From Pomacea canaliculata (Eukaryota > Mollusca > Gastropoda > Architaenioglossa > Ampullariidae), in the NCBI RefSeq assembly GCF_003073045.1, contig NC_037593.1, positions 14,144,735-14,208,734 on the forward strand: DNA of 64,000 nucleotides. The letters are read 5' to 3'. Every line of letters begins with the position of its first letter. The first letter of the stretch is position 1. The notes beneath the pieces are model-generated. The model worked only from the letters and a program-made list of their open reading frames with translations. It was not told the origin of the DNA and did no database searches. Positions 1-64,000 of this stretch are shown here, piece after piece. The position numbers and the translations under genes were made by a program.

Positions 1-3000
1 AAATATTCATTAATTTATTTTTGTTCTGTCGCGCTGCCAAGACCAAAAGACATGGACATCTATGATCTCCTTTGTGTTCTCAGCACAATCTTGCACGAAG
101 AAGCAAAAGTAAAAAAAAAAAAATGATGGAGTTCTCAAATAAGACTTCGTTAAACTCGTTAACTTAGCAGGCAGTATTTATTCTTGAAACGGTGTCCACC
201 TTCAAGCCCGAATTATTTTTAAAAGATTTGCGCCCACTTCAAACGCTGTTGGCTCCACGGACCCCCAGCCAGCTAATGAGACTCATTTCAATGCAAATGT
301 CTTACGACCATCGGTTCATGTTCTTTTAATTTTTTAATGACCTAATTTTTTCTCTTTAGTGCACTAAGGAATTTCAATATATTTTAAAGTGATTGCAATA
401 AATGAATAGATTATCGGGGATGCTAAAAGCAATATACAAAAATGATGAACATGCTGACTGGGTGTATTTCTCGAGAGATTTTATTATCTACCAGGTAAGA
501 AATCCAAGAATTCTCTAAGGTGCCCGTCCAGCAAGAAAAAGTGATAAAGTTTGGTGTCTTGCCGACTTCTGTCTCGATGTGTTATAGTTACATATAAATA
601 TGCTCGTGTAAATACCATGGAAACGCATTCTTTGTCACGCTGTGCACAGCAGTCGTAGTCTGAATTTGGGTTTTTTATCTGATTTTTATCTTTGAAAAAA
701 TCATCTCTATTGAGTTCATCGAGTAAGAAAATATGTGGATTTTTATCCACTTTGTGCTTAACTCAGTTTGGCAGTTTCAATTTTTTTCGGGTGATCTTTC
801 TCATTGCATCGCGTGCAAAGTTTTGTTGAAAGCTGCAACTGCACCGAGTGTCGTCTCTGCTCTATTTACCTTCCAGTTTATGCTTCTTTAAGTTGTCAGA
901 TTTATCTCTCGTCTGTCTGAAGCTGCGTGCATGAAGGTGTTGCAGCATTTACATTTCGTCGGCTCTTCTCTGTCGTTGCAAAAATTCACCTAACCCTCCC
1001 GACGGTGAAGAAGAGGGAGAGAGAGCTGTGGAGGAGCGGATGATCTATCGACGAGGCACCCGACTTAACACAGGTCCCAGTCCCCTCGTTAAATCTTGAT
1101 AGCTACCCGATCACAGCAGATATTTATAGGATATGCTATGAAAGCAGATTACTAATGACTTCCAAATTCTTGGAGAATGTTTTCAATCTTCAAGCAGTTC
1201 ACGCAGCAATGCTTGAACTTGGATATGAGCTTACTCTCCTTTTTATTCCTTCTTTTTTCTCTCCTCCTTGCTCCTTTCTCTGTGTTGTACTTCCCTTCTC
1301 TTCTCCCCACGAGATTCTCACCTCCCTCTCCCCGGTTGCAGATTGAATTCACAGCTCAGTGTATTTTTGACCGAGACTAGGCAACCAGCCAGATTTATAT
1401 AGAAATTAGATACACAACCTGCTGACGTCCTCGGCAAAGTTTCTCCCAGACTGAAGACAAACTCCTCCTCAAAAATGAAATCGATCAGCTAAATAATAAG
1501 CTTCGTCACGTAGGCGCTCTGTCTGGAGTGTAGTGCGTGATTAGCCATATCGAGGCTGATAGTACAGCATCATCTTGCCTCGTTCTCAGTTCAAAATGTT
1601 AAAAGAATGTCTGAAGTGGTGTTTTAACCCCCCTTCGCGCCAGTTACCACCTAGAAGTGGCTGCCGGCACAGTCTTCGTGCTCTGCAATCTTGAAGACCT
1701 CACCAATGGCTTGTTCGATGAAAACAAAGATGTTTTGAACGTCCTCGACAAGGAAATGGCCGCTGATTAGTTCAAAACTAGTCAAACACTACTTCACCTT
1801 TTCTTCAGACGTCACCTCGGGACGTTCTTGTCGTCTGCAATTTGTTGCAGCTGTCGGCGGATGAAGGAGGTGATGTGAAATGTGTTTCGCCTCTTTTCAT
1901 GCCCATTCGCCATCCGAACAGCCATCTGCAAGGGATATGGGCTTCTTTGTGTTATCTGACCTCGGCTCACAAGTGCTGTGAAGACCGGACAAGATTTCCC
2001 AGTGACACGACATTATTCCGCTCACGAATACCTGTTAAGATGGCATGATGGTGTCTAAGGGAGGCTAGTCCCAGAGGTTAATAGATTCCTCTCCTTTATC
2101 TCCATGCGGAAAGATGACTAAGTGATGCGGAATCTTGTTAAATAAGTAAAAAGCTACATCTAAATAATCAGAAACACTTCAAAGACAGTACTGTGAGTTG
2201 TGCTTTTGAAGTTTGGCATAGAAAAGCATACAAAAGCATTCATTATTAAATTACATAAAAAATTCTGAGCCTGATTTCTCCATATTTACCAAAGAATATC
2301 CACAACTATCACGGTGTACCAACGACATAATTAGATAGTTAAATGTAGCATATTTCTGACAAGGGGAAAGGTCAACCGTAATCAACTCGAAGACTTTGCT
2401 CCTCTTGTTCCAACGAACCAAGCAGGTGACATCGTGCGGAAGTATCTGGCATCGTGCTTTGCCAGAAATGTATTGCTGTCACGTGCTGGGTCGTTGACCT
2501 CGGTCCCAAGTTCATCTGCTATGAGTGCAAAGAGTTACGGGGAAGAAGATGGCCCGGCAGTTAGCGGTCTTAAGCAGAAGGCATCAGCAAGTCTGTCTGT
2601 AGTCGGACCGTTGTCTCTGATATTGGAGTTACGGTAGTCGGAGTTGTTAGAATCTGGCCGCCTCGTGTACAGCAATCAGCATTTCTCACATCCATGACAA
2701 TTCAATCAGATTCGCAGTCGAGGCAATATATTAAGGCATCTGGCCGGTCTGCTTGCTCCTTGCGACTCTGACAAGCGGCCAGCCCGCCATCTGCCTGCTG
2801 TGACATGGACAAATTGTGATCATCGCATACAAATTACCTCCCCTTCTTGCATGTAATCTTCTTCCTAGTTGACCGACTTCTACACCCACCAAGCACATCA
2901 GATGCACCTTAAACCAAAATCGAAACTCTTACATTTAGCTCTGCTGTAACGTTGCCATTAGTTACAGGATCTGGGTTAGTATCATGTGGGTGGGAGGGAG

Positions 3001-6000
3001 GATAAAATGGTAAATTATTGCTTGAAGACCGTAACAGGTTTGACATAAGACATGAGTATCAGACTGATGTTCTCTGATGTACTGCTCCATTTCCAAATGC
3101 CGAACGACCGAGGTTCCGTTCGACTAAACATCTCTTTCAAAAAGGAAAGCATCTCAGTTTGTTTGCACGCGCAGTGTTCTTTCTTCCAGGGGCACTCTGT
3201 TATTTTTCATACAAACATCATTCTGTGTTCAACATCTTTAAAAAAACAAGCTGTCATTAGGACTTTTTTTTCATTTGCCTAGCTATGCAAGCAGTGTGTA
3301 GTCCTTGTGAATGTGTGTGCGCGCGCGCATCATTTCCGGTGATATTATTACAGGGAGTTAATGAACTGAATATTCCTTGCACAGAAAACTACTCAAAACT
3401 CAACAAAGTCACACACTTACAAACTCATCAAAGTCCTCTATTGTTGCCGGGAGTCCTTCACCTAAATCCCCTGAAAAGGTTCTGGTGTCAGTGAGGTCAG
3501 AAGACTTCTTGGAAAAAAATTGAAAAGAAGCTTTTCATCCTCGGCCCTCTGATTGGAAAGATGGGCAAGATGGTGTGGTCTGGGTAGGTAGGAGTGACCA
3601 TTACACTTGCCCGCAGCTTGATAAGAAAGTGCCAGCGGGTGAGGGTGTGGGTTCGGCGGGTCTACCCAGTTTTTCAGAGAGAAAATGGGCGACTGGCTGT
3701 TTTCAGACAAGATGATGAACTTAGCCAGAGGCATAATAAGTACTTGACGTCGGAATACTATTTGTCCTTCCTCGCCAAACTTCTGTCCTAAGCAAGTTTT
3801 CTGTCTGTACATCGTCTCGGATGATCAGATTATCTAGACAAGCTAAGGGATACAATTATGTCCCTTCAATACAGTTTCCAAGTGTGTACCATATGGTTTC
3901 TGGCATTACAAAAGATCTACTTGATCATTTAAATGGAAATAAAAGCATTTATAAATATTTTCAGTGTGTTGTCAAAGGTTAGGTATACTTTAGCGATTTT
4001 GCGGCGCATGAAGACGGTTGTTCTGTTAACCATATTAAGTAGTAAGACTGTTTAACATTTACTCAAAAATCTGCAGCCAGTAAAGAAGGGGTTAGATGCC
4101 AACCAGATGGTCTCTCTGTCTCTTTCGTAGGGTACAAGTATTCGATAGCCTGAGTGTCCGTTCATGAGCAGCCTAGCTGCCTGCTACGTGTTGTGCGTCT
4201 AGACGCCACCAACGGTTACCCTCAGGGAGGTGTAAAGGTTAAGCCGAGAGTAAACCTACTGTCGCGTGACCTGCATTAGTTCCTTCCGGGAAAAAATCTT
4301 CCCTAAAGTCCGGGTAGAAAGGAGGATTAATCTGCTACAATCGTGAAAACCAAGCCGCTGGGCAGTGACACTCTGATCCATTTTGGAGAGAGGGATGACA
4401 GCCTCCGTCCTCGGGAAGAGCATACGCAGGCTGTCATAGGAAGAGTCATTATAATAAGTGCCCCAAGGATTTATCGCTGACCGAATACACAAATGATGCC
4501 ATGAGAGAGTGTGTGTGTGTGTACATCGATGACGTCATGACAGACTACAATTGCGTGACGGTCCAGTCTGTTGTGAATTATGATCAAATCTTGTACTTGA
4601 TCCAATCATGATGATTGACGATGATGATTATCATTATTGATGATGATGGATGATGATGGTGATTAGTATTATTATTGGTGATGAGTGATGATGACGTAAA
4701 AATTCAATTCAGAAAAAGATAAAGCATTTTTACTCACTTTACTCTCATGGTTGGTTTGTGTTCCAACTGATTCCGTCTCAAGGGTCTTCAGCGTATCGCT
4801 GCTTCGGTGAACAACGCCTCTTGAGCTGGTCTTCCTTTCGATTCCTGGTGGAAGTTATCTTCTTTATTCCGATCCGTTACACACTGAAGTTCGTTGTAAC
4901 AATGCAGGTTTAGGATTTACATACGGGTCTTGCCGCTGTCTGTAGACAGAGCTGCGTGAATACCAAGCATCTTAGTGGCCTCAGAGCCAAGCGATTTGCT
5001 GCCGCTTGGGATGTTCACGGGACGTCGCTCCCAGTCTCATTCACTTCCGGTCCGTCAGCTCTTTACAAGTCAACATGGTTTGCCCAGACCCACAGCTGAC
5101 CAAACCTTAACAATCGTAGTCTTTACTATCGTGAGAGGCACTAAACGCTAAACAAGACTGAACTTAATATGTGTAGCCGCACTGAAAAAACTTTAGACGA
5201 AGCTCCGATTAAAGCAGGCAGCACTAAACAAATTCTAAACTACATTAATAGACATGGCTATATCAACTAAACACTGATTGATATTGCACTAGACACTAGA
5301 TCACTTCTAGGTTCAAGAGCGGAAAAGAGAATCATCAATCAAACAACTGCCAAAAGTTGAATTTATTGACTCTGCTCAAATAATTTTCTTCGAAACAGTT
5401 TAAGACAACAAATGTGTTTTCTTTCGGAAAGAAAATGACCAGTGAAAAATCCGAAGGGTTGATTTGGGGTAGTCGAATTTGTTTTTTTTTTTTTTTTAAT
5501 GGCGTGAAGACCCGGTTCTACACCACGCACTCTGGGGCGAAGAAAGAGGGAAGAAAGAAATGGTCAGCGACCTTTTTTTAAAGAGATAACTGATGTTGAA
5601 ACATGGTGAACATGATTGCCTCGAACAGATAGGTTAGGGGTTAGAGCCCTGCGGGCACAAAGTCGATGTCTGTCTGGTGCAACAACTTCCGTCAGTCCTT
5701 GAGTTTCTGACTCCATAGAGGTTTGGGAAAAGGTAAAACATGAAGGGAAGAGAAACGCCGTACACACAAAAATACCAGCCCCCCAAAAAAAGTGTATTCT
5801 TTAACATAATAATAATGGAATCTGGTCCCAAAGCAAAGAGTTCATTGCGTGCCCGGTGGGTGTAGTTACTCATGTTCAGAAGGTGAATGTCTTTAGTATA
5901 GATGCAGTCTGCACCTTGCCATTGCATGGAACCTTCAGTGTCAACAATCAATGCTCATCTGACAGCCGTTATGGTGTTTGTATGGAAGCTCAACTCACTG

Positions 6001-7540
6001 GTGCAGTGGCCGAACCTTGGAGGACATAAAAATATTTCCATCAACACAAATCATGTTAGCGCATCACGCTAAAGAACATTGTAGCTGAGCTTCCAGGAAA
6101 TGCACATCGTCAGCCATATTTACTGAACACGAAACTTGCTGTGACAGAGCAACATTACAGAGCTTTCTGAAGAACTTGCAGAAAAGAAAGTTTGAGTCCG
6201 GAAACGACATTGCCGATGATCTGATTAATGACAAGATGACGCCTATCTGGCAATAAAAATAAGTCATCTAAAAGAAATTGGAGCAGACATTAATTCAGGA
6301 CATAGAAAAAAAAAAAACCCAGCGGATTCACAAATCAACATTTTAAAAAATGTCTTGACGGACATCAACGTGCAAACACGAAAGCTGATGGAGAGAAGTT
6401 ATACGAAGGACATCACTCATCCGCAAAGACCTAAAAAAAATATGAATCGACAGATGTGATTTATTATGGAAGTCTTACTTTCAGCGACTTCTATTAAAAA
6501 TAGCCAGTGTCATTAAAGATGAAAGCTGCAATCTTGATCTTTCGCCTTTCACAAGAAAGTCGGCTTCTGTCAAAGGCGCCCCCTATGATTGCTGCTCAGC
6601 ATCTTGGAGAACATCATGCGTAAGACCCTCCACCATAATAACAATCGAATTACATCCATGGAAGGCGAATTTACAAACTGCGGTTTCCAGACAAGTCTTA
6701 CAGTAGGAACTAACAAAGAACTGCATGATCTTACTAAAAGACAAGAGAAAAGTTATGGTCATGGGCAACGGCAAAGCAAAGATCAAAGATGGAAAAACTT
6801 TTTCCAACAAGGGTCCAATTTGATATTTATAGCATTATTCGTGAACCATACAAAATTATCTCCTAAAAAATTAGCCTGCTATTTAGTCTGTTTGGTCAAG
6901 CTGTAATTTAGGCCTCATTTCGTGTACAATCGCAGGCTGCCTGGCACTGCTGTTCTCTGAGTCAACACTTTTCTGAAATTACTTGCATTTACAAAGCATC
7001 TGCGCGCACATGCACACATAAACATAAATCCAAGCGAATTTTGCGAACCAAAGCTTTTTAATTTGCTCATCATTTAGAAGTACATTAAAGAGTGCAGGAC
7101 AATCGTAGCCATGAATGGTAAACAGCAATTTGAAGATTAATTTTATTTATTATTTGATTATTCATTTGATTATTTGAACCCGGAAGGGTCTACTTTCGTC
7201 TTGGGTTAAAGAGGACATGCTTTTATAATTCTCTAAACTCGTCTTTATAGACCGTGTGCAGTCAATGAGAAGCATAGGTCTCTGTCCCGTCATGTACCCG
7301 TATGTGTCCTATCTTGCAATGGACGTTCCTTGCTTATCCCTCAAAATTTATGTTGTTGTTATCATTATTGTTATTATTAGTAGTATCATTATTATTAGTA
7401 TTGACTTATATACATTTAAGATTCTATGAAAAAATTGTAGATTAAATCAACGCTATTACATCAAATAATTTCGTTTGAACAGGTTCGTCTCGAAAACATA
7501 CAAGTTTCAGTAATTTAGTGCCACCATATTCAAAGCTCCA
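1..7540. other. Gene-poor AT-rich stretch
   Basis: No exon of a recognisable family was found on either strand. Open frames here are short (up to about 116 codons), lack convincing splice signals and resemble chance frames. The stretch holds a short GT run near 4510 and a GAT/ATT-rich tract at about 4610-4695. It may hold regulatory DNA or exons of genes I do not recognise. Confidence 0.5.
4611..4695. repeat. Imperfect GAT/ATT microsatellite
   Basis: Imperfect runs of GAT, ATT and GGT triplets fill this tract. It is simple-sequence DNA with no coding signal. Confidence 0.7.
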
Positions 7541-7554
7541 CGACAGATATCTGT

Positions 7555-7870
7555 ATCAGGATCGCGACATCAATAGCAGCAATGACTAGGCTGGACATGG
7601 TCTGGTGCATCCACGACATTAGACGTGCTATTAGTACAATCTGAACAACTTCCGACCTTACGAATGTGAAACGTGGACTATACCGATGTGAAGACGAGAG
7701 TCCAGGCATTCAAGAACAAGTGTTTGAGGGGGTTCTCAGGGTCTCTTACATGGAATATAAAGCCAAAGACTTTATTCGGAGCACTGTCAGCACACTCGGA
7801 GGACACCACGAGTCCTGTTGACAACAGTTTGTGACCCGGCACAAGAGGACCTGCTCACTGTCACCAGAAA
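7555..7870 (+). mobile_element. Decayed RTE-type LINE fragment, C-terminal part of reverse transcriptase ORF
   Basis: Translated piecewise, this stretch matches the end of the reverse-transcriptase polyprotein of RTE-like LINEs (often annotated as endonuclease-reverse transcriptase). In order one sees IAAMTRLDMVW, then CETWT, then RVQAFKNKCLRG, then VLRVSYMEYK and FIRSTVSTLGGHHE. In intact elements the corresponding blocks are A-MARL--IW, GCETWTL, RIQAFE-KC-RRLL, RISY-EHKTN and VRS-V--LVG--EPLL. The reading frame changes at least twice and there are in-frame stops, so it is an old 5'-truncated copy that makes no protein. The upstream catalytic reverse transcriptase core and the endonuclease are absent. 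A short CTGGCTGA repeat follows at about 7940-7990. Confidence 0.82.
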
Positions 7871-7939
7871 CACCCGTAAGTTTATCTACCGAGCTTATCC
7901 ATGTGCTCCCCTATGACTGGAAACCAATCAAGAGACGGC

Positions 7940-7996
7940 TGGCTGACAGGCTGACTACCTGGCTGACTGGCTGGCTGGCTGGCTGGCTAACTGTCT
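7940..7996. repeat. Short CTGGCTGA/CTGG tandem tract
   Basis: Repeated GGCTGACT and GGCTGGCT tetramer and octamer units lie just downstream of the LINE fossil. This is simple-sequence DNA. Confidence 0.7.
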
Positions 7997-10900
7997 GACG
8001 TGTTTTGTTTTCTCATTCACCTTTTCCAGGTGTTTCTATTCTTTTCTCTTTCCACTTTCTGCGTGATCAGAAGACCTTTGCCAAGATAAAAGGTGCTTTG
8101 AGTGGTACAAGTGACAAGGAAATTCTCAGCAAAAGATTTTCTGGCACAAAATGTCTGACAACGATGACGTGTAATTACAGAAACTCATTATTCACAAAAA
8201 GTTTTCTTATTTTTGATTCAAGAGGAAATCCTCCTGTTTTCGTGTAACAAAATTTGCTTGCAGGAAAAATAATGACTACCAATTTCTGTTCATAATGGAT
8301 CCGGTTCTGTAATTAGCAGTTAGGAGAGTTTGGGAGTTCCTATAGCGCGAGCAACAACACGTGACACAAAGGAAGCCGTGTTTGTTTTTTAAGCGATGAA
8401 TGACGACCAATTGTATGTACATAGATTGGCTACCAATTTATTTATCTACGAATATTGAAATAATAAGAAATTTGAGGTATAGATACCTTTTTACAAATGA
8501 TATTTGAATAAAGTGTCAAGGCTTACATGATACAAGTGGGCATTGTCGCTGTTTGATTCGCGAGAACACACTCAGCAGTTGACAGTTTCCAAGACTAAAG
8601 TGAAGGCCAATGAAGTTCTAATCTTCATTCCTCGGCATAGAATTCTTAAATATCGCCACATAGTGGCCTTGTTTGCTTCTTTAGCTCGTGGAGAACAAAG
8701 ATTCTCAAAGTGGAAATTAATTAACAATTATCTGACATTACCATGTTCCATTAAAGATTGTCTCGCATGGCCAACCATGTCCAGTGAGCTTTACTTGACT
8801 GAAAAGAACAAGAACTTCCTTTTCATAGCAAAAAGCATAGAAAACGAGATTTTAAACCTTCAATATTACTTCCAGAAACTATTCATTATTTGTTGAATAA
8901 TTGCTCGACATTTTTTCTGGGGATAGATTGCGCATATCTTTTCGCCAAAGGCGCAAATTTGCATATCGCCAGGCCTGATGATGTCTGCTATTCTCAGATT
9001 GTGAATTCAGTTAAAGTTCTGCCGAGCAAACATTTCTATATATTATATCTAGCAGCTTATTTGTTAAATCCACAAAAATTCTGTTTACTTCTGTCAAGCT
9101 AAGTCAACGATCATCTCAGAATTTACTCTTGCTGGGAGAAACTCTTCAGATGGGGTCCACCTCCTATAATTACTGGCTGTTAAAAAATGATTTGGGTAGG
9201 TTTACCCTCTGACCCTTATCACAGGTCTTAGCCGCTACCTGGAGATAGTAGATTTACCATGTAGGTAACAGGCTGGGTAAACCTCCTTATTGAATAGAAG
9301 ACCTGGAGAGGCGAAGAGCAGTCTGATAAACTTTCCTTTTTCTTTAAAAAAATATACCTCTGGATGTCAACCGGTGAATAAAAAATTCTTTGTTTTGCTG
9401 CGGGTATCTGCGTCGTGGGTTTCACTGGGTGTGCTCCAGACTTGGGTGTGCGTCCTCAAGTAAAATAATACCTTCTGACTGCTGCTGCTGTCTTTATTTT
9501 ATTGTATGGCTTTCGTTTCTTTGAAGAATTTCACTATTTTTTGAAACCATTTTCTGCATCAAATGACATCTTTTAGTGTGCCTACATGTGTTTCCTAAAT
9601 TTTTTTTTTTTACATTTCTCTTCTTTCATGTTTCTCTTCTTTGGTTTCTTTCTTCTTTATCCTTTATGGGTTTTTTCTTTTTTGGTTGCCTTTTTTCTTA
9701 TCCTTATCTTATTTTTTTTCTTTCTTTTGTGTTATTTTCACTTGCATCTTCTTTTTCTTGCTTATTACCACTCCTCTTTCTCTATTCTTTTTTTTTCTCC
9801 GTCCATAACGCATGGCCACAATGGTTTAATCCATCTTTATTTTTAATCAGATTTTTGGTAGTTTATCAGTGATCTCCCCTTCATACTTTCCTGAATATTA
9901 TTGAACCTGTCCCCACAGTACACAGAGGACATGTAGCTAATTTTGTGATTTTTGCTTGACCTTTCTGGACCACAAACAGGAGAGAAGAGAAAAAAAAATT
10001 ATGCAGTGGTAACATCTCGCAGGCAAGCCACGAAGCAGTCGACATTCCCGGCATTCAATTCAAAGGGAACAGAAAGTCTGGTCTTCAAAGCCGAGTGTGT
10101 TAACTGTTTCCTCTTCCCGAGGGATTGCCATGGCCTGTCTATATGTCTTCAGATGCTGTTGAGGAATTGTACAAAAGTCTTGAGACCACCTGCTGATGGC
10201 TGAAGAAAATACCGAGAAGTCCTCTGCGTCTTCAGGTTTGCAGGATTTGCTAATCCTTGTTCTCTGTGTTTTGAGATGTTAAAATGAAAGCAAAGGATGC
10301 TAAGCTGCTAAGGATGTATCTATGCTAACAACTATGCTAACTGCCTTGCTAGTTAGCCGGCGTGCGTCGCTAGGGAGACTGGCGTCCTGTTGGCTAATTG
10401 GTGTTTATGTGTTCTGGCTATTCTTCGCTGAGGATGGAAGGGAGTGTGGACACGATGGTTGAGTTATGGGGGCGGGAAGGTATATGGGGGAGAATGGAGG
10501 AGATATAATCTGCAAGATTAGAATGGAGCTTCACTCAGCACGATTCGCTTCAGGGAGAAAAGAAAATCCAGCAGCTGCCAACGAATTCCCAGACAAAGAA
10601 GGAACAAAAAAGCACGAGGAAAAGCCATCCATCGTGGAAAGTTAGACGAACAGCCATTGGAAGAAAAATTGAACCACCTTTAACAGAGCTGGACTAGCTA
10701 TGGGCTATAAAGCCTTAGTAAACTCAACAAGATATTCCCCTTTGCTGTCGGGGGAAAGGGAGGGGTTTTGGGGGGAGAATTAATTGACTGTGTGCGAGAT
10801 AAGCAGATATGTTGATCGTTTTATGGACTCGCGAGTTTCGTCAACCACTTTGAGTAAGCGCTGGGAAAGCAGCTCATTCGGCTCCTGGAACAGCTTGCTC

Positions 10901-13096
10901 CTTTGTGCTCTGAGCCGCTGGAAATGTAAGACAATGCCCAAAAAATGTAAGACAATGTAGGACGATGCAAGACAAAGGAGAAAAGACGAAAGTGTGTTTT
11001 TTCTGAACCAAGTTGCTGCTCGTGACAGCTTTGCGTGAGGACTGGTCACTCCAAGGTGCCTTGCTTTTGGCAAGTTCTCATGTTGGTTTTTTAGTTGTCG
11101 CCTGCTGACAAATCAAGTGTCACTGGTTCTAGAAGGAAATAAGAGATTTATATGATCAAGATATATTGTATTCCTCAATGGGAGGAATAATCCGTATATT
11201 CAAGACAGCCCTGAGGAACCAGAGATTTGTCAGACGCTGAAGTCCATCCAGCCCTCCCAAAGACCAGCACTGAAGGACCAGCATAACCTGAAGGCCTCGT
11301 CCAAGGGATGTAGGTATGTTTAATTACTATGAGAACCTGAGGGCCTTTTTCTTGTGCTTGTGTCTCTTTGGAATATTTTCGTTTTCTAGCTTTGCAAAAC
11401 GGTTTCTGATGAAAAAGATCATGATGCTGAAGAGGACGTTCACCTCGATTTGTGTCAATAGTATCATACACATAGGGTAGGCACTACCAGAGATGGGTAC
11501 AGCCTGTACTTGGTAGTAAACCTGATGCTATGTCCAGCTTAATCATCGCTGCTGATGATGGTGTGGGTGTCTGTCATGGAGCTGCGTGCTTGGAGAGGGT
11601 GGCTCCCAACAACATCACAATCAAGATGTAAAATGAAGACAATGTGACTATGTTAACTCTCGGCCATAGAGCACATTTTACTGCGGACAATCATGAACTG
11701 GGTGGATATTCTTTCAGAGGAGTTTGGTTGTGTGTGGTTCGACTTCCAGTAGGGGAATAGCGATCTCGTGGTCCGTGTTGTGAGTGTCTGATGAAACACC
11801 ACAGTCTGGTGGTCCGCCATCCAGCAAGTCAGAAAGAAGGCTAAAGTTATCTGTTGACAAAGTTATGTTTCGCGTGTAATTCCCATATTTCATTATCAAA
11901 AAGCCTTTATATAATTTCTGTAATAATTTCTATAGTTACAAAATTTTTCGGCGCAGAAAATTCTTAAGATTGTGTCAAACTTAAAGCACACTTTTTGATT
12001 GACTTTTACCAACCTTATAATGATTTACTCATCTGTGCGTTATTTCAACCGACAAAGCCTTTCGTTGCACGTGAACCTCAATAAACAGTTTTAAATTACG
12101 TCGTTAAGTAAATTTAAAAAGAGGGTAAGTATGCAAAGCTAGCATGGTGGTGTATCCGACAACATTTATGAAGAGCAGCATTCTGGAGCGCCGTCACACG
12201 TACACACACGCACACACACGCACACTCACGCTCTGGAGCACTTCGAGGGTTTGACCCTCGAGCACTTAACGAGGTTAAACAGCCTTACAGCGCAGGCTCG
12301 TACAGTTACGTGCCGCTACCAGTGACGTATCAGCACCGGGGGATCCCGTTACACAGCAAAAAACATTAATACATTCATTTGTTCTTCAACAAGTAGATAA
12401 CATCAACAGAAAATCTCCAGGGTACATTACTCTCGCCTGCCAGTCTATGAAAATACTGTTGATGCGCTTAATTAATATCGGATGTGTCTGCTCGATTTTC
12501 TTTTTGTGAGTTTTATTATTGTTGGTGTTATTTTAACCTGAAACAAAGTTTCGCGTGTCGTCACTACCTTGTTTCGTGTCTTTTCTAGCTTGCACGCTCC
12601 ATCCTGTTGGTCAAATACTTGTGTTTGTCAAAGGAACGGTATGTTCGTGTTTTTGGACGTGGTGGGGGAGCTGCCACCTTCCCTAGTGTGAACATGTGTG
12701 TGGTCCTTCCTTCACACTATGTTAATGGCAACTCGCTCAACCCAGAGCTCAAACCTGCAGGAACAAGGGAGGCAAGCGGTAACAGCTTCAGCAGGACTCA
12801 GTCAGACGTCATAGAGATAATTCGAGAAGGGACTAGTCGAGGTGTTTACAACAAATGGATGATTTGTCTCGTAACTTAATCCTCGCTTTTCTGCAGACAC
12901 TTCACATCTTTATCAAGAGTCTGTGTTGAAAAGATTTGTAGAAGGGGTTTCAAAGGGGAGACAATATTCCCTTCGAAGTATGGACTGCATTTTTGTGTTC
13001 TTTTGTGGGAACAATAGTTTTCGCCACCATCTTTTGTTCCATCGAGGACCATCCACCCTCCGACTTAAAATGTCGTTTGCTCTGTCTTTTATCTAG
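7997..13096. other. Spacer without recognisable genes, includes GPCR upstream region
   Basis: No family was recognised. A 117-codon open frame at 8543-8896 (+) shows no known motif and no splice context. A T-rich tract at 9570-9850 gives phenylalanine-rich spurious frames, and a CA microsatellite lies at about 12196-12230. The right end carries a pyrimidine-rich tract ending in TAG at 13096, directly before the GPCR start codon. It looks like a splice acceptor, so a non-coding first exon of the receptor may lie in this stretch. Confidence 0.5.
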
Positions 13097-14819
13097 ATGA
13101 ACTCGTCCTCAATGTTCGACTGTGTCAGTGAGGACGAGAGGGTGGATGTCAATCAGGTCATATCCTACGTCGCCTCCAAGTCCTCCGCCTGGCTGAACGC
13201 CAGCAACTGTTCCCTACCTCCCGGGGTCAACTCGCTGGCTGACCTGCGTGACTCCGGGGGCAAGCCGGCTGTCTTCGTGGTCGGCCGTCTCTTCTACGGA
13301 TGGTTACACCCATGGTCCTGCTGGTCGGCCTCATCGGCAACACTCTGTCTCTCTGCGTCTTCGTCTCCAGGAACATGAGGTCCCTCTCGGCTTCCACATA
13401 CTTGGCGGCCCTCTCCACCGCTGACCTTACAGCCCTCGTCTTCTACGTGCTGGTGGAGTGGCTCATCCGGGGACTGCCAGGCATTGCAAGGGGAGGAAGA
13501 AGACAATACCAGCCTGATGGCCACTAATGGGTCGTGCCAGATGGTGATGTACTTGCATTACGTGTCAAGGTTCCTCTCCGCATGGATCGTGGTGGCCTTC
13601 ACCGTCGAAAGGTAGACTGCCAGCTGACTTGATTTATAATATATAATATATTTACTATAATTATATATAATATATAATTAATATAATATATTTATAATAT
13701 AATTTCCCTTTAAGCTTCCCAGAGTATTTCTAACCCTATATTGTGTATGTTTGATTTCCAGGTACATCGGCGTCTGTCATCCGCTCCGGCGCCGCGACAT
13801 CTGCACGACGTCGTCGACGCGGCGCCTGGTGGTGGGGCTGATCGTGGTGTCGTTCCTGGTCAACGTGTACAAGCCGCTGTTGTCGCAGGTGCATCACGTG
13901 CCAGGTGTGGGCATGCTGTGCACCTCCCACCAGGACCACCGCTTCCTAACCTTCGTGCTGGACTCCACCTACGCGGTGATGATCACGTTTGTTCCCTTCG
14001 TCATCATCACCGTCTTCAACCTGCTCATCATCCGCAAGCTCTTACGTCACAACAGGAAACGTCGCAAGGTAGAGATCACATGACCTGTACTGCAGTGCAC
14101 GTGCTTTGTGTGAGGGTGTGGACAGAGAAAAATCGAGAGAGAACGAGTGAACGTAAAAAATGTGTTTGCAGGAATATCTGGAATATCTTGACATACTGAA
14201 GGATGTCATGGTGGGCAGGTAGAAGGATAAAAAAATAATAATAATGAGTAACGAACAGTGAATGATTAGTCTGCGCTTTCGTTTGTTTTGTTGTTAAGCA
14301 AACAATAGAAGGCGGGTGGTGTCAGAAGATAAACAAAAGTAACGAACGCCCACTTTAAATGACTGTTATTGTGTCTCGTTCACGGTTCAAAAGCAGGTGC
14401 GCGTGGTGACAGAGGAAAGCGTCATCCGCCTGGAGTTCACCCTCATCCTCCTCGTCGTTAGCTTCTGCTTCATCGCCCTCAACGTCCCGTACTTCGCCAC
14501 GTGGCTCAAGGTGTTCCTGGCGTCGCACTACATCAGCGTCTCCTCCTTCGCGCGGCCCGCCGACCTCGACTACTTCCGGGGCGTGGCCCTCATCACGCGC
14601 GCCATCTTCTACGTCAACTACTGCATCAACTTCTTCCTGTACTCCATCACGGGGGCCTACTTCCGGCGCGAGCTGCGCATGCTGTTCGTGCTGCGGCAGC
14701 AGAAATACAAGTACGGATCGCAGAAAACCCGCTGCACCCGGCTGGCCTCGTCCAGCACCTCCCAGCTCGCCCGCCCGCCCAGTCAGCAGTCGACTCCTAG
14801 CCCCCAGTCCTGGGTCTAG
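13097..14819 (+). CDS. Class A (rhodopsin-like) peptide-type G-protein-coupled receptor
   Basis: This is a seven-transmembrane plasma-membrane receptor that should signal through heterotrimeric G proteins; the ligand is unknown. Exons are 13097-13611, 13762-14068 and 14397-14819, with GT-AG introns and compatible phases, giving about 414 codons. The N-terminus has glycosylation sequons (NSS, NAS, NCS). Helix 1 holds GN (GLIGNTLSL) and helix 2 holds LSTADL. Helix 3 ends ERYIGV (a DRY variant) across the first intron. Helix 6 has CFIALNVP and helix 7 has NFFLY in place of NPxxY. A basic third loop (RKLLRHNRKRRK) and a Ser/Thr-rich tail are present. The INFFLYS-TG pattern resembles protostome FMRFamide-receptor-like proteins, but subtype is uncertain. 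Exon 1 carries two frame slips, near 13295 and 13490, that cancel. Read literally the frame stops at 13378. A splice acceptor sits at 13095-13096, so the start may follow a 5' UTR intron. Confidence 0.85.
13612..13761 (+). other. GPCR intron 1 with TA-rich tract
   Basis: The intron begins GTAGAC, ends TTTCCAG, and splits the Arg codon of the ERY motif. It contains a dense TATAATATA tract at about 13636-13705, unlike the GC-rich flanking exons. Confidence 0.75.
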
Positions 14820-16530
14820 CTGACCTGAGGTGACCACAGAACGAGGGTACACACTTGTATAGTGGCGCCGCAACAACTCCTTTATTGTTGTGTGTAGCCA
14901 GGCTTGCCCTCGTGCAGCCTTTCCTCCCTCTTCGAATCCCCAGCCTCCCTGCCCCCACTTACTCAACGTCCCTTCCTATTTAATTAACTTTCAGAAATTT
15001 TTTTCTAAGGCAGGGAAGAGAAAGTCAATCACAAAAACGATTTGTAGTTCGGAGGCGATGGTTTAATAGTGGTAATGATTTACGCAGGTGCCGCCAGACA
15101 ACTAAGAGATCGATTCCTGGGTTGGGCAAGCGGAGTAAATACTTTATTAGTCTTTCAGGTTAGTTTTGCTTAAGGCCATTCTAAATTATTGTGTTGGTAA
15201 ATACATTAGCAAGTTTGGACTTTCAAGTTAAAGCTCGGTTGACCAAAGTTCCAATGCCACGTGCATTCAACACAAGACCGTTGGTTGCCTGTGGAAGCCA
15301 CAGAAAAACTTTGCCAAACTTGTTCAAACATTCGACGGTGTTTGCTCGGATGAGAAGTCCTATAAGGCTTTGATTAGCCGGACAAATATATCCAATTTTT
15401 ATTTTTTAAAAACATGAAAATTATTTAAGGACCTTGCTAATCTTGATATTTGGCCGATTTCTGCCTTGTACGTATACACAGACATACGTGGTGTTAATAA
15501 CGGTATATTTGCTAACCCTGTTTCAGCTGTCTGATCCTCTTTTACCCCTCCTTTCCCCACCTCCTTCGACAGAACTAATATTCAGGGCTTATTCCTGCTT
15601 CCTATGTCTATCCCCTTTAGCTCTATCTGTCGAGGAGGAAGTAACCATTGTAAAAGATTTTTGTATAAATTATAAATTTACACATATATATAGAGAGAGG
15701 GGGGAACTTGCTGAGCATTTTGATACTTATAATAAAGTTTAATGAACTTTACAAAAGAATAGCAAGCCCACGAAGAAAGACACAAATGCACATAACACAC
15801 ATACGTACACAAACAAGAACAAGTCAGCAAAAGGTTGGATAGAGATACATGAATAGACAACCGCAAGAAGGCGAAGCCTGAACGCAAAGCATGCCGGGAC
15901 AGATCAGGATTTAATAGAAGGACGGGAAGACATTCCAGAGCCATCAACTGTGTCCGTCACAACAACAGGAGCACTACATTACGTTTATATATATATATGT
16001 CTAGTTGCTTAGGACTGAAGGTACTGTGGATGAGACAGGTGATGAGTTATCTTTCCTGATAGACACAAGCAGTGTATATAATGTATATATAATCTTGTGT
16101 CGTACACACATGCATACAAATTGTAAACTTTTCTCTGTTCCTCAGAGTGGAGACGGCCTTGCTAACACCTCGGCGATACAGAGCCTACTCGTCACAGGTA
16201 GTTAACTCCAGGTATCACGTGCCTGTCCTAGACTGTCAGGTGTCACTCACTCAGGAGTCGAAATTCCACTGATGTCATGACAGTTTATGGTGTGACACTG
16301 TCGAACTGTCGAACTGTAGAAAGGAGACGGAAACGTTTCGTCGTCTGTCTCTTGTGTACTGCGGAGACTTTTTGTTTTCTTGGAGGAGGGGAGGGAACTT
16401 TGAAGGGCAGAACACTCTGGAGACAAAGGTGTAAAGGTGTTTAGTTCTCGAAATTCGTTTGAAGTCTGGCATTCGGTAAATGTCAAGGGCTTGTGCTGGA
16501 GAGGTGCGTGTGCAATGGCTCGGGTACCAG
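14820..16530. other. Spacer without recognisable genes
   Basis: I see no exons. A 203-codon frame at 14355-14966 on the minus strand is antisense to the GC-rich last GPCR exon and is a shadow. Candidate polyadenylation hexamers for the GPCR occur well downstream, for example AATAAA near 15731. Confidence 0.5.
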
Positions 16531-16870
16531 GAATGTGGTTTATTACAACTGTTGAACACAGGATTGCGGTTTATTACAACTGTTGAACACAGGAATGTGG
16601 TTTATTACAACTGTTGAACACAGGATTGCGGTTTATTACAACTGTTGAACGCAAGAATGTGGTTTATTACAACTGTTGAACACAGGAATGCGGTTTATTA
16701 CAACTGTTGAACACAAGAATGTGGTTTATTACAACTGTTGAACACAGGATTGCGGTTTATTACAACTGTTGAACACAGGAATGTGGTTTATTACAACTGT
16801 TGAACACAAGAATGCGGTTTATTACAACTGTTGAACACGGTAATGCGGTTTATTACAAATGTTGAACATC
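16531..16870. repeat. 31-bp minisatellite, about 11 copies
   Basis: The unit begins GGTTTATTACAACTGTTG and continues AACACAGGATTGC. Units start at 16537, 16568, 16599, 16630, 16661, 16692, 16723, 16754, 16785, 16816 and 16847, a perfect 31-bp period. Copies differ mainly at a TGTGG/TGCGG (T/C) position and at CAGG/CAAG. The array decays at its right end (ACAAATG). It has no coding potential and lies in gene-free DNA between the GPCR and the sulfotransferase. Confidence 0.95.
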
Positions 16871-19439
16871 GCGTGTGATGCTGACTAACGGTTTGAGGAT
16901 GTGATGACATGTTTCTCGTCAACAGTTTCTAGCGGGTCATCGCAACAAGTTTATTTTACGAGAAAAGTGTGTGAGGGACACGGAAAAAGAGAAAAAGAGA
17001 ATAAGTCCTGACAAAGGAAAATGTTTTCCTAGTTTGTGTATACATTTATGTCAAAGAAGTGTATGTGTGTGTGAGTGTGCACGCTGTGTGTGTGTTGATG
17101 CTCATGTGTGTCTGACAGCTTAGCATCCAAGACTGCATCTTTTTCATCAAATTTCATTCAAGTTTTCGGTATAAGGCCATACATTTTTTATACCTATTTT
17201 TAGATGTGCATATAAATAACTGATTATGTATGCGCGCCTCAAGAGAGACTGTTAAAGTTGCTTATGTGTTTGTGTGTGTGTGTGTGAGATGAAGTGTGTA
17301 ACATTGATGCCTGTCATGATTTTTGTAACTGTCACACAGCTTATGGAAATACGCCATTGACTTAATGTCATGCGATATGGAATGTTGACTTAAAATTCAG
17401 AGCTGTCCGCTCGTTTTGTGTTTTATACACAACTCGGCCATTTCAGAGGACCATGACAGATTGCCTATTCAGTCAACATGTTTCATTACCCGCTAAGTTT
17501 TCAGTTAAGAACAAACAGGGTTTGAAGTTATTCAACCGTCGCGGTTTCTTTCTTAAGTCGGTCAGGCATAGCTGAGGTTTAGTAGACCTTGCTAATGTCC
17601 CTAGGTAGCGATTTATTAGCGATTATTATTATTGTGTGACTTTCTATTAGGCATGATCATTACACTCATGAACTAGCCTGCTTTCAGCGCTGGACTCAAA
17701 AACAAAACATGAAGGACGGAAGGATAAACTACCGTGCAAGTAATACAAGAGAAACATAGAAAATGCAAAGAGGAATCAGGGAAACACACAGAAAGACCTG
17801 AAAGTCTGCCAAGTTAGTTTTAAAACTTGCATGGAGCATAATTCTGACAAACCAATAATGCCTTGGGCTGACAAAAAGATCTGTGCTTGAACAAAAGTAT
17901 GGACATGACAAGTGTAGATGGCTAAAAAAAAAAATTAAAAACAATAACCGGCACAGGACATGACAGGTGTATACTTGCATATGTATACTTGCAGACTGTA
18001 GTTTAACTCGTGACACAGATCGAGCTGGTCTGTCGACTGGTGGTGATCTGTTGTCACTCTTTGGCGTGCATGTCACCCTCCTCACTCACTGTGATCACCA
18101 CATTACCTACCCAAGCAACTTTGTTACCGTAGTTGTCAATTTGACAAGATCACTAGTCAGTAATTTCGCTCTCATTGAATATAAAAAAGTCCTTTTCTGT
18201 TTTCATAAATAATCGTTTTTCATAAATGCCATTTGACATTGTTCTGACAAGAGAGAAAGTCCGGCTTACACGGTTTTATTTTAAAAATTTGAAACAAAGT
18301 ATTTTGAGAAAGTTTCATAACTAAGTAGAGTTGTCTTATTAGGGTTTAGAATTATAAATTCGTTGTGCAAATGACCAGTAAGTTTTTTTAATATCAGACA
18401 AGTTCAAAGTTGCTAGCAACCTCTTGACAAAACAGGATTCTTTTCTAAAATCCATTTTAACTTCGTTATAAATTTCTCTCAAAAAACCTGTTATTGCCTT
18501 TCTAAGAATGGTCTAAACTCTAACTACTGACACGTGTACAACCTGAGCCACTGTGATGTTTAGGTTTATACCAATGAACTCTGGACTGAGGCCTTTAAAA
18601 AATATCTTGGTCTCTTTGCATGACGAAGATTAAAGCTGTAATGTTCAACTGACTAGAACTCAGATTTCAATAGAAGGTATATTATTGTGAATCAATATAT
18701 AAAAATAATTTTGCACTTGAACATTTATGCGCAAAAGCAATTGCATCTGAATGGATAGTCAGTCTAGAAAAAACTTAAACTCAGCATTGCGAACTTTGTC
18801 AGAAATGTAAAGTACACTCGAGTACATGGACAAACACACAAACATACAAATATACAATCATGCACTCCAGCGTGCATGCTCTGGTTTTAGTTTGGTGCCT
18901 TTGTACATGCGTGTACATACGTTATACATGCGCGCGCATGGAATCAATATCATGTTCATTATTGTTATTCTTTGCACTTCCTGCTCGTTGCATCTCTTGT
19001 ACAGACATCAAGTTTGTTTCTCTTACAGAATGTTTTCGGGAGAAAAAATGCACATTTTAACTATTCATTCCATTGGTCTGTAACCAACTCTTTGTTCAGT
19101 CAGTTTTTAAGCTCTACAAACCATTTATATATGTTTTTGAGTGACAGTCTATACCATATACTCTAAACATATTTTTTGTTGTATTGAAGGCGTGTCCGTA
19201 TCGCACGTGACATCTGTACATCAGATGAATGTTCAGTCAGTTCTCTTCAGACCCACCATCCACGTACTTTGTTTGAATGTTCATTGAAAACACTGTTCTG
19301 TAGCTATGACCGATGCTGCCCCTGCAGTTGTCAATAAAAACAATGAACAGCTGTTGTTTACTATGAACAGTCGTCGTCACTAAACTTGCTGGGTGTGGTG
19401 ATGTTTGGGTGGTGACAGCCCTTCATTTCTTCGTTTTTA

Positions 19440-19535
19440 CAGACTATAGTTGATATACTATTGTTCACAGACTATTGTTGACAGACTGTTGTTGACAAAC
19501 AGACTTTTGTTGACAGACTATTGTTGACAAACTGA
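19440..19535. repeat. Short tandem repeat, about 19-bp unit
   Basis: Degenerate copies of ACAGACTATTGTTGAC follow one another about five times with small indels. Confidence 0.65.
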
Positions 19536-21877
19536 AATCCTGCTGCAGGTGCTGACACTACAGCGAAATGCATCTTATATTCACACATTTCACCTTCTCG
19601 CAAAAACAATTTCAGAATTTCATGCCTGATTGGTTTTAGGAAACGAAGAAGGAAAATTTTAAAAGTTCAAACAAAAATCCATAGCTAATTAAAGTGGTTC
19701 ACCGTCTCTAACGCATGGTAAGAAGACCTTCAACAGGCTGTCTTCTGCTTAACAGTAAAGAACCTCCACAAAACAGAAAGCACAAAGAAATAAAGACTTG
19801 TGAATCTCTGTAAGAAAGCAGTTCTACTCCCTGTACTACACAGTCGTACATCATTTGCATGAGAGATGTTTTCTGTCAAGCAAATCGTTTGACTGTTTGC
19901 CAAGTATACAATTGCCATTCACCTATTACACACCAAAGGTTATTTTGTCCAACGACTTTATAGATAAGTCTGGGCCGCGGTTTTTAACGATCTGACAATT
20001 TCTGACACAAATTTGCAAAAAAGAAATAATTCTCTCATACGATCGGTGTAGTATTAGTAAGTCACGATCTCAGACACATCATTCAGAAATAAAAAGGACT
20101 TGTAGGAAATAACTGGAAATCATTATTACATTTGTACTTAAAACAAAGGCTTATATTTTAAAATGCGAAAATGTTTTAGGAAATGGGAGGACCACAGTAA
20201 TAAAAATTATGAAAGTAAGTTTACAAAATGAAGCCTAAAATAACTAGAAAAAAAACAAGAAACAGAAGAAAAGACAGATAAATAGTAATTACTGAGACCA
20301 GAAATTTAAAATCGTGAAAATACAGCAAATAAAACATTAGTGATAAAAGTAAATAAATAAATTGATAGAAGGAAATAAATACTCACACTTCAGTTTAATA
20401 CATTGAAGCGGGAACTTGGATTCCAAGAGAACCATCATTTCACGAACTAATACACTTCAATAAAAAAAGAAATAATTAAAAATGTGCATGAATAAAGAAA
20501 ATCTGACAGAACAAAGGAGCTAGAAAAACTCAAGATAAAACAAAAGCTACTATTCCACGAGAAAAACTAAGGTCGCAAAATAGAAAATTGTCTTAGGAGA
20601 AGAAAAAAATGAGCGAAGAATGGACAAGGAGGAAAGATAAGAATAAAACTAAGCAGGAGCAGGGAAAAAAGGCAAGCACAGCAGAATTTCCCTCTTTGAT
20701 CATTTGTGTTGATTTAACTCTTTTTTTTCGACTTCGTTTGAAGTAAACTACTTTGCTGAGCCCCTCAGACCACTACCGGTGGTCCTTTCATTGACAAACA
20801 TCCAATGGCGCCTGTGTTCTCGTAAGTCCTCCGTCCTCAGGTGTCTCGCCAAGTGGACCATGTATTGTGCGATCCTGGTGGCTTCAATGGCCGTTCGTTT
20901 TCATACTATAAAATGCAAAGGCTTCTTTTTTCATTTGTATTTACAGGTTGGTTTGGTTTGGTTCTGTTGCACCTTGCATTTTTTCTCCTCTTAAGTTTTT
21001 TTTTCGATCGATTGTCTTTACGTTTTTTTTCTGTTTCTTGTGGAGTTTATTTTAAAGGTTGTCATTTTCCACCATTACATAAATTCTCGATTCTTTTCCT
21101 ACACTCGACCTTGACATCCTTTTCCAGAGCCTTCGTGTTATTTCCGGTCTCTTTGGCCCAGTTTTGAATGGGTTCCGGCCTACTGCTTCTGAATTTCTTT
21201 TATTTGTTGTGTTAGTTCCACCGTCCGCCTTTTGGGCCTTCAGTATGACATTATACTGATAATACAAAGTTGCTAGTATCTACCCTTTGGTGCACAACTC
21301 CAGTAAACCTGGTTTACTGTACAACATACAGATTGTGAAAGCCTAGAGGTTCATCAACAAATTGAAAATTAATGAATACAAAACTGAAGTCTCTTCAACA
21401 GAATCTGAAAAGAAATTAAAATGTGTGTCATTCTTTTTCTTCTTTTACTTTTGCTAGGGTTAACATCTCTCTGTCTCTCTCTCTCTCTCTGTCTCCACCT
21501 TCTCCAGATCATCCAAAATCTTGGTAGTATCATCAAAGCCTGATTGTTTCTTGAATCAATGCAGTCTGTGTCCATCTTCCTTGAGTTTCGTTCGATCAGT
21601 CACTCCGACCCTTACTGCCAGTTCTTGCCACGAAACATCCCATGTCTGCTTGTGTGTGATTTCTGGCTGGATTACTGCCACTCTATTCGTCAATCTCCCT
21701 AACCGTCTGCTGGATGAACTTCAAGAGGGAGAGTAAAAAAGGCGCGAGATAATGCCGCTCGTATTCTCCTTCCAAGGCAGAAAGTGGACCTCGATACACG
21801 CCTCCTCCTCGAGCTCCACTAGCCGTCAGTTCGAACTGACATTGATTACAATCACATCTACAGTGCTGCAGTCCACC

Positions 21878-21935
21878 TGGTGGTGGTGGTTGTGATGGTA
21901 GTGGAGGTGGTGGTTGCGGTGGTGGTGGTTGCCCA
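21878..21935. repeat. GGT-rich simple repeat
   Basis: The tract is built of GGTGGTGGT and related triplets. It creates a proline- or histidine-rich spurious frame on the minus strand. Confidence 0.7.
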
Positions 21936-23595
21936 CTCTTTGCCAAAGACAAAAGATTAGTGACAGATTTTTTGGCCGAGTTTGGAAGTCAACGATTAAA
22001 GAAAATAAGATTAAATAGCAAATTCCATTAATGTAATCAGTTAACAATCAGTTTTTCTCCTACTAATTTACACATAATTATTGTTGCCATGTTTACTTCA
22101 CGTGTGGACTGCCAGCCATTTCACTGTTAGCTGCTTTGTTAAAAAAAGTCATTAGCCGAGCTCTAATCAATACACTCGTCTTCTGCGGGAATTATTTGTA
22201 AAATTTTGTCAACATTTTCTGCTTGCGTGCATGATAGATTTTCTTCGGTTCTTTTGTGGAATCGAACCTAGAATCAATGGAATGAGAGGGTTATATCCGA
22301 ATCGACCTGTACGGTTGCCTTCAGAAAACACCGTGAAAGACGATAGTCTGTCAACAAGGACTAAGGTCCACACGTACACGTGAACTTGTCATAGAAACTT
22401 ATTATCAATACCAAGAGAAATTATTGTGTGTGGCAGTTGCAAGGAAACGGAATGTTTACAGCGCGATGCTGGACTAGATGGCCAGACCCTTCTCGTCCTC
22501 TTCTCGTCCTCTTCTCGTGTTTTCGTGAACCTTTTGGCAAAGCCTAGCTGGTTAAATAAGAAGGGCTGTAAATTGTGCATGGTGAGGAGGACTAAGGGGT
22601 TTTTGGGTACTGCCCTGTAACGTGGATAGAATAGCTTCTATCAGATGTATTCCCGCGGGTAAAAATGAGGGAAGGTCGAAGTACTCCTTCGCGCCGGCAT
22701 TTAGAGGATTTATTATATCCCTCCTCTCGCAAGGAGGATGGGGATGAAGGAGACTTTCCTGCTTTACATGTTAAGAAAGTATCAAGAGCTTCAATTTATT
22801 TGTAATTTATCTTTTGACAGTCTAGTATAGGGGTGGGCAAACGGTGGCTCGTCTGACAAAATGTGACAAAGTGTTTATGTATCATAGAATCACACTCATA
22901 TAAGAACCTAAATCATGAGAGTGTGCACAAGAGAATCGTCAGCAAGGAAGCAGTAGAAACATTGTCAGTAACTACATCACTAGTAGTGATAATATTACAG
23001 CGGGAGACTAGTTGTAGGTGTTGCTGGTGTCGTTGCCATCGTCGTTGCAGTAATCAGTAAATTTCGAAATTATTTATCACTCGGCTCTCATAGGAAGGCT
23101 GTGCGGACCGGTGTTGACACTGTCGACAATAGTCTTTGTCTCCTTCCGTTGACCCTTACCCTGCAGTCACTTCTCTTTCCCCCCACACTACTACCACCAC
23201 CACTCTACTCATCCACTTCATCACAAGTACTGTTGTTGTGGCAGCCTGAACATCCGGGACTGAGGTTTCTACAGGCTCGCAGCATCGCATGACACAGCTT
23301 TTGTGTTTTGTAATCATCGATTAATTATTTTTTTCTTCGATGCCAATGAACGAAGGGCAACAGCCGGTGTGTGTGGTGGACCAGAAGACATTTTGAATTG
23401 AGAACTAATCTTATGCTTGCTTTCTGTCCAATGTCCTCGCTGACTGTCGCGTGTCCAGAGGAAGCTGATTTAGTTACTGACGAAGTCGCTTGATTAATTA
23501 ACCCTCTCGGCGCTGAGGCTTACTTTTTTGTGGTGTACCTCTGACAAGTCCCGATGTCCCGTAGGGACTAGAGATCGACAGCAAGTAAGCGGATC

Positions 23596-26048
23596 ATGAA
23601 TATGCCAAGAAATGCTTTGTCATGGATGGTGGTTGTCATGTGTGTTCTCTGCCTAATGGCCTCTGTCTTCATCTACGGTAAGCTGACTTTTCTTTCTCTC
23701 TCCCTCTCGATGCCCAACTCTGTTTCTGCGTCTTTCTGTCTTATTCTATTGCGGTCTCTTGTGTCTTACACTAAATTGTCTTCTCTTCTCTCTACAACTG
23801 TTTAGTGTGTATAGACGTTTCTTTGGACATTGACAACCAGCAACATGATGATGACGATGATGTCTTCTTGCAGTACAGCACTATATACTCTCGACACCAA
23901 CTAAACATCATTTCCCGCGAGACACAGTTCCGAAGTGCACTTCCCCAGCAGACCTCAAGGTAAGCAAGGCCAGCACGCCTTCCATGCTGAGATCAGGGCG
24001 AGAGGACAATGCAACTGCAACAACGGTTGACTGTTCCCCCCACATGGTGACCAACGGAAGCTACAGTCAACCACAACAACCGCAGCACACACAGGTAGCT
24101 CCACACAAATTCATCCACGAAACATTCCGGAAAATAAAGTCCAGTGGAGGACGGTTTCGTGTAGGCCGTGCAGACAAGCCAGGAGACGATGGATGGTTCT
24201 GGAGTCTGCTGACGTCACCACCTCCTACTGATGTACCCCGTGTTTCACCGAGCATGCTCAAAGCACGGGGTCAGAAGGTCATACTGCTGACCTACGTCCG
24301 CAGTGGGTCGAGTCTAACAGCGGACATCATTGACCACAGCTCGGATGTGTACTACGTCTTCGAGCCTCTCTATAAGCTTGCAGACTACGCGAAGCACGTG
24401 AAGAACTGGTGAGACGATAAACTAATCAAATGTAAACAAATAGCAAAGGCTCACACGGAAAATGCGGCAGTTGGATAAAGGGATTACAAAACATTAGGAG
24501 ATATTTCTTCCATTTCCCTCAGATTCTTGTTTTTGTTTTCGTTGAGAACGAATAGTTTAATCGTTTTTATTTTGTAGAAATGAGGGCTAACTCCTGTTTT
24601 TAAACCAATTTTAGGATTGGAGAATGACTGACGTACAATATTTTCTATCCTATGGACACAAAAATTACATAATCACATGACACCGGCTAACAGGTAGGTC
24701 AATTGTCAGGAAAATATTCTCCTTGTTCCTCCATCTCAATGATGTTTGTATTGCAATCGCAAAATACTTAGACTAAGGTTTCGCTATTTACTTTAAGCTC
24801 TGTCAATACCATTCTACTGGACAGGATACAAAATTTTAGACGAGAACGAGCGATGCCTGTACGTTGGTCAGGTGATCCTGCGTCATCTCCTGTCCTGTGA
24901 CGTCACTCAGCTAGTTGGCGCGTTGTACGAAAACTTTCTTGTACGGAACAAAGAAACCTCGCTAATGGCTCGGTGGGGTGCCATCTTTTTTTCTGCTTTT
25001 TTCTATTCGTCTTTTCTACTATCTTCTTGTTGTTTTCCTTATTTTCTTTCATTCATTTAGTCGTTCATTTTTTATTCAGTAATTTGATCCAAAAATAGTG
25101 ACCCCGATGTATCGTTATATCGGAAATATATAGACCCAAGCACGATGAATAGACAAAGTAATCAAAGGTTCTTCTGTTTCTGATACTTTGAAAAACCATT
25201 ATTCCTTTCATTCTTTTTATTATTTTTTAGGTCTTTCATTTAGTTGTCAAGAGTGCAGCGATACAGTTATTCTTTTTTTCGTCATTTAGATGTCAAAAAT
25301 TTGCCAGCAACTACCCATTCGCTGCAAAGAGTTGCCTTGCCGCAGCGGAGTCAACCTGCAGGTCACATGACACGATTTTGCTGAAGGTCGTTCGGCTTCC
25401 GGTTAGCGGCTTGCAGCCTCTTCTAACCTCGCACCCCGAGTTGAAAATCATCTACCTCGTTCGCGACCCTCGGGCAGCCCTGTGGTCCCGAATCAACGTC
25501 CTCAAGCAGCCACAAAGAGAAACTTTAAAAATTTCGCCCGAGACCTGTGTCTGCGCATGCGTGACGACGCATTAAACGCCCTGTTCCTGCTCAATGCCTC
25601 ATCACAGCGCATCCGGTTCCTGCGCTACGAGGACCTGGCAGCGGACCCCTTGCCGACCTCTGAGCACATCTACCAGTTTCTGAACCTGACGTGGACCGAG
25701 CACATCCAGCATCTCGTGCTCAGGCAAACCAATTTCTCGGCAGGGGGCGCGCAACGGGGATGTGCCCCCCGGCGAACTTTGACACCCGGAAAGGGAGGCC
25801 ACCTGCTACCGTTCACTGTCGTTCGAGCAAGTTCGGAAGCAGCTGCGAGAGCATGGAGAAAGACGATCCCGTGGGACATTGTAGAGGGCGTGCAGGCAGT
25901 CTGTGACCCCGTGATGAGCTTGCTGGGTTACGCCCCTTTGCGGACGCTAGATGAGGTTCGGAATGACACACTGCCGTGCATGGTGAATTTTAAGATGTTG
26001 CACTCCTATAGAACTCTACACCCTGACTTGGGGAGCAGAGATAAATAA
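23596..26048 (+). CDS. Golgi carbohydrate sulfotransferase (CHST1/3-like family)
   Basis: The protein is a predicted type II membrane enzyme that transfers sulfate from PAPS to a hydroxyl of a glycan in the Golgi lumen; the acceptor sugar cannot be told. Exon 1 (23596-23677) encodes a short cytoplasmic tail and a signal anchor (WMVVVMCVLCLMASVFIY). Exon 2 (23874-24408) has a stem with NAT and NGS sequons and then the 5'-phosphosulfate loop TYVRSGSSLTADII with VFEPLYKL. Exon 3 (about 24825-24972) encodes YKILDENERC. Exon 4 (25290-26048) has the 3'-phosphate motif YLVRDPRAALWSR, RFLRYEDLAADP and AWRKTIPWDIV near the end. The exon 2/3 junction is one base out of phase with the only good acceptor, and exon 4 shifts frame between VLKQPQRE and NFARDLC near 25515-25530. 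Conservation on both sides suggests assembly indels or a recent pseudogene. A frame-preserving optional intron (23960-24094) is possible in exon 2. An AATAAA overlaps the stop. Confidence 0.85.
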
Positions 26049-27335
26049 AAATATTGTTCATTGCGATATTTGAAATAATCGATGAAGGACGTGTGCATAC
26101 TTCGCTACCCACTTCCTTATTTTCGTGGTATTTTTGTTAGGGTTTTTTTTTTTTGCTGTTGTTGTTGTAGTTATTTTTTGTTTTTTTGGGGGGTTTTTTG
26201 TTTTGTTTTGTTTTGTTTTTTGCAGTCCGTTCTTGTAACGCTGCAAGAAATTGGAATGTAGGACATGGCTTTCAAACTTTGAGAGCAGTCCTTCCTTTCA
26301 CAGTGTCGTTTTTTTTTTTTTTCTTCTTTGTTTGTATTTTTGTTGTGTTTGTTTTGGTTTTTTTTTCTTTTGTTTTGTTTTTTGGTTTTGTTTTGTTGGT
26401 TTGTTGGTTTGGTTTTTTTTTTACTTCTGTCATCGCTTTCACAACTTTTGTGTCCCTATGAGTGCGTCCTTGAGTTAGTATGAGAAAAAGAGAGAGAGGT
26501 GTGTGAGAGAAATGGAGGAGGAAAAAGGGAAACGTGAAATATTAATGTTGCGTGTATGTGCGTGCACAACGAGGGGGATAATATGAATGCGTGTATGTCA
26601 TTGAAAACATGAAATAGTATTTGTGTGTATACGTGTGTGTGTGTGTGTGAAAAAAGAGAGAGTTCCTGTGCGTATGTAACCGGTCTAGCCCATCCGCAGC
26701 AATCGTTCCTAACGCGGTAAATCATTCTCACTCCACTTTCTAGGATGGAAAGAACTTGTTTTATTTGATGAACTGATGCCACATTATACTACAACTCAGA
26801 CAAAGGCATACTTTCATTGCCCGCGAAAGAAAATTTTCCTGACACCATGTAGAGATACCATGATCCTCAGCTAAACGAGAAACTCTGATGTCACTTTGCT
26901 TCTATCCTCCCTTTTGTTAACGAACAAACGATGTAGGTAGATGTCAGTTAAAACAATGGACGCTGCACAACAACCAGTGCATTGCTTGGCAAGTACAAGA
27001 AGACAAGGACTATTTTTTTTTGTCTCCGCAGAGCAATGGAGGTTCCGGCGTCGATGATTTAACAAACAGAATGTAAGTATCTGTTATCAGTTTCGTCTTG
27101 AAAGTAATGTGAAGATCACATTTTTTTTCTTGGGTTTTATTGTATTCTTTATCGCGGGCCCATTCCAATGAAGAGAAAGAAAAATGCCTTGTCCCTGAAG
27201 AACTCTAAAGTCACTGCGTTCATCGTTAAGGTTTTAGATGTTCTCTCGCCAAATACTGCAGAAAGCATCATTGCAGTCTTTCTCTCCTCTTCTTCTGTCC
27301 ATCACCTCTTGTAGGTCACGTGTAGCCGCGGGCCA
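26049..27335. other. Intergenic stretch with T-rich and TTTTG repeats
   Basis: T-rich and TTTTG/TTTG tracts at about 26135-26420 give phenylalanine-rich spurious frames. A GT run lies at about 26630-26650. TTTATT at about 27134-27140 is an AATAAA on the minus strand, about 200 bp past the stop of the left AS3MT, and is a plausible polyadenylation signal for it. No gene was recognised. Confidence 0.6.
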
Positions 27336-27508
27336 CTAGCAGCATTGTTTGGAGCAACATGATTTCTTTGGTGCCGCAGCACTCTCTGCGATAAAAGGAT
27401 CGACTTTCTGAAAATAGAAAAAAGGAGATCGTGGTGTGTATTTTGAGTGCCCCGTGAGGTCAAGGCAACGCGGTAGAAAATGATGATGATGATGATGATG
27501 ATGATTAT

Positions 27509-27567
<59 letters not shown>

Positions 27568-30500
27568 TTATTTTGTTCCCGTTACAAGGTATACTGATAT
27601 GTTTATATGTTAAGTGTATGTGTACGCACAGAGAAAGGGGACAGAGAGAGAGAGAAACTGTGACATCGAGAATTTTCCATAAAAATTGCAGTTGAAAACT
27701 ATGAGAATTTCTAAGAATTATATTTTGCAAGAATGTGATCTCGGCGAAAAGGGGATCGTTGAATTTTATTTAATCGTTTATTCTGCTCATCAAAATTTAC
27801 AATATTTCAATTTGTAGTCAAGGGTTGAATTTCTGGTCATGATTTTATGTGAATAAACACCTCCTTGTGCGGTTGTCCGTTTTTATCTCTCTCTACCTTC
27901 TAATTTGTTTTCTCTTTCACGTATTCATACTATGGTGGCCAATAGAAGAGAAAATGATTCCCCCCACCCAAAACACAAACAAACAAACAAACAACAGGCG
28001 CGAAGCTCCATTATAAGACCTACGGGATCCTTTGTTTCCGGAGTGGCATCTGGTGCATCGGTGATGCTGAAGTACTGTTTGAAGCGTGAAGTCTTCAGAA
28101 TGGAAGCCAGCTCGGAATCCACCACTTTCTCTTCATCTTTCTGCACACAAAACCTCCAAATCATTAACTAAATGCGGAGCCAGATGACAGAAACCATAGC
28201 CCAGTAACTACTCGGTGGTTCGGAAATGAGACCAACTCTTTTGGGTGAGTGGGGAGGGAAACTTATATTTGTGAGTGAAGTACTCATCTCTTCTCCACTG
28301 CAGCATTACCTTCCCCTACCCTCTAATGAGTCAGGGGCCCATTACACAGCTGGCTCCACTTCATGACTGGGGTGAGAGGTTGGAGGACAGGAGTATGCTG
28401 TGTTACATTGAACTCCATCCAATTTGTGGACTCCTACTTATAATTTACAATCATTCGGCGATCTGCTTTCCAAGACCGGTTAGTCTTCCACTCTTCCAAA
28501 TCATTCCGGTATTTCCTTCCCCGAACTATTTGTCTATCTGCTTCCCAAAGTCATTATCACATTCAAAGAGTTGAATACTTGAGACGATGCAAAATATTCT
28601 CAAGTTGCTTTAGCTTTGTGTGTTCTGTCTCTCTACTGAGTGTTTCTTGTCTCTTCTTTCTTTTTCCCCTCTCTAACCCTCCTCTAGTTTGATTAATGTA
28701 AAAGGTCTTTAGCAAAACCAAAACTAAGCCAACGAGAGTTATATCCCTTGATGAGAATATATCTGGACATGGAGAAGTCTGTGACACACAGAAAACAGTT
28801 GCAGGTGCGTGTAAGTACACTGCTTTACAAAATCCGTCTATAGACGAGTGTGGTCTTGAAAATGTTGAAAGTACTCTGCCTTGAACAGCGTATTGTAGTC
28901 GAACACCACGGAGTCCGGGGATCCGATGATACCCCCGGTGTAAGACACACGACAAGGGTTGCTTGCTCCTTGTGCTGGCAGTTTGAACAACCTGTACGTC
29001 ACTGATGTGAACCTCGCCGAGCCTGAAAACACGCATGCAAACACATGAGTACATGCATTTTACGATTGTCTATACCTTTAGACATGCCACAGTAGAGTTT
29101 AAACTCGGTCTTACCAGAGAAAAATATTAGGTTACCCACGACTTGTTAGACTGCTAATATTTTTGTCAACTTCAAAACTCGAAACAAAACACAGAACACA
29201 TTACTATGACATGACATTTGACCTCAACAGGACACGTGATGCCATCAGCTCACCAAGCTTGTCGCCGTACATGCTGGTGTCTGCGAGTTTGGCTGTCACA
29301 AGTCGTGGAGAGCTGAAGCCGATCTCTGCTGCCAGTTGGTACAGCTCCTTCCACAGCAAGGCCCCGGAGAAACATTCGCCTGAACTCATCCAGAATCACC
29401 GGCGTTATTACTAACAAACACCACTTTTCTTTCTAGTATTCAGCGATTTGTCTACTTTTTCGAACAGAATTATTCATCTAGGAAAGATGGCTGGAGTTGT
29501 GTGTTAATGTGGACGTGTGTGCATGTAAAGTCTCACAATCACTGTAACATTTACAACCCCTTATAACAGTGTTTTATGAAGCGGATACAATCATGATTCT
29601 AAATACCTACCAGATAAAACTAAAGTCTGTTCACGCTTTTACTCAAAAGAATAGACAAAGGACTTTACCCCATAGAAACTGATCTTTTCTGGCCTCCTCG
29701 GACAGTACAGTGTCGGTGTAGATGTCACTGAAGTAAAATTCGCCGCCTTCCTGGAAAAAAGTACAAATATTACTTATAAAAGGAGGGAGAAACGAAGAAC
29801 AACTGCAAACAAACTTAAACATCAAAGTGATGCACAATTTAACGTATTTTACTATGATTTACCAACAATGCAATTGGCTAAGAGTTTCTTATTGTCATGG
29901 CTATGTCTGTCGACTAGGATATGATGTAGGTGTGATTTCGCGCTATACAGGCTTTGCATTGGTGGAGGCGATGTTGTTGTCGCTGCTAGATTATTAACTA
30001 TCTCCACACGACTTGTAGCCTCAACACCACATGACCTTAACGTGACACGTGACCCCGACACGACACATCACCTCAACATGACACCTGTTCCTTCCTATTC
30101 TCATCGCCTTTCTCGCAATCACATTTTTGCGTAAGTCATTGATAACAAAACCTGAGTGAAATTCTTTTTTCTGTCTTTTTTTGCTCGAAAACAAAGCCAG
30201 TCTGATTCTTGCTCATCTATTGCTGCTATTAGTAGACCAGTGAGGTCCGACTACTTCACCGCTCCACCAACGTACCTTCAATACTCGAAACGCTTCCCTC
30301 AGGGTGGACTTTTTATCCGGGGAGAGGTTAATCACACAGTTGGAGCTGAAACACAGAATTTTACATGTTAGCATATGTTACATGTTAGCAATAAATAAGC
30401 ATACTTTGTGTCAGGTTTTGCTGTTTTTCTTGTTTGTGGCTTTTGTGTGTGTGGGAAGGGGGTCTGTTGTTTTGTGTGGGCTGGTTGGGGTCGGCTTATT

Positions 30501-32636
30501 GCTTAATTTTACATATTACTTATTTCATTTTAAATTTATTTTTAATTTAATTTTTTTTATTTGTGTTGCCTCATGGAGATATTACAACAATGAGATACAA
30601 ATGGAACAACTGACAGAAAGACAGTCTGATTCAGGTGCAGCTGACCATTAACATCTCATGAGGGACAGACAGCAAGACAAATAAGTATAGGTGATCGTGA
30701 CAGACAGACAGACAAACTTACAGATCAATAGATAACGTCTGGACGAAATATACTGAGCTGTTTCATTTGAGAATTTTGTAAACTTGAGGTTTGATGGTCA
30801 CAACAAGAATATGGAAATTTAAAGATAGGGTCAGAGTTATCATTTTATTTAAAAAATTACTCGTTTTTGAGAACTAGAGACAGTGCCACCTGAGGACCCA
30901 AACGTGTTCTAATTTAAAATAAGTTTACGTGATCGTTGGCGAACGTAGTAGTATCGCCGTACTATGTGTCTCCCGTGTCACTACTGTCTCTCTATTGTGA
31001 TCGTGGCATCTCTTGTGTCATTATCTCTCGTCCTGTTCTCTCCTTCATTTCTTTTGTCCCTCCCGTCCCACTCCTGCCAACTGTGCTAACAGTAACAACA
31101 AGTGTCCGCCATTTACCCTCCTGTACAGTGACGTAAGCAGTCACGTGACTTACATGATGAGGTCAAAGCTTCCCTCCTTCAGCCCAGCCTCTCCCAGCTT
31201 TTCGATGTAACCAAAGACAAACTCCACGTTTGGTTGGCTGTAGCCAAACTTCTGAGTGTGGTAGTCGATGTAGGTCTTCGCACAGTTCAGCTTGACAGAG
31301 AAGCAAACAATATGCTCATCTTGGATCGCAGAAATGAAATGATGATATAACATCATTTTGCATATTTATTATCAATCCCTAAATGAACGGGCACTTCTAT
31401 TCTCTTGTTGTTTGGGCTACTAAGAGACTTAGGGTCTTGTTTTATTCGGCATCCTCTGACCGAATTTATTATTTTTGTTTGTATTGTATTCTGTGATTTC
31501 AAGTTTTAAAATTTAATTTATTTTTATTTTCCTTCCCATATAAATAACAACCTTCTCGTACAGTTATTATTATGATTATTTATATGAAATTTTTCACACA
31601 CTGTGAACCTTGTTGCGAAAAGAAAATTTCTTTTTGAACATTCGTATGTTCAGTATAATAGTATTATTATTGTTGTTGCTATAAATATCGCTGTTACAGA
31701 TATTTTCTGCATCAAAATCAGTCTGGGCTTTTACAGCAGCTTCAGACAAAATTTACTGCACACGTTGCTGTTAGACTGAGACATGCAAACACCATTCTGA
31801 CAGCGTACCTGTTCTTCTGTCATGTCCACACCCACCACGCGACCTGACGGACCAACCAGCTTGCTCAACGCAAAGCAGTCCCGCCCACTGCCGCTGCCAA
31901 GGTCAAGGATGCTGCATCCCTCCACTGCTTCCGGTATTGCAGATCCACAGCCGTAGTACCTGTAAGGTAGTTTTTGAATATTCTAGATTTTCCTTTCTTC
32001 CAAGGGCACAGAAAAATGCAGTACGCTGACTTCGCCGATATTTCAAGAGTCATAAAGTCTACATCGTAAGATATATTTTCTTTATCATCTTCAGCGGCAT
32101 CCTCCAACATACCTGACAAAATGAGTTATCACCAAACTCTACGACAAGACTTCTTTTTATTCCCATAACATCAGCTTGTAAATAAACATTTTCCTTATCA
32201 ATAAAAATTTGTATATGTCTGCTACCAATTTCTTGTATGGAGTTTATTGTTCACACCCCAATTACCATTTCCATTCTTCTAGCTAAGTCTTACCTAATAC
32301 CAAACAAAATAAACGTTTTCTTTTTTACCCACAGACCAGTCCAAATGTAGTCTGGATATTTAAATGAGTGGATTGATTAAAAAATTAATAATTAATAAAA
32401 CACAAGAATGATTTGTTTGCGATTTCTATTTTCACTCACCTAAGAGTGACTTCCTCATGCACCTCGGCAAAGGCTTCTCGAACGTGCTTAGGAACTGACG
32501 GCGCGCATGTCAAAGTGTTGACACCTGAGATGACGCACTTTGATGTTTGGGAGTCTTTCCCATAGTGCTTCTTAACGGAGGAAATGACGTCATTTTCACC
32601 GCACACAGCGGAAGTATCCTTGGCGCAGGAGCACAT
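27336..32636 (-). CDS. AS3MT: Arsenite methyltransferase, left paralogue (all four key cysteines)
   Basis: The enzyme uses S-adenosylmethionine to methylate trivalent arsenic in the cytosol. Nine exons read leftwards: 32636-32440, 31959-31809, 31290-31154, 30345-30276, 29750-29669, 29379-29254, 29022-28880, 28140-28024 and 27407-27336. They give 364 codons, against 375 in human AS3MT, with all phases consistent. The SAM-binding loop is ILDLGSGSGRDC, followed by VVGVDMT. The four family cysteines are present: Cys34 (SKC), Cys70 (YYGCG), Cys165 (ISNCVINLSPDK) and Cys215 (LWGEC). GGEFYFSDIYTD and FSSPRLVTA are also conserved. The C-terminus is cysteine-rich (SCCSKQCC). Intron 7 begins GC (AAG then GCAGAG) instead of GT, although the exon length matches the paralogue exactly. 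A GAT microsatellite lies in intron 8. The gene is head to head with the second copy and looks intact. Confidence 0.93.
27479..27569. repeat. GAT microsatellite in AS3MT intron 8
   Basis: Nearly pure GAT/ATG triplets, about 29 units with one TTATT interruption near 27505, lie within the last intron of the left AS3MT. Frames across it give runs of aspartate, methionine, serine or isoleucine and are not genes. Confidence 0.95.
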
Positions 32637-33326
32637 GATTATTCTAGCAAAAGAAATAAAAATAATCATCATTGTCAATGTCATCATCATCATCATCATC
32701 CTTATCATCAAAAACATTAGATGCAAGGTGCAACAATGACGAGGTCATAAGGAGAAGTGAACTCTGTTTCACTGTATCGAGTTATCGGCATATGGAAAGA
32801 GGAGTCCAACCCTCTGTCACATCTCTCTCATTGATTTTCTCGGAGAAAGTAGGCGTGTAGTAGGAGTTATGTTAACAGGACAGGAGTGAAAACACAGTGT
32901 TGTCAAGCCGAATCAATCGAGGCCCGGATGGTCAATGACCCAGCAGCTAGGTCCAGGGCGTGGAAGGGAGGGAACTGGGTTGACGTGAGCTATTAGAGTT
33001 ACTCCAACTATCAAGCTGTCAAACAGAGCTAACAGAGGCTATTACCTTAAACATGAAACAGTCTCTGAAAACACGACGCCACACCAGGATCCGACATCAA
33101 GGGACATCAAGAGGACATTTCCAAATTTCGCCGTAGTAACGAGGCAAGGCATAACTAAGCTTGATTCGAATGAAGCAAAATATCGAAAGTTAGCAATAAA
33201 TTCACACCATGAAGTTGTGGAAATCAGTGACCAAGCTGGGTTAGATTTATGCCAGCAAGGAAGGTAGCATCATGGCGCCAAACTGGATACCTTGACCAGT
33301 GGTAAATATGGTGGAGATTGTCGTTA

Positions 33327-33454
33327 GAGCAGCAAAAGCGACAGTTCGGGATATTCGGACTTTGAAAGTCTGCATTTCTCGTGCTTAAGTAGCAGCTTTT
33401 CAGAACCACGAGAAATGCAGACTGTCAGCGTCCGAATAATCCGAACTGTTGCTC
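33327..33454. repeat. Imperfect inverted repeat (foldback, about 50-bp arms)
   Basis: The left arm (about 33327-33383) reads GCAGCAAAAGCGACAGTTCG and ends GTCTGCATTTCTCGTG. The right arm (33407-33454) begins CACGAGAAATGCAGAC and ends CCGAACTGTTGCTC. The arms are imperfect reverse complements, separated by a loop of about 23 bases. It may be a foldback or MITE-type element, or the product of a local inversion. No target-site duplication was clear. Confidence 0.8.
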
Positions 33455-33470
33455 ATTCTCTCTCTGATTG

Positions 33471-33670
33471 GTGTTGACTGCAGGCAATGTTGTGAATGGT
33501 GTACTATCGTGAGGTAGTACACTGTTATCAGCGCTCGTTGATCGTAGGTGCAAATCGTACCGGATAAATAATTAACGGATGGGCTTTGGTGGCTGAAATT
33601 TACAGGTTAGTTTATATCGCCTATATCTACTGGTATCTGAAAACACCGCAAACCATTCCGATTGGTCTTA
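33471..33670 (+). repeat. Dispersed repeat, copy A (unclassified, about 200 bp)
   Basis: It starts GTGTTGACTGCAGGCAATG and ends near ATTGGTCTTA. It matches 41644-41874 in the same orientation, sharing GAATGGTG, GCTCGTTGAT, GGCTGAAATTTACAG and ATATCGCCTAT blocks. It directly abuts the foldback to its left. No coding capacity or tRNA-like boxes were seen, so its class is unknown. Confidence 0.8.
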
Positions 33671-35583
33671 ATGCTTTTTCTGGAAATTCCCGATATGATA
33701 GCCATCTATGATCGAATAACTTCACCCACTTAGAGGCTCGTGAATCGGGAGTTCGTTTAACTACCGGGTTAACCTTATCTGCTGGTTAGGAAGTTAGGGC
33801 AATTTTGTCCATGGGTATGTTGCCGACTATCCAGTGTTCACACGAAACAGTCTATCAGTCAACGAGGACTGTCGTTTCAAGGGAGGTTATTTTTAGCACA
33901 GTCTACCGACCAAGCGATCGCTCGCGTGTTTGCCGTCAACACCGATGTGCTGTGCGCCGCCCGCTGCCAGGCTACAATGTCACACACATGACAGACGAGA
34001 TTACAAGAGGGAAAAAGAACAGATGCACCATTCAGGCACTTACCACGTCCACCGACCACCGCACAACTCTTTCCTTTCCCTTCTCTCTCCTCTGACAGCT
34101 TTGCAACAGCTGCTTCGCGGAGGTCGCGCAATCGAAATGGAGGCTAGGGAAGGTCAGGTGAAGGCTGTCACGTGACTTTACAGTCGTAATCTTTATGGGT
34201 TAGGGGTGGTGGGTGGCCTAGCGCTCTCTACACTCTACAGTGTCAGTCTGTCAGGTACCCACTCCACAGGTAGGTCAATGGTGACAGTGGAGGGGAGGGT
34301 AAGTGCACGTGAGGTTGGGTAGTCGCTCATCCAGCCTCCAAGCTGTCTGCTGCCTCAAGTGTGGATAGCAAAGAAAAAGTTTTATTTCACGTTTCCTACA
34401 GTGGATGTGTGTGTGCTCAAGTTTTGTTTCTAAATCTTAATGTGCTATTACCTGTTTATTCGTGTGTGTGTGTGTAGAGAGAAATTAAGAGAAAATATGT
34501 GACTGTCTCTACCATCATGTCATACTAATACTATATCAGTGTGTTGTTGGATATGTCGCATAGTGATAATTCACTTACATACTTAACTACGCGATGTACC
34601 TTTCCTTATCGCCTGTTTCTCTCTTTTATCTACCTTGAAGCACATAAAGTATGCGTTATTTACGTACCCCAAATGATGCAGCATGACTTAACGGATTTTT
34701 TTTTTCTGGGGTGTAAGGTGGGGTTTTTTAAGGTCAAGGTTCCAGTTTATATTCCCAGATGACAGCCTGTGTATATGAATTTTTATTTTGAAAACTATGA
34801 GTTGCCATTTCCTTGGGGCCTCATATATATATATAACAAACATTTTCTGTCTGTTTTTAGAGCATGTGTTTCATTTTTCTTTTTAGTGCTCAGTTTGGTT
34901 CTGAATCCTCGTTTTAAAAAGTGGGGGAGGGCGGGGTAGGTTACATAACTGTTAGACAATCTTACTGCTATCTTAATTTGCTCCAGGGTTGGGATCAGGG
35001 GTTCTTTTGCAGTTTTCTGATCTTAACCAAGAAGGGCGCAGATGAGCAACAAAAGAAAAGGAGGGGGGGGACAGACGAGCACTCATCATTTTGCTGCTGA
35101 AAGTGACCCAGTGTCTTGCGTGTAGGGAGTCTGTTTTGTTTGTTATTGTTTTTGGTTTTTTTACTACGATGTCAAATATTTTATTTTTAGGAGCATTATT
35201 TGTATATTAATGTCTATGAAATGTATGTATGTATGTCTACATCATGAAAAAATAACAATAACAACAATAAAGAAACTAAATAAATCAGAGTTCAAAGAAG
35301 GTCCTTCAAAGTGAATGAAGTGTGCTCTACTGATGTAGTAAATTGTTTAGCTTCTCCTACAAATGTAAGATAACTCGCATCATAAAAACTTTTCGAAACA
35401 AAACGGTGTGATATCAGTTAAGCTCTCCCCGCGCTCGAAGATAACATGTGCCCTCGGATACAACAAGGACACGAAAAGCACTTTTAAAGCCACATTGCTG
35501 AAGTCATGAAAAACTGTTAGTGAATACACGCAAAAGGAATAGGAAAAATATCTGAACACACACACAAAAATAATCTGACTTAC

Positions 35584-35679
35584 ATCGCCTCCTCGGTCTC
35601 TTGTAGACGGAGTGACTGCCCCTAGTGCCCCTGGACCCAATTTTTCAGTCAGGAAGCTGTGGGAGATTCCGAGAGACAC
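35584..35679 (-). other. Exon-like orphan segment of unknown gene
   Basis: On the minus strand a T-rich tract ends in CGCCAG at 35680, followed by 96 open bases (32 codons, including FLTEKLGPGALGAVTPSTRD) and a strong GAT then GTAAGT donor at 35583. Both boundaries are phase 0. It lies 2.9 kb upstream of the left AS3MT start on the same strand. No family was recognised. It could be an upstream exon, an exon of another gene or chance. Confidence 0.3.
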
Positions 35680-36575
35680 CTGGCGACGAAAAAACACAAT
35701 TCAGTCTTGAAAGTAAGTACATCTGTTTTCTTCTGTTTATCTAAAGGTGCCTTACTTATAGTCTGTGTGGATACAGCTCGTGAAGAGAGCACAAGGCCCG
35801 TACATGACATGACCCACTCGCCTGCAGCTGTAGCCACGTAGTAACACCGCGCTGTCTGGGTTCATCTGAGGTCACGACTCGGGGTTCGAGGTAGCTGGAG
35901 TGGTGTGGCAGTTATATCCATCTGTGCCTACTTCACAGCCTTCTCTCTAGATGATAAATTGCCTGGCTGTAGGTCGCTGTCCCACTGAAATAGGTCTTCA
36001 TGACCTATGATGTGCGGTGACACTTGTTAAATTGTTTCGTGCTGTAGAGTCCGACATTTTTATGTTTGAGGGTACACAATAGCAAAGTGGAAATGTATAG
36101 TTCTTCAAGATATGATATATAGGTGATTTAAAGAAAAAAATGCTGCATGATCGCAGTTGTCAGATATGGTTGAATGCTTGTCAGTCAGGGAACTTTGGTA
36201 ATTTTACATTTCCTTTGCATTTTTACAAACTTTCGCTCCCCCAAAAAAATCTTAAAACCATTCTTTTTATGACTAAAGACTTTGCCAATTTGAATTAGCT
36301 TTGCTCTTTGTATGACTTATCGTCTTCATTTTAGATGAGTGAACATTTGGTTGTTCAGGATGACTGCAAAACTAAAGTCATTTTACGAGCGCTCCGATGT
36401 GATGTCTCTAAACAAAAACAAGGAAAGGAGCTTGATGACGATAAAGAATTTGTACATCTCCACTTTCTGTGACTTCTTATTATAGTTTTCCCCGTCTGTC
36501 CAAAATGTAGTCATCTGCATCAATCCATTGGACAGACTGTGAACACGTCAGCCCGAAGATACCCTCTGCACAACC

Positions 36576-39500
36576 ATGTCTTCCTGTGGAAATTCGCCAC
36601 AAGCGTCTTCTGACCTGGATGTTATAGAATCCATGAAGGACTACTACGGCAAAGAGGTCAGAACCAAAGACTCCTGCGCCACGGGGGTCACTACGCTGAC
36701 CTTCTCGCCTGAGGTTCGCAAGATCGTGCGCGAGGCCTTCGATGACGTACACGATGAGGTCACGGTCAGGTGAGCAACAACAACAACAGGGGAGACGAGC
36801 AGCCATTGTTACATAATAAAGCTATTAATGGAGTCAACAGATTATAAGCTTTTCACATGTCTAACAAAACTTTGACACTTAATTTACTCAAAGTTTTAGG
36901 CTTTACATAAGACCTGTAAGACAGGGAAAAGCTAACAGATATTGCGGTTATCGTGTCCTCAGATACTATGGCTGCGGGCCTGCAATACCGGAAGCGATAG
37001 AAGGATGTAGTATCCTTGACCTTGGCAGCGGCAGTGGGAGGGACTGCTTCGCGCTGAGCAAGCTGGTTGGTCCGTCAGGTCACGTGGTAGGTGTGGACAT
37101 GACACAAGAGCAGGTAATCTTCTGTGGTGATGTAGCTGTTTGCGTCAGGTTTTTATTTATTTATATATTTTTTTTGTAACCATTTCGTTTATTGTCTCTA
37201 TTTTTCACAAAGCATACATACAAAAATACATCTTTCTGTAAAAGAATTTTTCTCCATGTATTTTGTGACATTATCTCAGCAGCTTCATATTACGACTTTT
37301 GTCTAGCCACGTTCTAGTCAGCAATTTTTTCCACCCAAATAACTTTCAATCGTAAACCAGTTTTTTACACAGGTAATTACGAGAGAAAATCTCATTTTTC
37401 TTTGTTTTCGTATTCGCAATTTACAGCTGGAATTTGCAAGAGGTTACATCGACTATCACACTCAGAAGTTTGCTTACAGCCAGCCCAACGTGGAGTTTAT
37501 CTTTGGCTACATCGAAAAGCTCGTGGAGGCTGGTCTGCAACAAGGAAGTATCGACATCATCATGTAAGCAATGCAATGACATCAGTAGACTTGTAACATC
37601 ACAATAGCATGTCAGGAGAGGCATTTGGAGGTTTAACAGAAAGTAAAGCAGGAGTACAGAATCACATATGAGACTGTGACAAAAGTTCGACTCCTAAAAT
37701 AGGCCATGGACAGTGGGGATTAATTTCAATATTCTTTTTTTTTCTGGCTATATTTGTTGAAAGTATGTGGCATGAAGTGTCCAGAAATGTACCTCAAAAG
37801 ATAACTGCTCATCTGGTTCTTATGCAATTAAATCTTTATTGTAACATCCAGGTGTCAAACGTTGACACAGAATGAAATGACACCTAACAGTTTCATTACA
37901 AAAACGTTGGGTCAGTTTTAAGTAAAATTTCTATATTGCTGTCAGTCTATTCGTGTTTCTGAGATTCTTAGATATTTAATAAAATTCTGAGATATTTAAT
38001 AAAATTAGCGCTCGAACTTTTGTCACAGAGTAATATATTACTGGATTTTTTCCATCTCTGGACACCTATCAGTCTGTTCTTCTCTCTCGCTCTCTCTCGC
38101 TCTCACACACAGTTTAGCATCAGGGGAGACAACAGCAAGTAGGAGCAGCACTTGACCTCTACACTCTTTTTGTTTTGAGCCTGACACCAGGGGAAAACGA
38201 AAAAAAAAATAGAGAGAGCTGTCAATAAACATCGGCTGTTCAAACCATATCAGATAATTCTTTTTAACATTTACCTTCCTCGCTGCACAGCCTGGTTGGG
38301 ACAACTCTGGAGATGATGAAGACACGAAGGGCTTAAAATATCTATATATAAACAGTGTCTTTTATATATACAGTGTTTTATATTTACATACAGCATGGCT
38401 CTCTGTGACTGTCGTTGTTTGTTACAGTTCCAACTGTGTGATAAACCTCTCCCCTGACAAGCAGGCGGTGCTGAGGGAGGCGCACGCTGTCCTCAAGGTA
38501 CTGACTGTGGTGGCGCTGTTGAACTGTTTATGGTAAAGCGCCATCTAGCCAGAAGTGACCACAAATGATGTCAAGACTTCAGTAACAAAACTTTACCCAA
38601 AGGGTCCAACCCAAAGACAGACACACACACACTGACGCACAGATCGAGCGACGGGCGCCGCCTGTCGAGCCCTTGATGTGTGTAACATAAACTGAGTTGC
38701 TTCCCTTCCACTGCCTTGTGTCTTGAAAACCAGGGAAACGATCCCCGCATGTCGTTCAGAAAAAAAAAAAGTATACAAAAGATGTTTATGACAGGTCGCA
38801 TAGCGGACATTCTACAAGAAACCCCATAAAGAAATAATTCAACTATTTTTCGATTAATAGACCCGGATGTCAGCTATTTTTATCGGTTTTCAAAGTTTCC
38901 GTTATTTTTCTCTCTTCCGTTTAGTTAGAGGTGGTTGAAAGGGAGGAACAGATTATATAAAGTAGGGCAGTGTGTACCCTTTATTTTTGTTTGTTTTTCA
39001 GGACGGAGGGGAACTGTACTTTAGTGACATGTACACTGACACCAAGCAGACAGACGAGATGAAAAAGGATAAGGTCCTCTGGGGTATGCTTTTTCTCCCT
39101 TAATTATTTATTCCTTTCTCCTTTGGTCTTCCTGCTTGCAACTTTCTTCCATTCTTTTCCTCTCCATTTCCTTCCTTTTTTCATTCATTTTTTATATTTA
39201 AAATTGTTCCTTTTATTTGGATAGTTTTCTAATCAAATGGCTAGGACCAGTACTCAGGTGACAATAATGTAAACATTCAAGAAGTTCTTATATAATTGTC
39301 ATAGCTATACTATATTTATATCTCGTACTCATTTTAGAAATTAAAAGTTTGTATATTTTAATTGATTTTAAATGTCAGTGCATACAGATCTGTATAAATT
39401 TTGAATAAAATCTCTTATTAATATTTACTTTATTGCCGTACCTCTGCTTATACTGTATGCGGTTTGAAGGGGAGGGAATCGGAGGAGCCTTGTTGTGGGA

Positions 39501-41806
39501 CGAGCTGTACCAGCTGGCTGCTGAGATCGGCTTCAGCTCTCCACGTCTTGTCACAGCAAAGCCCGTAGATACCAGTCAGTTTAGTGACCGAATAGGTAAG
39601 CTTGCAGCCTTGCTTTAACACACTGATGTGAATTTAAAGACCTACCTAATGGTGAGTCAGATTATACTCAAAGGACTCCTTTCATATCTTTCATATCACC
39701 TATTAATGTCTCGAACACGAAATCGCAAGGAGAAACATGAATCTTAAAAAAAAATAATAATAATTAAGATTTCCTAACTTCTTCAAATCTCCATTTGGGC
39801 CCCGAGACGAGATATGAACACTAACTTTCTAACTGCATTGGTGGCAAGCGAGTGTTTTAACTACTAGAGTACCTTTCTTGTTCCATTCTCTCATTACTCC
39901 TACCCCCGAATCTTCTAGAAGATGCGCACCCTCTCCTAAACTTGATACTAGGCATCCCCCCAACCCCACCTGTCTCCCTTCGGGAAAACCACAGGTCACG
40001 GGGTCACCGGCCACCGGACACACCCCTGTATTGTGGTAGCCCTCGCGTGCGTGCGTGCGTGTTTAATTAGACACAGATCCACCCACCTCCCATCAGACCA
40101 GAAATTGAGATGGGGCTAAGGGATATTGAGAAGACTGGTGGGAGGCAGAGAGGGTCAGTTCTGACATCGATAATCTGTCGGTCAATTATGGACATGACAG
40201 AATGGGCATCGTCAGTGCCAGACAGCATGGCTGGCAGCAAAAATCTGATAACAACTGTCCACAAGCGATGTATTTACACGAGATGTAGACTGACTTTACA
40301 TGTGAAAGCTCTGGAGCCCCATAATATACAGTAGCGTGTGGTTGAATATCGCCACTCGAGCAGTTGGATTGAATTTAAATTGTGTTCACCCAGAGTGACC
40401 CTTTCTAACATGCGTTTGGGAGGAAATACGAGAGCTAGCTGAGAATGAATGATACACTAACAAACTTATAATCTTCATTCCATTCTTATGTTTTTAATAA
40501 TTGTGCCTATGTGTGGAAAAAACAAAAACACGATTCCTATCTTTGTTGTGTATGATGGAGGGTTGTCAGCCATACTACAGATATATGTTGTAATAACAAA
40601 CCATCAGACTTTGTGATGTAGTTAGTCGCTCACCACCCGTACTGTGTACAAGAGTCAGATGAAACACCTCCATAGCTGGTGTGTGTGTTTGTCTCAGGTT
40701 CAGCCAGGTACGTAGCTGTGACATACAGACTGTTCAAACTACCCGCACAAGGAGTAAGTGGACCTAGTCGTGTCTCCTACAAAGGTGATATTGCAGGTTG
40801 CCAGGAGCGGTTGAAACTTGACGACGTCACAGTATTTGAGGTAAATATTTAAAAGTACAGAAATTAAAAAGTATGAGATAGCACTAAAAGCAGACGAGAC
40901 ACCCCTTAAAGTATATGAGATACCCCGAAAAGTATAGAAACTCCTTTGTATGAAATGACCATCTTACTACGTGTTTGAGACTAGGAAGAGGCTGGAAATA
41001 TGTCCGCAAGTAGTGGATTTTTAGAGGAACGAAAGAAAAAATGCGAGTTTTTTAAAATAAAAAGAACTATTTTAAATCAATATCTTATGGATTACTTGAA
41101 AGTTTATTTCAAAGAATTAGTAGATGCTAAACACGGCTACCTCTAGGTAATATTTTTCCTGCTTAATACATTTGCTCGGTTTCATGCGCAGAAAAATGAA
41201 GAAAAGGTGGTGGATTCTGAGCTGGCGACCATTTTGACAACTTCCCGTTTCAAACAGTCCTTCAATATTACCAACGCCCCGGATGCAACTCCAGAAACGA
41301 AAGATCCGGTAGGTTACTCAATCTGAAAGCGTTTGTGAATTGTTCTCAGAAAGTGGACAGAGGGTCTGAGTGGGTGCAAGGGAGGACGGGAGGGTGTAAG
41401 AAAGGAGGAAGCTGAATGCTATTGTCACTAAACTACACACGAATACATGTTCACTCATTCAAAAAGTTGTGCGTTCCTAACTTTTGAACTAATTAAAGTA
41501 TCTTAGCTTAGCTTCACACTAATTAAGATAGCTGGAAATGAACACACGCTGGCTAGCTAATCTAAACACCCCTAATTCAACTATTTTACCATAACTTGAA
41601 GTTAGTTGAAGACTTTTAACTAAACTAAGCTGCACGCTAAATAGTGTTGACTGCAGGCAATGTGAATGGTGCACCAACGTGACGTAGTACGCTGTTAGCG
41701 CCGCTCGTTGATCCCAGGTGCGAATGGTATCAGATAATTAATGAATGGATGGGTTTTGAAGGCTGAAATTTACAGATTAGTTTTATATCGCCTATAACTA
41801 CTGATA

Positions 41807-41852
<46 letters not shown>

Positions 41853-42052
41853 GCAAACGTTCAGGTTGGTCTTTACCTAAACTGCACACTATCATAGCTA
41901 CAAAGCGATTGTTAAACAGTTTGCCTATCCCCAATGTTATCTCGACCTTTTTCTGAGCTGAATGTTTATCCCTATTTCAGAAGGTAAACCCGTTTGAGCT
42001 TCTTGACGAGCGGTGTGCCAAGCCCTGTGTGCAAGGAGCGTGCGCTCCATGA
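36576..42052 (+). CDS. AS3MT: Arsenite methyltransferase-like, right paralogue (fourth cysteine replaced)
   Basis: This second AS3MT-family, SAM-dependent methyltransferase is read rightwards. Exons are 36576-36769, 36963-37113, 37427-37563, 38428-38497, 39002-39083, 39470-39595, 40698-40840, 41192-41308 and 41981-42052, giving 363 codons. Exons 2 to 9 equal those of the left copy in length (151, 137, 70, 82, 126, 143, 117, 72); exon 1 is one codon shorter. The SAM motif ILDLGSGSGRDC, Cys34 (KDSC), Cys69 (YYGCG) and Cys164 (ISNCVINLSPDK) are kept. At the position of human Cys206 the sequence is LWGEG: Gly214 replaces cysteine, and the neighbouring residues also changed (IGGALLW against FSGALLW). 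The tail ends CAKPCVQGACAP rather than in paired cysteines. All nine exons are open with canonical splice sites, so it looks expressed. Catalysis on arsenite may be weakened or altered; that is inference from the family mechanism. Confidence 0.92.
39798..39875 (-). repeat. tRNA-derived SINE-like head
   Basis: On the minus strand, TAGTAGTTAAAACACTCGC resembles a Pol III A box and GTTAGTGTTCATATCTCG resembles a B box at tRNA-like spacing. It lies inside intron 6 of the right AS3MT. The body and tail limits of the SINE are unclear. Confidence 0.45.
41644..41874 (+). repeat. Dispersed repeat, copy B, with expanded poly-A run
   Basis: It is the same-orientation relative of 33471-33670. It starts GTGTTGACTGCAGGCAATG and ends GGTTGGTCTTTA. 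Where copy A has a few A residues, this copy has an A run of about 40 bases at 41812-41851. It lies in intron 8 of the right AS3MT. The left AS3MT lacks it there, so it moved independently of the gene duplication. Confidence 0.8.
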
Positions 42053-42404
42053 CGTCCTCGTCACAACGATCATCTGGCCGATGAGCGAAACTACTACACT
42101 ACTGACTTTTCCTCCTTGCTGGGGGTTTTTCCTCCCTTTTGTAACGTGGCTGGCTTAGCAACTTCGGATTGTTTTACAATTTTTTTGTGGTGTGAACGTA
42201 TAGAATTTGTTGTAAAGTAAAATGACCACTGAAAGCACCAAAGGAAATTTTACGTTTTTTTTCCCTCTTAAAATTTGCGACTTTGGATCCACGTTAGCTT
42301 TTGTTGTCAAGTAAAACTTTCCTGGAGGGTATCAGGAAAATGTGAAGGCTTTTTCCCCGTTCAGTTTAAATTTGCGACTGCCATGTCTTCTTCTTTTTTT
42401 TTAT

Positions 42405-42436
<32 letters not shown>

Positions 42437-42515
42437 ATTTATTATCATCTAGCCAGTCAGGTGGCGGGACATCACTCAGTAAGATCCAAGACACTCTTAA
42501 TTACTTCGGCGAAGG
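42053..42515. other. Convergent 3' intergenic region
   Basis: This 463-bp gap separates the stop of the right AS3MT from the stop of the oppositely oriented fucosyltransferase. It holds a TTG/GTT microsatellite at about 42407-42437. TTTATT at about 42438-42443 supplies an AATAAA on the minus strand about 75 bp past the fucosyltransferase stop. No clear AATAAA was seen for AS3MT. Confidence 0.6.
42407..42437. repeat. GTT microsatellite
   Basis: About ten GTT units lie in the gap between the convergent AS3MT and fucosyltransferase genes. Confidence 0.85.
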
Positions 42516-43580
42516 TTAGAGGGGAATCCACCCAGGGTAGATGTAGTCACTGGGATCTGAAAATTCTTTCGAAAAATTCAACCCGGGAACAAAAAAGTTC
42601 TTCATGTATACCTTCAACCCGGTGTTGAAAAAGCCCGCCCACCACCCAAATGTCCCCACAGTGATGATCATGTGGTCCATCAAGGCCAAGATCTGCATAT
42701 CGACGGCTGGCTCGTGCATGTTGAGAAAGATGACGTCACTAGAGTTGTCCTGCGTGCGAAGACTGTGGCGACACCAGTCCAGGTCATCGCTGGCCAGAAC
42801 GAACGTCAGGGGCGAGAACCTGCGCCGGAAGTACGTCATACTGTTATGGAGGTACTCGGCAGATGCTGCCATCCGTCCGACCTCGGGTTCGTTGTGGTCC
42901 GTTCTGCGCACGTGTACTCCGACTAGTGTCCTGCCGGGTAGCTTCCGCCTCACACCCTGCACGAAGCGCTCGGCCTTGAGCAGGATCCAGTCTTTGAACC
43001 GTAGCGCCAACCTCACTTCCTGTTCCACACTTCTGAAGTACTTCCACGATTGCAAGTAGCCGTTGACATTGACGTCCAGTAGCTGATTGAGGTACAGCAA
43101 CCGGCTGTCAAAAGCGCCATCCTTCTGGTTGCGGATGATGACAGTGCTACGACAGTGTGACCGGAAAAGGACCTCGTTCTCGTAGACAGGGGGGTTGAGG
43201 AGTATTTCCTGGAGTATTCCCAACTTGTCGTCGAAGTAGAAGCTCATGTTGTTGGCGTGGGCAAGCCCCAGTACGGCAGCGTACTGAAAGAGGACGTTGC
43301 CTAGGCGACCCATTAAGTCGTGACAAATTATCTTTTTGGAAGCCGTTGATTTGTGGATTTGAGTCCACGTCACCAACGATTGGTTCCGGATCCGATTCAT
43401 TTCGTCTGGCGAGAGGGACATCATGAAAATATCCGAATTGTCCATGAAAAACCCTTTGAAGAAAACACACAAGGACAATATGATGACAATGGCTCCTAGA
43501 ACTGAAAAAAAAGAAAACAGATTTGTATATTTTGCTACCTTCCCTCCCTCTTTCAAAACCCAAGTACAGATGGCATTCAA
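42516..43580 (-). CDS. Galactoside alpha-1,2-fucosyltransferase-like (GT11)
   Basis: This predicted Golgi type II membrane enzyme transfers fucose from GDP-fucose in alpha-1,2 linkage to a glycan. It is one 354-codon open exon. A hydrophobic anchor spans about residues 22-45. Motifs in order are GRLGNVLFQYAAVLG (91-105), a region I recognise from GT11 enzymes, then the GDP-fucose motif VGVHVRRTDH (220-229), FVLASDDLDWC (260-270), and IITVGTFGWWAGFF (305-318). It ends IYPGWIPL. The length is typical of FUT1/FUT2-like proteins. A T-rich tract ending in CAG (acceptor-like, exon from 43501) lies inside the frame at residue 27, just inside the anchor. The first 26 residues may therefore be intron, with the true start in an upstream exon not found. 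It is tail to tail with the right AS3MT. The exact acceptor is unknown, and members are numerous in molluscs. Confidence 0.88.
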   Translation of the reverse strand: MNAICTWVLKEGGKVAKYTNLFSFFSVLGAIVIILSLCVFFKGFFMDNSDIFMMSLSPDEMNRIRNQSLVTWTQIHKSTASKKIICHDLMGRLGNVLFQYAAVLGLAHANNMSFYFDDKLGILQEILLNPPVYENEVLFRSHCRSTVIIRNQKDGAFDSRLLYLNQLLDVNVNGYLQSWKYFRSVEQEVRLALRFKDWILLKAERFVQGVRRKLPGRTLVGVHVRRTDHNEPEVGRMAASAEYLHNSMTYFRRRFSPLTFVLASDDLDWCRHSLRTQDNSSDVIFLNMHEPAVDMQILALMDHMIITVGTFGWWAGFFNTGLKVYMKNFFVPGLNFSKEFSDPSDYIYPGWIPL

Positions 43581-43855
43581 GCTTAGCGAACAAACAGAAA
43601 GCGCAGCTTTCAGAAAAGCAAGTAAAGAAGACTTCGACTAAGATTTTTTGCATCAGAAGAATAAACACAAGTTCGTATCAGGCTGTTTGTTAACCACATA
43701 ACACGATTCCACTGAGATTGTTCTTTCCTTGTCGTCTCTCTCAATCACAACGAGTTGTCAATGTCGAGTTGACGACTCATTTTAATCGGCGTGGTCGATA
43801 TTATCGGGGGTTTTATTTTTGAGGAGTGGGGGTAGTTTCAGTCTAATCCATTTCC

Positions 43856-43856
<1 letters not shown>

Positions 43857-43917
<61 letters not shown>
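43857..43917. repeat. ATT microsatellite
   Basis: This is a perfect run of about 20 ATT triplets. On the minus strand it reads as a polyasparagine frame, which is spurious. Confidence 0.95.
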
Positions 43918-43920
<3 letters not shown>

Positions 43921-44763
43921 ACAAGTAGAGAGGTCGCCTGTCAGGAGATTGCAGAGGGAAATGATGAAGCGTGGGGCGGAGGGGAGAAGTGACATGGACG
44001 GTAGAAAACAAACTTTTGGAGACGAAGATATCTAGCAATATGAAATGAAACATTCGCTTATCAATTGTTAAACAAAGCACAAAACTGCAAAACAGGAAGG
44101 ATGCAATTACATGGAACATTATTCAGTTTGTTAAGCAAGGCACAAAGCAAGCAAAGGAAAAGTTTAGGTTTCTTGTAGTCTGTCAGATAAACATCCGAGA
44201 CAAGGCGCGAAAGATTCGTGTCTAGTAATTTTTCAGAAAATGTTCATAGACAGGCGGTAAAGATTCGTACTGTCTACGTGGAAACTTCTTCAAAAACTCC
44301 TCAAGGAAAAACTTGATGATACAGTGTGAAAATCTTCGCCTTTGCTGTGTACTCAAATGAGCTTGGTCCAGAATGAGTCGAGAGAAAGGAAAAAAAATCA
44401 GATCTTACCCCAAATGACTTTCCTGGAAGATGTGAAACACAACAAAGAAACAAATTTCAAAACACTTCGAGCCTTTGGCTTGACACTGAGACTGGTCGTC
44501 CGCTCGATAACGAACATCGTCCGTACAGGTTGAAGGTTTTCATGCGATGTAGTCCGCTCATTCAAACAATAATCATCCATGCGGTACAGTCGTGCCATTG
44601 GTCACGGTTATAAACGTCTACACCCAAACAACAACTGGTTATATGCGTTTGAAGACGCATTGCCATCGACTGGTATCGCCTCAGAATTAACCACTAAATT
44701 GTACGTAAAGTACATTTTCTCTTTTTTTCCTCAGGTGGGTGTGTCATGGCACAAAGGGACTAA

Positions 44764-44941
44764 CAGTGTAGTTCTCAATCAAGCGGTTCTCAATCTTTTA
44801 CTTGTAACGCCCTCCTGACGAACAAAGGAACGTCTGTACGCCCCCCTTAGCCAGCAATGTAAGCTAATTTCACTAATACCGGTATAAGAAACTTTTAAAA
44901 AATTACCACCTTCGCGCCCCCCACCGTTTGAGAACCGCGGG
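44764..44941. mobile_element. hAT-like miniature inverted-repeat element
   Basis: The left end contains AGTGTAGTTCTCAATC and AAGCGGTTCTCAATC. The right end TTTGAGAACCGCGGGTG is the reverse complement of CACCCGCGGTTCTCAAA. GCGGTTCTCAA at both ends is the hallmark of many hAT-family non-autonomous elements. GTGTAGTT and GTGCAGTT near the two ends could be an 8-bp target duplication, but the left one does not abut the inverted repeat cleanly. There is no transposase ORF. It is about 165-178 bp long. Confidence 0.6.
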
Positions 44942-46318
44942 TGCAGTTGGTAAAGACACTCCTTTCTTACCACTTCCTGAATTATATCAATTATATAATT
45001 ACCACTTCATCTCGAGACACTCCGTATGTGACACCTGTTTTCTGGAGTTGCCTTCGGGGGTTTCTCCCTCCTTTCTTATCAAGGAGGAAGCACTTTCCTA
45101 CTAAATGAAAGAAAGAACGAATTCCCATCTCCGCCGGCGAGCGCTCGGCACTGTGGCGAACCTACAGACGCGATCTTCTTCCAGTGTTTTTGTACATGAA
45201 CTCACAGCTGACAAACGTACGATATTCAAGAATATTAAAGCTTGGAAAATACTACTGTTTATGAACTTTCGTTTCAAATCACATAGTTTTAGTTTCCTAC
45301 GAGTTTTAAGAAAAGAGATTCACACTCTGCTTCACGCGGGATACCGCAGATATGGAAGGTGATAATTCCATCTTTCTATGTTGGAAATGCAAGTTTGCTG
45401 TTCTACTCAGTTACTGAACAACCCTTCTAACCACTCGGATGTCAACTTCTCTGTTAAGAACATGTTGAATTCCTCAAGACATTTTTAAAGGACATTCTGT
45501 TCTTCGTGAGAGATTTGTACAGAAACTATTTGTCTATGTTAAATATTTCAAGAGCTCATCCACGGCAAGATTGTCTTCGAGTGCTGCAATTTGTGAAAAG
45601 CTTCGGACAAGTTTCCTTGTTATCTTCTGTATTCGTCAGTTTCTTTTCTTTTTTTGTTTTTTTTTGCCACACTCGCTCTTGCAGAACACAACCATTACTT
45701 GATATCTGAAAAAAACTGTTGTAACGTTCCATTTTCTTCCATAAAAGGAAAATAGCAAAGCCTGCAAAATATTTAAAATGTGGTTTATTAGCCTGTCAGC
45801 ATGGATAAAATGTCCATATTGTGGTTCTCTTCTCCTCTTTCTTGTCTTGAGTTTCTCACGTAAAAACTTGTTTTAAAATAACAAAAATACCTGATTGACA
45901 TTAAAAGATTTCCACATGCAAATGTAATAAAATAGCACACACTCTGTTTGAAATCTAACTTCTATCAGATGTGATACAAAAAAAGTATTTTACACATACA
46001 TGTTGAGTCATAGTGGTTTTTTTCTTCTCCCAAAGATGGTCTTTGTTGCTCTGAATACTTCAAATTATTTCAGATTATACACAAATATTCATGCCAAAAA
46101 TGCTGTGACCTTGTTGCCAAAGATTCAAAATAGAAGCGTCCACACAAAAATGTCAAAAGAAAAGAAACAGTAGCATGACTGTTATTGTGACTAAGTTATT
46201 GTTATTGATGCAAACACTGCTGCTTCTAGAAGATAATGGCTGCCATTCTCATTGCTTAGTGTTCTCTCCCACAAGTGAACTAGAGTCTAGAGTTGAGGAT
46301 CTGGCAGCTTTCTGTGTG

Positions 46319-49300
46319 TCAATCTGTCCATGTGAGACCAATAGTCTGGTACACAAAACTGTAGAAATCAACAATTTCTTCGATCTGCAAATGTTAAAAA
46401 AAAGGATGGATGTATGTTTAAATATGAAAACTTGTATCTGCTGGATTTCTTCTGACTTCTATATTAGTAAGTAGCATTGTGTCAGAGGTAAAATCAATCT
46501 GAAGAGCACAAAACACTATGACTTACTTCTTTTTAAAATATGTATTAAAAGTCAATTTATAAAGCTTAAATGACACATACCCACACATATTTCTCTAAAA
46601 GGAAGAAATCAGAGATGTCTTACATTTCACCTTGTCTATTGTTCTAAATATTCTTACCACTTTGGAAGTTGGTTTTCCAGCACCATGACCTGATTTGGTA
46701 TCTACTCGAATCAGCAAAGGGTTTGTCTGGAAGTGAACAAAACTACCAATTTATTCATAATGTTTGTCCTTCACTTTTTCACTTTCTCTCTCTCTCTCTT
46801 ACACATTTATACTTACACATCCATAACAAAAAACATCCCTGTCTGAACTGTTTTATCTACCTCCAAGGATTACACGCCTGAACTTAAACGTCTATTTTAT
46901 GTGCTTGTAAGGATATTTTTGTGTTTCTGTGAATCTCTAAATCAATGGCTGCTGTAGCAAGTAATGATGTTCACCTGGCTCTCAGCCTCTCCTAAAACAT
47001 GCTGCAGCTGGGCTATGAATTTCAGCGAGTGAAGAGGCACAACTCTGTCATCATGGTCTCCAGTTAACAGCAAGATGGCAGGGTACTGTCCCCCCTTTGG
47101 TTCTTTTGGTATTGTGTGAAGAGGAGAATACCTTAAAATCGAGAGCAATACCTCTTAATGAAGACTAAAAAATTTCTCATATTATAAATATGAACAGCTT
47201 CTTCATTACTGAAATTGTTATTTTTGATGTTTATGAAAGAAGACTCTTTATTATCACAGACATGCAAACCCACTGTATGTTTCAGTACAATCATACAATA
47301 AGTTAAGCATACACAGAAAAAAGTAATACACGAACTTGCCAATAATCGTGTTTCACATTGGTCAAGAACACTTTAGAATTCTTATCTGCTTTAATAATTT
47401 TTATAAAGGTCAAGTACCATGAAAACAGAATTAAAGAATGATTCCAGTGAAATTCATTGTTTTATTTTAAATTTTCAAAAAAACCTCACAGACCACTAGG
47501 TTAGTCAGAAACCAGATCTCTCCCTAATAGCTTACTTGATAAGCCACTGAAACTGTTGTGGATCATCAGATGATCCATAGTCAGTGATCCAGGCATGTCC
47601 TATTGTGAACTTGTGGAAACGCAGCATATCCAGCACACTGTTGCCGTCAAAAATTTTAAAATAAGAGAGATTTATCAGATAAGAATAGAATAAAAGGCAA
47701 GCTACTGATGCAATTTTAAGAATACTCCAAGATTCAAGAATTTTTGTATTCCAAGTTTGTTTGTTTTTTTCCTTGGCATTAACTCTAGGCATTACTTGCG
47801 CTTGACTATAAAATAAGTAAAAAATGTGTTTTTAGGTGGTTATGGTGAAAATTTTTGGAAGGGATCAATTTTTTTTTAAATATACTATTTTTTCAAAATA
47901 TCTTGCAGACAGTACCCAAAATCATAGATCATTTATTTTAATATTTTTGTAGAATGCAAACTGTTATGTAAATTTTCAAGCACATTCATTTTGATATCTC
48001 TTTGAAAGTCTTGGAGAAAATGTGATCAAAGTAAGGACCCAATTAGGGGAAACTCCAGAAAGTAGAAGTTTTGGGATGCCATGGTCGAGTTTGAGATAGC
48101 TAATTTTGATTTTGATACTTTCACATAAAATACATATGGTTCAGATGCATTTTTGTTGAAAATTAGTGTTTTGATGTTAAATAAATTTTTCACAGTCCTT
48201 ACCAAATTAACTTAAAGGAATTAGAAAAACTTTTTCACCACACAAGCCATCACAGGAAACATATATTTAAGAAAACCATGCACATTTTTCCAGTTTTCTC
48301 ACTCCATGGAAATGAATCCAACTTTATAACTTATTCTTTTAGCTCTAAAGGCTGCACCTACCCTACTTGGAGCACACCAGCACCAAAAAGATCAGGGCGT
48401 TGGTTCAAACATGCACCAACTAAAAGTCCACCATTAGAACCCCCGTTTATGGTAATCCTGAAATAAAAAAAAAAAAATCACAAAAATAACATCTAAAAGA
48501 AAACATGTGAAAAGAGAAATAAATCCATTTACATTATGAAAGATATTCGCTTACGTAAATGAATGTCAAAGTGTCACAAATGTCTGCCATTATTTAGCGA
48601 TGCATGATTCTTGTTGAGAACATAAAGTACTTGTCAACTTACTTTTTGGCAGTTGTGTACTTGTTGGCAATCAGAAACTCAGCAGCTGACTGGAAATCAT
48701 TGAAGCAGTTTTGTTTCTTGTCTAGAGATCCATCTTTGTGCCATGTTTCACCATATTCACTGAAAAGACGTAACAAATTTTAAAGGGAGTAGGGATTGTT
48801 AACATCGGGAATGAAAATCCCTGGTTTTTATTTTTTTTATCTTGCATGCGCACACACACAAAGAGATGGAAACACAAATATCGATATATATGTTGCCATA
48901 TCATATCAAAAGAAGAATGAATGACAAAAGTCAAAACAAGAAAAATAAAAACAACTCACTTTCCTCCACGAATGTTCGCAACAACATAGACACCTCCCAA
49001 ATGCTGCAGAAAAACTGTGCGCGAAGGTGAGAAGGAAGGAGTTATTGAGATGCTAAATCCACCATAGCCATACAGTATCACAGGGTGACTTCCATCCAGG
49101 ACTAAACCCTGATTACACAGTGAGTACACATCCAGATTAGAAGTCTAACTACAGCATTAGTACATGTACAGACACAGTTGTCAAGGTGGCATTTTGTGTT
49201 TAATGAAGAAAGAATGTTTACTCCTGAAAAGCTATGGTTGTTTGACAGTAAGTGTGGCATGATTAAACTTTTGAAATAATTGTTTCACATATTGCAGAAA

Positions 49301-52300
49301 ACTGAGGGTATTTCACCCAGCACAGTGAAAATCTGCACATAAAAACACTTTATATGTCTGTGTGTGCTATCTGCACATGCATGCATGCCTTTCTGAGTAC
49401 AGCATATGTGCCTGCTCATGCAGGCAAAAACATACATGCAGTTGGCTAATGTAAAATATGTTGTTACTATCGATTTAACACAAATCTCTGTTTGCCTATC
49501 AAGAATCCACAGAAGACTTTTATTCTAGTCCCAACCTTTTTGTGAACGAGAAACATTGGTATCTGCTTGCCATCTGTGCTAGTGAAGAACTTCTGTTCAG
49601 TTTCAAATTTGCTGGCGTCAAATCCAGTTACCCTGATCTCTCGAAAAACCTGCAATGGTCAACTCATCAGCTTACTGTCACATCATAAATTAACTATTAA
49701 TTATAAATTAATTCTAAGGTTGTTTCAAGATTTAAAGACTATTTTCACCATTACTTTTTCTTGAAATAAATATGAGAAGCTTTAGTTAACTAAGCATCTT
49801 TAAAACTGATATGAAAGATATAAGAGTTACAGAAAGTCTATCGGCAAAGCAAGTGTTTCTGATTACTTTTTGTATTTTAAAATTAAACCTAGATTCAGTG
49901 TGAACTACATATCTTAGCTGTATTCATCACATCACTCTTTTGTCTCATGCACATGCAAACCACTTGGTGACAATTTCTCTTAAATGTTTATCATACGTTT
50001 TTTTAAGCATATTGTAAGAAAAATTCTAATCATGACCTCAATCAAATGATCTTTCTTAAACAAACATAATGGCATGATATTAAAATAAAGAGTAACAATA
50101 AGACTGCAAATGTGAGATGGCATAAAAGTTCTTGCAGGTATTTCATTCCTGATACATCTAGCAAACATATGATTCTTTAAGTTGAAGAAAAAAGCATTTG
50201 TTATAAGAGTGTTATAATTCACACCATATTTGGTAAAATACACAAATGTTACTTATCCACTGAACAAATCTTAAGGCCGAGATTTAAAAATGTACTTTAT
50301 AAAAAAACTGTATCTGACAATTATAACATACCTTTGGTTCATATGTACCCTGTTGCATGTCAAGGTGATATATAGTTCCAGGTGTCAGAAATGACATGAA
50401 GTGGTAAAATATCTGGAAATCATTGATTTCAAGCCATTTTCACATTATCTGATGCATTATGAGTGCAAAAAGCCTGTTTACTACTATATTTTTGACCAAA
50501 CTGCCAAGGAATCTGCTTTTCAAAAGAGAACTTTCTTTCAGCCAGTAATTGTCAACCCATCAACACCCCCCTCTTTACTTTTCTCAAATATACCTTCCCC
50601 CTTTTCTTCTACCATCCCAAACATCTTGACAGCTTAGCCAGTTTCTACCAAAGTACATCTTCTTGATGGATACCTGTGCATCATCATCAACATCATCATC
50701 AACATAATCCTCTTGTCATCAAAATGCAACACTTTTAAGTGATCATCTTACCTTTACTCATAATAGTAAACTGTAAGCCATAGCATATTGAGTCTAGAAT
50801 TACCTTCTTGATGTGGCTTTTGCATGGAAGCTGATATTACCCCCCAAAATTTACATTTTAAGGCAATCTTTAAGTTCTGAATAAAACCATGTTATAAGAG
50901 CATCAAAACAATAAACTCTGACCTACCTCCTTATCTTTTCGTTTGCCTGAGAAACCAACTATGGAACCAACATCTAAAGGCAGCTGTGCTTCTCTTTGAC
51001 CTGTGGCAAGGTCATGTACAAACAGCTCACTCTGCACAGAGCATGACAGTGATCAAAGCCAGTGAACTATGTCATAACAGTGTTCTGCAGACTTACCAAT
51101 ATTAGCAGAAAAGATGGCCTAGCATTTGTAAATGGGGAAATAGGAAATACAAGCTTTAGTGATATCATAATAATTAATCTTTCACATAATACACACTGGC
51201 ATGTGCACGTGGGTGTGCACACACACACCCACACTCCTTCTCTCTCTCTTTCAATTACTCTTGTGTTGAACACGGCTCACCTTTACATCTCTCAGGTAGC
51301 AGACAACCAACTTTGTCTGGTTAACACAGGATACCCACTCCAGCACTGCACTCTCATCCTCGTCGATCAACGTTGACCAGTTTTCCTGCAGCAGAATAGT
51401 TCCCAATGCCTAGGATTTTCTCCAACAGAAACACACTAAGAATTTTTTTAAGCAAATGTGATCCTACCATACTACTATATATCTGCTGTAAAAGGTTATC
51501 CTTACTGGTTCAGGTCTGGTGAAGTCAATGTTGATCAGCTTATAGCGTGGAGCATTTTTGTTTGTCTTGAATGTGAAGACTGTCCCCTCATTGGCAACGT
51601 ACTGAAACATTTTAAGAAATCAAGATTAAATAGTTATTCTTTATAATTCTGAGTCCCCAAATTTTTCATTATGTATCTTTATTGCACAGAAAACTGGATT
51701 ATTGAAAGGGTAACTCTCCTGTCTGAATATGATAACATAATACTCAATGATAAAAAATATTTAGCATTATCTATCTTTGAATATTGTCTCATAAATTATA
51801 CGTTAAAGATATTGATTCAAGATTCATATTTTAAAAAGTCTAGAAGACGCTGTGCCAGTGCATCTTAAAGAAAACACTAAGATTGTTCATTTTTAATGTG
51901 GATGAGGTATCTATAATGAAAAATAACATAATTCAAACTGATAAAGGAAACATTATATTGTTTTATAAGTTTAGACACAAATACCATCCATGCACCCTAG
52001 GAATCCAAACTCCTTTTATTTAATCACTTTTTTTAGATCTATCATGTTAGTTACACTGACGGCTTACAAAGACATTGTTTCTCACCTCATACTCAGCTTC
52101 AAAGTTGTCCACAACTTTCACATAGGGCAATAGACCTGCAGCATATTTTAAACAAATGTTTTCAGAAAAGGGCACAGTCACCTATTAACTCTTTTGTTTT
52201 TGGTATGTGAGTGATGGCTCAAGCCTATTTGAAATGTGAATTCCAGTTTAAGAGAGTTAAGTGTCATAGAAGGAACAAAAAGAAGAAGCAATGAAAACAA

Positions 52301-55300
52301 AATTTCTCATTTAGCTTTCTAAACAGTCTAAGTCAAAAAAAAAAATTAAAAGGTGCAACCCGAAGCAAATGTGCAATCCTGCATTATCAAGAATAATTGT
52401 GTCTCACCATTTATGCCATCTTTGAGGTTCTGAAGGTCCACATAATAAAGTCGGTTGACAGGATCACAGCCTTCTCTTGGAGTTAAAAGGAGGTATTGGC
52501 CACAGTCTGTCACTTCTGCTCCTCTACAAAAATACATTTCAATTACACATATTAATTTTCTTGCAAAGCTAACTTACCTATAATTACATATGCTATTCTA
52601 TTTATTAACCTGCCTCCCTTACAATTCATACCTTAATATATTATAAGACACCAAACCAGCAGGTCGGCTGTGGTCTGCCACTCACAAAAAACTTTTTTTT
52701 TCTGTCATATTACAATCCAGGTGTCTCCTGAAGAACACAACTGCATACATGTGCATTTAATTAAGCATGTATGTACATGAATCCTCGTTCTCACATGCAA
52801 CCACACCATACACACACACACACACATTAAATATTCTCTCTCTTACATCATCCACTTTGGATGGTCTGGTGCCTCTGCAACCAGAACATCCTCACTTTGA
52901 TTGGTGCCGAGCCGGTGGTAATACACTTTCTGGTGCAAGTTTGTGGTAGTCTCTGTACCATCTGCCTTGCCCTCCTGTTCTGGGTAGCGCTGTAAATTAA
53001 AAGTACCATCTGAATATACACAAATGGTATTTCCACTTTTCTGATGTGGGGGCAAGGGCTGCTACTGGGATTTTCGCTAAGAGTAACAACAAACAAAGAA
53101 ATGGCATTAAATGCTGAATGTAGGAAGAGCAACAAAAACTCACTAAAAAATACTCCTTTGTCATGATGAAAAGTAATTGATATAAAAAAAACCCAATGCT
53201 TTGTTATCATGAAAAGTTACTCACATTATAAAATAGTCCTTTGTGATCATGAGTCCAGGCCATGCTGCTAAATTTCACATGTCGTAAAACATCTGACATT
53301 TCCTCTCCAGAAGGTGCTTTTTGAAACTGAAGAATCAAATAAAATTTGCAATGTCACAGAACATAAATAAATTTTGATAAGCGATAATGTAAAACTCAAA
53401 AGTATATGTACTTTGTATATTATAATAAGCTATATATATATAAACAAGAATAAGAAGTGGTTTACTGGCCAAGTGACAATGCACTTGAAATATGACTTCA
53501 TGATGGAAGAGACAGAACAAACGAAAGAATAACCGGGCCTATCCTATACATAGTTACTACCCCTCTTCCTTGCTTGCTTTTTCTTCCACACTCTCCCTGT
53601 CCATCACAGGCACAGACGCTGCCTACAGTGACTTGACATGATCCAAATATTGCAGAGCCAACCAAAGCACATATGTAAGGAGTTACAGATGGATGCTTGG
53701 TCACCTATAGGCACTGTACGCGACCCTTACAGAGTGCAAAAAGACAAATTCAACTACTAATGGTCCTGACACAAGTAATGGCTGAGTTCAGAAAGGCTTT
53801 ATATTCTGAACTACATACACTGCAAGCTGATTCTAATACTTTTTTTGTGATGAGTGGTAAGGGCTGCCAAAAACAGTGGTAAACCTTCTCTTGTACAACA
53901 TTCTCTTCCTCTGAATGTACATCTTGCTAAAATCATACTTACCTAGATTAGCCTTTGGACAGAGCATAAACAAATATTTATAAAAAAGTTGTGGGAATCC
54001 TCCATTTACAATCCAGTTCATTTGCACTTGCTGCTCACCTTGATGGTGACCCAGTCTGAGCCACTGTCACTCAGTCCATAAGCCCAGTAGGCTCCATTCT
54101 CAGAGAAAGCATGACCCTGAAGGGAGACAGTGCCATCCACTGACAGTTTGTTGGGGTCAAAAAACACACGTGGCTCTCCATCAATTGCATCTTGCACATA
54201 CATCACACTGAAACCCAAAATATTAACAAATCAACATCACATTTTCTTAATAAGTCATCTCCCTTTTCTTGCGTGTATATGAATGCATGGGCATATCTGG
54301 TAATTACACAAGCATGCCATAAAACTGCATATATACACAATTACACATATATGTAAAGATATTACAATGATTGTGGATACTATGCACTGATAAAATGAAT
54401 TTTTTGGTTAAAATACATGTTTCACGTAAATGGGAACAATTACATGTCCTGGTTCTTGTGCATGCACACACACATACACAAACACAACTGTGTGATCTTA
54501 TGTGCATACCTCTGATTTTGCAGACCAGTGTTGTGGAAATAATAGTAATGATCTCCCCGATGCATTGGACACCCATACTTGGGATAGTCCCACACTTCTG
54601 TAATCCTGTTTACAAATTAGGCACACAATTTATCACACACTCTCTGAGTTTAATGTGAGGATGAAGTACTTGTGCTATGTGTATAAATCTAAGAATTAAA
54701 TGTTGTAAAATATTGAAGGAAGGACCTTATGTTCTCAAGTGATTATATAGCAGCATCAATGAGTCAGTAATTAGAAAATTTGGACTTGATATATTCTTGA
54801 TGTTGAAAAAACTTTATCTAATAATGAATTGTTAAGCTGTGTGGTAAACCAAGAGAAAATATCTGTTTGAAGAGTGTTGGTACATAAAGATGTGGAGGTG
54901 AATGTGTGTATAAGGAAGGCAGAGATAGAATGATGGTGTAGGGGGCTGTGGTGGTAGGAGGGAGGTGAAAGGTATTATAGGGGTGTGAAACCTTATAATA
55001 TTTTCTAGTAATGTCTTTGGTGGATAATCATATGTGTATATGTGAAAATAAAGGTGAATTATGAATGAAAATTGTATAGATTGGGTATTTTCCAAGATGT
55101 GAGTAGGTTCTGGCACTCTTGTGCTTAAAGCAATAAAAGATAAGTCTATGTCTGAATTTAATGTTTTGTCATCTAACATCTCCTATCAACTGAATATATA
55201 GTATGTGTAATCCAAGGAAAGATTCAATTTTATATTAAAAAAAAAAAATTATATCGCTAAAACAATTTCAGTGAAGCCATAAAAAAAATAGACAAAAACA

Positions 55301-56780
55301 TACTGATGCTCTCTGTATCTATCGTGCACACACAAACACACATACACAGAGACGTTTAGTTACTATTTGTAAATTATAAGAATCTGCTGTTTGAGGATAA
55401 AAGTGATATATTTACTAGTTTGTATTAGTACAACCTTGACAATTTAACAGTGTATGAAAGATTAGACTTGCTAAAGATAACACTTCAGTAGGTCATACTT
55501 CATGCTATGATAGGACGTTTAAGTGCCTAGGATGGTGTCAAACACTACACTTGTTACAAAGAAAATGTGCTGATAAATAAGGGCACACATAAAGATCTGT
55601 GTCAAATTGACACTACTGTAAATGTTGGATTTAGAATACCTTTTCAGAAGTTTATCCCTGACAGGGCAAGATTCTATAAAAGGCTTTGAAATCTCATTTT
55701 GTGCATCAACAAATGCCCTTGTTTCTTCTGAGTCTGGATCCTCAAGCCATCGATATGGGTCAACTACCTGTGAAAGATAGAAAAGTATTTTTCATCTCTG
55801 CACACATATTTGCAGCAGTCACTTTATTCTACAATGTCTGAATGGATCATCAACAAATTCACCCTCTGTTATTGTTACTGCAAAGTAATGCCTTTTTAAA
55901 ACATAAACAAAACAACTGCCTTAAAAAATATTGATTATTTTTATGTATAAACTGTCAATTTACTTTTATATTGTCTGTAAATTAATAACAACCTAAGTTA
56001 AATCTCAAGAACTAACTTTAAAAGTACATTCTGAATGATTAATAAGATATGATCAAACCGACAGTTTTAGCCTCCTCTGATTACTATAAGTAACTTCACT
56101 ACACATCATTTGCTCCTTCACAAAAGTGGATTATAATATTCGTTCTGTATGCTGTTATAAAGGTATAATTTTGCAATGAAACTGTGCTGCAATTGTGAAT
56201 TAGGAAAATAAAGAAATCTTTGTGTTTGTCACAGAGTATAAGGTCAATTCCTATTTTTATCTCAAGTACGAACCTTTTTTCGGGCAAATAAAATTATCTT
56301 TTACACTAATCTCTTGATCAATGAAAATTAAGGAAGCGAAAGTGAAAAGAACTGGAAATGACAATAGCATTGCACTGCAATCTTTAACACGATCCAAAAA
56401 AATCTGTATATGTCGAAGACACTGCTTCAGCATGAGATTCCCTGAATTATGATTATTAAAGCTAAAGCAAACAGTTCTCGGGTTGAGATCGCTCTTTGAT
56501 ACGTGCTTTAGCAGTCAGGCAACACAGTCGACGAATGTAAATTGTTAACATTCAATGCGAATCATGCTGTTACCTTCATCCCGTGATAATCGTCTAAAAC
56601 CGATTCATTTCTTTGTGCCTTCGGATAAGAAAACTTTCCCATTTTTTTAAACTTGTATAAAATGCGAGGAGACTGAAGGTAGAAGGATACAAGAACGGCG
56701 AACAATGCCAAGCAGACAGCGGAAGCAACCCCGGCATCCCAGCGCATGATTCGCAGCGAAGCTGCCACATCTTCATCCAA
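46319..56780 (-). CDS. PREP: Prolyl oligopeptidase with predicted N-terminal membrane anchor
   Basis: This S9A serine peptidase cuts short peptides after proline. Twenty exons read leftwards: 56780-56574, 55767-55640, 54605-54510, 54207-54039, 53326-53225, 52989-52847, 52523-52408, 52135-52086, 51601-51506, 51385-51281, 51031-50927, 50412-50332, 49649-49536, 49108-48960, 48759-48643, 48457-48362, 47637-47536, 47131-46975, 46726-46658 and 46384-46319. Phases agree and give 755 codons. The N-terminal domain has [19 protein letters not shown], and beta-propeller stretches ([26 protein letters not shown]) follow. The hydrolase domain carries the triad Ser600 (GGSNGGLL), Asp687 (GDHDDRVVP) and His725 (SGHGAGKP). 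Methionine 47 (MGKFSYP) matches the usual start and would give the family's normal 709 residues. Before it lie 46 in-frame codons with a hydrophobic helix ([20 protein letters not shown]), so a membrane form is predicted from the first ATG. The gene is head to head with PTRHD1. Confidence 0.96.
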
Positions 56781-56979
56781 TCAAATAAGCGGAAAATATT
56801 AGAACTTACACATGGGTCTAATTTTATCCAATAAAAATGCAGGACGATCTTCACTGCGAGATCATACAAAATGGCGTTTATGTTGCTTTCGTTTTGACAA
56901 TCGATATCTACATTTTATACTTGGACATCGTTTCTTTTTATGAACACGAACTGGAACTATTATCTGTTAAAACCTAACA
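56781..56979. promoter_or_regulatory. Probable bidirectional promoter of PREP and PTRHD1
   Basis: Only 199 bp separate the start codons of two divergent genes, so one shared promoter is likely. The gap contains ATCCAATAAA (a CCAAT box on the plus strand) near 56827 and AAAATGGCG (YY1-like) near 56871. No TATA box stands at a suitable distance for either gene. Transcription starts are not known; if the PREP start lies left of 56780, only the internal methionine would be used. Confidence 0.7.
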
Positions 56980-58178
56980 ATGACGAGTATCGTTCAGTAT
57001 GTCGTTGTTCGTAGTGATCTGGTCAAAACGAAGAAGTGGCCACTAGGGGCTCTCATAGCACAAGCCTGTCATGCTAGTTCTGCTGCCATTCATCTCTTTT
57101 ATAAGACTCAACACACACAGGAGTATCTGTCTGATTTGGACCGTATGCATAAAGTTGTATTGGAGGTATTGTTATTCGTACACCTGTTTATATGAATGTT
57201 GTATACTGATTTATTACAACCTTTCCTGTCACGTCAATAGCCTACACCATGAATGTGTTCCCTTATTTATCAGCACATTTTCTTTGTAACAAGTGTAGTG
57301 CTTGACACCATCCTAGGCACTTAAACATCCCATCATAACATGAAGTATGACTTACTGAATTGTTATCTTCAGCAAGTCTTTCAAACACGGGGAACGGGGA
57401 TATAAGTTCGTGCTTACACAAAATCAACTTGTGCAATATGTGCATACACATCATGAGGTCGGAGGGAGACCAGTAGTGTTTGGATTTGTGTTGGTTGATT
57501 GGTTTGATAAGAAAATGTTACTACCTGCAGACCATATTTTGCATAAATAGATAATGTTAAGGAATCATATGCAGACCTGTCTACCCTTAATGGTTAGCCA
57601 GATACATTATGAGAAATCCTCGCTATTGTGGTAATTATGTCTAAGGCCAAAAAAATATGGGAATTATTTTACAACTTTGTTTTTTATTTCTTTCTTCTTT
57701 AGATGTTTAGTTTATTTCTTGCAGTTGGATAGCTTTCAAGCAGTTGTCCATTTGCTAGCTCTGAATATTTTTTGTGCACGATACAGCTGGTGAGACCAAA
57801 GGGAAGGGGATTATTTTCCCAGATCTGGGGGAATACAGTTTTGTAGATAGTTTACCCAAACATTAGGAAAACAAAATATGCAACTCATTCATCCTTAAGA
57901 CTGGTGACATAAATACTCAAACAAAGATGAACAGACATGTAAGTAAATAAACATATGTATGTAATATATCTTGTATGATCCACTGAATGTATGCCCCTGT
58001 CTTTCAGGCCAAAGATGAAGAAAGCCTGAAGGAACTGTCTCAAATTCTTACCACGTCTCAGGTTGACTTTAAGCTGTGGGTAGAACAGCCAGAGAACTTT
58101 CCTACCTGCCTAGCCACACGGCCATACCCTAAAGAGGAAATTCAGCAGTACTTCAAACAGTTTAAACTAATGAAATAA
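56980..58178 (+). CDS. PTRHD1: PTRHD1, PTH2-fold peptidyl-tRNA hydrolase domain protein
   Basis: This is a small cytosolic protein of the Pth2 fold; family members are named putative peptidyl-tRNA hydrolases, but activity and substrate of this branch are poorly established. Exon 1 (56980-57165) and exon 2 (58008-58178) join in phase 0 to give 118 codons, near the human 140 without its longer N-terminus. Conserved stretches are VQYVVVRSDL, WPLGALIAQACHASSAAIH, LDRMHKVVLE, LWVEQPENFPTCLATRPYPKEE and a lysine-rich end. The introns use GTATTG and TTTCAG. An AATAAA overlaps the stop codon. The start methionine is the only one before the conserved VQY block. It shares a 199-bp 5' gap with PREP on the opposite strand. 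Confidence 0.95.
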
Positions 58179-60580
58179 AGTGCGATGTTTTGAGCTAGCA
58201 GTTGTGATGACATTTTCAAATGCCTTGCATGTCCACAAATGCATGTATAGGAAGGATGGTGGGAAGATGTGGGTGAGGAAAATAGAACTCTTCTGTTTAC
58301 AATCACATCAATATTATTCTGTTCAAACTTACATTAATATTGTTATGCCTAAACTGGAAGAACTGTATGTCACCAAGTATCAAGAGGTGGATGAATGTTT
58401 CATGAATGGTTCTCTGCTGTAACATTATTTCTTTTAACAGGTTATTAAGATTGAAATAACACACGTACATACTTTTATTTGCAAGTAAATCAGTTTATAA
58501 AGACCAGTCTATGATACAATTTTGAACTACAAACAGTGAAGCCTTTAATAATACTACACAATCATTTCTACTAGTATAGTTGCCTATTCCGTTTAACAGA
58601 GTAACCAGGCAATGTGTTAGTATGGAGTGCAGTGTGCCTAAATTTGCATTGCATTGTAAGAGTCCCATATCCTAGAGACAGGGTGCAACGGTTAACGCCT
58701 GTGACCAATACAGTGAGCATTGGCTATCTTGGGTTCAGATCTCATCTCTGGCACACTTCTTTCTCTGCATGCGGCATCTGTTTACAAGGCTGGCTGCTTT
58801 GCCGTGTCAGCCTTAGTTGCTACCAATTTTTCTCCCTCCCACCTCCTAGGGGCAATTAACATAAGTGGTTAACTGGGACTTAATCACAGCATGTGAAGAA
58901 TAGAAGGCAACCGTCTTCTTTCTTCTGCCTTAAGCAAACAAATCAGGCAGTCTTGGTGTTTGGTAGGCAAGGTTCTCCAGTCAAAGGAACAGGCGAGCCT
59001 TTAACTAGTAACCTTCCTCTCCGGATTTGATGTGTGCAGCTAGCAGCAGACTCATATGTTAACTTTTCAAAAAGGCGAAAATGGAGTGTTTGGTTTCTCA
59101 GAGAAAAGGAGACTAAATTGGAACTGAATTAGATTTACCAAATGGACATTTGCCGACTGAGTTCATCATTTACACTCTTTTAAAATTAGTCTCTTGTTCA
59201 TTTTTTTCTGTTGCAAAATAGTGCTAATCCATCGGTGGCATGTTAAATATTTTGTTGAGTTTGTACTTAAGTTTTTACTTTGATGCTATATAGTTGCACT
59301 CTCAGTACAAAGGCCCGCCTGGTCAGGGAGATGAAGGAAATCAATATCACAGGCTGCTGCTGGGTCCGCCTACAGTGCTTCTCATTGTGTGGAGGAGATA
59401 ACATAGTCATAAAAAACTGCTCTGGAAGCTACATGGCAAGAAGCAAGAGCTGGACATTTTCTTCAAGCACACTAATCCATATGTAGTGGGACAGACGCAT
59501 TCTCCACAAAATGATTTCACGCACACACACACACACATGCCCTTTATGCAAATGTTCGAAAAGGGGCTGAAGAACTTTAAGCATAAAAAATAAGTAGTCA
59601 AAGTAACATCTTTACTAAATTAGTATGATAATGACAGCCTTATTATGCATTTTTATGTATGTCATGTGAGCCAGTCACATCTCTGAGAATTTCTGATGGA
59701 TACAAGAAGTGGTGAAGACAGAATGATAATGAAATAAAAGAACAAGTTCTTAACAGTTGTTACTGGAGAACTAAATTCTTTAATGAACACTCGCGAAGAA
59801 AGATTTTCCTGGAGAAAATATTATTGTATAAGGAAACAGACCTCACAGCTAAGGTTCTGTTAGGGACATCGGCGTTTCACCAGAGGGCTGTAGGAGCAAT
59901 ATCAATGGAAATGACATTAGCAAGACAAGAGTCTGAGGGACAATGAATTATTGTGCTGGGCGCTAGAATAATATGACACGCGATGCGTATTATGCTCATT
60001 GGAGTACCAGCGACACTTCGTATTTTTACTGATGTGGATAACTGATTATAGTTTGCACTAAGACGCTAGTCAAAGTAAATAAAGACTTTCCTTTTGTAAA
60101 ACTCTTTTCTCCAGCACCAGATAAAAATTTCACACACACACCTTTAGGGTATGAATCAATTACACTTTCACACGCAGAGGATTGCACCTGGAAAAACTAC
60201 AAATGTCATATTAAGGAATATGTTTCTGATCCGAACTCGCTTCACCCTATTCTCCATGTGACAGGCGCTTTAGACACTTCAACACCAGAAAAAAATCCAG
60301 AAAGGAACACAGAAAATATTAATGGAAAACACATCGATCGGGAAAGAACTAAAACAAAACAGAAAATGTCCAGAGCATGACACATTTCGCAAGGGAAGTC
60401 ATCATCCTCGCCAATGGCGGAAAGACGTCAAGCTGTCGGACAGCGCGACTGTCGGAGGAATGAGCGGACATCGCCCCAAAGATCACGTGATTGTACAATG
60501 TTGTGTCTACACCCGATGAAAGTTATCGATCCTATATAATGAGTACATGAAGCAGACTCCTTCTCTTGTCGCTAGGTGAT
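58179..60580. other. PTRHD1 3' flank and spacer with SINE-like repeat
   Basis: The early part may be an extended 3' UTR of PTRHD1. An 80-codon frame at 58180-58422 follows its stop but has no known motif. A tRNA-derived repeat lies at about 58670-58750. A CA run lies at 59520-59537. No further gene was recognised. Confidence 0.5.
58674..58752 (+). repeat. tRNA-derived SINE-like head
   Basis: GGGTGCAACGGTTAACGC resembles a Pol III A box, and CTTGGGTTCAGATCTCATC about 45 bases later resembles a B box. Together they match the tRNA-like head of molluscan SINEs. Sequence to about 58930 may be its body. The cloverleaf looks degenerate and the anticodon arm is unclear, so it is not called a tRNA gene. 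Confidence 0.6.
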
Positions 60581-60582
60581 CA

Positions 60583-60762
60583 TATATAAGACGAGAGATG
60601 AGTTCAGTCTCTGGTGCTGACATCATTTCCCCCAAATGGCGAGAGGTTAAACTCAGGTAGGAATGCCTCACCTTCACTCGGGGTTATCCCTGCGAGTCTT
60701 GCTTTGGCAAAAGTCCTTACTGGCTGGAGGGACATAAAGACCTTCATAGCTTGTCACCTCAG
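60583..60762 (+). promoter_or_regulatory. Candidate TATA promoter and first exon
   Basis: TATATAAG at 60583-60590 is followed by an initiator-like TTCAGTCT at 60603-60610. A strong splice donor, CTCAG then GTAAGACT, lies at 60762/60763. The putative first exon of about 157 bases contains only a short frame from 60662 (MPHLHSGLSLR) that ends before the donor, so it would be untranslated or non-coding. No downstream coding exon was recognised before the window ends. The TATA-initiator spacing is slightly short. Confidence 0.3.
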
Positions 60763-63700
60763 GTAAGACTTACTGTTGGCGATGCATACACAACAGCAGG
60801 CAGAAAGACATGAGAGAGAAGGCAGGATGAACAGACCGAAAGTCGCCAAACAACATTAATATTATTTTCTGTGTGTGTGTGTGTTTTGCTCTTGTATGCG
60901 TGTGCGTGGATGTAAGTGTATGTGGGTAAACTTATCTTCTAAAAAAAAAAAAGAAAACTGATGTCATTTATTTACTAGTAATCTAGCGCCAAACCATCTG
61001 CTGTCATTTTTCGTCGATGACAATAAACTAATTCCCTGTCTCCCACTACAATGCTGCTTATCTTAAATCCTCGAGATGCTTTTTAAGTTCACCAGGGTGA
61101 AAAACATTTTTCACGTGATTAGGTTTAGTCTAGCCAGTCCCCAAGCCTCGGCGAATAACATTGTTTCCTTCAAAAGATATACACTCGCTTTAACCTCGCA
61201 ATTCTCTCATCTCATTTTGAAAAGGTGGCTTCTCGTGACGTCACAAAAACCTGCTTCCGGTTATGGCAGTCTTCAGTAGCAAGAGCTTGAAATCCGTGGA
61301 TTGGCTGTTGCCTGAAGTGATGTCAGAATTTAAAATTTGGTTTAAACCAGGAACCTTTTACCCCTTAACATCACAATGCATTGTTGTGATCAGATAATGT
61401 CGTTACCGCGTTGTATTCAGATTAAGCCTTTGGCTCTCACGAGAAGACTTACAGATGAAAGTGAAGTGTCACAAGCTCACACACACATACAGACACAAAC
61501 CCTCCTAAGCATCGAGTGCTAAGAATACAATAATGCTAACAACGCAACAAAATAATTCTAGGAGACAGAATAATCCTAGGAATGTTTCTTACTGAGGATG
61601 ATGATGGCTGGTGGCACGAAGGACCTGATCTGGTATTCATTTCTTTGTGTCGCCTGCCAGAAGGTAGTAGAAGACCGTTCTGTTATACAGTCCTGTCCCC
61701 TGTTTAATGGTAATGACATGTGCTGTTCAGTTTTCAGCAAGTCTGAGTCTCATTTTGTTTTTCTCTCGAGGTGGCCTTTAAGCCCTTGTGACTTTTTTTC
61801 TCTCCGATGAAAGCGCAACTCGACAACTCGCGGGGCTCGGTGACATTTTTGTTAGCAGCCCCTCCCATACCATGTGAGCCCCCCAGTTTGTGAGAGATAG
61901 CACAACATTGCAGAATTGGCAAAGAAATTCAGGAGGAGATTGTATTTCACAGATAAACGAGTTTTTGTTTTGTTTTGTTTTTTGTTGATGTTTTGTTTTG
62001 GCAGTGGGTGAGATTGGCAATGAACATACTATTTTATAACGACTTGTGTGCACTCTATATACATCTCATAATGACAACATCGAAGAAATGTTTGAACAAT
62101 ACTCAACAAATTAATGTACGATGCTCTGTGTGTGTGCGTTCGTTGCTCAGTGTTCATCTCTGTAAATAAGTATTGATGAATGTGTATCTCCATTTACTAT
62201 GGTTCATTTTGTTTATTTATCAACAATTAACATTGCCCGTCATTTAGCTTCAGTCATATACCAATAGATATACTCATGCACATAATACACTCACTGAAGC
62301 AAAGCTTCTAGAAAATTTGTTGAGAGAACGTGCAGTTATGATGCTGTTATTTCATTAAACAAAAGATCTTCAATTAGCACAACATTCGAAACTGCCGAGA
62401 AACTTTCAAAAAGAAATAAATTCCCTCGGAGGCAACCATCTTTTAGACTGAGTTTCTTCTGACCTGCCTTCCTCCAGAAATTATGTTATTAACGACAAAG
62501 GATGGGGTCAAATCACTAATGTCGTTACGAAGCAAGAAACACAAAAGCAAACAGCCATCGTCATGTTGCCAGGTGTGAAATTTGTCAACACCATCTCCAG
62601 ACCTTAATGACAGTGACACTGACACACTTTACAAAATAGTGATCGTTGTTCGGCGAAGCATCCTATAGCTTGGTGGCTGCAGCAGTGAACTAAAGTGGTT
62701 CACCCTTTCCACAGGTGAAAGATATATATACTCCTTATCTATTATTGTTGGGTGGAGGGGTGTCTCCACAGTTGTGCCAAGGCTGGAGACCTTTCATCCC
62801 AATGCAAGTGAAGAGAGATGTACGAGTGATGTCAGCTCGGTCTGTAAAACTGTGAAAACTAGGATCAAGACGGTACAAGTGGTTGGCAAGGACCGTCTGT
62901 GCGACACAACCCTAAAGATTTTATAAATGAAAGAATAATAATACTGAGAATTTGTAAACATATGTAAGAAGATAAAATAAATTAAAAACAATAACATTAT
63001 ATCAACAACAATGGTGGTAATAAAACTATTAACTACATAAATAAAGTAAAACAAAGCTTGCATGAAACAATTCATCAAAAAATGACCGGAAGTGAATGAG
63101 TGATATCCTGAAAAAATTATTCTTTTTTTACTTCTCCTCTTGTGTGGCAGAAATAATATGAGGAAGAAATATGTCAGACAGGCCGGGTTATATCCCAGTT
63201 TTGTCCCCAGTAACACGGAGCTAAGTACTGGTTGTCTGTTGAGCAGGCAGGGCACTATCACATGTAGCAAGCATTAATCCAGAAACCTGGCGCGATTACA
63301 ATGGTTTCCATGGTTTCCATCTATCACAATCATGTGCCAGTGACCTACTTCTGTGGGGTGACTAAAAAGTCATCTTTAGTGATAGCGAGAATGTATGTTG
63401 TGTCTTTCTTTTTTCTTATTTTTTTATCTTTCTTCTTTTTTCTCTGTTGTCTGCCTGAAAGTGGGTTTTTTTTGCGTTCTTTGTTTCATTCTTTTTTTTC
63501 ACTCGTTAAGGATTTTTATTGGGTTTTTCTTCCTTTCCTTACTTTTGTTTTGTCTGTTGATTGCTTGTTTGTTTGTTGCTTTGTTTGTTTATTTGTTTGT
63601 TGTTGCTTGTTTGTTGTTTGTTTGTCTGTGCTATTTCTTTATTTTCCCTTCCCGCATTTTCCTTCTCTCTTTCTCTATGCATATATATTTAAGTATATAT

Positions 63701-64000
63701 TAAAAGAGTTGATTATACATAAATACAGAGTACCTGAATGCCAGCAAAAGCAAGAACTTCACGATATGTCTCTGTCATCACGATTGTCTTTCCTCTGTCA
63801 TCACGACCCACTCGGTGTCACGAAGTACAATTAAGAGGCAAAAAGTGCCCACATTCCTTATGCCGCTACAAATATCCGAGGGTCCAGTGCTCTCTCTGTA
63901 TCAACAGACCGAAATCGAATCAGTCCATATGACCTTTGCTAATAGAGAATTTTTCTCGCAGTTGCAAGCCGATTGGTATGTGCTAGGAGAGAAAGAGAGT
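60763..64000. other. Spacer without recognisable genes
   Basis: I found no family matches. A TTTG/TTTGTT-rich tract at about 63400-63640 produces phenylalanine- and valine-rich spurious frames, including one of 177 codons. GT and AC microsatellites occur near 60870 and 61480. If the promoter-like stretch at 60583 is real, this would be intron. Confidence 0.5.

Follow-up and report, generated by a model that had tools for sequence, protein, structure and literature searches.

In human AS3MT, the replacement of either Cys206 or Cys156 by serine has been reported to leave a protein completely inactive on arsenite and methylarsenite in the presence of GSH, TCEP or DHLA, while the C32S and C61S variants lose the first step alone (PMC3877260). 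The available text on the algal enzyme likewise describes residues 174 and 224 as required in both methylation steps (PMC7563989). Chen et al. (2017) describe the three arsenite-binding positions as conserved across the ArsM set that they retrieved, the sequences taken into further analysis being limited (in the accessible part of their account) to those with at least three of the four cysteines (PMC5552862). For the methyl donor, a model of human AS3MT names 28 residues within 5 Å of SAM (hereafter the SAM shell), as listed in the accessible portion of that work (PMC3790734).

The window considered here, i.e. the whole stretch of DNA that was analysed, spans 64 kb of the Pomacea canaliculata genome (C4:14144735-14208734), and the searches beyond it covered the whole genome (440,159,624 bases, 24 contigs). 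It harbors two AS3MT-like genes in a head-to-head arrangement, the exons of which were placed by hand from splice signals and homology. The right copy (R; 36576-42052, plus strand) comprises nine exons and encodes 363 amino acids, and the left copy (L; 32636-27336, minus strand) comprises nine exons and encodes 364, the two proteins being 69% identical. The exon sizes of R (194, 151, 137, 70, 82, 126, 143, 117 and 72) are equal to those of L save for exon 1 (197 in L). The features of the two genes are as follows.

36576..36769, plus strand: exon 1 of R, start codon at 36576; the family Cys1 motif is replaced and the nearest cysteine is Cys34
36963..37113, plus strand: exon 2 of R, with the SAM-binding motif DLGSGSGRD and Cys69 (human Cys61)
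37427..37563, plus strand: exon 3 of R, gene model
38428..38497, plus strand: exon 4 of R, with Cys164 (human Cys156)
39002..39083, plus strand: exon 5 of R, ending in LW-G
39470..39595, plus strand: exon 6 of R, reading LWGEG; 0 replacement and 4 silent differences from the near-copy of R
40698..40840, plus strand: exon 7 of R; codon 40766 is Ser277, a cysteine on the near-copy
41192..41308, plus strand: exon 8 of R, gene model
41981..42052, plus strand: exon 9 of R, including the stop codon
32440..32636, minus strand: exon 1 of L, gene model
31809..31959, minus strand: exon 2 of L, gene model
31154..31290, minus strand: exon 3 of L, gene model
30276..30345, minus strand: exon 4 of L, gene model
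29669..29750, minus strand: exon 5 of L, gene model
29254..29379, minus strand: exon 6 of L, reading LWGEC, with Cys215
28880..29022, minus strand: exon 7 of L, followed by a GC donor
28024..28140, minus strand: exon 8 of L, gene model
27336..27407, minus strand: exon 9 of L, with the stop codon and C-terminal cysteine pairs

R is homologous to AS3MT over most of its length, as its phmmer match to PDB 8xt7 (which we take to be human AS3MT) attained an E-value of 1.8e-93 over residues 47-335. It resembles this animal enzyme in sequence (53% identity over the aligned part), in its SAM shell and in the equivalents of Cys61 and Cys156, and differs from it in carrying glycine for Cys206 and in having no cysteine aligned with the Cys1 column. 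The algal ArsM structures 5evj and 4kw7 (41% and 40% identical to R, respectively) retain, unlike R, a cysteine at both the fourth site and the N-terminal column. Neither R (159.3 bits) nor L (169.9 bits) reaches the curated cut-off of NCBIfam NF008823 (263 bits), a model intended for prokaryote annotation, so that the shortfall carries little weight. A two-cysteine ArsM, with fewer of the usual arsenic-site cysteines as in R, was reportedly described by Huang et al. in 2018. The Thermus enzyme TtArsM also shares with R a lower than usual number of arsenic-site cysteines; it is evolutionarily distant from the other known ArsM and has proposed histidine replacements, according to the accessible text (PMC8649762), whereas R has no known substitute ligand.

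The contrast between LWGEG in R and LWGEC in L, on which the initial annotation was built, was borne out, and its exon 6 (39470..39595) matches our gene model exactly. Exon 5 of R ends in CTC TGG G|GTATGC and exon 6 begins after TTTGAAG, which gives L-W-G-E-G-I-G-G-A-L; within it, the codon at 39475-39477 (plus strand) is GGA and encodes Gly214 at the position of human Cys206. The equivalent codon of L (minus strand, 29374-29372) is TGT and encodes Cys215. The cysteine that serves as an arsenic ligand in human AS3MT as Cys206 is thus missing from R, and at least two substitutions are required to pass from TGT to GGA.

That the glycine reflects a sequencing or gene-model error (the assembly is a PacBio one, with noisy contig ends) is highly improbable. 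The initial annotation had raised the possibility of a different exon 6 acceptor that restores the cysteine; we looked for one, and none of the alternative acceptors near that of R, inspected by eye, yields it: the acceptor at +5 breaks the frame, those at +15 and +18 maintain it with residues deleted, and a reading from the next AG upstream meets a stop. Nor was a further exon 6 recovered within the 64-kb window by tblastn with the R and L proteins (E up to 1e-3). A base error in the codon is unlikely because the adjoining contig carries a near-copy of R that also reads GGA (at C4:14218581), and this agreement stands whichever the near-copy is, a second haplotype or a tandem duplicate. The titles and abstract openings of the open-access literature that we searched mentioned neither such a Gly-for-Cys substitution nor a study of Pomacea AS3MT.

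We gathered bacterial relatives with patterns placed at motifs other than the altered site and kept the 80 best out of 443 candidates that were confirmed. The column of Gly214 is occupied by cysteine in 80/80 of these best-ranking sequences, in which the preceding glutamate and the following Gly-Ala are invariant as well, and also in the sequences of 8xt7, 5evj and 4kw7. Because cysteine is found in all three structures and in all 80 bacteria examined, the alignment shows Gly214 to be a derived state, one that arose on the R branch after its split from L.

The other three family cysteines had been described as intact in R, which holds for Cys69 and Cys164 (aligned with human Cys61 and Cys156) but not for Cys34. 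The latter lies five residues upstream of the family Cys1 column, where R has Thr39 and L has Asn40, and where cysteine is present in both algal proteins and in 80/80 of the bacteria (best 80 of 443); in L, cysteines 34 and 44 flank the column. We presume that the column corresponds to Cys32 of human AS3MT, a residue placed indirectly, as the 8xt7 chain lacks that part. By numbering it stands seven residues before Val39 of VPKH, and its flanks, N-G-(C)-V-T-T as read from a published primer, fit neither snail cysteine unless shifted. R is thus left without the conserved N-terminal cysteine (human 32, in this indirect placement) and with two of the three arsenic-ligand cysteines (human 61, 156 and 206), Gly214 standing at the third. 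The Cys1 loop is variable and a cysteine at a displaced position may still function, which counsels caution and is not proof of loss. Since L also lacks the canonical Cys1, its full arsenite activity should not be taken as assured.

Within the SAM shell (the 28 residues named in the portion of PMC3790734 accessible to us), R differs from human AS3MT at three residues, I101V, V161S and C206G. The first two are common to R and L and frequent in bacteria, and C206G alone is R-specific, so the SAM-binding site of R is intact. We also considered whether R had preferentially lost conserved cysteines, and do not rely on the result (Fisher P 0.009 at 90% conservation, 0.006 at 95% and 0.13 at 100%); of the three lost, one (Ser277) is a cysteine on the near-copy and another falls in the poorly alignable C-terminus.

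Exons 1 and 4-9 of the near-copy (R') map to C4:14215173-14221172, beyond the window. The final ~33.6 kb ahead of a 100-N gap are collinear with the sequence that follows it; the matching blocks are 85-97% identical and stop 75 bp and 133 bp short of the contig ends. Indels reach a density of 91 per kb where the first contig stops and of 35 per kb where the second begins, as compared with 0-13 per kb in the bins that cover window kb 39-62. With collinearity extending over ~33.6 kb to the contig ends, and with both ends indel-rich, we set aside the view of R' as a paralogue or pseudogene. R' is most likely the second haplotype, in an unmerged overlap of two haplotypes; this is the natural reading because the published assembly (PacBio, 440 Mb) has, according to the accessible text, a heterozygosity of 1-2% and dropped alternative contigs if they were < 200 kb and mostly alignable (PMC6129957). 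Against it, the proportion of mismatches between the contigs varies from 1.2 to 10% among kb bins and is 5-7% across most of R, versus the published 1-2%, and additional segments of ~0.5 and ~0.8 kb are present in the second contig; a true tandem duplication is a possible source of R'. Exons 2 and 3 of the near-copy have their frames broken by indels and fall in bins where indel density is 23-35 per kb. A damaged allele of R is possible, because in the near-copy the exon 5 acceptor is one base short and the exon 6 acceptor tract four bases short.

Averaged over both branches, the divergence between R and L (dN 0.21; dS 1.5-1.8, near saturation, and without a computable value for exons 1, 5 and 9 taken alone) corresponds to a dN/dS of 0.11-0.15. 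Over 264 codons of exons 1 and 4-9, R and its near-copy are separated by 12 replacement changes and 11 silent ones (a ratio of 0.32-0.45), a count that omits intron-split codons and exons 2 and 3 (owing to the indels on the second contig) and in which exon 5 begins one base into the damaged acceptor. Exons 4, 5, 6 and 8 contribute 0 replacement and 6 silent differences (P 0.00015 if neutral, with 77% nonsynonymous sites; a descriptive value, as these exons were chosen after seeing the table), and exons 1, 7 and 9 contribute 12 and 5, part of which may be contig-end noise. One further replacement (Gly to Asp), outside this count, affects the exon 6/7 border codon. The earlier claim that the frame of R remains under constraint is hence upheld in part: the low R/L ratio and the four exons free of replacements speak for it, exons 1, 7 and 9 speak against it, and judging from these counts the core of R, including the altered site, looks kept, while its ends look loose or noisy. 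Although the R branch is the longer one (0.35 vs 0.21 for L), faster evolution of R was discarded, as the relative-rate counts are not significant (22 changes in R vs 13 in L with the human outgroup, chi2 2.3; 14 vs 11 with the bacterial majority as outgroup).

We reason, with a confidence only slightly above even, that R is a retained AS3MT paralogue with another role, its SAM-binding core constrained and its arsenic methylation lost. An old inverted (head-to-head) duplication would have produced R and L, after which the Cys206-equivalent ligand of R was replaced by glycine. The resulting protein is predicted to bind SAM still and to lack the grip on As(III) and methylarsenite that the transfer requires, arsenic methylation thereby being lost; it may now methylate another small substrate or fulfil some other SAM-dependent role, with the arsenic-methylating duty probably carried by L. 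For a protein that has the equivalents of residues 61 and 156 and lacks that of 206, an absence of arsenic methylation would be the simplest prediction. The initial annotation had pointed out that human Cys206 is needed for methylation, with which the published inactivity of C206S on arsenite and methylarsenite agrees (PMC3877260), and had proposed a weakened or altered arsenic chemistry; the loss of a required residue supports the proposal, and ‘weakened’ is an understatement if one goes by the human mutant. The published human mutants are serine substitutions and R has glycine, and the human and snail enzymes are different proteins, which limits how far the activity of R can be predicted from them.

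R could instead still handle arsenic through the thiols of Cys69 and Cys164, with glutathione or another residue as third ligand and with an altered or slow chemistry. Both cysteines are intact, and in TtArsM one cysteine is reported to suffice for the methylation of As(III), with two histidines perhaps standing in for the others (a docking prediction, together with the lower resistance of mutants; PMC8649762). We nevertheless hold this to be unlikely, since human C206S had no activity left on iAs or MMA, and since the pair needed in both steps is, in the available accounts, Cys156/Cys206 (algal 174/224), of which R retains one (PMC3877260, PMC7563989). Slightly less probable still is that R is a duplicate in decay, of which a null allele may be segregating and which still looks intact on one contig. 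The replacement-rich exons 1, 7 and 9 and, on the second contig, the disrupted exons 2 and 3 and the base missing at the exon 5 acceptor would fit such decay, but the duplication is old (dS > 1) and the first contig still has an open frame with acceptable splice sites, exons 4, 5, 6 and 8 are free of replacements, and the damage to exons 2 and 3 sits in indel-rich bins. A pseudoenzyme that binds SAM or arsenic as a partner, sponge or sensor would account for the kept SAM shell, the missing ligand and the constrained core, and we give it a low probability, marginally below that of decay.

The reading of R as a retained paralogue that does not methylate arsenic has evidence against it in the two ligands that R keeps, in the replacements of exons 1, 7 and 9 and of the border codon, in the disrupted exons 2 and 3 of the near-copy and the bases missing from its exon 5 and exon 6 acceptors, and in the absence of the canonical Cys1 from L. 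As the pair is 69% identical with one difference between its members in the SAM shell, it offers a natural test of the role of that cysteine, and also of whether AS3MT can gain a non-arsenic substrate.

The whole-genome search (with R, L and a C2 protein as queries) recovered, besides the C4 pair and the near-copy of R, four loci on contig C2, near 11.26-11.33 Mb (L091-L094). Their six modelled core exons (151, 128, 70, 82, 126-133 and 143) are similar in size to the R counterparts (151, 137, 70, 82, 126 and 143), and the best PDB match of L091 is 8xt7 (E 4.4e-52); the frame of L093 is broken in exon 6, and the other three genes are open over the exons modelled. In the alignment, all four carry glycine at the Cys206 column, as R does, although L093 and L094 have a cysteine one residue before it that another alignment could count. 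Unlike R, they also lack the equivalents of Cys61 (YYG-S/S/A/T-G) and Cys156 (SNG or SSG). A tree of three of the four C2 genes (L093 left out) and 24 of the 80 bacterial rows groups R with L (support 97/98) and assigns the C2 genes to a clade of their own (100/100) on a long branch (2.58); R, with two ligands kept, falls outside this cysteine-less clade.

As four C2 members have no cysteine at any of the three ligand columns, ligand loss recurs in the AS3MT family, and, going by these alignments, arsenic ligands are lost in two separate parts of the family within one genome. We tentatively suggest, while considering the opposite the better bet, that AS3MT was at least twice turned into a non-arsenic methyltransferase whose thiol site was dismantled and whose SAM fold was kept: in R through the fourth cysteine, and in the C2 cluster through three ligands. 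L is the only one of the six family genes found in the genome to have three arsenic ligands, contrary to the picture presented in the accessible text of Palmgren et al. A weak extra match was registered on C2 at 30.01 Mb (E 0.008).

Approximately 34 kb of this locus is doubled in the assembly, as the stretch at 36065-64000 of the window recurs at C4:14214676-14249261, with the two copies flanking a 100-N gap and the doubling beginning just upstream of the right AS3MT paralogue. We consider a second haplotype left unmerged to be the most likely source of this doubling, although the mismatch between the two copies exceeds the published heterozygosity, which counts against such a reading. Gene counts in the region may thus be inflated. 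Codon 277 of the right paralogue (40766-40768) encodes Ser in the window and Cys in the near-copy beyond the gap; Cys is the usual residue at this column (77 of the 80 best among 443 confirmed candidate bacterial relatives, the AS3MT structure sequence 8xt7 and the left AS3MT copy).

The right and left copies were found to be unusually similar at the fourfold sites of one exon pair:

36963-37113, exon 2 of the right copy
31809-31959, exon 2 of the left copy

Since so few of these sites differ here (3/23, vs 56/94 in the other exons; P = 5e-5), the similarity suggests either that the two inverted genes have undergone gene conversion or that the DNA itself is constrained. The left copy seems to use a GC donor in intron 7 (28879, minus strand, AAG|GCAGAG).

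Further AS3MT-like genes were recovered from another contig (C2) of the same genome:

C2:11.26-11.33 Mb, two opposite-strand pairs, four AS3MT-like genes (L091-L094)

All four lack Cys at the three arsenic-ligand columns, and one carries a frame break.

The window additionally encodes the following, of which the glycosyl transferase frame lies tail-to-tail with the right paralogue:

13703-14819, plus strand, two open frames resembling (as judged by eye) pieces of a rhodopsin-type GPCR
25407-26048, plus strand, sulfotransferase-like exon
42516-43637, minus strand, single-exon open frame assigned by Pfam to glycosyl transferase family 11 (E = 1.5e-31)
46942-47154, minus strand, prolyl-oligopeptidase (Peptidase_S9) exon
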